From positions 1 to 43,677 of the forward strand of contig JAABRM010000062.1 in assembly GCA_011390955.1 (NCBI GenBank): 43,677 nucleotides of DNA, written 5' to 3'. The stretch's first letter is position 1; each line of letters starts with the position of its first letter. This DNA comes from Oscillatoriales cyanobacterium (lineage in GTDB: Bacteria; Cyanobacteriota; Cyanobacteriia; Cyanobacteriales; Laspinemataceae). The notes beneath the pieces were generated by a model. It did no database searches. It was given only the letters and a program-made list of their open reading frames with translations, and had not been told where the DNA came from. A program made the translations under genes and the position numbers. Shown piece after piece: positions 1 to 43,677 of the stretch.

Positions 1-2
1 CT

Positions 3-68
3 AATGCTTATACAGCAGAAGGGATAGCGAGTGCAGCCGTTGCACCATTAAAGGTTCTACCTTTATAA
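3..68 (+). CDS. C-terminal fragment of an upstream gene (possible)
   Basis: An open frame enters from the left edge and stops at TAA 66-68, giving the last 21 residues of a possible protein that ends in a hydrophobic AVAPLKVLPL stretch. The only support for it being a gene end is that a strong rho-independent terminator follows about 125 bp downstream on the same strand. The product cannot be recognised from so little sequence. Confidence 0.3.
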   Translation, partial: NAYTAEGIASAAVAPLKVLPL

Positions 69-191
69 AGACAAGAACTATTACGCATTTCTACATTAGT
101 AGATTTTAGTAGGTTTGGTCAAACGGTTACAGTTAATTAAAATGAAATTATCCCATAATCTTGCCCCATCCTTCGCGGGGGCGAAAATATA

Positions 192-216
192 CCGAGGAAA
201 AGTCCTCGGTTTTTTT
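192..216 (+). terminator. Rho-independent terminator
   Basis: A perfect 7-bp stem CCGAGGA/TCCTCGG (192-198 and 203-209) with an AAAG loop is followed directly by seven T residues. It would end transcription of the gene entering from the left edge and separates it from the LOG-like gene at 286. Confidence 0.8.
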
Positions 217-285
217 AAAATCGACCTAACCTAAGCAGGAAAAAAATTTTTAATTACTATGATTTTTTTCAAAAAATCCAATCTT

Positions 286-900
286 ATGAAAAAAACAATC
301 GTCGGCATTATGGGACCGAGCCTCGGTGCCACTGAAATTAATCTAAAAAATGCTTATAAACTCGGAAAATTGATTGCCGAAAACGGCTGGGTATTACTTA
401 CAGGGGGCAGAAAATCCGGGGTGATGGATGCGGCCAGTCTGGGGGCAAAATCCGCTAATGGTCTGACTATTGGGATTCTCCCGGAAGCGGATACGCAAAA
501 TATTTCTGATGCGGTAGATATTGCGATTGTCACCGGCATGGGTAGCGCCCGCAATAGTATTAATGTGCTTTCGTCTGATGTGGTGATTGCTTGTGGCATT
601 GGAGCGGGAACCGTATCAGAAATTGCCCTAGCAATTAAAGCGAATAAGCCAGTAATTTTGTTAAATAATGAACCAGAAAGTCAAGTTTTTTTGCAATATT
701 TATCCCCGAAAAATGTTATGATTGTTACGACCCCTGAAGAGGCGATCGGGCAAGTTCTGCAACTGCTGAACAAAAAACCAACAACAATCAACCAACAACA
801 ATCAACCAACAACAATCAACAATCAACAATCAACCAACAACAATCAACCAACAACCAACAATCAACCAACAACAATCAACCAACAACAATCAACCAATAA
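286..900 (+). CDS. TIGR00725/LOG-like Rossmann-fold protein with repeat-encoded tail
   Basis: The N-terminal ~163 residues form a SLOG/LOG-type nucleotide-binding Rossmann fold. Visible motifs are an N-terminal VGIMGPS loop, the LTGGRKSGVMDAA segment and the GAGTVSEIA segment that matches the GxGTxxE pattern of the family. The best match I know is the TIGR00725 group, whose substrate is not established. True LOG enzymes release cytokinin bases from nucleotides, but the canonical PGGxGTxxE is only partly kept, so I do not assign that activity. The last 40 residues are only P, T, I, N, Q and S, because the frame runs from position 778 into a heptamer repeat. ATG 286 is chosen over ATG 259 because family members begin close to the first beta strand. 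Neither start has a clear ribosome binding site. Confidence 0.8.
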   Translation: MKKTIVGIMGPSLGATEINLKNAYKLGKLIAENGWVLLTGGRKSGVMDAASLGAKSANGLTIGILPEADTQNISDAVDIAIVTGMGSARNSINVLSSDVVIACGIGAGTVSEIALAIKANKPVILLNNEPESQVFLQYLSPKNVMIVTTPEEAIGQVLQLLNKKPTTINQQQSTNNNQQSTINQQQSTNNQQSTNNNQPTTINQ

Positions 901-1000
901 CAATCAACAATCAACAATCAACAATCAACCAATAACAATCAACAATCAACAATCAACCAACAACAATCAACCAATAACAATCAACAATCAACCAATAACG
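778..1000. repeat. Heptanucleotide STRR array (CAATCAA/CAACAAT type)
   Basis: About 220 bp of A/C-rich sequence is built mostly on a 7-bp period (CAATCAA, CCAACAA, CCAATAA). The first 120 bp are read as the C-terminus of the LOG-like gene and the rest is spacer. Such short tandemly repeated heptamers (STRR) are known in filamentous cyanobacteria. Confidence 0.9.
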
Positions 1001-1001
1001 T

Positions 1002-1033
1002 ATAAAGCGCCTGAGTTGCCTCAGACGCTTTAT
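1002..1033 (-). terminator. Hairpin terminator at the end of the atp operon
   Basis: Two 14-base arms (1002-1015 and 1020-1033) pair with one mismatch around a TTGC loop. The hairpin lies 33 bp beyond the atpC stop codon. The stem ends in ATAAAG/CTTTAT rather than in a long T run, so it may be a weak or bidirectional terminator. Confidence 0.6.
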
Positions 1034-1065
1034 ATAAAATCAGAAAAATGCCCTGTTGATTAAAA

Positions 1066-2016
1066 TTAACCCTTCAAGGCTTCAGCACCGCCAACCACTT
1101 CCAGAAGTTCCTGGGTAATGGCGGCTTGTCGCGCTTTGTTATAACTCAGAGTCAAGGTACTGATTAATTGGCTGGCATTTTCACTGGCGTTGTTCATCGC
1201 CGTCATCCGGGCTGCCAATTCACTGGCTGCGGCCTCTTGCAATCCTCGCAGCAGTTGGTTATTCAAATACAATGGCAACAAAGCATTGAGAATTTGAGCA
1301 GGATCTTGTTCAAAGATCATATCCCTTGGGAAGCTGCGAATAGAGGGGGTAACTTTTTCCCGTTCCACTTGGAATTGTCCGCCTCTGGTGGTTAAACGGA
1401 ACATTTCATCGTCAGCAACTTCTAACCCTTGAGGATCCAAAGGTAACAAAGTTTGGACGACGGGACGAGAACTAATCAAAGAGACAAACTTGGTGTAGAT
1501 TAATTCCACCCGATCCACACTTTCCGAGAGGAACAAAGACAGAAGTTCATCGGCAATTTGAGAAGCTTCTGTGGCTGTGGGAATTTGTTCTAAACCCGTA
1601 TAGTTTGCATCAATCGGTTGATTGCGGCGTTGGAAATATTGCGTTGCTTTGCGACCGACGAGGACGAACTTATAGTCAAGACCTTCGGCTTTCAGTTCTT
1701 TTGCCCGAGCTTCAGCGCGTTTGATCAGGTTACTGTTGTAACCGCCACATAAACCGCGATCGCCGGTCACGACCAACAGACCAACGGTGCGAACTTCTCG
1801 CTTTTGCAGCAAAGGCAGATCCACGTCTTCAAACTTCAGACGGGACTGGAGACCATAGAGCACCTGAGCCAATTCATCAGCAAAAGGACGAGTCGCGGTC
1901 ACTTGTTGTTGTGCCCGACGCACCTTAGCTGCTGCCACTAAGCGCATGGCCTCGGTAATTTTTTTAGTATTTTTAACGGACTGAATGCGATCGCGAATCG
2001 TTTTGAGATTTGCCAT
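1066..2016 (-). CDS. atpC: F-type ATP synthase subunit gamma
   Basis: This is the central rotor shaft of F1, coupling c-ring rotation to catalysis in the alpha3beta3 head on thylakoid membranes. The 316-residue length and the opening [20 protein letters not shown] are typical of cyanobacterial gamma, as is the C-terminal helix with [12 protein letters not shown]. The extra segment shared by cyanobacterial and chloroplast gamma is present around residues 195-235 ([11 protein letters not shown]). It has no cysteine, so the thiol redox switch of chloroplast gamma is absent; the only cysteine is in GLCGGYNSN. This is the last gene of the operon, with a GGGGA ribosome site 7 nt before ATG. The symbol follows cyanobacterial use; in E. 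coli naming this subunit is atpG. Confidence 0.97.
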
Positions 2017-2113
2017 AAATTTTCCCCATAATTGCGGAATAGAAATCGCGGAATAGAAAGCCAGAAGTTCTCTTAATCCTGACTTCTGACTTCTGAGGAC
2101 AGCAGACCAGTGC

Positions 2114-3655
<1,542 letters not shown>

Positions 3656-3670
3656 TTATTGGCTAACGAT

Positions 3671-3833
3671 GTTGATTGTTGATTGTTGATTGTTGATTGT
3701 TGATTGTTGATTGTTCTTTGTTCTTTGTTCTTTGTTCTTTGTTCTTTGTTCTTTGTTCAACAACCAACCAACAAACAACCAACAACTTTCCAACAAACAA
3801 CCAACAACCAACAACTTTCCAACCAACAACCAA
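3671..3833. repeat. Heptamer STRR array inside the atp operon
   Basis: The atpA-atpD spacer consists of about five copies of TTGATTG, six copies of TTCTTTG and then A/C-rich AACAACC/CCAACAA units. All have a 7-bp period. The polarity changes from G/T-rich to A/C-rich near 3757. The array lies between co-transcribed genes, so it must be transcribed if the operon is polycistronic. Confidence 0.9.
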
Positions 3834-3835
3834 CA

Positions 3836-4387
3836 TTATGTCTTACTGTTCAAACGCATCCCAATTCGCCGCAGTTGTCCCCGCAGACTGGCATCAATCA
3901 CTTGAGAGCCGACTTTAATAATCACACCCCCAATTAATTCACTGTCCAGTTTGAGTTCTAGTTCTACCTGATTGGCGTTGGCGATCGTTTTGACTCGTTC
4001 TTTCACCGCCTGCTGTTGGGCTTCGTTTAGTTCTACCGCACTGGTGACTTCAGCGAGTACCGTTTGATTCAGCTTACGCAGAATTGCCAGATATTGTTGG
4101 CAAATTCCTTCTAAAAATAGGATGCGTCTGCGATCGACTAGCAGTTTCAAAAAGTTAACGGTGTAGGGATGAATTCGATCGCCTACAATCTGGTTAACCA
4201 CTGCTTTCTTGACCTCTAATTTCACCAAAGGATTGGCCAAAAGATCCTTTAGTTCGGCGGACTCTTGCAGTAGACTCAGCAAAGAACGCACATTTTCGCC
4301 GATTTCTTCGGTGATATTGTGGGTTTGCGCCACAGACATTAAGGCTTGGGCGTAGGGTTCGAGAACTTGTGCTTGTACAACGCTCAT
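3836..4387 (-). CDS. atpD: F-type ATP synthase subunit delta
   Basis: Delta (OSCP-type) joins the top of F1 to the b/b' peripheral stalk. The protein has 183 residues, the family norm, with an N-terminal helical domain (LEPYAQALMSVAQ) and the C-terminal signature ELIGGVIIKVGSQVIDASLRG. ATG 4387 is preferred over the in-frame TTG 4390 because GGAGG lies 6 nt before the ATG and only 3 nt before the TTG. The atpF stop and this start share one base (TGATG), so translational coupling is likely. E. coli naming calls this gene atpH. Confidence 0.96.
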   Translation of the reverse strand: MSVVQAQVLEPYAQALMSVAQTHNITEEIGENVRSLLSLLQESAELKDLLANPLVKLEVKKAVVNQIVGDRIHPYTVNFLKLLVDRRRILFLEGICQQYLAILRKLNQTVLAEVTSAVELNEAQQQAVKERVKTIANANQVELELKLDSELIGGVIIKVGSQVIDASLRGQLRRIGMRLNSKT

Positions 4388-4920
4388 CAACCACCTCCGA
4401 GCAGTGCAATACTGCGATCGATTAACTTGTGTTGTTTGCCTTCGTCTAGCTGAGTTTTCATTTGGCTTTCCACGTTTTGTAAAGCCATTGCGGTTGTGAG
4501 TTGACGCAATTCAGCGATCGCTCTTTCTTGAGCGGCGCTAAGATCCTGAACCGCTTCCGCTTGTAACCGCTCAATATCTTTTTGAGCCTGAGCTAAGATA
4601 GCTTCTTTAGCGGCTTTAGCTTTTGTTTCAGCTTCAGCGCGGATCCTATTCGCTTCAGCTTGCGCCTGTGCCAATTGCTGCTGTTTTTCTGCCAAAGCGG
4701 CAGCCGCATCTTTTTGGCGTTTTTCTGCAGAGGCGATCGTGGAAGCGATCGTTTCGCGCCGTTCTGCCAGGATTTTTCCCAACACGCCACGGCCAAAGTA
4801 AACCAATACACCTATAACAATGATCAGGTTAACAACGTTGGTTTCAAATATGTCTAAATTTAGACCGAAACCGCCTTTTGAAGCTGCCTCCGCATGGGCC
4901 AGCAACCAAAAATTACCCAT
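4387..4920 (-). CDS. atpF: F-type ATP synthase subunit b
   Basis: Subunit b is one of two peripheral stalk proteins. An N-terminal leader-like stretch (MGNFWLLAHAEAA) precedes one membrane helix around residues 28-47 (NVVNLIIVIGVLVYFG). After it comes a long charged coiled coil rich in A, K, E and Q (AERRETIAS to the end). The length of 177 is typical. Cyanobacterial b can have a short processed N-terminal extension, and the HAEAA motif could be such a site, although that is inference. It overlaps the atpD start by one base and follows atpG, its b' partner, by about 96 bp. Confidence 0.96.
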   Translation of the reverse strand: MGNFWLLAHAEAASKGGFGLNLDIFETNVVNLIIVIGVLVYFGRGVLGKILAERRETIASTIASAEKRQKDAAAALAEKQQQLAQAQAEANRIRAEAETKAKAAKEAILAQAQKDIERLQAEAVQDLSAAQERAIAELRQLTTAMALQNVESQMKTQLDEGKQHKLIDRSIALLGGG

Positions 4921-5016
4921 GATACTCTATTGATTACTCCCTTAATTAATGCGGTTCTCAGTTTTTATCAGTTAATATCGAGAAAGTTGTCATAATTATG
5001 AGTCACTTTCTCAACC

Positions 5017-5502
5017 CTAACTATTGACCAACTCAGAACCTAAGAGTCTTTCTAGAATCTGGCGGCTCAAAGCATCGACTTGTTGCTCTAAAGAAGCCAA
5101 TGCTTCTTGTTTTTGCTGGTTGATTTCTTTTTGAGCCTGTTCCCGTTGGTTTTGGGCTGCTTGCATCGCAGCGGCTATTTCATTCGCGGCCATTTTTTGG
5201 GCATCTGCTTGGGCTTGGGCAATAATTTGTTGAGCCTGCTTACGGCTACTGGCAAGCTCTTGCTCATATTGTTTAGCGAGTTGTTCAGCTTTGGCCAAGC
5301 GTTCTTTTGCCTCTTGTTTGTTAGAGCGGATATATTCGTCTCGCTCATCAATTGCTTGAGTAAGGGGCTTGTAAAAGATTGCGTTTAAGATAGCCGCCAG
5401 AATCAGAAATTGTAATGCCATGAAAGGCAAGGTGGCGTTAAAATCAAACAGCCCACCTTCCGCAGCCTCTTCTACGGCTAGTAGGATTGTCCAGTGCGTC
5501 AT
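5017..5502 (-). CDS. atpG: F-type ATP synthase subunit b'
   Basis: This is the divergent second b-type stalk subunit, found in photosynthetic bacteria and chloroplasts (where it is called subunit II), and it forms a b/b' heterodimer. One membrane helix (about residues 27-46, [21 protein letters not shown]) is followed by an uninterrupted coiled coil with many Gln and Ala. The length is 161 residues. The upstream spacer to atpH carries a 138-bp MITE-like insertion that ends about 60 bp before the start codon. In E. coli-style naming atpG means gamma; here it is b'. Confidence 0.95.
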
Positions 5503-5563
5503 ATCAAATCGGCACCAAGGGTGCTATTGGGTTGAGCTTATTATTGACAAAACAGAAAAAATC

Positions 5564-5701
5564 CTTGTATGTAGAGACGTTACCGTTGCTGAGTAACTGG
5601 TACACAGGGTGATGGCTCTGCTCACGTGGTGGCATTTGTTGCCGCTTGGTGACAGGAGCCGTCTCACGATTGCTTAAGGGCGTAACGTCTCTACCTACAA
5701 G
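5564..5701. mobile_element. MITE-like element with 20-bp terminal inverted repeats
   Basis: Ends 5564-5583 and 5682-5701 are inverted copies of each other with one mismatch; the core GTAGAGACGTTAC is identical. The 138-bp interior has no open frame. Short elements ending in GTAGAGACGT are common in cyanobacterial spacers. This one lies between atpH and atpG inside an essential operon. I see no clear target duplication. Confidence 0.65.
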
Positions 5702-5713
5702 AAGGGCTATATT

Positions 5714-5968
<255 letters not shown>

Positions 5969-6012
5969 TTAGTAGAGTACAAGTTAAACGACACAACGAA
6001 ATTTATTTAAAC

Positions 6013-6068
6013 GGGCAAAATTTGCTTTGCCCAGGGCGATAAACATTGCGGGCGCAACGCTTGCGCCC
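6013..6068. repeat. Two adjacent palindromic hairpins in the atpH-atpI spacer
   Basis: GGGCAAA (6013-6019) pairs with TTTGCCC (6026-6032), and GGGCGCAA (6050-6057) pairs with TTGCGCCC (6061-6068). The second resembles the dispersed cyanobacterial repeat built on GGGCGCAAGC. Neither has a T run, so these look like repeat-derived RNA hairpins and not terminators. Confidence 0.6.
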
Positions 6069-6134
6069 CTACAGGGTTTGCACCGGAGTTTTTGAGTAGC
6101 CATTTAGACAAGACTGATTTGGTCTGTCAAATCA

Positions 6135-6890
6135 TTACTCGTGATGCTCTTCGCCATGACCTTCAATCGCCTCTCCGATGTAAGCCCCGGCCAGGGTGGC
6201 AAAAATTAAGGCCTGAATTGCACTGGTGAATAACCCTAAAATCATCACCGGCAGGGGGATGAATAAGGGAACCAGCAGAATAAACACTGCCACCACCAAT
6301 TCATCGGCTAGAATGTTACCAAATAGACGGAAACTCAGCGAGAGGGGTTTGGTAAAATCTTCTAGGATGTTAATTGGCAGAAGAATCGGCGTGGGCTGAA
6401 TATACTTCGAGAAGTATCCCAAACCACGTTTCCTCAGTCCAGCGTAGAAATACGCCAAGGACGTTAGTAGAGCCAATGCTACGGTGGTATTGATGTCACT
6501 GGTTGGAGCCGCTAGTTCTCCCGATGGCAAGTGGATTAGTTTCCAGGGAACTAATGCACCTGACCAGTTAGAAATAAAGATGAACAGAAACAATGTGCCG
6601 ACAAAGGGCACCCACGGACGATACTCTTTTTCGCCGATTTGGTTTTTGGTCAAATCCCGGATAAAGTCCAGGGCATATTCCATCACGTTCTGGATGCCGC
6701 TCGGTACTCGTTGGATATTCCGAGTGGCGGCGAAGGATGCAACTATCAGTACAGCAATTACGAACCAGGAGGTCATGAATACCTGCCCGTGTAATTTTAA
6801 ATTGCCTAACTGCCAGTAAAAGTGTTGGCCTACTTCTAATTCGGCGAGTGGAACAAGGTTAAATGTGTTTAACACCTCGATCATGTCCAT
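6135..6890 (-). CDS. atpI: F-type ATP synthase subunit a
   Basis: Subunit a supplies the two proton half-channels next to the c ring. The protein has 251 residues with several membrane helices. The essential arginine is Arg188 within [16 protein letters not shown], and the last helix holds [20 protein letters not shown] His/Glu-rich tail (HGEEHHE) ends the protein. The first ATG (6890) is two codons before a second ATG, and either could be used. It follows atp1 by 48 bp. Confidence 0.96.
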
Positions 6891-6938
6891 TCAGGGATTT
6901 TCCCCGGAGGGAGTTGAGGTTTTCAATAGGTTTCTGAC

Positions 6939-7385
6939 TTACTTAGATTCAGGCAGAAGGGTCGTTCGCAATACATAGACGACGATCGCAGCTTTATAGG
7001 TGAGAAATCCCAAAAATATGGGAATTATCTGTAGCTGATTCAATTGGGTGGCCAGTATCATCAAGCCAACAAACAGCCCTAGCCTGCCAGAGATTAATGG
7101 CGGGGCGGAGCCGTTTATTTTCCCAACGTCTCTTGCCAACATTCTCAAGTAAACCACACCTGCGATCGCTCCGATCAAATAATTCAATGCCGTACTTAGG
7201 GAGTAACCCCACCAAGTTGACATGAATATGAAGGCCGTCATTGCTAGGGTGACTAATAACAACTGGTTTTGCAGGTCGTAATAGTCTTGCATTGCGGCAT
7301 TTGGCGGGTTTTCCGCAGCCTCACTGGTGGTGAGTTGTTCTGCGGCAGCAGGGGTTGGTTCAGGCAAGTTGTCAGGCAAATTCAC
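6939..7385 (-). CDS. atp1: ATP synthase protein I (AtpI/Atp1-like assembly factor)
   Basis: This is a 148-residue protein with a soluble, Glu/Ala-rich N-terminus of about 40 residues and then four predicted membrane helices (first about LLLVTLAMTAFIFMSTWWGYSL, shortened here, near residues 43-62). Its place as first gene of the operon before atpI is diagnostic of the cyanobacterial atp1 gene. The family (UncI-like) helps assemble the c ring in some bacteria but is not a structural subunit. Sequence conservation is low, so the call rests largely on position and topology. Confidence 0.9.
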   Translation of the reverse strand: MNLPDNLPEPTPAAAEQLTTSEAAENPPNAAMQDYYDLQNQLLLVTLAMTAFIFMSTWWGYSLSTALNYLIGAIAGVVYLRMLARDVGKINGSAPPLISGRLGLFVGLMILATQLNQLQIIPIFLGFLTYKAAIVVYVLRTTLLPESK

Positions 7386-8178
7386 AGGCTACAATAAATT
7401 TTGACCAGATCGTTTACTGGTATGGAACAGACCACAAAAGATAATATCACGCCGTGCTGACAATGCTAAAAAAAAATTAAATAGGTATTTTTCTAGATCG
7501 ATAAAATATAAAGATTTCACTTTATTCTTGCTTTAATTATAACGTTGTCTTATTTATTCAATCAGGTTTTTTAGTGATATTTTTTTGCATTAAAAAAGTA
7601 AAAAAAATATTTACTCTGCTCCAGATTTAGCTAAGATCCGCCAACAAGTAAGTATTCCTTGACATTTTCGCCTGATTTCTCAAAAAATCGCCCATGAAGT
7701 TGTTTCGCGGCGGGAAGAAGATTAGCGATCGAGGGTATGGGATCTATCGGCGTGGGTGGCAAAACAACAGCGATCGCCCCTACCCCAGAAACCCAAAACA
7801 TGGGTGATGGTTTGGAGATCGCCTAATTAATTATTGCTTATCTGTCACAAATTATTGCTGACACAAATGTTGCAGCAATTTTATATGCAACAAACATCGT
7901 TCTAGCGTTGTAACTATATTTTTTGCCATCCGGGATCGACAAAAATCCGATGGTTCAGAAGCAGCAGGGGATGCAATTATTTTTGTCCCCTTGCTTATTT
8001 CTTTGAGTAGACTTGATGACTGAGGCGATCTGAGCTAGGCGATGATTCACAAATAGTCAGTAAAGAGAAATCTCTATGCTTCACAAATAGTCAGTAAAGA
8101 TAAATCTCTATAGTTTGGGAAAAATCCCGATTGTTAGCGGATCATTTTTTGTCTAAATCGTCTGTAGCGCTATTTTAA
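7386..8178. other. Long spacer upstream of the atp operon
   Basis: No convincing gene is seen in 793 bp. A 37-codon frame at 7693 has no supporting features. The AT-rich stretch 7440-7640 is the likely location of the atp operon promoter, but I cannot place -10/-35 boxes with confidence. A direct repeat with a 34-bp period lies at 8046-8111 and is listed separately. Confidence 0.5.
8046..8111. repeat. Two direct repeats, 34-bp period
   Basis: Two 32-bp copies (8046-8077 and 8080-8111) differ at one base. Each contains CACAAATAGTCAGTAAAGA and ends in AAATCTCTAT. They sit 68 bp beyond the stop of the small membrane protein gene at 8179-8391. The duplication is recent by its identity, and its function is unknown. 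Confidence 0.8.
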
Positions 8179-8391
8179 TTAGAAAGTCTCTTCAAATCTC
8201 TGATTTAGGCGATCCACAAGCAAAATCACAAAACCGGCCAGTTGTATTGGCCACGGGGCGAGAATAATTCCACAAATCAATAGAATGGCGGCGATCGAAG
8301 CGGCCATTACCACCACGGTTTCTTCAGCGGCATGACGGAGTAGCCAAACAAAGACGAAACCAAATACTAGGGTGACTAGGTACAGAGGCAT
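8179..8391 (-). CDS. Small two-helix membrane protein (70 aa)
   Basis: I do not recognise a named family. The 70-residue product has two hydrophobic segments (VTLVFGFVFVWLL and ASIAAILLICGIILAPW), then a C-terminal hydrophobic/amphipathic end (GFVILLVDRLNQRFEETF). The start MPLYLVTL at 8391 is chosen over the longer frame to 8565. GAGGAAA lies a suitable distance before this ATG, and the extra N-terminal 58 residues look non-coding. The gene at 34606-34827 encodes a protein with the same layout and the shared APWxxQL motif, so the two look like distant paralogues. Function unknown. Confidence 0.7.
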   Translation of the reverse strand: MPLYLVTLVFGFVFVWLLRHAAEETVVVMAASIAAILLICGIILAPWPIQLAGFVILLVDRLNQRFEETF

Positions 8392-9140
8392 AGTTGCTGT
8401 TTCCTCATAAAAGGTAAGTGAAGTGTATAATAAAACACCTATTTTTTTTGATCTGCGTTGATTGTAGCATTCGCTACTATTTTGTAAAGAGATCATTGTC
8501 TTGAATTTATGACATATTTTCAGAATATTAAGTAAATCTAAAATTAGAGAAAATTTGCTGGGCAAAGATTTTCAGCATTATTGCTCAGTCAAGATAAGCA
8601 ATTTTGGGAGAAAATTTTACCCCAAGTAAAGCAATTGATTTGTCAGCAATGGCGATCGCAAGGAATTTGATTGATTTCACCCAGACTCACATTGCAGAGG
8701 TCAAGGTTCTGAGTAATGATTCAGAAAATAAGTTAGGGATTAAAACCGCATAAAGCTTACATCGTAAACCTTTGAGGTATTTTTTCCCGAAAATAAATTC
8801 CCCCAGGTTCAGGAGTTGATGATTGGCTGATTCTGGAGAAAACTATGACTAAATTTTGATTACATATTCATTACATATTCATTACATTTTTATTACATAG
8901 CCTGATAACTATAATGCCGATCGCAAGAAAGGTTATATGTCAATTTGTCTTCGGTTCTCACCGCGAATTTGGCCGGGGAAGATCGGTCAGCGATCGGCAG
9001 GATCCTACCCCCTCAGTTCAGTCATGCCGGTGCTAAATAAACCGGACTCGCTGAACCCCATCAACTTTTACACTGTTCTGACGGCGCGGTTCACGATAAA
9101 TTAGAAATGAAATTCTTATCCAAGAACAATTAGGAGATCA
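8392..9140. other. Spacer between divergent genes
   Basis: About 750 bp hold no gene I can support. An 11-bp tandem repeat (TTCATTACATA-like) occurs at about 8860-8900. Promoters for the minus-strand membrane protein gene and the plus-strand bolA gene should lie here. The sequence before bolA ends in an AGGAGA ribosome site at 9131-9136. Confidence 0.5.
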
Positions 9141-9401
9141 ATGGTTAGTCCAGACCAAGTAGAGGCAATGCTGAAAGCGGCATTACCGGACGCTGAAGTG
9201 CAGGTTCAAGATTTAACCGGCACCCGCGATCACTATCAGGTAGTTGTGGTTTCATCCGCATTTGCCGGGAAAACCATCGTCAAACAGCATCAAATGGTCT
9301 ATGGCGCCCTGCAAGAAGCCATGTCTAGCGAAGCGATTCATGCTTTAAGTATGAAAACTTATACCCCAGAAGCTTGGCAACAAGTTACCCAAGCGGTCTA
9401 G
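9141..9401 (+). CDS. BolA/IbaG family protein
   Basis: This 86-residue single-domain protein has the BolA fold order: an N-terminal helix ([19 protein letters not shown]), the strand segment [27 protein letters not shown] and the C-terminal block [14 protein letters not shown]. The last block holds the histidine that, in this family, helps ligate a [2Fe-2S] cluster with a monothiol glutaredoxin. The next gene is exactly such a glutaredoxin (grxD, 140 bp downstream), which supports a role in iron-sulfur trafficking or iron sensing. AGGAGA lies 4-5 nt before ATG. Confidence 0.93.
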
Positions 9402-9541
9402 GTAAACTGAGATCAGACGGCTAAAAATCACTTGATCATGATCAATGCGGATATTTTTCGTCTGTTTTTCCTAGAAGCGTGAAGATAGCGCTAAAATTTA
9501 TCACTAGAACTTACAACCGATCGAGATAGTAAGACCAAAAC

Positions 9542-9865
9542 ATGACTCCAGAAGCGAAAGAGCGAATCGATAATTTAGTCCATCAGAACAAGATTCTGGT
9601 GTTTATGAAGGGCAATAAACTCATGCCCCAGTGTGGTTTTTCCAACAATGTGGTCCAGATTTTGAATACTCTGGGTGTTCCTTACGAAACTGTTGATGTT
9701 TTGGAGGACTATGAGATCCGTCAGGGGATTAAAGAATATTCAAACTGGCCAACCATTCCCCAAGTTTACCTGAATGGGGAATTTATTGGGGGTTCTGATA
9801 TTATGATTTCTCTTTATCAGAAGGGTGAGTTGCAACAAATGGTAGAAGTTGCATTGGCCTCTTAG
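9542..9865 (+). CDS. grxD: Grx4-type monothiol glutaredoxin
   Basis: The 107 residues match the single-domain monothiol glutaredoxin length. The active site is CGFS at residues 31-34 (MPQCGFSNN). Family features also present are Lys23 in FMKGN, the cis-proline TIPQVY and GGSDI near the glutathione-binding site. Such proteins hold and pass on [2Fe-2S] clusters, often with a BolA partner; bolA is immediately upstream on the same strand. A strong terminator follows about 20 bp after the stop, so bolA-grxD probably forms its own transcription unit. Confidence 0.96.
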
Positions 9866-9884
9866 ATTTCTAGATTTCTGATTA

Positions 9885-9925
9885 AAAAAGTCCTTGTGAA
9901 AACACAAGGACTTTTTCTTTTTTTA
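9885..9925 (+). terminator. Rho-independent terminator after grxD
   Basis: A 14-bp perfect stem (9885-9898 with 9903-9916) closes an AAAA loop. The 3' arm ends in TTTTT and is followed by CTTTTTTTT. It can also act from the opposite strand because the 5' arm begins with an A run. It would serve grxD. Confidence 0.9.
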
Positions 9926-10054
9926 TGGGATGAATTCTGAAATATGGGATTTTCAAGGGTGAGTGATGGGCAACCGGGACACCAGGATCGCCCCTAGGCA
10001 TTTTGAATTAAAATATTGTTTTCTAATTTTTTAGCTAAATCAGAAAATTAAAAA

Positions 10055-12709
10055 TTAAATTCTGTGAATTTCTACGCGATCGCGTCCATCTTTCTTGGCT
10101 TTATAGCAAGCGGCATCCGCTTCACTTAAGACACTTTGTAAATTGGCGCTATGGGCATCAATCGCCACCAAACCAATACTCACCCCAATCCTAAAAGTAT
10201 GGTTTTCCCAAACAAACTCAACACTCTTGATACTTTCACGCATCCCATTCGCGACTCGGAGGGCTTCATCCACCGAACAATTATAAAGAATCGCGGCGAA
10301 TTCATCTCCACCGAGTCTTCCGAGTACATCACTTCGGCGCAAATGACTAGATAATAAAGTGCTAACGTGACGCAGCAATTCATCTCCCGCTGCATGACCA
10401 CTGGTATCGTTGACAATTTTAAAGCGATCCAAATCCAAATAACATAATGTATGTTCCAAATTATCCACTTGAGAATCAATTACCGCTGATTCTAAACGCC
10501 GCTCAAATTCACGTCGGTTAATTAAACCTGTTAAGGGATCGTGACTCGCTTGCCAAGATAGCTGACGGGCCATATTCCGAGAGTGAGTCACATCTCTAAA
10601 GACTAAGACGGCGCCAACAATTTTGCTATCACTGGCCCGAATGGGGGCAGCGGTGCAATTAATTGCCAATTCTCTGCCATTTCTCACCATCAGCACACTT
10701 TCATGGGTATTATCCACAAATGTTTCGCCAAGTAATGCCGCTTCTATGGGATTTGGTAAAGGATCTTTGCTTTTTTCATGGACAATTTTAAAGACTTCTG
10801 TCACCGGCAACCCAAAGGCTTCTTCGGCGTCCCAAGTAAGGATTTCTTCTGCCATTGGGTTGATTAATTGAATGTAACCATGAGCATCGGTGGTAATCAC
10901 TCCTTCGCCAATGGATTGTAAGGTGACTTGGGCTAATTCTTTTTCTTGAAACAGTGCTTGTTCTGCTCGTTGGCGATCGCGAATTTCTCGCCGCAGTTTT
11001 TGGTTGGCTTGGGTCAACGCTGCGGTGCGTTTTGCCACTAATTCCTCCAAATGTTCTTTATACTGCCAAAGCTGTTCTTCCGCTTGCTTGCGTTCCGTAA
11101 TTTCTTGGCCACTAATAATCGCGCCAAGGGCTTCTCCTTGAGTATCAAATAATGGCGTCAGATTCCATAATAAAATGGGCTGACTATTACCATCTTTGGT
11201 AATCCCCGGTAATTCTAAATCTCTTTGCGGGTTGCCATTAAATACTTCATTGAGATAACGATCGACTTGCGATCGCATTTCCCAAGGCACACAAATATCT
11301 AAATAACTTTCTCCTAATACTTCTATATCTTGCCAACCATAGACTCTTTCCGCTTCTAAGTTCCACTGCAAAATTCGATGATCTGGGCCGAGAAAAATAA
11401 TCACACTGCCAGCGGTTTGAATCAAAGACCATAAACGTTCTTGACTTTCTCTTAAGGCTTCTTGAACTTGTTTGCGGCGAATCATTTCCGCGATTAACTC
11501 GTCATTAGAAGTTTGTAAGGCAATGGTGCGTTCCATGACGCGGTTTTCTAATTCATAATTAAGTTTTTGTAATTTTTCTTCCGTGCGCTGACGTTCTCTG
11601 ATTTCTTGGTGTAATTGTTCGTTACTTTTGATCAGTTGAATTGTTTGTTCGGCGATCGACTGTTGTAACCCTTCGATGACGCTAGACATTTCTAGGACAT
11701 CAAAGACTTGGAGAATACAATGGTGAGTTAACAGACCTAATACTTCCCCGCGATCGCCGCAAACCACTAATTGATGAGTTTGATGTTGCTGCATTTGCTG
11801 GTTTGCCACCCACAAAGATTCTTGCGGAGATATCTTTAATATCGGGCTACTCATAATATCTCGCGCCTGAGTTTTCTCCAAGTTTATTTCTAAGACTTGG
11901 CATTGCAAAATCTCTTGTTCTGAGACGATCCCTACCGCCATTAAAGATTTTTGAGAAAAATTTGCCAGCCTCAGATAATTATCATGCTTATCGGAAATTG
12001 GTGGCTGACATTCTTCACCGCCGATCGCCTTTTGCTTCCTAGTTTTATCTGAAGTTTTATCTGAAGTTTTATCTGAAGTTTTATCTGAAGTTTTATCGGG
12101 GGCGGCGGTAATGACGATAAAACTGGTTTTTTTCTTAGCCATTATTTGAATTAAACTGGCGACAGATTCGGTTTCTTCTGCTTGAATTACCTCTGTTATC
12201 ATCACATCTCGGACAGTGCGCCATTGGAGGAGATTTGCCGGTTGGACACAAGCCCTAATTGTTTCCGGGGTGACAATTCCAATCAGTTTTTGGTGGATAT
12301 CTAATACCGGCAAATAACGAATTTGATGCTCACGCAAGAGTGACAAAGCCGCAAATATATCTTGATGCTCTGTTTTCGTCAGCGTAATCACGGGGCGTCT
12401 CATCACTCGATCGATGGTGATTTGATTCGGGGTATTTAAATGATGATTTCCAATTAAATCGATGATATCTCGTTCCGTAAAAATGCCTAGTAGCTGCTGA
12501 TTTTCCATCACCAGCACACAACGATGACTTCCCGTGTCGATCTGACTGGGTTCTGAAGTGAATCCAGGTAGCCGGCAGTTGTGAGTATTTGCTTGGTTCA
12601 TTAACTCGATGACTTGATCCAAAGGTCTGTCTGGCAAGACGATCAAGGGATTCGGATCAATTGCATTTTCTAGCGGAGGGACGGAATTCCAATCGTTTTT
12701 GATAGACAT
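10055..12709 (-). CDS. CBS-PAS-GGDEF diguanylate cyclase (884 aa)
   Basis: This is a predicted cyclic-di-GMP synthase. The N-terminal ~340 residues carry about four CBS motifs (two Bateman modules; for example CVLVMENQQLLGIFTERD and IRYLPVLDIHQKLIGIV). Coiled-coil linkers and two PAS domains (starting near residues 430 and 590) follow. The GGDEF domain is at about 720-884. Its active-site motif GGDEF is intact. An RxxD inhibitory site (RRSD) precedes it by the usual five residues, so product inhibition is expected. No EAL or HD-GYP domain is present. Residues ~204-222 are a DKTS repeat produced by five 12-bp units. CBS domains usually bind adenine nucleotides, so energy sensing is plausible but unproven. 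Confidence 0.93.
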   Translation of the reverse strand: MSIKNDWNSVPPLENAIDPNPLIVLPDRPLDQVIELMNQANTHNCRLPGFTSEPSQIDTGSHRCVLVMENQQLLGIFTERDIIDLIGNHHLNTPNQITIDRVMRRPVITLTKTEHQDIFAALSLLREHQIRYLPVLDIHQKLIGIVTPETIRACVQPANLLQWRTVRDVMITEVIQAEETESVASLIQIMAKKKTSFIVITAAPDKTSDKTSDKTSDKTSDKTRKQKAIGGEECQPPISDKHDNYLRLANFSQKSLMAVGIVSEQEILQCQVLEINLEKTQARDIMSSPILKISPQESLWVANQQMQQHQTHQLVVCGDRGEVLGLLTHHCILQVFDVLEMSSVIEGLQQSIAEQTIQLIKSNEQLHQEIRERQRTEEKLQKLNYELENRVMERTIALQTSNDELIAEMIRRKQVQEALRESQERLWSLIQTAGSVIIFLGPDHRILQWNLEAERVYGWQDIEVLGESYLDICVPWEMRSQVDRYLNEVFNGNPQRDLELPGITKDGNSQPILLWNLTPLFDTQGEALGAIISGQEITERKQAEEQLWQYKEHLEELVAKRTAALTQANQKLRREIRDRQRAEQALFQEKELAQVTLQSIGEGVITTDAHGYIQLINPMAEEILTWDAEEAFGLPVTEVFKIVHEKSKDPLPNPIEAALLGETFVDNTHESVLMVRNGRELAINCTAAPIRASDSKIVGAVLVFRDVTHSRNMARQLSWQASHDPLTGLINRREFERRLESAVIDSQVDNLEHTLCYLDLDRFKIVNDTSGHAAGDELLRHVSTLLSSHLRRSDVLGRLGGDEFAAILYNCSVDEALRVANGMRESIKSVEFVWENHTFRIGVSIGLVAIDAHSANLQSVLSEADAACYKAKKDGRDRVEIHRI
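12041..12100. repeat. 12-bp tandem repeat within the GGDEF gene
   Basis: Five units of AGTTTTATCTGA, the last diverging, run in frame and encode DKTS repeats on the minus strand. They fall in a CBS region as a hydrophilic insertion. Copy number could vary between strains without breaking the frame. Confidence 0.9.
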
Positions 12710-13077
12710 GACCGATGGGGATGCACTTTCTTAGCTTGGCAGCCAAGTGGCTATTGAATTCTATAATATTCGATGTTTTATGATTAAGTTTTTAGCTGCA
12801 AGCTTGAAGCTTGAAACCAGTCAGCTTCTCAGGGTTTCGCGGATCGGCGTGTCGCTTATAAGTCATCAGGTTTCCGGGGTCAGGTTTCCGGGGTCAGGTT
12901 TTAGGGGTCAGGTTTTAGGGGTCAGGTTTTAGGGGTCGGCTATTAGGGGTCAGCTTTTAGGGGTCAGCTTTTAGGGGTCGGCTATCAGTAGGTTCACGAA
13001 TAATTAATTATGATTAGTTAACCATTATTCATGGTTGTTCCCCGTGGCGATCGCTCGATCCCAGCTAGTGCGACTTT
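12710..13077. other. Spacer with GGGTCAG repeats
   Basis: No gene is seen. At 12864-12987, units of about 14 bp (GGGGTCAGGTTTTA and variants such as GGGGTCAGCTTTTA) are repeated about eight times. The period is twice seven, consistent with a degenerate heptamer family. A short plus-strand frame across it is repeat-derived. Confidence 0.8.
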
Positions 13078-14142
13078 TTAACCGCCTAATAAGTCTCGCA
13101 AAACTCTAGCGATGCGATCGCTGCTATCGGGAACCGCCAGTGTTAAAGCTTTTTGAGCCATTTCTGGCAACAATGTGGGCGATTTAAGCAATTCTAAAAC
13201 TTTTTCTGCGAGTAATTCCGCCGTTAACTCCCCTTGACTATAGGCGATCGCTGCCCCAGCATCCGCAAACACCGCCGCATTAAACGCTTGATGATTTTCC
13301 GCTGCATAAGGATAAGGGATCAAAATAGAAGGACTGCGCGTCACCGCTAACTCAGTCAGGGTGCCAGCGCCAGCGCGACCAATCACCAGATTCGCCCGTT
13401 GCAAGAGTCCCGCCATAAAGTCGCAAAAATCCGAGGCGAAATAATGAGGATGTTGGAAACTATTGGCGTCCGGGTCATTGGTTCCAGTTTGGTGGAAAAT
13501 CCAAGCCCCCGCCTCTAACCATCGCGGTGCCGATTGGCGGACTAATTGATTAACCGCCACCGCCCCTTGAGAACCGCCAACGATCGCAATTAAAGGGACA
13601 TTTTCCGGAATCGGCAAGTCCAAGGTCGAGGTTTCTAGAAATTGATTTCTCACAGGTGTACCCACCATGACGGTTTTCGACCGGGGCAAATATTTGGCAG
13701 CGGCAGCAAATCCAATCGCCGTCACCGTACACCAAGGACTAAAGAAGCGAGTCACCTTACCCGGTAAAGCGTTAGACTCATGGAGAACCACTGGTAATCC
13801 GAGAGAACGCGCCGCAATAATCGCCGGTCCTGCAATATAACCGCCCGTGGTAAAGACCCCTTGGAATTTCTCCCGTTTTAAGAGTTCTCTCACCTGAAAA
13901 ATGGAGCGGATCAATCCAGTGGCTACCCGCAGAGTCCCCAATCCGAGGCGCTGCTGAAATCCTTCTACTGCTATGGTATGTAAAGGATAGCGACCTTTGA
14001 TTAGCTGAGTTTCCATCCGGTTTGGCACCCCCAGCCATTCGATGTGATAATCGCTTAACTGTTCGGCGGTGGCGATCGCAGGGAACAAATGTCCCCCTGT
14101 GCCACTCGCGGCTATTAGTAATTTAATTGATGCCCTAGTCAC
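13078..14142 (-). CDS. murG: UDP-GlcNAc:undecaprenyl-PP-MurNAc-pentapeptide GlcNAc transferase
   Basis: MurG makes lipid II at the inner face of the cytoplasmic membrane during peptidoglycan synthesis. The N-terminal glycine loop ASGTGGHLFPA is its signature. The C-terminal GT-B half shows IVGGSQGA and the donor-site segment GRAGAGTLTELAV..SILIPYPYAAENHQ (shortened). The length is about 354 residues, normal for the family. I use GTG 14142, with AGGAG upstream, over the longer TTG start at 14169, because MurG proteins begin just before the first beta strand. No other mur or fts genes flank it, which is common in cyanobacteria. Confidence 0.95.
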   Translation of the reverse strand: MTRASIKLLIAASGTGGHLFPAIATAEQLSDYHIEWLGVPNRMETQLIKGRYPLHTIAVEGFQQRLGLGTLRVATGLIRSIFQVRELLKREKFQGVFTTGGYIAGPAIIAARSLGLPVVLHESNALPGKVTRFFSPWCTVTAIGFAAAAKYLPRSKTVMVGTPVRNQFLETSTLDLPIPENVPLIAIVGGSQGAVAVNQLVRQSAPRWLEAGAWIFHQTGTNDPDANSFQHPHYFASDFCDFMAGLLQRANLVIGRAGAGTLTELAVTRSPSILIPYPYAAENHQAFNAAVFADAGAAIAYSQGELTAELLAEKVLELLKSPTLLPEMAQKALTLAVPDSSDRIARVLRDLLGG

Positions 14143-14276
14143 GCCGTTTTCGTCTCCTCTCCGTTCCAATCAACATATTCGTTTCAGGACTTGATTCTTA
14201 TGCTCTGTCCTACCTGAATTGAACAGCTAACATTTCACTGCTTCAATTGTCCAGTCCATTGTTTAACTTATCACCG

Positions 14277-15104
14277 ATGCACAACTCTATCGTCTCACTC
14301 GCTCATTATTTCAGATCGCCGGATCTCTCGAAAAAAACAAAATTGATTGGTTTTGTAATGGGTTTCACCTTTTGCTGGGGTAGCATATTTCCTGGCAGTG
14401 CTGTGGCAGCGGCAAGTCCTGACACCGCCCCCCAAGAGTTGCAAACTCTCTTACAACAAGTAGATGATGCAGCCAACCAGCAAAATATTCGCGGGGTGAT
14501 GAAATTTTATAGTCCCACTCTGACTCATGGTGATGGCTTAACTTATAACAATCTCGAACAGGCTTTACGGGATCTGTGGCAGCGTTATCCTAATTTGACT
14601 TATCAGACTCAATTAAAATCTTGGGAAGCTGATGGCAATGCCATTGTCGCCGAAACGGTGACGGAGATTAATGGGGTGCAAACTACCCCAGACAGAGAGT
14701 ATCGTTTACGGGCTACAGTGCGATCGCGCCAACGGTACGAAAACCAACAAATTGTCCACCAAGAAATTCTTGCCGAACTTTCGTCACTAACCAGTGGCGA
14801 AAATCCTCCAACAGTCCAAGTAAATCTTCCCGATCGAGTCAAAATTGGTCGTCAGTACAACTTTGATGCCATCGTCTTAGAACCTCTGGGGGATGATTTA
14901 CTCCTTGGTGCAGCCGTTGAAGAACCCATTAGTATTTTCGGATACTTGAATCCGGCCAAGTTAGATTTACAACCCCTCAATGCCGGTGGTCTTTTCAAAA
15001 TTGGTCAAGCCCCCTTAGTCGCCAATGACCGCTGGATTTCAGCAGTATTTATTCGTCATAATGGCATCACCTTTGTCACCCAAAGATTAGAGGTTTCTCA
15101 GTAA
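14277..15104 (+). CDS. Secreted or membrane-anchored NTF2-like protein
   Basis: The 275-residue product starts with a hydrophobic helix (IGFVMGFTFCWGSIFPGSAVAAA, positions ~25-47, shortened in meaning to one signal/anchor segment) ending in an AVAAA cleavage-like site. Residues ~55-155 resemble a SnoaL/NTF2-type alpha+beta cone (LLQQVDDAANQQNIRGVMKF, YNNLEQALRDLWQRYPNLTY), often annotated as DUF4440-like or nuclear transport factor 2 family. The C-terminal ~110 residues form a beta-rich domain I do not recognise. ATG 14277 is preferred over TTG 14247. It is divergent from murG with about 134 bp between them. Function is unknown, and no catalytic residues can be assigned. Confidence 0.75.
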   Translation: MHNSIVSLAHYFRSPDLSKKTKLIGFVMGFTFCWGSIFPGSAVAAASPDTAPQELQTLLQQVDDAANQQNIRGVMKFYSPTLTHGDGLTYNNLEQALRDLWQRYPNLTYQTQLKSWEADGNAIVAETVTEINGVQTTPDREYRLRATVRSRQRYENQQIVHQEILAELSSLTSGENPPTVQVNLPDRVKIGRQYNFDAIVLEPLGDDLLLGAAVEEPISIFGYLNPAKLDLQPLNAGGLFKIGQAPLVANDRWISAVFIRHNGITFVTQRLEVSQ

Positions 15105-15150
15105 TCAAACCGATTTAATCGATCCGGTCTAGTTTTTCCCTGTTTCTGGC

Positions 15151-15189
15151 AAAAAAATTAGGGGCAATCCCAGGCGCGGTGGTTGCCCC
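15151..15189 (-). terminator. Rho-independent terminator for the bacterioferritin-like gene
   Basis: Read on the minus strand, GGGGCAA (15189-15183) pairs with TTGCCCC (15167-15161) and is followed by TAATTTTTTT. It lies between two convergent genes, 26 bp beyond the stop at 15216. Confidence 0.65.
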
Positions 15190-15215
15190 AAACTAAGCCT
15201 ATAGAATCCTATGAT

Positions 15216-15653
15216 TTAGACACTAAAGTCTCTTAACATTTTTTTGATTTCAATATTGTGCATTTCTTCGGTGCCAATCATATTGCGGGCAAATTCTTCT
15301 AAATAAACACTCGCTCCTTCCACAATATCGAGTAGTTCTTTGTACAAATCCAACGCTGCCTTTTCGTGATTTAGACTTTCTTGTAAAATGTCACGCACTG
15401 AATGTTGGTAAGTTTCTTGAATTGGTGCGACTCGGAGGCTGGGATGTCCCTCTAACCCCGTGAGAATTTCTCCCACTTGTTGAGCATGCATCAGGGATTC
15501 TGTGGCTTGGGCTTTAAAGAAATCGACAATCGGCAACCGATAAGGCCCTGTCACCATCAGTGAATAGTGGGTGTAGCGCACCACTCCAGCCAACTCATAC
15601 TCCATGATTTTGGTTAGGATCTCGTTGGTTTTTTCGACGTTAAGCTCGTGCAT
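15216..15653 (-). CDS. Bacterioferritin-like ferritin-fold protein
   Basis: This 145-residue four-helix ferritin-like protein belongs to the cyanobacterial group usually annotated as bacterioferritin. Candidate metal ligands are Glu18/Glu20 (MEYELAGVVRYTHY), Glu52 and His56 (ATESLMHAQQ), Glu97 (NHEKAALDLY) and Glu129/Glu130 with His132 (TEEMHN). In classical bacterioferritin the middle ligand pair is ExxH; here it reads ESLMH, with Glu one residue further away, so ferroxidase competence is uncertain. A role in iron storage or detoxification is inferred from the family. It has its own terminator and no linked iron genes. Confidence 0.8.
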   Translation of the reverse strand: MHELNVEKTNEILTKIMEYELAGVVRYTHYSLMVTGPYRLPIVDFFKAQATESLMHAQQVGEILTGLEGHPSLRVAPIQETYQHSVRDILQESLNHEKAALDLYKELLDIVEGASVYLEEFARNMIGTEEMHNIEIKKMLRDFSV

Positions 15654-15780
15654 GGTTACTGCTGAGGTATAAGAATATTTATTTATATTTAAGCATTTTT
15701 TGTCACTTATATCAATATCCCCTCAAAATCAGCAAACAATCGTCTAATTCACCATTAAATTTGCTTTGTTATGAATCACA

Positions 15781-15905
15781 TATAGCAGGCAGAGTTATGA
15801 AGTAAAAAAAACTCTGTCATTCCCGCCGATGGCGGCCTTCGCGGGGGTAAACTCCGACGGGAATCCAGAAAACCTCTGTACTTCATCGGTATCATAACCG
15901 CTATA
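15781..15905. mobile_element. MITE-like element, copy 1
   Basis: It starts TATAGC and ends GCTATA, with inner inverted ATGAAGTA/TACTTCAT. The middle holds CATTCCCGCC...GGGAATCCAGAAAACC, which recurs almost unchanged at 32580-32684. With no coding capacity it is best described as a miniature inverted-repeat element mobilised in trans. Confidence 0.7.
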
Positions 15906-16332
15906 TCTTATGCTGTGGTGTTTTTGGGGTAATTTAGTGAGAATTACTTTTATTAATTTGACTATCGGGCAACGGTGCAACCCTCAGTTGCCTACCGTCG
16001 CCACCTTTTTTTTCGCATTCCACCGTTAACTGCTGATATTCACCAGAGAAACCCGGTTGCTTCATTTAAATTTTTATTTAAATTTTTATTTTCGCCAAAA
16101 ATTAAGGTTTTTTTTAGATTTATCCTCAAAAAAACCATCTGAATCATCAGGTTATATTCCCGCCATTAAGTTTTGGGATGAAGTTCATCAGTTTACATAG
16201 ATTTACTTACATAGATTTACGGAAAACGATCTAAGATAGTACAATAGTATCACCGAAGATTCTCCTAAAAAATTTATCCTTGAGTAAGAAACGGGTTCCG
16301 AGGAATGGGAAAAGGATCCGTTATCACTGTAG

Positions 16333-16392
16333 GTGACATCTTGAGTGACAGATTGGGTGACATCTTGGGTGACATCTTGGGTGACATCAAGG
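16333..16392. repeat. 12-bp tandem repeat upstream of kaiA3
   Basis: Five units of GTGACATCTTGG with point variants lie 147-206 bp before the kaiA3 ATG. It is either a remnant of coding sequence, since 12 bp keeps a frame, or a spacer repeat that could affect kaiA3 expression. Confidence 0.85.
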
Positions 16393-16538
16393 ACTGGGGG
16401 CGAAATTATGCGCGATCGCTCAAACGGATCCGCCCGGAGAAAATCCCCAGAAATGTCTCTTAACGTCTCTCGATTTACAACAGCTTGCGGGCAATCAAAG
16501 AGTGGGATGATTTCAGCCAATTTATTGGTGTTTTAATT

Positions 16539-17432
16539 ATGAGTAAACAAGTCTGCAATGTGTTATTGATTGAAAACGATCGCAGCCACTCAAAACTCAT
16601 CCAAGCACTGTTGTGTGACACTGAACCGGGTGGTTTAGCTAAAGATTTTTCTTTTCAGGTGACTGAGGTGGAAACCCTGAAGGGTGGACTAGAACAACTG
16701 GAGAAAAACCACTTCAATGTCATTTTGTTAGATTTGATCTTACCCGATAGTCAGGGACTCGATACATTAGAGCAGACCCTAAAACATTCCCCTCATACCC
16801 CGATAGTCGTACAAATCGGCAATGAAGAAGAAAGCTTAGTCGTCCAGGCTTTGCAGTTAGGCGCATTAGGCTTTTTACCCAAACAAAATCTTGATAGTAA
16901 TTTGCTAGTTTATGGGATCCGCTTGGCCATTGAACGGTATCTTCTGACGACGAAAATAGAAACAGCCAAACAGCAGCAAGAACAAGATTTGGAATTTGAA
17001 TGGCTGGAGCAGTTCGCCGAAAGTGGCAGAACCAATATCACGGCAAGATTGTACGGTACGGTCAGCCTCCAGGATAGTTGTCCCGAAATTTTTCGCGATC
17101 ATGTAGAAAATTATGGTAGATTAATGGATTTAGCATTAGAAGAACAAGCCTATAAAGTTGAACATGATCTTTCTAACCGACTGCGTACCCAGGCGGAAAA
17201 GTTAGGACTGCTCAAAGCTGGCCCACGAGATGTGGTGGATATTCATACCACCGCATTGAAAGAAAAAACTAAAATGGTTAATTTGGCCAAGGCTCAAGCT
17301 TATGTCGCCGAAGGACGATTAATGGTTTTGGAAATGATGGGCTATTTGACTTCATACTATCGCAAATATTATTTAGGATTAAGTAATATGAAAATATATA
17401 AATCTTCCGGTAATGTGAAGCAAGACTTATGA
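16539..17432 (+). CDS. kaiA3: KaiA3-type clock protein: receiver domain fused to KaiA-like domain
   Basis: The 297-residue product has two parts. Residues ~5-130 are a two-component receiver: acidic pocket Glu12/Asp14 (LLIENDRSHSKL), phosphoacceptor Asp65 (VILLDLILPDSQG) and Lys115 (FLPKQ). The usual Thr/Ser is Ile93 (VVQIGNEE). Residues ~175-285 are an all-helical KaiA/RsbU-N-like domain (DVVDIHTTALKEK, GRLMVLEMMGYLTSYYRKYY). Classical KaiA has instead a pseudo-receiver without the aspartate. This chimera matches KaiA3 (Sll0485) of Synechocystis 6803, which promotes KaiC3 phosphorylation. ATG 16539 is chosen over the frame start at 16485 because it begins just before the first receiver strand. 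Its stop overlaps the kaiB3 start (ATGA), so the two are coupled. Confidence 0.88.
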   Translation: MSKQVCNVLLIENDRSHSKLIQALLCDTEPGGLAKDFSFQVTEVETLKGGLEQLEKNHFNVILLDLILPDSQGLDTLEQTLKHSPHTPIVVQIGNEEESLVVQALQLGALGFLPKQNLDSNLLVYGIRLAIERYLLTTKIETAKQQQEQDLEFEWLEQFAESGRTNITARLYGTVSLQDSCPEIFRDHVENYGRLMDLALEEQAYKVEHDLSNRLRTQAEKLGLLKAGPRDVVDIHTTALKEKTKMVNLAKAQAYVAEGRLMVLEMMGYLTSYYRKYYLGLSNMKIYKSSGNVKQDL

Positions 17433-17704
17433 AATACTTACTCAAGTTATATATCACGGGAGATTCACCCAGATCCCAACGAGCGATCGCTAACTTAATG
17501 CGAATTTGCGATCGAGAACTTTCAAATCAGTATGAATTGAAAATTATTGATGTCCTGGAACAACCGGATGTGGCGGAAAACGAGAAAATTATGGTTACAC
17601 CTACTTTAATAAAACAATTGCCGCCGCCGCTGCAAAGAATTATTGGGGATATGTCGAAAACTGAGCTAGTTTTGCTAGGGCTGGATATCGATAATCAAGA
17701 ATAA
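17429..17704 (+). CDS. kaiB3: KaiB3-type clock protein
   Basis: This 91-residue thioredoxin-like KaiB has the family blocks LKLYITGDSPRSQRAI, LKIIDVLEQPDVAE, IMVTPTLIKQLPPP and RIIGDMSKTELVLLGLD. It lacks the acidic C-terminal tail of the classical 102-residue clock KaiB. KaiB changes fold to bind the phosphorylated KaiC CI ring and sequester KaiA. The 4-bp overlap with kaiA3 and the downstream kaiC3 identify it as the cognate partner; assignment as KaiB3 instead of KaiB1 rests mainly on that context. Confidence 0.93.
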   Translation: MKYLLKLYITGDSPRSQRAIANLMRICDRELSNQYELKIIDVLEQPDVAENEKIMVTPTLIKQLPPPLQRIIGDMSKTELVLLGLDIDNQE

Positions 17705-17997
17705 TGTTGGTTGTTGGTTGTTGGTTGTTGGTTGTTGGTTGTTGGGTAGGGATTCTTTGGTTGTTGGGTAGGGATTCTTTGGTTGTTGGGTAGGGATTCT
17801 TTGGGTAGGGATTCTTTGGTTGTTGTTTTTGTTTTTTGTTCGTGGTTCGTGATTATGGTTAAATCGGCAAAATAACCAATAACCCATAACTAATAACGGC
17901 TGAATATGGAAGATCGAATGATAAATTTAGTAGGATTTTGCCTGATTCAGTTTGCCCTGAAGAAAATTATTTAAAGCAAGTAAAGTAAGTGAAAGCA
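17705..17997. repeat. STRR array between kaiB3 and kaiC3
   Basis: Five or six GTTGGTT heptamers (17706-17743) lead into a 22-bp unit containing GGGTAGGGATTCTTTGG at 17744, 17766 and 17788, and a shorter 15-bp step at 17803. The rest of the spacer is unique. The same GGGTAGGGATTCTTT word occurs inverted in the coding region of the histidine kinase at about 27890. Confidence 0.9.
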
Positions 17998-19512
17998 ATG
18001 AGTAGTTTTGAAAGTAACACGGATTTTATTGAAAAGCTAGAAACGGGAATTCCTGGCTTTGATTTCTTAGCCGAGGGTGGCTTACCAAAAGGTCGAGCAA
18101 CTTTAATTGCGGGCACCGCTGGGAGTGCCAAAACGGTGTTTGCTTGTCAGTTTTTGGCGGAAGGCATCAAAAGAGGGCAAAATGGGGTTTTTGTCACCTT
18201 TGAAGAACCTCCCAGCGCAATTCGGAAAAATATGAAGGGCTTCGGTTGGGATATTGCTCAATGGGAGAAGGAAGGAAAATGGGCGTTTGTGGATGCCTCT
18301 CCCCAACCGGGACAAAAGCCACTGGTATCCGGGGAATATGATTTAGGTCCTTTATTAGCCCGAATTGAATATGCGATTCGGAAATATCATGCGGTGCGAG
18401 TTTCGATGGATTCTTTGGGGGCAATTTTTAGCCACTTAGAAGATAGTGCTCAAGTACGCAGTGATTTGTTTAGTATTGCGGCGGCATTACGAGAATTAGA
18501 AGTGACGGCAATTTTGACTGCTGAACGTACCGAAGAATATGGTGATATTAGTCGTTATGGGGTGGAAGAATTTGTGGCGGATAATGTGGTGATTGTTCGG
18601 AATGTTTTGACCGAAGAAAAACGCCGCCGCACCATTGAGATTCTGAAGTATCGGGGTACAGAACACCAAAAGGGAGAATTTCCGTTTACGATTATCCCCA
18701 AACGAGGGATTGTGATTTTGCCTTTGTCAGCTATTGAGTTAGAACAACGCTCGTCTAATGTGCGGATTTCTTCCGGCAGTGAGGAACTGGATCGGATGTG
18801 TGGGGGAGGCTTTTTTCGGGATTCAATTATTTTAGTTTCTGGGGCGACAGGCACGGGCAAAACCCTAATGGTGACTGAGTTTATGGCCGGAGGAATTGCA
18901 AATAATGAACGGTGTTTGTTGTTTGCTTTTGAAGAAAGTCGGGAGCAACTTTATCGCAATGCGATCGGTTGGAATGTGAATTTCGATCAAATGGAAAAAG
19001 CCGGTAATTTAAAGATTGTTTGTCGTTACCCAGAAAGTACCGGCTTAGAAAATCATCTGATTATGATGAAGGAGATTATTGACACTTTTCAACCGAATCG
19101 AGTGGCGGTGGATAGTCTTTCGGCTTTGGAAAGGGTATCATCCCTGAAAGGATTTCGGGAATTTATTATTGGTCTGACTTCTTTTATTAAGCAAAAAGAA
19201 GTGGGCGGTCTATTTACTTCGACTACTCCGTCTTTAGTGGGTGGTACTTCGATTACAGAAGCGCATATTTCTACGATTACTGATTCGATTATTTTATTGC
19301 GATATGTGGAAATGTATGGGGAAATGCGTCGGGGCATTACGGTGCTGAAAATGCGCGGTTCTATGCATGATAAAGATATTCGGGAATTTTCTATTGATGG
19401 CAAAGGGATGCATATTGGTAAACCTTTTAGAAATGTGGTGGGTATTTTAGCTGGTTCTCCGAGTTATGTGGGGGAAACTGAGGTGGAAAGACTCACGGGT
19501 TTATTTGAGTAA
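17998..19512 (+). CDS. kaiC3: KaiC3-type double-domain RecA-like clock ATPase/kinase
   Basis: The 504-residue protein has duplicated RecA-like CI and CII domains. The CI P-loop is GTAGSAKT (39-46), where classical KaiC has GTSGTGKT; this form is characteristic of KaiC3 (Slr1942 type). CI catalytic glutamates are Glu69/Glu70. The CII P-loop is GATGTGKT (282-289), with Glu312/Glu313. The autophosphorylation sites Ser425 and Thr426 (AHISTITD) and the nearby Thr420 are all kept, so phosphorylation cycling is possible. The C-terminus is short after the SPSYVGETEVERL segment and differs from the KaiA-binding tail of KaiC1. ATG 17998 is preferred over GTG 17989. It lies 293 bp after kaiB3 on the same strand. 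Confidence 0.93.
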   Translation: MSSFESNTDFIEKLETGIPGFDFLAEGGLPKGRATLIAGTAGSAKTVFACQFLAEGIKRGQNGVFVTFEEPPSAIRKNMKGFGWDIAQWEKEGKWAFVDASPQPGQKPLVSGEYDLGPLLARIEYAIRKYHAVRVSMDSLGAIFSHLEDSAQVRSDLFSIAAALRELEVTAILTAERTEEYGDISRYGVEEFVADNVVIVRNVLTEEKRRRTIEILKYRGTEHQKGEFPFTIIPKRGIVILPLSAIELEQRSSNVRISSGSEELDRMCGGGFFRDSIILVSGATGTGKTLMVTEFMAGGIANNERCLLFAFEESREQLYRNAIGWNVNFDQMEKAGNLKIVCRYPESTGLENHLIMMKEIIDTFQPNRVAVDSLSALERVSSLKGFREFIIGLTSFIKQKEVGGLFTSTTPSLVGGTSITEAHISTITDSIILLRYVEMYGEMRRGITVLKMRGSMHDKDIREFSIDGKGMHIGKPFRNVVGILAGSPSYVGETEVERLTGLFE

Positions 19513-19560
19513 GGACAAAGCTTGCGTTAGTAAAGGCGGGGGGTGTGGGGCCGCCATCGG

Positions 19561-19636
19561 AATAATTAACAATTAACAATTGATAATTGACAATTAAACA
19601 AAATTATCAATTATCAATTGTCAATTATCAATTATT
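19561..19636. repeat. Palindromic AT-rich heptamer cluster
   Basis: AACAATT/TTGACAATT units are followed by the inverse TCAATTA/TCAATTG units, so the two halves can fold on each other around 19600. It lies between the convergent kaiC3 and zinc-finger genes and may act as a weak bidirectional terminator. Confidence 0.7.
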
Positions 19637-19655
19637 CCCTACACCCTATTCCCTC

Positions 19656-19844
19656 TTATTTGAAGTTTTCCGGTTGATTTTTGTCGGGATTAATGATTTC
19701 TATTTCGCCGGTTCCTCGACAAAACGAGCAGGTTTCTTCCCTTTGCACTTCGGCGCTGCAATCCCGAATTTCTATGTATCCTTTTCCTTCACAGTGATGA
19801 CATTTTTTGTGGTCAAGATTTTGGGTTGTTTGGGTTGTATTCAT
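19656..19844 (-). CDS. Mini zinc-finger protein with two CxxCxGxG motifs
   Basis: The 62-residue product has CHHCEGKG (Cys15, Cys18) and CSFCRGTG (Cys39, Cys42), the paired motif of the DnaJ cysteine-rich domain, plus Cys29 between them. There is no J domain. One such pair normally binds a single zinc ion. Motif spacing and the absence of repeats in the frame support a real gene, although no strong ribosome site precedes the ATG. It is convergent with kaiC3 (143 bp apart). DnaJ-like small zinc proteins of this sort are often annotated as chaperones, but a function cannot be deduced. Confidence 0.7.
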   Translation of the reverse strand: MNTTQTTQNLDHKKCHHCEGKGYIEIRDCSAEVQREETCSFCRGTGEIEIINPDKNQPENFK

Positions 19845-19868
19845 ATTCGGTAATTGCCTGTATATTGA

Positions 19869-20071
19869 AGAACCCGGGTTTCTGTGGTGAATATTATAAG
19901 TTAACTGGTGAATGCGAATCAGAAACCCGGTTTCTGTGGTGCATATCAGGAGTTAACGGGGGAATGCGAATAAGAAACCCGGTTTCTGTGGTGGAATTCG
20001 GACAAGAAACCGGGTTTCTATGGTGAATTTCAGGAGTTAACGGTGGCATGAGAATAAGAAACCCGGTTTCT
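19869..20071. repeat. Tandem array of AGAAACCCGGTTTCT palindromes
   Basis: Five 15-bp palindromes start at 19869, 19921, 19973, 20005 and 20057. Steps are 52, 52, 32 and 52 bp. The segments between them share the words GGTG, CAGGAGTTAACGG and GAATGCGAATA, so the true unit is 52 bp. Because the segments between the palindromes are alike, this is not a CRISPR array. The palindrome itself is a well-known dispersed cyanobacterial repeat. Confidence 0.85.
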
Positions 20072-20079
20072 GTTGACAT

Positions 20080-20964
20080 TTATATTAAAATGCCGGTAAT
20101 CATTCCGGCAAGTAATATAAATCCAATCCAAACATTTTGGCCAAAGATTTGACCGTAAACAGGTTTGGGTAGGTCATTTTTACGGAGTTGGAAGTATTCC
20201 CAACCCCAGATCGGGATTGCTATGCCCCAGGATATCCAGAAACCGAGGGTTAATTCCATGACGACCCCAACCCAAGCTAATAAGGCAGCGGTGCCGATAA
20301 AGAAGACCGCGATCGCTTCTGTGACCCATTGGCCAAAAAATAGGGCGCTAGAGTTGACCCCTAAGCGGCGATCGTCGTCGCGGTCGGCCATAGCATAAAC
20401 GGTGTCAAAGCCTAATGTCCAGAGTACCGTTGCCCCCCATAAAATCCAGGTGGCAGTTTCTAATTTCGCTACGGCAGCAGTCCAGCAAATGAGTACCGCA
20501 AATCCCCAGGCGATCGAGAGTACCAGTTGGGGGACGGGAAAAACTCGCTTGGCAAGAGGATATAGGACAATCACCGGGACCGCAGCGACACAAAGCCAAA
20601 AGCTGAGAGAATTGAGATAAAGGGCTAAGATGGCGGCGCAAACTAAGGCAATTAGGGCGATCGCGATCCCAGTTCTGACGGTCAGCGCCCGGGACGCTAG
20701 GGGGCGATCGCGGGTTCGTTCTACTTGGGGATCGATATCCCGATCCCACAGGTCATTAATCACACAACCAGCGGCGCTGGTGGCAAAAGTGCCAATGATA
20801 ATCACCGCCACTAGGGGAAATTCTGGATGACCGTGGGCGGCTAAAAACACGGCCCAAAGCGCCGGAATCATTAAAATTAAGCGTCCCGCAGGTTTATCCC
20901 ATCTCAGCAGCCGAATCACTTTTGCCGGGATAGTTTCAGGTTGAGGTTGTGGTGAACTGACCAT
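20080..20964 (-). CDS. ubiA: 4-hydroxybenzoate polyprenyltransferase (UbiA family)
   Basis: It attaches the polyprenyl tail to 4-hydroxybenzoate, the membrane step of plastoquinone synthesis in cyanobacteria. The 294-residue protein has about eight membrane helices. Both aspartate-rich motifs are intact: NDLWDRDID at residues 70-78, and DTVYAMADRDDD near 200, which bind the prenyl diphosphate through Mg2+. The RTRDRPLAS segment between helices is typical. Other UbiA enzymes (chlorophyll synthase, homogentisate and menaquinone prenyltransferases) differ around these motifs, so I favour the 4-hydroxybenzoate enzyme. It is divergent from ppx. Confidence 0.92.
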   Translation of the reverse strand: MVSSPQPQPETIPAKVIRLLRWDKPAGRLILMIPALWAVFLAAHGHPEFPLVAVIIIGTFATSAAGCVINDLWDRDIDPQVERTRDRPLASRALTVRTGIAIALIALVCAAILALYLNSLSFWLCVAAVPVIVLYPLAKRVFPVPQLVLSIAWGFAVLICWTAAVAKLETATWILWGATVLWTLGFDTVYAMADRDDDRRLGVNSSALFFGQWVTEAIAVFFIGTAALLAWVGVVMELTLGFWISWGIAIPIWGWEYFQLRKNDLPKPVYGQIFGQNVWIGFILLAGMITGILI

Positions 20965-21044
20965 TGAATCAACAAATAAATAAACAATGAAATACTTTTC
21001 TTATTAAATAGGATATCGTTAGTTTGAGCTTTGGAGGAATGGCA

Positions 21045-22682
21045 ATGGTTCAGTCAATTTCGCGGCAACCTGCAACCCTGGAGGCAACCCTGGGAAAAGA
21101 GAAAGGGGAAGACCGCATTATTGCAGCAGTTGATCTTGGCACTAATTCCCTGCACATGGTCGTGGTGCAAATTAATACCACCCTGCCAGCATTCACGATT
21201 ATCGATCGCGAAAAAGAAACGGTTCGTTTGGGCGATCGCGACCCGAAAACAGGGGATTTAAAACCGGAAATCATGGCGCGTGCGATCGCCACCTTGCAGC
21301 GGTTCCAAGAAATTGCCCGCAGTCTCAACGTGGAACAAATCATTGCCGTGGCCACCTCAGCGGTGCGCGAAGCCCCCAACGGTCGAGAATTCTTACAAAA
21401 AATTCACCATACCCTCAACTTGCACGTTGACCTAATTTCTGGCCAAGAAGAAGCCCGCCGCATCTATCTGGGGGTTCTCTCTGGCATGGAGTTACAAAAT
21501 CAACCCCATATTATGATCGATATTGGTGGCGGTTCCACCGAACTGATTCTGGGGGATGGGGATGAACCTCGGTTTCTCAGTAGCACCAAAGTGGGGGCAG
21601 TGCGTTTGACCGGGGAATTTGTCACTACTGACCCGATTAGCCCGATTGAGTTTAACCGCCTTCAAGCTTATATTCGCGGGATGCTGGAACGGGCGGTGGG
21701 TGAGTTAAAAGCCAACCTGAAACCCGGAGAAAAACCCCGCATGGTCGGCACTTCTGGCACCATTGAAACTTTGGCAGAAATTCATGCTTGTCAAACCCTG
21801 GGGCAACCTCCTTCACCCCTGACGGGTTATCAAATGAGTTTCGCCGATTTGCAAGCATTGATCAATCGCTTGCGGAAGCTTTCTGAGTCAGAACGGGCGG
21901 CTGTACCGGGAATGTCTGACCGGCGATCGGAAATTATTATTGCCGGGGCGTTAATTCTCCAAGAAGCCATGTCTATGTTAGGTATCGATTCTCTAACCCT
22001 TTGTTCGCGGGCTTTACGAGAAGGGGTGATTGTGGATTGGATGCTGACTCATGGGTTAATTGAAAATAAACTCCGCTACCAAAGTGCGGTGCGGGAACGC
22101 AGCGTGCTGAAAATTGCCCAAAAATACCGCGTGAATCTGGATTCCGGCGAACGAATCGCCAAGCACGCCCTCTCGTTATTTGACCAGACCCAAGGGATAT
22201 TACATCAGTGGGGATTAAATGCCCGAGAACTGCTGTGGGCAGCGGCGATTTTACATAACGCTGGGGTCTATGTCAGCCATGATGCCCACCATAAGCATTC
22301 TTATTATTTAATTCGCCACGGTGAACTATTGGGTTTTAATGAAACCGATTTAGAAATTATGGCCAATATCGCCCGGTATCACCGCAAAAGTGCGCCGAAA
22401 AAGAAGCATGAAAATTATCAAAGCCTGACTAATAAAGAAGACCGGAAATTGGTGAAACAACTCAGCGCGATGTTGCGGTTGGCTACTGCTCTGGATCGGC
22501 GTCAAATCGGCGCGATCGCCTCTTTAGACTGTGAATATAATCGCAACACCGCCGAACTAACCCTCAAACTCCAACCCAAAGACCGCAAAGATGATTGCGT
22601 TCTAGAACTTTGGAGTTTAGACCAAAAGAAAGCGGTCTTTGAAGCGGAATATAATGTCAAAGTTATCGCCACCTTAAATTAA
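21045..22682 (+). CDS. ppx: Ppx/GppA-type exopolyphosphatase
   Basis: It releases phosphate from polyphosphate and may act on pppGpp. The N-terminal ASKHA fold shows AAVDLGTNSLHMVVV, ATSAVREAPNG, the phosphate-binding IDIGGGSTELILGDG and GTSGTIETLAEI. The C-terminal ~220 residues include an HD-like helical part (WAAAILHNAGVYVSHDAHHKHSYYLI). The length of 545 residues is normal for cyanobacterial Ppx. ATG 21045 is chosen because GGAGG (21033-21037) is 7 nt upstream; the two earlier starts are too near or lack a site. It is divergent from ubiA across about 80 bp. Confidence 0.94.
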   Translation: MVQSISRQPATLEATLGKEKGEDRIIAAVDLGTNSLHMVVVQINTTLPAFTIIDREKETVRLGDRDPKTGDLKPEIMARAIATLQRFQEIARSLNVEQIIAVATSAVREAPNGREFLQKIHHTLNLHVDLISGQEEARRIYLGVLSGMELQNQPHIMIDIGGGSTELILGDGDEPRFLSSTKVGAVRLTGEFVTTDPISPIEFNRLQAYIRGMLERAVGELKANLKPGEKPRMVGTSGTIETLAEIHACQTLGQPPSPLTGYQMSFADLQALINRLRKLSESERAAVPGMSDRRSEIIIAGALILQEAMSMLGIDSLTLCSRALREGVIVDWMLTHGLIENKLRYQSAVRERSVLKIAQKYRVNLDSGERIAKHALSLFDQTQGILHQWGLNARELLWAAAILHNAGVYVSHDAHHKHSYYLIRHGELLGFNETDLEIMANIARYHRKSAPKKKHENYQSLTNKEDRKLVKQLSAMLRLATALDRRQIGAIASLDCEYNRNTAELTLKLQPKDRKDDCVLELWSLDQKKAVFEAEYNVKVIATLN

Positions 22683-23067
22683 CTTTACTTGTTGTTGGTT
22701 GTTGGTTGTTGGTTGTTGGTTGTTGGTTGTTGGTTGTTGGTTGTTTGTTGTTGGTTGTTGGTTGTTTGTTGTTTGTTGTTTGTTGGTTGTTTGTTGTTCG
22801 TTGTTAGTTGTTTGTTGTTTGTTGTTTGTTGTTTGTTGTTCGTTGTTAGTTGTTCGTTGTTTGTTGTTTGTTGTTCGGTTTGCCAGCAACAAGCAACAAG
22901 CAACCAATAACCAATAACCAATAACCAATAACCAATAACCAATAACCAACAACCAATAACCAACAACCAACAACGAACAACAAACTGTTTTAGTCTGTGG
23001 CAAAATCAATCAATAGCAACAAATTTTAGGTTTTTCCAGTAATGGTTTTTCCACTACGAGCAAAAAA
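22683..23067. repeat. Large heptamer STRR block with strand switch
   Basis: From 22689 to about 22880 the sequence is GTTGGTT/GTTTGTT heptamers. From 22885 to 22986 it becomes CCAATAA/CCAACAA heptamers, the complementary composition. The two halves can form a long imperfect hairpin. No gene is present; the open frames crossing it contain only repeat-derived residues. The block separates ppx from the kinase gene. Confidence 0.9.
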
Positions 23068-25170
23068 ATGAATCTCATGGGGCTGAAAATTGTAGGTGGA
23101 CGATACAAAATAATCAAGCGTTTAGCCGCTGGTGGGTTTGGTACGACCTTTTTGGCAGAAGATGAACATCTTCCCAACAATCATCCTTGTGTGGTCAAAC
23201 AACTCAAACCCCAATCTACCGACGCCAAAACTTTAGAAATTGCTAGACGGTTATTTGATACCGAAGCCAAAGTTTTACATAAATTGGGGAACCACGAAAA
23301 AATTCCCCAACTTTTTGCTTTTTTCGAGGAAAATCACGAATTTTATCTGGTGCAAGAATATATTCACGGACATCCTTTGAGTGATGAATTAAAACTTAGC
23401 AAGCGATTTAGTGAAGAAGCCACCATTCTGTTATTACAAGAAATTTTAAAAATCTTAGAATTTGTTCATCACGAAAATGTGATTCATCGGGATGTGAATC
23501 CCCGGAATATTCTGCGAGATGAAAATGATGGGCGATTATTTTTAATTGACTTTGGGGCAGTCAAAGAAATAACTACCCAAATGATGCTGACTACTCCCGG
23601 TCAAACCGCTTTAAGTGTGATTATTGGCACCCCCGGATATATGCCCAGCGAGCAAGCCAATGGACATCCGAAAATGAGTAGTGATATCTATGCGGTGGGG
23701 ATGATAGGCATTCAAGCCTTAACTGGGTTGTCTCCAGAACAGTTGACCAAAAATAACGATACGGCAGAAATTATTTGGCAAAATAAGGTATCCGTCACTC
23801 CAGAATTTGCCCAAGTTTTAAGCACAATGGTGCGCTATGATTTTCGCGAACGTTATCCGTCGGCGGTGGAAGCATTGGCGGCGATTAATGCTTTGCAAGA
23901 TTCGGGCATTCCTTTATCTTTGGCTAAAACTAAAATTGCCTTAACAAAAATTAGAAAAAACCGCAATATTTTCTGGGGAATTAACTTTTTATTAGGCATC
24001 GCTATACTGCTGATTGTCAGAACAACCTTATCGGGAGCTAAGTTTTGGCAGGAAAGTCAAACGGCTAGTCAGTTATATGAACAAGGAAGGGTTTTAAGTT
24101 CTTTAAATCGTTATGATGAGGCATTAGAAAAGTATCGAAAAGCCGCAAAAATTCAATGGAATGATGTAGATACTTGGATTAAAATTGGCGATATGGAATA
24201 TCTGTTAGAAGCTTATGAAAAAGCTCTGGAAGCATACGATAGAGCGATTCAAATTAATCCAAATAATGACGATCCGAATATTACGATCGATGCTTGGATT
24301 GGGCGAGGCATGGTTTTAAATCAGCAGGAAAATTTTCCAGAGGCTTTAAACTCTTTTATGAAAGCGGTACAACTGAATCAAAAGTCCTATAAGGCTTGGC
24401 AAGGTCAAGGGGATGTTTTTTTAAATTTGCAACGATATGAGGACGCGATCGCAGCTTATGAAAAAACTCTCAAACTAAATCAAAATTCTTATGATGCCTG
24501 GTATAATATGGGCAAGTCTTACGCCCAACTACAAGACTATAAAAATGCGGAGAAAGCTTATAAAAAAGCGGTGGAGATTCAACCAGACCAAGCTATTGCC
24601 TGGGATGATTTGGCAAATATATCTTTCCAGCTAGAAAAATATGAGGATGCTATTGAAGCTTATGATAAATCCCTCCGCTTTGCCCCGGAAAATGCCCCAG
24701 AAAATGGCGATACTTGGTATCGTCGAGGCAATGCTTTCCTGAAATGGCAAAAACCGGCAGAGGCGATCGCATCTTATGAAAAAGCTTTAGAGTTGATCTC
24801 ATCGCCAAATGCTGAATTATTATATAATTTAGCCTGGGCTCTCCATGAACTGCGGCGTTACACAGAAGCCCTTGAACGCTATAATCAGGTACTCGAAATC
24901 CGACCCCAAGACTACCAAGTTTGGTATAACCGAGGCAATGCTGAGAATGCTTTAGAACGCTACTCAGACGCGATCAAATCTTATGAGCAAGCAATTTTTA
25001 TTAAACAAGACTACTATGAAGCCTGGTACGCTCTCGGCAATGTTCAATTTACTTTGCAACGATACCCAAATGCGATCGCTTCTTATGATAAAGCCCTTTT
25101 TTATGCCCCCAACTATAAACCAGCAAAAGATGCTAAAAAACAAGCAGAAAAAGAGTTAGAAAAAAAGTAA
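23068..25170 (+). CDS. Membrane Ser/Thr protein kinase with TPR repeats
   Basis: Residues ~10-275 are a eukaryotic-type kinase domain: glycine loop AAGGFGTTFLAE, Lys44 (CVVKQL), catalytic loop HRDVNPRN (140-147), Asp161 (IDFGAVKE) and GTPGYMPSEQ. The usual lysine of HRDxKxxN is Asn144, an uncommon change, while Asp142 and Asn147 are kept. One membrane helix follows (about 300-320, INFLLGIAILLIVRTTL). Then come about nine TPR repeats (WYNMGKSYAQLQDYKNAEKAYKKA-type, shortened) to the end, presumably a protein-binding region on the far side of the membrane. The layout is common in cyanobacteria. Substrate unknown. Confidence 0.92.
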   Translation: MNLMGLKIVGGRYKIIKRLAAGGFGTTFLAEDEHLPNNHPCVVKQLKPQSTDAKTLEIARRLFDTEAKVLHKLGNHEKIPQLFAFFEENHEFYLVQEYIHGHPLSDELKLSKRFSEEATILLLQEILKILEFVHHENVIHRDVNPRNILRDENDGRLFLIDFGAVKEITTQMMLTTPGQTALSVIIGTPGYMPSEQANGHPKMSSDIYAVGMIGIQALTGLSPEQLTKNNDTAEIIWQNKVSVTPEFAQVLSTMVRYDFRERYPSAVEALAAINALQDSGIPLSLAKTKIALTKIRKNRNIFWGINFLLGIAILLIVRTTLSGAKFWQESQTASQLYEQGRVLSSLNRYDEALEKYRKAAKIQWNDVDTWIKIGDMEYLLEAYEKALEAYDRAIQINPNNDDPNITIDAWIGRGMVLNQQENFPEALNSFMKAVQLNQKSYKAWQGQGDVFLNLQRYEDAIAAYEKTLKLNQNSYDAWYNMGKSYAQLQDYKNAEKAYKKAVEIQPDQAIAWDDLANISFQLEKYEDAIEAYDKSLRFAPENAPENGDTWYRRGNAFLKWQKPAEAIASYEKALELISSPNAELLYNLAWALHELRRYTEALERYNQVLEIRPQDYQVWYNRGNAENALERYSDAIKSYEQAIFIKQDYYEAWYALGNVQFTLQRYPNAIASYDKALFYAPNYKPAKDAKKQAEKELEKK

Positions 25171-25199
25171 AATAGGGTTATTTTGGATGAATAAATATT

Positions 25200-25380
25200 G
25201 TCAATATGATCGAGGCGAAGCATTTCCGCAGAATATTATTGTCAGGGCGAAGCATTTCCGGCGCTAGGTTATCAGTTAATATTCTTCGGGTGGGCAAAAA
25301 AAATTACCCACCCTACTATATATGATAGGTGACTTTTGCCCACCCTACAAGATAAATGCTTTGCCCCTACAGAATATTGT
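25200..25380. repeat. Nested inverted repeats upstream of dacB
   Basis: AGGGCGAAGCATTT (near 25238) is nearly inverted at AAATGCTTTGCCCCT (25353-25367), and GGGTGGGCAA (25288-25297) is inverted at TTACCCACCC (25304-25313) with another CCCACCCTAC at 25338. GGCGAAGCATTTCCG also repeats directly at 25212 and 25240. This looks like a degraded miniature repeat element in the promoter region of dacB. Confidence 0.6.
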
Positions 25381-25404
25381 AAATATAATGAGAGGATTTG
25401 CCAA

Positions 25405-26874
25405 GTGAAAAAAAATTATGCTTATCTGGTGTCGTTGCTAGTCGCAAGTATTTTATTGTTAGGGTTTTCCCTGAAAGCGCAAAGTAATGATGCCAATACT
25501 CGTGGTTATGGGGGAATTTGTGCCGCTGAATTACCGGCAAAAATCGATGAGATTGTTAATCGTCCAGAGTTTGCCCGATCGCGTTGGGGAATTTCGATCG
25601 CCACTCTTTCCCCGAACCAAACGGGGGAAACTTTATATACCTTAGAAGCGAATAAATATTTTATCCCCGCATCAACAGCCAAACTTCTGACTACCGCAGC
25701 CGCGTTAGAAGTTTTAAATCCTAATTTCCGAATTCGTACCTCGGTTTATGGCACCCAGAATGGCAATGTGGCATCGGTGCGACTGGTGGGACGGGGGGAT
25801 CCGAGTATTGGCCAAACCCAATTAGCGGCCTTAGCAAAACAGTTGCGCGATCGCGGCATTACCCAAATCGACCAACCGATCGCCGAAGATGCCTACTTTC
25901 AAGGTGAGCCGATTAACCCCAACTGGGAATGGGAGGATGTTCAGGCGGGTTACGGCACTAGCGTCAATAGTTTAATTTTTAATCAGAACGCGATCGATTT
26001 ACTGCTTTCACCCCAAAAGGTTGGTGAACCTTTACAGGTGACATTCGTAGATCCCAACGAACGGAATAAGTGGCAGTTAGAAAATAATTCTGTTACGGTA
26101 GATACAGGTGAAGCAGAATTTGTGGCAGTCGGGCGTGACCTACGTCAAACGGTCATCCGAGTTTCCGGTCAGTTAAGAGTCGGGTCGGCTCCCGAACCCG
26201 TGTATGCCGCCGTGGTCGATCCCGGCGATCGCTTTTTAGCGAAATTCCGCGAAGCATTAATCGCCGCAGGCATTTCTGTGAATAAAACAGACGTTACGAC
26301 CCAGAATTTAGCAAACTCTGGCAATAACCTCAACACAGAATTAGCCGCGATCGAATCCCCGCCACTCTCTGAACTGGTGAAAGAGATTAACCGAAGCAGT
26401 AATAATCTCTACGCCGAAGCGATCTTACGACATTTGGGTGAAAGCATTCGTCCGAACAATCGTCAAAAGCCAGACTCCAGTGCGGATGCGGGTTTAGCGG
26501 TGGTGACAGCCACCCTCGCGCAACGCGGAGTTAACCCAGACAGTTATATATTAGCTGACGGTTCTGGGTTATCCCGTCATAATTTAATCAGCCCTGAAGC
26601 CTTAATTCAAACTTTGCGCGTGATGGCCGTTTCTCCTTGGGCGACCCTCTACCGGGACTCCCTCCCGACCAGAAGACTTTCTGATGGAATCATGGTTCAA
26701 GCCAAAAGTGGGGGGATGAGTGGGATTTCCTCTTTAGCCGGATATATCAGCTTACCGGACTACGATCCTCTGGTATTTGCCATCATCTTAAATCATTCGG
26801 ATAACTCTGGAACGGTGCGTCGTCAAGGGATTAATCAAATTATTGACTTACTGGGGATGCTCCGTCGCTGTTAA
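25405..26874 (+). CDS. dacB: D-alanyl-D-alanine carboxypeptidase/endopeptidase, PBP4 (S13) family
   Basis: This periplasmic enzyme trims or cleaves peptidoglycan peptides. The N-terminal signal/anchor (about residues 5-25, YLVSLLVASILLLGFSL) precedes the three penicillin-binding motifs: S90-T-A-K93 (IPASTAKLL), S331-S-N333 (RSSNNLYAE) and K434-S-G436 (AKSGGMSG). The ~240-residue insert between the first two motifs is diagnostic of the S13/PBP4 class. The GTG start at 25405 is chosen because AGAGGA lies 8 nt upstream and the preceding codons of the longer frame are repeat sequence. The length is 489 residues. Confidence 0.93.
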   Translation: MKKNYAYLVSLLVASILLLGFSLKAQSNDANTRGYGGICAAELPAKIDEIVNRPEFARSRWGISIATLSPNQTGETLYTLEANKYFIPASTAKLLTTAAALEVLNPNFRIRTSVYGTQNGNVASVRLVGRGDPSIGQTQLAALAKQLRDRGITQIDQPIAEDAYFQGEPINPNWEWEDVQAGYGTSVNSLIFNQNAIDLLLSPQKVGEPLQVTFVDPNERNKWQLENNSVTVDTGEAEFVAVGRDLRQTVIRVSGQLRVGSAPEPVYAAVVDPGDRFLAKFREALIAAGISVNKTDVTTQNLANSGNNLNTELAAIESPPLSELVKEINRSSNNLYAEAILRHLGESIRPNNRQKPDSSADAGLAVVTATLAQRGVNPDSYILADGSGLSRHNLISPEALIQTLRVMAVSPWATLYRDSLPTRRLSDGIMVQAKSGGMSGISSLAGYISLPDYDPLVFAIILNHSDNSGTVRRQGINQIIDLLGMLRRC

Positions 26875-26882
26875 GTGAGTTT

Positions 26883-27349
26883 CAGAAACTGGGGTTTTTG
26901 TTCGTTGGTGGTTAGACCGTTGGTCGTCAACAATTAACCAACAACCAACAACCAAGAACAATTAACAATTCGCCATTCTCAGGTCTTGGGGGCGATAGGC
27001 GCCGCTCCTCAAGATCGGGAGATATCTGCTAAATAGCTAACTTATCGGCGAATATGTCAAAGAATATGTCAAAAATCCTTAACAAACCAGCCAAGATAAA
27101 GATGTAGTCCCAGTTGTCAGGACATGAAATTTGTTACTTATTGAGTCAAGTTTGTTACTTTTAGCGCAAAGTAGGTGACAATGAGGATCAATTTGCTTTA
27201 AAATGAGTCAAGACTCAAAACAAAACCGACGGCTGGGAACTTCAAGAATAATGTCAAACAATTTGTTAATTGTTGTTGGTTGGCAAGTTATTTGTTAATT
27301 GTTGACGACCAACATTCCAACCACCAACGAACAACGAACAGGGTTTCTG
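26883..27349. mobile_element. Element bounded by ~65-75-bp imperfect inverted repeats
   Basis: The left arm (26883 to ~26957) and the right arm (~27276 to 27349) are inverted copies sharing GTTCGTTGGTGGTT, GTTGGTCGTCAACAATTAA and CAGAAAC. The ~320-bp interior has no open frame but contains a doubled TTTGTTACTT word (27130, 27149) and GAATATGTCAAA repeated at 27051 and 27063. It lies 8 bp after dacB and runs to about 49 bp before the likely histidine kinase start. It could be a miniature or decayed mobile element, or heptamer arrays that arose by inversion. Confidence 0.5.
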
Positions 27350-27397
27350 AGGGGAAACGTTGAAAAATCGCAGCCATTATTAGCAAAAAGCCAAGTA

Positions 27398-30300
27398 ATG
27401 AATATTTTACTTTTGGGGAAAAAAGCTGCACAGCTTCAAGAGAAATTGTCGAATGATTTGACAATTCAGTTTCCTGATTCATCTAAAAATCATCCAGGTT
27501 TTAATTCAATTGTTAATTCAAATCAGATTAATCTTACCTCGGTTGAACAAATATCCAGCCAGCCAGCGGGAGAGGTGCAGGAATTTTTCAGGGATCTGAG
27601 TTTTGACTTGTGTATTGTTGATGAACAGGCGTTGTCAGCAGCCCAAGCATGGATTTTGACTAAAAAACAACTGGTGCCGCGAGAATTTTTGCCGGTTTTA
27701 TTAATTGTCAATCGCGGAGCCAAAAAATCTCAGCATTGGCAGCAATTTGCTTGTGTGGATGAAGTGATTTTTAATCCCGTTGACCCGGATGAATTGTCGA
27801 TTAGAGTTAAGAATTTATTACGGGGGCGATCGCTCAGTTTATTCACCACCCGCGAACCATTATTATCCGCTGCCAAGCACCAACAAAAGAATCCCTACCC
27901 ACCAACGAACAACGACAACCACCAACAAACAACAACGATCGCATCTCAAGTGTCTCCCGTTGAGCCATTAGTCCGAGATTTATTCCATGATTTCGTGGCA
28001 GAGATTCAAGATTACGCAATTTTTATGCTGGATGCCCAAGGCAGGGTGAAAAGCTGGAATGCTGGAGCCCAAAGAATCATGGGATATACAGCCGCAGAAA
28101 TTATTGGACAACATTTTTCTAAATTTTACCCAGAAGCCGATCGCCTAGCGGGTAAACCCGAGCAAGAATTACAACTGGTAATGACTGCGGGCCAATGTGA
28201 GGATGAAGGCTGGCGACAACGGGCTTCGGGGTTAAAGTTTTGGGCACAAAATACTATTTATGCTTTATATGATGATTCTGGGGGGGAACATCCTACGCCC
28301 AATCACGATGGGAAACAACATCAAACCGCCCGCGTGATTGGGTTTTCCGTGATTACCCATGATTTGAGCGATCGCAAACAAATCGAAGAAGAACTATGTT
28401 TGTTAAACCGTTCTTTGAGAACTATTTGGGAATGTAGCCAAGCAATGGTGAGGGCCTCTGCGGAGTCCGAACTCCTGAATGAAATTTGTCGCATTATTGT
28501 CGAAATTGGCAAATATCCCCTAGCTTGGGTGGGACTGACAGAACCATCCCATATCGTCAAACCTGTGGCTTGTAATGGCATCGCTCTCAAATATATTGAA
28601 TCACTAAATTTAAGTTGGGATGACCCTTCCCCAGAAGTAGATTCTATTGGCAAAGTGATTAGTACCGGCCAACCTTATATTTGCCAGGATATTTCCCCGG
28701 ATATTTCCCCGGATATTTCCCCGTTTACTACTACTGCCGATCTTACCCCGTGGCGAAATTGGGCGATCCGGCATGGCTATGCTGCCTGTATTTACTTGCC
28801 ATTAATTAGCCGTCCCCTGGACGGGGAAATGCGAACAACCAAAGACAAGAAACTGATGCAGCAATCGCCGCAAAATATCGTAGGGGCGAACGCACGTTCG
28901 TCCGTACAGTGTTTTGGTGTTTTAACCATTTACGCCACCGAAGCCAATGCTTTCGATCGCCAGGAAGTGAAACTGCTGCAAGAACTGGCCAATGATTTAG
29001 CTTATGGGATTATGGCTTTGCGCGATCGCAAAGAATTGATTCAAGCGGAAGCTGCCCTCCGGGAAAGTGAACAACGTTATCGACAGCTTGTGCAACTGTT
29101 ACCAGATGCGATTATTATTCACAATCAAGGCACCATTGAGTTAATTAACGCTGCCGGAATTAAGTTACTCACCGGGGATGTCTTGCGGAATTATTCGGGG
29201 GATTCCCATAGCGATACATTAGGGAATTGGTCAGAAAATAAGGGAGATGGTCGCTCTTCCGGGCAAAATTTAGTCGGGCGGAAACTAAAAAACTTTATCC
29301 AAGAAATATCCAATATTTTTGAAGAACCTATTTCCCCGGCTGCCGATTCACCGGAAGCAATTACATTTCGGGAAACCACAATTCGACGAGTTGACGGCCA
29401 AATCATCCCCGTTAATGCTGCATCAATTACCTATCAGTATCAAGAAGTTTCATCGGTACTAACGGTATTGCGGAATATTAGTCAACGGAAAAAAACCCTA
29501 GAAGCTTTACAAGAGAGCGAACAAAGATTTAGAATTACCTTCACGGGTGCCGCAATTGGTATGGCAATTCTGGGATTAGATGGAGAATTTTTAGAAGTAA
29601 ATTCCGTATTACAAGCTATGCTGGGATACACCGAAAGCCAACTGCGATCGATGACCTTAATTCAAGTGACTCATGCCGATGATTTGGCCGTGGGAATTCA
29701 TCTATTCCAGCAGATGTTGGAAAATAAATGGGAAAACTATCAAATCGAACAGCGGTATATTAATTCCCGAAGTCAAGTGGTTTGGGGAAATCTCAGTATT
29801 TCTATCATTAGAGATCGGGAAAATATTCCTCAATTTATTATTGCAATGGTGGAAGATATTACCGAGCGCAAACGGGCGGAACAAGAGTTACGACAATATC
29901 GCGATCATCTCGAAGATTTGGTACAAACTCGCACCAGAGAAAAGACTCGCTTAATTATTTCTTTGCAAGAGACGAATGAAAAATTGCAAAAAGAAGTGAG
30001 CGATCGCCGTCGGGCAGAGTCGGAATTATTGCGGGTTACCCAAGCCGTAGAAAGTACCAGTGATGCGGTGGTTATGACCGACCTCAAAGGGTTAGCTACT
30101 TACCATAACCCAGCATTTTTAAACATTTTTGGCTATACCAAAGAAGCAATTAATTCCGCCGGAGGAATTTGGGAAATTTTTGCTAATCAAACCCTAGGGG
30201 AAGAAATTTTCAATAAAATTATCCAGGGCAAAAGCTGGAGTGGAGAAGTGCAACTGCAGACTCGGAACGGTCAGTTATTAGAGAGTTTTCTGCGAGCAGA

Positions 30301-32233
30301 TGCGGTCAAAGATGAAAACGATCGAATTATTGGGGCGATCGCGGTTAATACGGATATTACTCAAATTAAACAAGCTGAAGCTATTGCCAGAGAAACCTCC
30401 GAACAACTTCGTAGCTTAATTAATGCCATGCCAGATATTGTCTGCTTCAAAGACAGTCAAGGGCATTGGAAAATCGCCAACCAAGCCATGCTTGAACTAT
30501 TAAAGTTGGAAGACATTAATTATCAGGGAAAAACCGATCGCCAACTTGCTGACGCAATTGAGGCGAAGTATGGCATTTCTCACTACCGAGAAGCCCTGAC
30601 CAACTGTGACAAAACCGACGAAATCGCTTGGACTCAAGGCACCATTTCTCATAGTGAAGAAATTATTCAGGGTCCGGATGGACGCCTCAGAAACTTTGAA
30701 GTGACTAAAGTCCCCTTATTCCACCTAGATGGTTCTCCCAACGCAATTGTGGCGATCGGTCGGGATGTAACCGATCGCCGTGTCGCCGAAGCCGCCTTAA
30801 TCCGTTTAGCCTCCATTGTCGAATCCAGCGATGATGCGATTATCGGCAAAAACCTTGATGGCATAATCGAATCGTGGAATGCTGGGGCAGAAAGGATTTA
30901 TGGCTACAGTGCCGCTGAAGTTCTGGGGCGTTCAATTTTGCTCCTGAGTTTGCCCGATCGCGCCTCGGAAGTGCCGCAACTCTTCGCCGGAATTGCCAAA
31001 GGAACCAGTATTGACCACTATGAAACCGTACATCGACGCAAAGACGGCCAACAAATTCACGTTTCTCTCACCCTGTCGCCGATCAAAGACCCCAAAGGTG
31101 AAATTATCGGCGTCTCAACCATTGCCAGAGATATCACCGACTTAAAGCGCATCGAAGAAGCTTTAGAAAGAATTCGGCATCACAACGAGTTAATTTTAAA
31201 CTCGGCGGGAGAAGGCATCTGCGGTCTGGACGACCAAGGAAATACCACCTTTATTAATCGATCTGCCGCGCTGATGTTGGGCTATTCCATCACCGAACTA
31301 CATGGTAAGCCTTTTAGCATCATCCTCAACTCAAATTCTGCCCCCATTTATGCCGCCCTCAAAGATGGCTCGGTTCACCATGCCACTGATGCGGTATTTT
31401 GGCGCAAAAATGGCTCGACATTTCCCGTGGATTACATTTGTGTACCGATTAAAGAACAAGGCAAAATTGTCGGGGCTGTTGTCACCTTTAATGATATAAG
31501 CGATCGCCAGGCGATCGAGCGCATGAAAAACGAATTTATCTCCGTCGTCAGTCACGAACTGCGTACCCCCCTGACCTCAATTCGTGGCGCTATGGGACTA
31601 TTAGCCGGTGGACTACTCGACACCAACCCAGAAAAAGCCCAACGAATGCTCGATATTGCCGTGGCAAATACCGACAGATTAGTTCGTCTGATTAATGACA
31701 TTCTGGATTTAGAGCGAATTCAATCGGGTCAGGTGACAATGCGGCAACAAATGTTTGATTTGGCTGACCTCATGGTACAAGCCACTGATACTATGCGATC
31801 GCTGGCAGAAAAAGAGGGAATCACTCTGATCGTAGAGCCTTTGTCTACCTTGGTCTGGGGAGATAGCGATCGCATCTTTCAAGTTTTAACCAACTTACTC
31901 AGTAATGCCATCAAGTTCTCGGAACGTAATACCTCGGTCTGGTTTAATGCCGAAATCCAAGAAAAATCTTTCAGCCCGGGGACAACTCGCCGAACCTTAC
32001 TAATTCGCGTCCAAGATCAAGGACGTGGTATTCCTCCCGACAAGCTAGAAACCATTTTTGGTCGCTTTCAACAAGTAGACTCTTCTGACTCCCGCAAAAA
32101 AGGCGGCACCGGCTTAGGTTTAGCGATTTGCCGGAGTATTATTGACTATCATAGAGGTCAAATTTGGGTAGAAAGTCAGCCCGGTAAAGGATCCTGTTTC
32201 TATGTCAGTTTACCCTTGTCACCGGAAATATAA
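27398..32233 (+). CDS. Multi-PAS/GAF sensor histidine kinase (1,611 aa)
   Basis: Domain order by rough residue: degenerate receiver-like region 1-150; repeat-derived linker 163-182; PAS 195-315; GAF 330-545; PAS 560-690; PAS 705-830; coiled coil 830-885; PAS 885-1000; PAS 1005-1125; PAS 1135-1260; PAS 1265-1375; HisKA with phospho-His1386 (SVVSHELRTPLTSIRG); HATPase with LLSNAIKF, DQGRGIPP and GGTGLGLAI. No membrane helices are seen, so it is cytoplasmic. The GAF region carries an extra ~35-residue segment and a DISP triplet, both repeat-derived. ATG 27398 begins the first strand (MNILLLGKK); the frame extends up to 27299 through repeat sequence. The ligand is unknown. The receiver gene at 33108 is a possible partner. 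Confidence 0.92.
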   Translation: MNILLLGKKAAQLQEKLSNDLTIQFPDSSKNHPGFNSIVNSNQINLTSVEQISSQPAGEVQEFFRDLSFDLCIVDEQALSAAQAWILTKKQLVPREFLPVLLIVNRGAKKSQHWQQFACVDEVIFNPVDPDELSIRVKNLLRGRSLSLFTTREPLLSAAKHQQKNPYPPTNNDNHQQTTTIASQVSPVEPLVRDLFHDFVAEIQDYAIFMLDAQGRVKSWNAGAQRIMGYTAAEIIGQHFSKFYPEADRLAGKPEQELQLVMTAGQCEDEGWRQRASGLKFWAQNTIYALYDDSGGEHPTPNHDGKQHQTARVIGFSVITHDLSDRKQIEEELCLLNRSLRTIWECSQAMVRASAESELLNEICRIIVEIGKYPLAWVGLTEPSHIVKPVACNGIALKYIESLNLSWDDPSPEVDSIGKVISTGQPYICQDISPDISPDISPFTTTADLTPWRNWAIRHGYAACIYLPLISRPLDGEMRTTKDKKLMQQSPQNIVGANARSSVQCFGVLTIYATEANAFDRQEVKLLQELANDLAYGIMALRDRKELIQAEAALRESEQRYRQLVQLLPDAIIIHNQGTIELINAAGIKLLTGDVLRNYSGDSHSDTLGNWSENKGDGRSSGQNLVGRKLKNFIQEISNIFEEPISPAADSPEAITFRETTIRRVDGQIIPVNAASITYQYQEVSSVLTVLRNISQRKKTLEALQESEQRFRITFTGAAIGMAILGLDGEFLEVNSVLQAMLGYTESQLRSMTLIQVTHADDLAVGIHLFQQMLENKWENYQIEQRYINSRSQVVWGNLSISIIRDRENIPQFIIAMVEDITERKRAEQELRQYRDHLEDLVQTRTREKTRLIISLQETNEKLQKEVSDRRRAESELLRVTQAVESTSDAVVMTDLKGLATYHNPAFLNIFGYTKEAINSAGGIWEIFANQTLGEEIFNKIIQGKSWSGEVQLQTRNGQLLESFLRADAVKDENDRIIGAIAVNTDITQIKQAEAIARETSEQLRSLINAMPDIVCFKDSQGHWKIANQAMLELLKLEDINYQGKTDRQLADAIEAKYGISHYREALTNCDKTDEIAWTQGTISHSEEIIQGPDGRLRNFEVTKVPLFHLDGSPNAIVAIGRDVTDRRVAEAALIRLASIVESSDDAIIGKNLDGIIESWNAGAERIYGYSAAEVLGRSILLLSLPDRASEVPQLFAGIAKGTSIDHYETVHRRKDGQQIHVSLTLSPIKDPKGEIIGVSTIARDITDLKRIEEALERIRHHNELILNSAGEGICGLDDQGNTTFINRSAALMLGYSITELHGKPFSIILNSNSAPIYAALKDGSVHHATDAVFWRKNGSTFPVDYICVPIKEQGKIVGAVVTFNDISDRQAIERMKNEFISVVSHELRTPLTSIRGAMGLLAGGLLDTNPEKAQRMLDIAVANTDRLVRLINDILDLERIQSGQVTMRQQMFDLADLMVQATDTMRSLAEKEGITLIVEPLSTLVWGDSDRIFQVLTNLLSNAIKFSERNTSVWFNAEIQEKSFSPGTTRRTLLIRVQDQGRGIPPDKLETIFGRFQQVDSSDSRKKGGTGLGLAICRSIIDYHRGQIWVESQPGKGSCFYVSLPLSPEI
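27886..27945. repeat. STRR-type repeat inside the histidine kinase coding region
   Basis: A/C-rich heptamer-like units around AAAGAATCCCTACCC encode a Q/N/T/P-rich linker (NPYPPTNNDNHQQTTT). The AAAGAATCCCTACCC word is the reverse complement of the unit repeated between kaiB3 and kaiC3, showing that the same family has entered a reading frame without breaking it. Confidence 0.8.
28688..28723. repeat. 12-bp tandem repeat (DISP)
   Basis: Three identical units of GATATTTCCCCG encode DISP repeats within the GAF domain region of the histidine kinase. Confidence 0.9.
28880..28907. repeat. Palindromic dispersed repeat within the GAF region
   Basis: GTAGGGGCGAACG followed by CGTTCGTCCGTAC forms an imperfect hairpin, resembling the dispersed cyanobacterial spacer palindrome. 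Here it is translated as part of a ~35-residue segment not expected in a GAF domain. Confidence 0.65.
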
Positions 32234-32316
32234 CCGTAAAAGACCCTTGGCAATTCCTCTCCAAAAAATCAAGCTGAATCCAATCCCCCAGATGCCCCTA
32301 ATCTCCGATCGTCTCA

Positions 32317-32374
32317 GAGAATAATCTCTGAGAATAATCTCTGAGAATAATCTCTGAGAATAATCTCTGAGAAT
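32317..32374. repeat. 13-bp tandem repeat
   Basis: Four to five copies of AGAATAATCTCTG follow the histidine kinase gene. Each unit is partly self-complementary (CTCTGAGAAT against its neighbour), so the transcript could fold into alternative hairpins. Confidence 0.85.
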
Positions 32375-32579
32375 TTGTGCAGATGCAATCATGGGCAATT
32401 TTGGCTGAAACAATTTAAGTTTTTTTCCTAAATGCTGGCTTTTCCAGAATCAGCCTCGCCTAAATCTATTCCTCTTCACGCCAGATTACGCAAATTTTTT
32501 TCAAAAAACAATATATTTGTTAAATTTTTGTAAAAATTGACGCAAATTTTGTCAAATAGAATACAATTAGTTACGATGA

Positions 32580-32684
32580 TATAGCGATTGTCATAGTTAT
32601 GAAGTACAAAAAAAAAATTTGTCATTCCCGCGAAGGCGGGAATCCAGAAAACCTCTGTACTTCATTCGGACAATAACCGCTATA
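32580..32684. mobile_element. MITE-like element, copy 2
   Basis: This 105-bp relative of the element at 15781-15905 has TATAGCG/CGCTATA-type ends, inner ATGAAGTACA/TGTACTTCAT, and the shared core GGGAATCCAGAAAACC preceded by a CCCGCGAAGGCGGG hairpin. Two copies in one window imply a multi-copy family. Confidence 0.75.
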
Positions 32685-33107
32685 AGCATAAACATAGCTT
32701 AGGGTGGCCATGCCCAACCCGGAAAGCTTGCGGAATCAAGGTTTTGTTACCTCCGGGAAAAGATTTCAATTTTCTAGTGCTAGACTCCTAGACACTGAAT
32801 TTTTCCAGTTAAATTGGATCCCTGAAAATCAACTGCCAATTAAATGCGAAATTGATGCGAAATTAACCGGAAACATGAACTTAATACAATACCTAAATCC
32901 GCAACAAAGCAAACGTTTGGCAAACCCACAAAATCAAAGTTAACTAAATTTTATTTAACCAAAAAATGTCTAACAAGATCCCAAAATTTTCTGGCAATAT
33001 AATTTGCTATTTCAATTGACTTAAATCCCTGAATTATTGATAAAATAATTTGCTGATAATTGACCTAAGATTATGTACAACAACTCCAAAGAACCAGGAG
33101 GAATACT

Positions 33108-33488
33108 GTGACCACAAAAAGAATCCTAGTGATTGACGACGAAGATGATATTCGCGAAGTGGCTCAACTCAGTTTAGAAATGGTTGGCGGCTGGGAAGTG
33201 GTAGCAGCCTGTTCTGGTGAAGATGGATTGGCCTTAGCATTAAAAGAACAGCCCGATGCAATCTTACTAGATGTAATGATGCCAGATATGGACGGGCCGG
33301 CAACTTTTAAGCACCTAAAAGCCAATCCTGGCACGGAAAAAATTCCCGTAATTTTGCTAACCGCTAAAGTTTTATCAGCGGATCAAAATCGATTCTCTGA
33401 TTTAGGGGTGACGGGAATTATCGCCAAGCCATTCGATCCGATGAGTTTAGCCAATCAAGTCGCGAAGACCTTGGGTTGGCGATTCTGA
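33108..33488 (+). CDS. Single-domain response regulator
   Basis: This CheY-like receiver of 126 residues has no output domain. It has acidic residues in LVIDDEDD (Asp10-Asp14), phosphoacceptor Asp55 (ILLDVMMPDMDG), Thr85 (ILLTAK) and Lys107 (IIAKPF), so all switch residues are intact. The GTG start has AGGAGG 6-7 nt upstream. It is the first gene after the large histidine kinase on the same strand but is 874 bp away, so pairing is inferred from proximity only. Stand-alone receivers of this kind often act as phosphate shuttles or bind a kinase. Confidence 0.94.
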   Translation: MTTKRILVIDDEDDIREVAQLSLEMVGGWEVVAACSGEDGLALALKEQPDAILLDVMMPDMDGPATFKHLKANPGTEKIPVILLTAKVLSADQNRFSDLGVTGIIAKPFDPMSLANQVAKTLGWRF

Positions 33489-33580
33489 CTTGGGATGATA
33501 TCTGGGACTGGGCAAGGCGATTCGGATAATCTCACCAGCAAGCCAGAATTTCTGTACATTGGTCCTAGGTTAAGCCACCC

Positions 33581-33600
33581 CTTGCGCTTACGGGCGCAAG
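33581..33600. repeat. Hairpin after the receiver gene
   Basis: CTTGCGC pairs with GCGCAAG around a six-base loop. There is no T run, so it is more likely a dispersed repeat than a terminator. The rest of the ~297-bp spacer 33489-33785 shows nothing else. Confidence 0.5.
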
Positions 33601-33785
33601 CTTCAAGCCCTTTCCCCAGTTCCCCAAAAAATCCTCATCCCTTCTCAAAACAAAATTTGTTAACGAAAACAGCGGATCTATAGTTTCTGGTTATCTGGTG
33701 TTGTTAAACACCCAGATCGATCCTGTATTCTTCTAAAATCATAGTCATCTGAGAAAATTATGCGAAAATTATTGGACACTTGATT

Positions 33786-34037
33786 ATGAAGTTATCTGAC
33801 ATCCTTGAAGATACTTTTAGCTCTTATATGGACAAAGCAGGATTAGCCTGGTGGATAGAAATTATTACCGCTGACCCCAAGTGCATCTACTACTTCGGGC
33901 CATTTGTCACCCAGCAAGAAGCCGAAATCGCCCACTTAGGGTATATCGAAGACTTAGAAGCCGAAGGCGCCCAAGGCATTGAAGTAAAAATTCAGCGCTG
34001 TCACCCCGTAGAATTAACCATTTTTGAGGAATCATAG
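33786..34037 (+). CDS. DUF1816 domain protein (83 aa)
   Basis: This small soluble protein belongs to a family largely confined to cyanobacteria. The diagnostic block is AGLAWWIEIITADPKCIYYFGPF, positions ~16-38 (shortened meaning: AWWIEI, CIYYFGPF), followed by GYIEDLEAEGAQGI and RCHPVELTI. The function is not established. A second copy at 38071-38367 shares these blocks. ATG 33786 is preferred over TTG 33780. It stands alone, with no obvious operon partners. Confidence 0.88.
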   Translation: MKLSDILEDTFSSYMDKAGLAWWIEIITADPKCIYYFGPFVTQQEAEIAHLGYIEDLEAEGAQGIEVKIQRCHPVELTIFEES

Positions 34038-34605
34038 TTCAGTTCAAAACTACATCACTGGGCCAAATCACCCTCGTTGACCAAAACATCAACCCACAAT
34101 CTACAGATTTCTCCTGATTATTATTGGTAGATCCCCTGTTTAAAAGGATGCTTTCCTAGGACTCGGTGCTGGGGAAAGGGGGGAAATTTTTTTTGCGTAC
34201 CAGATCCGCCTCTAAAAACCCTGTTCCCTGTTTTTCTATCTGTTCTGCAACCTCATCTTAGTTATTGGTGGTTCCTCGATCGCGATCTAAATTAAATCAC
34301 AAATAATCAATAACAAATAACGAACAACAAACAACAAATAACCAACAACAAATAACCAGAAATTTCCCCCTTTACTCTGTATCTCGGTTGACAATATCTC
34401 TAGTTCTACCGAAAATATAGGATCCTCTCAAGGGATATCAGATCCTTTTAGCCCAATACCTGAGCGAAAATCTGATTTTTTTTTGATCCCCGGTTGTTTC
34501 TTCACAGCATCTTCACATTTAAGGGATAACCTCATAGTGAGAAACAAATTAAAACAGTATTCATTGAACTGACTGCTGTGCAAATCAACCAAAGAGGTCA
34601 TCGGT
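34038..34605. other. Spacer with an A/C-rich heptamer stretch
   Basis: No gene is seen. Heptamer-like AACAAAT/AACAACA units occupy about 34300-34362. An AGAGGT ribosome site at 34592-34597 leads into the next gene. Confidence 0.6.
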
Positions 34606-34827
34606 ATGCTCTCAACCTACTTCACACTGTTAACGATTGCTCTGGCATCAATCTTGGTATATTTACGCAGTTCTCAAGATGTACCTTCAGTAATCGCTGC
34701 GTTGAGTGGTGTTGTCTGCTTTGTGTGGGGATTTGCCGTGGCACCGTGGGGCGTGCAGTTGTTAATTATGGGTCTCCTATTTGGTGTTGAGCGGTTCTAC
34801 TTTGCTGATATCCGCGCTACCAGATAA
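34606..34827 (+). CDS. Small two-helix membrane protein (73 aa)
   Basis: Two hydrophobic segments (YFTLLTIALASILVYL and VVCFVWGFAVAPWGVQLL, the latter running into IMGLLFGVERF) separated by a short polar loop RSSQDVPSVIA. AGAGGT lies about 8 nt before the ATG. It resembles the protein at 8179-8391 in length, helix spacing and the APWxxQL motif followed by a hydrophobic stretch and an acidic-Arg pair (VDR/VER). I know no function for the family. Confidence 0.75.
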   Translation: MLSTYFTLLTIALASILVYLRSSQDVPSVIAALSGVVCFVWGFAVAPWGVQLLIMGLLFGVERFYFADIRATR

Positions 34828-34906
34828 TACCTGAATCTTTTTAATCAATCAGCCCGCTTTTTTTAAATCATTGATAACAATTTCTCAAAAATGCCCTCAA
34901 AACATT

Positions 34907-35158
34907 ATGAACACTTGTCCTTGTTGCTCTACCCCTTTACTCCGCCACGCCCGCCACAATGGTGTTTATTTATTTTGCACTCACTGTTGGCAAGAAATGC
35001 CTGACCTCGATTCCATTGTTCAAGATCGCCATCAACGAGTTCAAAGATTAGAGCGGCTGGTGAGTATTTCCTCTGTATCAGCGATCGACAAATCAGTGCT
35101 TAACAAGAAAGACACAATGGTTCATCATCGTTCAACTGCTTTGATGAACGTTGTATAG
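34907..35158 (+). CDS. Small zinc-ribbon protein (83 aa)
   Basis: Two CxxC pairs (Cys4/Cys7 in CPCC, Cys24/Cys27 in CTHC) with basic and aromatic residues between them make an N-terminal zinc ribbon. A charged helix follows (QDRHQRVQRLERLVSI), then a tail without recognisable features. ATG 34907 is chosen because it begins at the ribbon; the longer frame to 34871 adds only spacer. I recall similar small cyanobacterial proteins but no assigned role. It follows the membrane protein gene by 79 bp and may share a transcript that ends at the hairpin at 35242. Confidence 0.7.
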   Translation: MNTCPCCSTPLLRHARHNGVYLFCTHCWQEMPDLDSIVQDRHQRVQRLERLVSISSVSAIDKSVLNKKDTMVHHRSTALMNVV

Positions 35159-35671
35159 GCATGACTTTTGAAGTCAAATCATCAGTCAAATCATAATAAA
35201 TATCCGAAGAAAAATCAAATTTTATATGACTACCTCCATCACCCCGGTTTTTGCAAAAAAGCCGGGGCTTATTTGTTATTTGTTATTTGTTATTTGTTAT
35301 TTGTTATTTGTTGATTGTTGATTGTTGATTGTTGATTGTTGGTTGTTGGTTGTTGGTTGTTGGTTGGGGAAAATGAAAAGTGATGCATTGAAAAGTGATG
35401 CATTGAAAATAAGTATCACTTTTCACTCTCTCCTCTGCTCCTGTGGTCCGGGGCAACCACGGGGGGATTGCCCCTACTTGCTCCTCTGCTCCTCTGCTCC
35501 TCCGCACCCCCGCACCCCTGCACCACTGTTCCCTGTTCCCTGGCAAGTTGATTGTTGATTGTTATTCTTCTGCCCAATCTAACGAATCAAATCATGAATA
35601 TTGCCGGTTGCCGGTTCCATTGCGTACAATGTACGATGCTAGATGTTTTTTGGATGGTGTGAGGTAGTTTC
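35159..35671. other. Spacer with terminator and repeats
   Basis: After the terminator come TTATTTG, TTGATTG and TTGGTTG heptamer runs (35272-35366). Two or three AAAAGTGATGCATTG units follow (35375-35407), then a C-rich GCTCCTCT/CACCCC stretch (35425-35530). No gene is seen. GAGGT before GTG 35672 is the ribosome site of the next gene. Confidence 0.75.
35242..35267 (+). terminator. Rho-independent, probably bidirectional terminator
   Basis: CCCCGG plus a T run (35242-35252) pairs with an A run plus GCCGGGG (35255-35267) around a GC loop. It lies 83 bp after the zinc-ribbon stop codon and before an STRR array. Confidence 0.75.
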
Positions 35672-37066
35672 GTGTATCAACGCAGAAGAAGTGTGGATCG
35701 GCGGAAACATTTAGCGATCGCTGTAACCACTGTCACCAGTTCACTGGGTCTAATCTTAGGAATGTGGCTGCCTTCTCCTCAAGCTAAATCACCCCCGTCT
35801 AGCGATCGGACTTGTTTACCAGAAAAAAATCAGCCGATGAAGCAGGCAAATTTGGCAGCGCAGTCAGTAGATCCGATGCTGCCCAATTCGGCAAAAGATC
35901 GGTGTTCTGCCAGTCCGCTTCAGGATCGATTGGCGGTGCATTTTCCCGATAGTCAAAGGCTATTGCAGCAATATGATGCTTTGTCACAACATCTACAAGT
36001 GGTAGAAAATCAAAAGTTGCAACAAGTTGAGCTTAAATTGTATTGGGATCGAGGGATGAAACTCGCCACCCAAGCTAATGAATTAGGGAAAAATGCGGGA
36101 ACGAATGCCCAAACTCTTCAAAAAACCAAATCTCTCTGGCAAGAGGCAATTGATACTTTAAGCAAAATTGATTCAGGGTCAGAGTATGGCGATCGCGCTT
36201 CAGGGGATCGCTACGCGAACCGCGCTCGTGAGAAAATCGCCAGCTACCAACAGAATTTAACCAACATTACCTATCGCTTAGAAGTTGCCCAATCAGATTT
36301 TTTAGCAGAAATTGCCCAACGCAGTGGACTATCTAATCAAGCGAAAATTACCATTTGCCATTTACAAAGTCATCGATGCCGTCGGTTGCGGGGCAACGAA
36401 TATCCCCGTTCCGCCGCTAGTTTAATGAAACTGCCCGTAGCGGTGGCAGTCATGCATAAATTAACTACGGAAAATATTCGCTTTGACAGTCCAATTTATG
36501 TCGATCCGAGTAACTTTACCGAGGATGCTTCAGAGATTGGGGTGGGTCAAAAATATCCCATTGAAACCGTTTTAAAAGAGATGATTGCCAAGAGTAGTAA
36601 TATTGCGACGAATCAATTGATTGATTATTTGGGCTGGGATTATATCAATCAAGTGTTGGCAGAACGCGGGTTTAAAGATATGCACATTGGCTTTAAAATG
36701 ATGGGCGATCGCATCATGCCCAGCAATCCTGGTCATAGTCGCAACCTGTTGACCAGTGACGAACTGACGGAGATGATGATGCAAATTTATAATCGCCAAC
36801 ATCTAGGGGATGAACGATTAATTTTAGCCTTAGAAAGTCAGTACGATCGCGCGTTAGGATTTGCCGGAATTGAGTCGGCGATCGGCAATTGGCTTGGCGA
36901 AAAAACGGGGCAAACTTCAGAAGTTTTAGGGACAACTTTAGCCATGAATTTGTTCGGAGAAACTTACATTATCACCGTAATTGATGATGGTTACTACAGT
37001 GAACCGACGATTCGCCAAGTGGTTTCTGAGATTGCGGAATATATTTTACGCAACGGACATTTATAA
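35672..37066 (+). CDS. Class A beta-lactamase-like serine hydrolase
   Basis: The 464-residue secreted or anchored protein has an N-terminal hydrophobic helix (residues 13-35), a Gln-rich helical/coiled-coil segment (about 85-205), and then a penicillin-binding-type domain. The motifs are Ser250-L-M-Lys253 (SAASLMKLP), Ser308-S-Asn310 (KSSNIATN) and Lys411-T-G (GEKTGQTS). The omega-loop glutamate that true class A beta-lactamases need for deacylation is not visible; the region reads MPSNPGHSRN. I therefore favour a peptidoglycan-binding or DD-peptidase-like role over resistance. The GTG start has GAGGT upstream. Confidence 0.85.
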   Translation: MYQRRRSVDRRKHLAIAVTTVTSSLGLILGMWLPSPQAKSPPSSDRTCLPEKNQPMKQANLAAQSVDPMLPNSAKDRCSASPLQDRLAVHFPDSQRLLQQYDALSQHLQVVENQKLQQVELKLYWDRGMKLATQANELGKNAGTNAQTLQKTKSLWQEAIDTLSKIDSGSEYGDRASGDRYANRAREKIASYQQNLTNITYRLEVAQSDFLAEIAQRSGLSNQAKITICHLQSHRCRRLRGNEYPRSAASLMKLPVAVAVMHKLTTENIRFDSPIYVDPSNFTEDASEIGVGQKYPIETVLKEMIAKSSNIATNQLIDYLGWDYINQVLAERGFKDMHIGFKMMGDRIMPSNPGHSRNLLTSDELTEMMMQIYNRQHLGDERLILALESQYDRALGFAGIESAIGNWLGEKTGQTSEVLGTTLAMNLFGETYIITVIDDGYYSEPTIRQVVSEIAEYILRNGHL

Positions 37067-37101
37067 GCGCGACAAACTAAGAATAACTAATAATTTTCAG
37101 A

Positions 37102-37192
37102 AAATGCTTAATAAAATGCTTAATAAAATGCTTAATAAAATGCCAAACAGTCGAGACTTAGCTCAAAACAATTCTCAAAACAATTCTCAAAA
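37102..37192. repeat. Two 12-bp tandem repeats at the start of the hydrolase gene
   Basis: AAAATGCTTAAT is repeated three times (37102-37142, with a partial fourth), giving M-L-N-K units. AACAATTCTCAA is repeated twice with partial flanks (about 37166-37192), giving NNSQ units. Both keep frame. Confidence 0.9.
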
Positions 37193-38024
37193 CATTGTGG
37201 AGCTAAATGTCAACATAGAAGGTCAAGGATTTCCGATTCTTTGCTTACACGGACATCCGGGTTCGGGTCGTTGTATGTCTGTATTTGCCAATCATTTAGC
37301 TCAAAGATTTCAAGTAATCGCGCCAGATTTACGGGGATATGGCCAAAGTCGGACTCAGACCGAGTTTCAGATGCACGATCATTTGCTGGACTTAGAAGCA
37401 CTGCTGGAACGATTAAATATTGAGCGTTGCTTGCTGTTGGGCTGGTCTTTGGGAGGGATTCTGGGTTTAGAATTAGCCCTGAGAAATCCGGAAAAATTTA
37501 CGGGGTTGATTTTGGTGGCTACGGCAGCCAGACCTCGGAGTAATCATCCCCCGGTCAGTTGGCAGGATTTGTTTTATACCGGCTTATGTGGCATTTTGAA
37601 CTGGATCAAGCCGGGAATGCAATGGAACATCAACCTATTGGGGAAGCGATCGCTGTTTCGTTACTTGATTCAGCAACATACTCCACTTGCTTACCAGTAT
37701 CTCGCTCAAGAAGCGATCGCGGCCTATCTTCAAACCAGTCGTCAGGCAAACCAAGCCTTAAATCATGCCTTGAGATTGGGTTATAACCGACTGCCGGAAA
37801 TTTCCCAGATCCCATGTCCTTGTCTAGTATTAGCAGGATCGGAAGACCGGCATATTATGGCGGCATCCAGTCAAGAAACTGCCAACCGGATCAAAAATTC
37901 CCAGTGGCAGTGCTATCCGAATACCGCCCACCTATTTCCTTGGGAGATCCCGGAGGAAATGCTCGCAGACATTGACCAGTGGTTGGCTTGTAATCCCCAG
38001 ATTGTTAGCTGCTTAACAAATTAA
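37104..38024 (+). CDS. Alpha/beta-fold hydrolase
   Basis: The 306-residue protein shows the oxyanion region LCLHGHPGSG, the nucleophile elbow GWSLGG (Ser115), Asp248 (LAGSEDRHIM) and His276 (NTAHLFPWE), so the triad is complete. A helical cap lies between residues ~150 and 235. The substrate is unknown; the fold includes esterases, haloperoxidase-like and C-C hydrolases. Start choice is ambiguous: a 12-bp tandem repeat places in-frame ATGs at 37104, 37116, 37128 and 37140, none with a good ribosome site. A second 12-bp repeat encodes NNSQ. The longer open frame back to 36981 overlaps the previous gene and is unlikely. It lies 37 bp after the beta-lactamase-like gene. Confidence 0.88.
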   Translation: MLNKMLNKMLNKMPNSRDLAQNNSQNNSQNIVELNVNIEGQGFPILCLHGHPGSGRCMSVFANHLAQRFQVIAPDLRGYGQSRTQTEFQMHDHLLDLEALLERLNIERCLLLGWSLGGILGLELALRNPEKFTGLILVATAARPRSNHPPVSWQDLFYTGLCGILNWIKPGMQWNINLLGKRSLFRYLIQQHTPLAYQYLAQEAIAAYLQTSRQANQALNHALRLGYNRLPEISQIPCPCLVLAGSEDRHIMAASSQETANRIKNSQWQCYPNTAHLFPWEIPEEMLADIDQWLACNPQIVSCLTN

Positions 38025-38070
38025 ATTTTTATGATTGCGGAACAGATTAATTCCTCCAAGTTTTCCAAGT

Positions 38071-38367
38071 TTAGAGGTTGAAAGCAGGTCTACCAGTGGG
38101 GCTGGGGATTTCTTCTAGGTCATCAGAGATGGTGAGCATATTGGGTTTACAGCGTTTGACCAGAAAGGCAATCCCCTGAGCGCCCTCTTGTTCCAGATCG
38201 TCGATATACCCCGATTTGGCAATTTCTGCTTCGGTTTTGGTAAAAAATGGCCCGAAATAGTAAGTACACCGGGGAGTTTCGGTGACAATTTCTATCCACC
38301 AGGCTAATCCAAAGGAATTCAGTAAGTTGATCATCAGTTCTTTGAGTGTTTTCATATACCTCGCCAT
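38071..38367 (-). CDS. DUF1816 domain protein, second copy (98 aa)
   Basis: It shares with the 33786 gene the blocks LAWWIEIVTETPRC, YYFGPFFTKTEAEIA, GYIDDLEQEGAQGI and RCKPNMLTI, so the two are paralogues. This copy has an extra acidic/proline C-terminal tail (DLEEIPSPTGRPAF). ATG 38367 follows a GGTGA-like site, but ATG 38355 (MKTLKELM), preceded by CGAGG, is also possible. Function not known. It is convergent with the alpha/beta hydrolase gene. Confidence 0.85.
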   Translation of the reverse strand: MARYMKTLKELMINLLNSFGLAWWIEIVTETPRCTYYFGPFFTKTEAEIAKSGYIDDLEQEGAQGIAFLVKRCKPNMLTISDDLEEIPSPTGRPAFNL

Positions 38368-38417
38368 GTCACCAATCGATTGTTTGCTGCTGTGGGCTCT
38401 TCCAGCGCCCTGAATCT

Positions 38418-39407
38418 TTAAATTTCTTTATACTCCCTGGTCTTTATTTTTTCAATGTTATCGGCTGTCTTCATTTTCAGATGTAGCGGTTGCTGCGATC
38501 GCTGACGATAAATCTCGTACAGAATCATTCCCGTAGCAACAGACACATTCAAACTAGGGGTTTTTCCTTGCAGGGGAATCGAAACTAATTGGTCACAACA
38601 GCGTTGTGTCAGCAAGTTTAAACCCTCTCCTTCGGAACCCACTACCAGGACGGTAGCTTCGGTGAACTGGACAGAAGACAAGGAGTCCGTTGCGTCTGCC
38701 GCCGCGCCATAGATCCAGAAGCCCGCTTCTTTTAATTGTTCCAAAGCTCGACTTAAATTGACAACCCGGGCGACAGGAAAAGATGCTAAAGCTCCCGCTG
38801 CCACTTTCATCACCGTGGACGTGATCCCCACTGCCCGACGCTGTGGGATCACCAGCCCTTGCGCCCCGATCGCTTCAGCGGTTCTGACGATCGCCCCCAG
38901 GTTATGGGGATCCATAATGCCATCAGATGCTAACAAAACAGGTTTTTCCACCGCCGAGCGAGCCTGGGTGATTAAATCGTCAAGATCCCAATACTTATAG
39001 GGCGCCACCTGCGCCACCACCCCTTGATGATTGGATTTGCCAGTCATCTGATCTAAACGGCGATATTCCACTTCATCAATCACCGTGCCATTGGCTTTGG
39101 CTTCGATCAGTAAGGTATGAAACCGGGGGTCGTAGCGTAATTGCGGGGTAATCCAAATTTTGTTAATACTATGTTCTTGCCCCAAGGCACTGAGAACGGG
39201 ATGGCGACCGTAGATCAGGTCATCGGTGCGATCGCCATCTCGATCTTCGGTCGGTTGAGTTTCTTGCTTGGCAATATCTAGCGGTGGATGAGATTTATCC
39301 GGATGGGGGCGATCGGACTTATGATGAATTTTGGGTTGAGGGGTTGACTTTGACCCAGAAAAGCGGGGTTTACGTTCGGGGTTGGGGATATATTTTTTAC
39401 CAGCCAT
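38418..39407 (-). CDS. rlmB: 23S rRNA (guanosine-2'-O)-methyltransferase RlmB (TrmH/SpoU family)
   Basis: It methylates a guanosine in 23S rRNA domain V using AdoMet through a SPOUT trefoil knot. The N-terminal ~75 residues are basic and disordered. A ribosomal L30e-like substrate-binding domain follows ([19 protein letters not shown]). The SPOUT motifs are [26 protein letters not shown] and [17 protein letters not shown]. The length is 329. AGGAAA precedes the ATG. mrnC lies 240 bp upstream on the same strand, a recurrent neighbour of rlmB in Gram-positive bacteria and cyanobacteria. Confidence 0.95.
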
Positions 39408-39621
39408 GTCAGGATTTCCTAATTTTTAGATAATTTTCAAGTTATTTTTACGTTTTTGTTGGCTCCAGTAAAGCGGGAGCAAGGATTTAATCTGAGACTT
39501 GCCGGACATCTACGGACAATTGGAGCCAACCAGCAGCGAATTCTCGAATTACAGGATCGAATCAATGGGTCTGTTGAATGAGCGATTAGAAGATCGCGAT
39601 CGCTCTATATCGCCATTGGAG

Positions 39622-39660
39622 TTAGCGATCGGGATTAGCGATCGGGATTAGCGATCGGGG
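39622..39660. repeat. Three 13-bp units carrying the HIP1 core
   Basis: TTAGCGATCGGGA is repeated three times and contains GCGATCG. The last unit supplies the stop codon and final Asp-Arg residues of mrnC, so the repeat has overrun the gene end. Confidence 0.85.
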
Positions 39661-40106
39661 TATAAGTGATGCAATAGTTGCCTGAGACGATCGCGATCGG
39701 TGAGATATAAGTATCCGATCAAGGTTTCCAAGCTAGTCGCCTGTTGGTAAACTGTGGCGGAAACTCGTTTGGGTTTTCCTGATGCAGCATTGCGTCCTCG
39801 TCTAATCATCTCTTGTTCCACATCAGTTAAATAGGGTTCGAGCGATCGCAAATGCTCCGCTTGCGTCTCGGCTCGCACTTGAGCCACCACTTCTTGATGA
39901 TAACTATGCTGCCGCTTAGGAGGCATTAAGTAAAGTCGCCGGATATAAAGCTCATAAACCGCATCTCCCAAGTAGGCCAAAGCTGCTGGGGACAACTGAT
40001 TCACTTGTGGCTTAGATAACTGGAAATCCAGAGACAGATCGAATAGATCGCAAGGTTCTATGGGGCGATCGACTGCGGAAAAATCTTCTTGACTGGGTGA
40101 CAGCAT
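39648..40106 (-). CDS. mrnC: Mini-ribonuclease III
   Basis: This is a 152-residue RNase III catalytic domain without a double-stranded RNA-binding domain, involved in 23S rRNA 3'-end maturation in bacteria that have it. The signature is LSPAALAYLGDAVYELYIRR (residues ~38-57), with the acidic residues of the active site in GDAVYE. A basic segment RRGRNAASGKPKR and a C-terminal helix (SLETLIGYLYL) with the second acidic site follow. A ~35-residue leader precedes the domain. It sits upstream of rlmB on the same strand, consistent with shared 23S rRNA function. Confidence 0.93.
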   Translation of the reverse strand: MLSPSQEDFSAVDRPIEPCDLFDLSLDFQLSKPQVNQLSPAALAYLGDAVYELYIRRLYLMPPKRQHSYHQEVVAQVRAETQAEHLRSLEPYLTDVEQEMIRRGRNAASGKPKRVSATVYQQATSLETLIGYLYLTDRDRLRQLLHHLYPDR

Positions 40107-40292
40107 CCCAAAGTTTTATTGTCCAAATAGAAAACAAATAAGAAAATCGATCGGAACTGAAATTTAGACCGGAAATTCAGACCGGAACTTCAGACCGGAA
40201 ACTCGCAACCGAAATCTTGAGCATTGGCCATTGATGCGCGGTGGATGTCCCTGACACAGAGGACTAATTCACCAATCGGCCACCAACCATGA

Positions 40293-40326
40293 AAAACTAG
40301 CTATCCAGGGCTAATACTGGATAGCT
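40293..40326 (-). terminator. Rho-independent terminator for the STAS gene
   Basis: Arms 40299-40308 (AGCTATCCAG) and 40317-40326 pair perfectly around an 8-base loop. On the minus strand the stem is followed by TAGTTTTTC. It lies 20 bp beyond the stop at 40346. Confidence 0.8.
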
Positions 40327-40345
40327 GGTTGGATCGGTTCATAGA

Positions 40346-40702
40346 TCAAGCCTGATTAATATTTTTTAGTGCGTCATCCAAAGAATTCCGTAAAGACAGA
40401 AACTTCTCTAAACGCACCAGTTTTACCGTTTGTGTAACTCGGGGATTTGCCACAATTTGGAAACTTCCTCCGGCATCTTTAAGTTTTTTAGCTATTTTTA
40501 CCAATGCTCCCAATCCAGAACTGTCAAGAAATTCGATGCTAGACAAATCTAAAATCACCTGATTCGGCCCTTCCTCAATTAAGTCACCCAAAACCTTGCT
40601 GAAGGTTGCTTCTGAAAAAGAATCTAATAAGCCAGCCAGACGGATGATTTGGCAGTTGTTTTTCACCTCGCGAGCACCTCGCAGGCTCACGGTCAGGTTC
40701 AA
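40346..40702 (-). CDS. STAS-domain anti-sigma factor antagonist-like protein
   Basis: The 118-residue SpoIIAA/RsbV-like protein shows ILDLSSIEFLDSSGLGAL, where the first serine of DSSG (Ser61) is the expected phosphorylation site. Family members switch partners with a kinase/anti-sigma protein. No anti-sigma kinase or PP2C phosphatase gene is nearby. The frame opens with TTG at 40702 and lacks a well-placed ribosome site (GGAGG is ~16 nt away), so the exact start is uncertain; GTG 40690 is an alternative. A terminator follows. Confidence 0.88.
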   Translation of the reverse strand: MNLTVSLRGAREVKNNCQIIRLAGLLDSFSEATFSKVLGDLIEEGPNQVILDLSSIEFLDSSGLGALVKIAKKLKDAGGSFQIVANPRVTQTVKLVRLEKFLSLRNSLDDALKNINQA

Positions 40703-40816
40703 TTGATCAGCGATAACGCCCTCCTACGTCTATGATTCTATAAAACGACGTTTAAGTATATGTCCTTTCTCGCTGATTGTAAACCACTCTGAGAAAAAAT
40801 AGATCACATTCAGGAT

Positions 40817-40864
40817 TACTGGTTATTGGTTACTGGTTATTGGTTAATGGTTATTGGTTATTTG
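40817..40864. repeat. TTATTGG heptamer repeat
   Basis: Six to seven units of GGTTATT/GGTTACT lie between carA and the STAS gene. The remainder of the 40703-40952 spacer shows no gene. Confidence 0.85.
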
Positions 40865-40952
40865 TCCTTGGGGATCGGTTCACCGTGAACGGTCAACGGT
40901 TTACTTACGACGAAGGACTTGCGGACAAATAACCAGGCTACTTAACTCTTAC

Positions 40953-42134
40953 TTAACTCTTGAGGGTAGCAGCATTTGCCCGATGAGAGCGCATGGCTTT
41001 GACAAATTCCTCAAACACATAGTCCGAGTCATGGGGGCCAGGAGACGCTTCTGGGTGGTACTGCACCGAAAAGATGGGCAAGGATTTGTGACGCAAAGCC
41101 GCCACCGTGCGGTCATTCAGATTTAAGTGAGTGATTTCCACATCGGGAGATAAGGAATCTTCCTCAAGGGCGAAACTGTGATTTTGACTGGTAATTTCTA
41201 CTTGCCGTTCCAGTCCCGCTGGTTGATTTAAACCCCGATGCCCAAATTTAAGTTTAGTGGTTTTTGCGCCAAGGGAAAGACCGAGAATTTGATGACCGAG
41301 ACAGATGCCGAATAAAGGCTTATTGCTTTGGAGTAATTCCTTGGTTGTGGCGATCGCTTCTGTCACCGCTGCGGGATCTCCAGGGCCGTTAGACAGAAAA
41401 ATTCCATCGGGATTATATTTGAGGATTTCCTCTGCGGGGGTATTTGCTGGCACCACAATCACGCGACAGCCAAAACTGGTCAGTCGGCGAAGGATATTCC
41501 GTTTGATGCCAAAATCCAACGCCACCACGGTATAAGTTTCGTTTGGCGCGGCTGAAGTTGCGCTCGGTGAAAGGATCTGAGGACTAAATTCCCAATCCGC
41601 AGAGGTACTTTCCGACCATTCATAGACCTTAGAGGTGGTGACTTCTTTGGCCAAATTTAACCCCAACATATTGGGAGCGGCTTTTACTTTTTGGAGTAAT
41701 TCATCCTTATCGAGAATTTCGGTGGAAATGCCCCCATTCATCGCGCCAAATATCCGAATTTTCCTAGTCAGAGCCCGGGTATCAATGCCATAAATTCCCG
41801 GAATATTATGTTGCTTTAAGTAATCCGGTAAACTGAGGGTCGATCGCCAGTTACTTGGTTGCCAACAGATGTTGCGAGCGATCGCGGCTTTGACTTGCGG
41901 GTGATTCGATTCTTCATCTTCCATATTCACCCCGGTATTTCCTAACTCTGGATAGGTGAATGTGACCATTTGTCCACAATAGCTGGGATCTGTCAGCACT
42001 TCTTGATATCCTGTCATGCCGGTGTTAAATACCACTTCTCCTATGGCAGTGCCAGGGGCGCCGAATGACCAGCCCTGATAACAGGTTCCATCGGCAAGCA
42101 CTAACAGTGCGGGTTGACCTCCAGATAACGGCAT
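40953..42134 (-). CDS. carA: Carbamoyl-phosphate synthase small (glutaminase) subunit
   Basis: It supplies ammonia from glutamine to CarB for carbamoyl phosphate, used for pyrimidine and arginine synthesis. The N-terminal domain ([31 protein letters not shown]) is followed by the class I glutamine amidotransferase with nucleophile Cys278 ([11 protein letters not shown]) and the His360/Glu362 pair (YHPEA). The length is 393 from ATG 42134, which has AGAGGT 5 nt upstream; the longer frame to 42185 adds a poor 17-residue leader. carB is not in the window, as is usual in cyanobacteria. Confidence 0.97.
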
Positions 42135-42671
42135 ATAAACCTCTACCTCTATATTTATATTTACTTTATTTGCCAACAACTGCATTGTTTATGGTTGATT
42201 GCTCCTGTTGACCGATGATGCTTCACTTTCAATGCTTAAAGGTTTATGTAGGATCAATCAACAAACTTTGCAATTATGACATGATTGCACCCCCAGGGGA
42301 ATTGGTCACAGCTTAAATGTAAAGAAGCGATCGCCTATTGGTCCGGTGGAGAAGCCTCGGAGTAGATAAGCAACTGGGCGATTGTTTTACCTGTGATAAA
42401 ATTAACATAGCGTTACAAAATCAGTAAAGATGCATCCCCTAGACTAATTTGCTTGCCCGTTCATCGGATATTTTTGCTATTTTCCCTGATGTTTATGGTA
42501 TTTAATTTCAATCAGATTCAGAAATTATATAGATTTTTATAATTCTGATTATTTGCTTGATAATTATAGAGCGATACCAATTGATAAATTAGTCGATCCT
42601 CATGCAACAATTTATATTTTTTGCTCTAATAAATTAGGCGAAAAAACTTATGAATTAACCCGGTTAAAACC
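42135..42671. other. Spacer between divergent carA and the retropepsin-like gene
   Basis: About 540 bp contain no gene or clear repeat apart from one HIP1 octamer (about 42328). It should contain both promoters. Confidence 0.5.
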
Positions 42672-43256
42672 ATGAAAAAAACGATTGCAGGTTTCATCAC
42701 TTGTTTGGGCATAATTTTCCTGCAAAGCCCGGTAATTCCTCAAGAACACCCCGGATGTTTTGTAGTTGATAGTAATGGCAACTACCGAAGTTTACCAGAG
42801 CTTTGTCCTACAGTTACATTCGACCCCAATGCCCCCACTGGTGCAGGCGGAACCGGAGGCGGTCAAGCTGGGGTTTTACAAGTTCCCATCAAAAGTAGTG
42901 AAGGGGGAACCCCGGTGGTGGATGTCACATTTGATGGCAGTCAAACATTTGAAATGCTATTTGATACGGGTGCCACGGGTACATTAATTACGGAACCGAT
43001 GGCCAAAGCTTTAAATATTCAATCCCAAGGAACTGCCACAGTGACTATCGCCGATGGCAGTCAAATTGAAGTAGACCTAGGGGTGGTTAAATCCGTAAAA
43101 GTGGGTAATCTGATGGTGGGTGAACTTATTGTCGGAATTGCCCCTGCTGGCGCCGAAAAAGGACTCGGCAATCGAGGATTGCTGGGACAAGATGTTTATG
43201 GAAATTATGATATAACCATCAAAAAAGATGTGATTGAGTTTAAACCCCGTTCTTAA
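42672..43256 (+). CDS. Secreted retropepsin-like aspartic protease domain protein
   Basis: The 194-residue product has an N-terminal signal-like helix (KKTIAGFITCLGIIFLQSP), a spacer with two cysteines (Cys29, Cys45), a Gly-rich linker (GAGGTGGGQAG) and one retropepsin-type domain. The catalytic motif is Asp98-Thr-Gly (MLFDTGATGTLI). The second conserved block is GLLGQDVYGNYDI, matching the hydrophobic-hydrophobic-Gly motif. One such domain must dimerise to be active. Comparable TIGR02281-like secreted proteins are widespread in bacteria; substrates are unknown. No clear ribosome site is visible before ATG 42672. Confidence 0.85.
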   Translation: MKKTIAGFITCLGIIFLQSPVIPQEHPGCFVVDSNGNYRSLPELCPTVTFDPNAPTGAGGTGGGQAGVLQVPIKSSEGGTPVVDVTFDGSQTFEMLFDTGATGTLITEPMAKALNIQSQGTATVTIADGSQIEVDLGVVKSVKVGNLMVGELIVGIAPAGAEKGLGNRGLLGQDVYGNYDITIKKDVIEFKPRS

Positions 43257-43287
43257 TTGTCCCATCAATCCAAATTTATATTGCAAG

Positions 43288-43482
43288 TTGGTTATTCGTT
43301 GTTTGTTATTTGTGATAAGAAAACTTGGCAAACCACCAACAAACAACCAACAACCAACAACCAACAACCACAAACAGGGAACAGGGAACAGGCAACAGGC
43401 AACAGGGAACGGGCAACGCTGCACAGGCAACGCTGCACAGGCAACGGGCAACAGGCATGGTGAATAGTGAATAGTGAATAGT
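43288..43482. repeat. Mixed heptamer repeats
   Basis: TTGTTATTTG-like units are followed by CCAACAA units (43338-43368), AACAGGG/AACAGGC units (43374-43455) and four GAATAGT units (43463-43487), all with a 7-bp period. Reading frames across this stretch contain only repeat-derived residues. Confidence 0.85.
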
Positions 43483-43525
43483 GAATAGTGATATTTCGTT
43501 TTTTACTTTTCACTTTCCCCGTTCC

Positions 43526-43677
43526 ACGCCACTTGCTAGACTTGGGGAGACACGCCACTTGCTAGACTTGGGGAGACACGCCACTTGCTAGACTTGGGGA
43601 GACACGCCACTTGCTCTACTTGGGGAGACACGCCACTTGCTCTACTTGGGGAGACACGCCACTTGCTCTACTTGGGG
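43526..43677. repeat. 26-bp tandem array running off the window
   Basis: Almost six copies of a 26-bp unit beginning ACGCCACTTGCT and ending CTTGGGGAGAC are present. The first three copies have GCTAGAC and the next three GCTCTAC at the same place. There are no unique spacers, so it is not a CRISPR array. The array continues past the right edge. Confidence 0.95.

Follow-up and report, generated by a model that had tools for sequence, protein, structure and literature searches.

A linked kaiA3-kaiB3-kaiC3 cluster as a probable second Kai oscillator in an Oscillatoriales cyanobacterium

Introduction

Beside its classical kaiABC genes, Synechocystis sp. PCC 6803 carries a second Kai set made up of KaiA3 (Sll0485), a chimera of a receiver and a KaiA-like domain, together with KaiB3 and a KaiC3 with Ser-Thr phosphosites; kaiA3 lies directly upstream of kaiB3. 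We take Sll0486 and Slr1942, names that come from an earlier sequence-only reading of the DNA analysed here, to be the KaiB3 and KaiC3 of that strain. Synechocystis KaiC3 is reported to be an autokinase and an ATPase whose phosphorylation is rhythmic. According to the sections of Kobler et al. (2024, PMC11372060) on which we draw throughout, KaiA3 promotes the phosphorylation of KaiC3, and in vitro the three proteins together give a damped, temperature-compensated circadian rhythm of KaiC3 phosphorylation. Free-running rhythms of KaiC3 phosphorylation are described in cells, sequestration of KaiA3 by KaiB3 is stated as a possibility, and the two Kai systems of Synechocystis are phase-locked and interconnected (Kobler et al., 2024). 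In an earlier study, canonical KaiA was without effect on the KaiC3 proteins of Cyanothece and Microcystis (PMC5520375), which fits the idea that KaiC3 would be served by a dedicated KaiA3.

In the same sections of Kobler et al. (2024), the kaiA3B3 pair is said to be "usually extended by kaiC3", with Synechocystis, Microcystis and one Chloroflexus as exceptions; in M. aeruginosa NIES-843 the pair is not followed by kaiC3, and the receiver of Microcystis KaiA3 is without its Asp. The fold of the KaiA3 C-terminus is given there as known from KaiA and RsbU, and Rhodospirillum rubrum, outside the cyanobacteria, as being without KaiB1 and KaiC1.

Here we describe a kaiA3B3C3 cluster in a window of 43,677 nucleotides (the whole stretch of DNA that was analysed) from an Oscillatoriales cyanobacterium. 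It is a further example of the clusters described in 2024, not a new system: the linked clusters reported from other cyanobacteria and other bacteria have the same order and belong to the same family, and the window differs from them, as described, in details only (host, spacer repeats and receiver residues). What it adds is a filamentous cyanobacterium that has two complete KaiABC sets, the second in a compact cluster of three genes, which could be transferred to a laboratory strain in one piece. The accompanying survey adds a tight co-inheritance of KaiA3 and KaiC3 and two genomes in which the cluster has apparently decayed as a unit.

Results and discussion

The locus and its products

The window contains three open genes, kaiA3, kaiB3 and kaiC3, in series on the plus strand from 16539 to 19512 (Table 1), the complete set that the sequence-only reading had placed there. 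The stop of kaiA3 and the start of kaiB3 overlap by 4 nt (ATGA), and because of this overlap translational coupling of the two genes is likely. An alternative start of kaiC3 at GTG 17989 is possible; measured to this upstream GTG, the spacer is 284 nt long here versus 201 nt in two congeners (G001, G002). A consensus scan of the spacer was uninformative, since 12 promoter-like sites (9.3 expected) and four terminator-like sites (4.0 expected) are no better than chance. The Pfam matches were at E-values of 1.1e-15 for the receiver (PF00072), 1.6e-30 for KaiB and 3.9e-119 for the two KaiC ATPase domains.

Table 1. Features of the kaiA3B3C3 locus (window coordinates)
Feature	Position	Strand	Description
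kaiA3	16539..17432	+	297 aa; ATG 16539, stop 17430-17432
kaiA3 parts	receiver ~residues 1-120; long linker helix; KaiA-like helical C-terminal domain ~residues 176-290	+	
kaiB3	17429..17704	+	91 aa; ATG 17429, stop 17702-17704
kaiB3-kaiC3 spacer	17705..17997	+	293 nt; 7-nt and 22-nt tandem repeats
kaiC3	17998..19512	+	504 aa from ATG; double KaiC ATPase domain; stop 19510-19512

KaiC3 has the P-loop GTAGSAKT at residues 39-46, and the phosphosites T420, S425 and T426 are present, as had been claimed. In a maximum-likelihood tree of 47 KaiC proteins, a chosen subset whose clade labels were set by identity and neighbours and which carries a long-branch warning (foremost for the Oxalobacteraceae sequence), the window KaiC falls inside a KaiC3-side group of 29 sequences with support of 99/97 and not inside KaiC1; the 15 KaiC1 and three KaiC2 sequences lie outside this group. 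The KaiC3 label itself is anchored on Microcystis and other loci and on the description in Kobler et al. (2024). Identity to other cyanobacterial KaiC3 proteins is 62-98%, mostly 82-86%, versus 54-56% for KaiC1 and 34-37% for KaiC2. A tree of KaiB agrees with that of KaiC, the window protein grouping with KaiBs that adjoin kaiC3 (24 sequences, 96/82), albeit less strongly supported, given so short a protein: the alignment is brief and covers a chosen subset of 48 sequences, and eight of 44 inner branches are well supported. Together with full-length orthologues of KaiA3, these trees bear out the assignment to KaiA3/B3/C3 and not to the classical proteins that the sequence-only reading had proposed.

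A second Kai set under purifying selection

The window is from contig C79 in an assembly of 7.12 Mb, and a search of this genome located a classical kaiA-kaiB-kaiC on another contig, C40, which makes kaiA3B3C3 the second clock. The Pfam KaiA profile (PF07688) matches only the C40 gene in the whole genome, and no classical kaiABC was seen in the window, in line with the sequence-only reading; the same profile leaves KaiA3 unmatched. The two sets are alike in their A-B-C order and in the retention in KaiC3 of the equivalents of KaiC T426/S431/T432, and presumably work in the same way. Within the genome, KaiC3 is 55% identical to KaiC1 and KaiB3 is 52% identical to KaiB1, and KaiC3 has a shorter tail after the A-loop region than classical KaiC. 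Two double-domain KaiCs are present in the genome, and KaiC2 was not found in it. Its further clock genes encode a SasA-like kinase that carries a KaiB domain (contig C72) and, on contig C25, a protein of 269 aa whose KaiB domain is C-terminal.

The genome is that of a relative of Planktothricoides, and among named records Planktothricoides sp. SR001 is the closest; its kaiA3 and kaiC3 are, respectively, 92% and 98% identical to those of the window. Amino-acid and nucleotide differences between the two number 23 and 80 for kaiA3, one and seven for kaiB3, and eight and 72 for kaiC3, which corresponds to dN/dS (NG86) of about 0.11, 0.04 (over 89 codons) and 0.05, respectively. These low ratios indicate that the genes are maintained. 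The same gene order with full-length orthologues recurs in many genomes, and given also the strongly purifying substitutions relative to SR001 the cluster is not a chance arrangement. None of the open-access papers listed by our literature search mentions Planktothricoides.

Linkage and co-inheritance

A scan of named genomes, which may omit records of the window's own genome, gave 42 kaiA3 loci: by their titles, 33 from cyanobacteria, seven from Chloroflexota, one from an Oxalobacteraceae metagenome-assembled genome and one from an unclassified bacterium. Named Microcystis, Crocosphaera, Prochloron, Roseofilum and Planktothricoides genomes are among those with orthologues. The Microcystis loci anchor the KaiA3 label, because they match three statements of Kobler et al. 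(2024): in all seven that were fetched kaiA3 lies upstream of kaiB3, kaiC3 is not adjacent and the Asp equivalent to D65 of the window protein is absent.

The sequence-only reading had implied that the linkage of all three genes was new, stating, correctly according to Kobler et al. (2024), that kaiC3 is unlinked in Synechocystis, whereas it is linked in the window; the comparison with Synechocystis is by description. Novelty of the linkage is ruled out, however, since it is published as the usual state (Kobler et al., 2024) and is frequent here: kaiC3 follows kaiA3B3 in 30 of the 42 named loci and in 21 of 43 KaiA3 carriers from a sample of the order. For the latter count most stretches cover 3-5 kb downstream of kaiB3, and some less, so that links may be hidden by contig edges. 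The order sample holds more unlinked cases than the exceptions named in Kobler et al. (2024). In one genome (G108) kaiC3 is about 63 kb away, and in another (G052) it is about 2.5 Mb from kaiA3B3 by the shown coordinates.

Among the 243 genomes of the order sampled, with a cut-off of E <= 1e-190 for KaiC3, canonical KaiA was found in 233, KaiA3 in 43 and KaiC3 in 40. KaiA3 and KaiC3 occur together in 38 genomes, KaiA3 alone in five, KaiC3 alone in two and neither in 198 (Fisher p 1.8e-36, uncorrected for relatedness), and the two are thus tightly inherited together in this sample. Within the window's family both occur in the same four of 14 genomes; eight genomes of one other genus of the family have instead a second KaiC that is KaiC2-like (36-37% identical). 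The two genomes with KaiC3 alone (G031, G178) have a KaiC3-like gene of 62-63% identity in a kaiB-kaiC3-like pair, followed by a frame that, judged by eye, has receiver, PAS and histidine-kinase-like domains; the 9.0- and 9.5-kb stretches of these loci gave no KaiA3 profile match.

The KaiA3 receiver

The five usual positions of a receiver phosphorylation site, which we take to include an acidic-pocket Asp (13) and a switch Thr (93), are occupied in the window protein by E12, N13, D65, I93 and K115 (window numbering). The phosphorylatable D65 is thus kept, but the protein has Ile at position 93, at which Thr or Ser is found in most KaiA3 orthologues, and Asn at position 13. The Ile is common to all three genomes of the window's genus, and the Asn is found only in the window genome among the three. 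Residues were counted in 40 of the 43 carriers, the aligned frames of the other three (G167, G194, G229) being without a receiver; the 40 are related, and seven belong to one genus with identical site residues. All five residues are kept in only 17 of the 40, with D65 in 27, Thr or Ser at 93 in 35 and Lys at 115 in 25. The named loci of Roseofilum, Chlorogloea and Hydrococcus have lost D65 as well. We presume that Hydrococcus may be the Pleurocapsa lineage named as an exception in Kobler et al. (2024).

Judged from these residues, the KaiA3 receiver is often degenerate, a detail beyond those given in the sections of Kobler et al. (2024) consulted. Phospho-input through it has probably been weakened or lost in several lineages, perhaps including the window's genus, and this is relevant to the way in which signals enter the second clock. 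Since Ile replaces the switch Thr and Asn the acidic-pocket Asp, a phosphorelay input to the window's second clock is doubtful, and in this genus the receiver may no longer be a normal phospho-switch. Relative to SR001, 16 of 145 amino acids differ in the receiver part of kaiA3 and seven of 152 in the rest. dS is also higher in the receiver part and dN/dS is not raised, which makes it less likely that the receiver is decaying freely in the window's genus. One tentative suggestion, which we hold with less than even confidence, is that the KaiA3 receiver has repeatedly become a pseudo-receiver like that of classical KaiA, and that the second clock of Planktothricoides takes a non-phosphorelay input such as a ligand or the energy state, D65 notwithstanding.

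A second oscillator or a driven timer

Gene content, gene order, orthology, co-inheritance and purifying selection, all observed here, point to an orthologous kaiA3-kaiB3-kaiC3 operon that serves as a second Kai oscillator beside the classical kaiABC, a reading to which we assign a probability of roughly 85%. By analogy with the Synechocystis proteins, which are our guide to binding, phosphorylation, rhythm and physiological role, a KaiA3 dimer would bind hexameric KaiC3 and raise its autophosphorylation at S425/T426. KaiB3 would then bind KaiC3 and oppose KaiA3, and KaiC3 would dephosphorylate, so that the cycle could restart as a damped rhythm of about a day. Such a rhythm would be coupled to the main clock and might tune dark or heterotrophic metabolism.

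A rather unlikely alternative is that the cluster forms a KaiA3-assisted hourglass, or metabolic-state timer driven by ATP/ADP, in which KaiC3 phosphorylation tracks day-night energy and only tunes the main clock. The damping of the Synechocystis rhythm in vitro (Kobler et al., 2024) and the missing conserved switch residues in the receiver of the window's genus would suit such a timer. So would the distribution, as canonical KaiA is present in all 43 carriers of KaiA3, and no sampled genome therefore depends on the KaiA3 set alone; KaiA3 was found in none of the ten sampled genomes without a KaiA match. Against it stand the circadian, temperature-compensated phosphorylation of KaiC3 in vitro and its free-running rhythms in cells (Kobler et al., 2024). 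The independent phosphorylation oscillator that the sequence-only reading considered possible from the retained phosphosites needs qualification, given the canonical KaiA of every carrier and the interconnection of the two systems in Synechocystis (Kobler et al., 2024).

The C-terminal domain of KaiA3

Orthology of the protein encoded at 16539 to the kaiA3 of named genomes spans its whole length, which supports the sequence-only reading, and the C-terminal domain is its best conserved part. Profile searches for a match between this domain and KaiA were negative or marginal. PF07688 gave no match to the C-terminus, a PDB search with a profile of 16 KaiA3 orthologues, read up to E 1, did not find KaiA, and an hhalign comparison with canonical KaiA reached E 0.0028 at a probability of only 10.8%, with one of 300 column shuffles equally good and a reversed control at 23.8 versus 24.2. 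A joint alignment has few common columns, for example an I-H pair and a late Y-R pair. Direct sequence proof that this domain is a KaiA was thus not obtained, and by sequence its kinship to KaiA appears thin.

An AlphaFold model of the C-terminal domain alone is a helical bundle (mean pLDDT 85.6, pTM 0.72), and in a Foldseek search five of the first ten PDB matches are KaiA C-terminal domains (four chains of 5jwr and one of 1q6a), with probabilities of 0.85-0.98 but poor E-values of 0.15-0.53. A designed scaffold ranks first, the five other matches being designed scaffolds and a viral protein, and RsbU (1w53) stands at rank 36. With the model of the full-length protein, receiver and two-component matches lead the list. 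The full-length structure was made with a first alignment (A4) of 27 of the 42 named loci plus the window, which leaves out six of the seven Microcystis loci, the Crocosphaera-type L074, L078 and L079, and L088, L089 and L092-L095; the second structure, of the C-terminal part, used an alignment (A7) of 30 of the 42 plus the window. As far as predicted structures can indicate, the KaiA and RsbU matches agree with the fold statement of Kobler et al. (2024); a KaiA-like function of the domain would follow from the published Synechocystis work, not from the structure matches.

The negative Pfam and PDB profile searches and the marginal hhalign result might suggest an ordinary response regulator that happens to lie beside a KaiB-KaiC pair, its C-terminus being no functional KaiA. 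This is very improbable, as the C-terminal domain is so well conserved, the Pfam matches up to E 0.001 include no DNA-binding domain, the modelled bundle resembles KaiA, KaiA3 co-occurs with KaiC3, and the Synechocystis orthologue promotes KaiC3 phosphorylation (Kobler et al., 2024).

Broken clusters elsewhere in the order

Remnants of broken clusters in two other genomes of the order might suggest that the window cluster, too, is a relic in decay next to the main clock, but with three open genes, strongly purifying substitutions relative to SR001 and intact phosphosites this is the least credible reading.

The five genomes with KaiA3 and no KaiC3 at the cut-off are of several kinds. Two are 61% complete (G042, G222), and in G222 a KaiC3-like gene adjoins kaiA3B3 at a contig end; in G167 kaiA3 and kaiC3 are each split over two frames. 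In the remaining two, G194 and G229, all that is left is kaiA3-like stretches that are interrupted by in-frame stops and lack the EGR motif, which is invariant in 31 aligned KaiA3 sequences. Both are absent from the KaiC3 list, and G194 has KaiC1 only. Near broken kaiA3 there are pieces that resemble residues 12-70 of kaiC3 (E 3e-6, locus L165) and residues 2-43 of kaiB3 (E 2.5e-4, locus L166). From these traces the kaiA3B3C3 cluster seems to have been lost as a unit in G194 and G229, which share their genus with a genome (G173) that has the linked cluster.

Incomplete and divergent kai loci

Two small genomes of one genus, G194 and G229, carry kaiA3-like stretches that are interrupted by in-frame stops, with short pieces resembling kaiC3 or kaiB3 close by, whereas a larger congener, G173, retains the entire cluster. 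In two further genomes (G031 and G178; loci L202 and L203), kaiB is found with a KaiC3-like gene but without kaiA3. The KaiC3-like proteins are 62–63% identical to KaiC3 of the window, and the next gene in each locus encodes a protein of ~650 aa which, with domains assigned by eye, looks like a receiver/PAS/histidine kinase.

In five Chloroflexota loci (L088, L089, L092, L093 and L094), PAS domains are fused to a KaiA3-like C-terminal domain in proteins of 417–655 aa, some with a recognised receiver and some without. At four of these loci, the fusion gene lies upstream of both kaiB and kaiC; the sequence of the fifth, L089, stops shortly past the fusion gene. The variable N-termini of KaiA have been treated previously (PMC8113500), and the main text of that paper contains neither ‘PAS’ nor ‘Chloroflex’. 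For the Oxalobacteraceae MAG, kaiB and kaiC follow the KaiA3-like C-terminal stretch immediately on its 3′ side, with 4-nt overlaps. Inspected by eye, the preceding frame is interrupted near position 8000 and is perhaps receiver/PAS-like.

The window's own genome (G000) encodes another protein with a KaiB domain, located at its C-terminus; a Pfam search at E up to 0.001 found no other domain in this protein. Tandem repeats lie on both sides of the window's kaiA3-kaiB3-kaiC3 cluster.

Coordinates of kai-related features and flanking repeats
Feature	Position	Source or location	Basis
Cluster remnant	L165:198-1289	genome G194	
Cluster remnant	L166:1127-1703	genome G229	
KaiA3-like C-terminal stretch, kaiB and kaiC	L095:7000-10035	Oxalobacteraceae MAG	
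KaiB-domain protein, 269 aa	L053:481-1290	G000 contig C25	Pfam
Tandem repeat, 12-nt GGTGACATCTTG units	window 16332-16388	upstream of kaiA3	
Tandem repeats, 52- and 32-nt units with motif AAGAAACCCGGTTTCT	window 19868-20029	downstream of kaiC3
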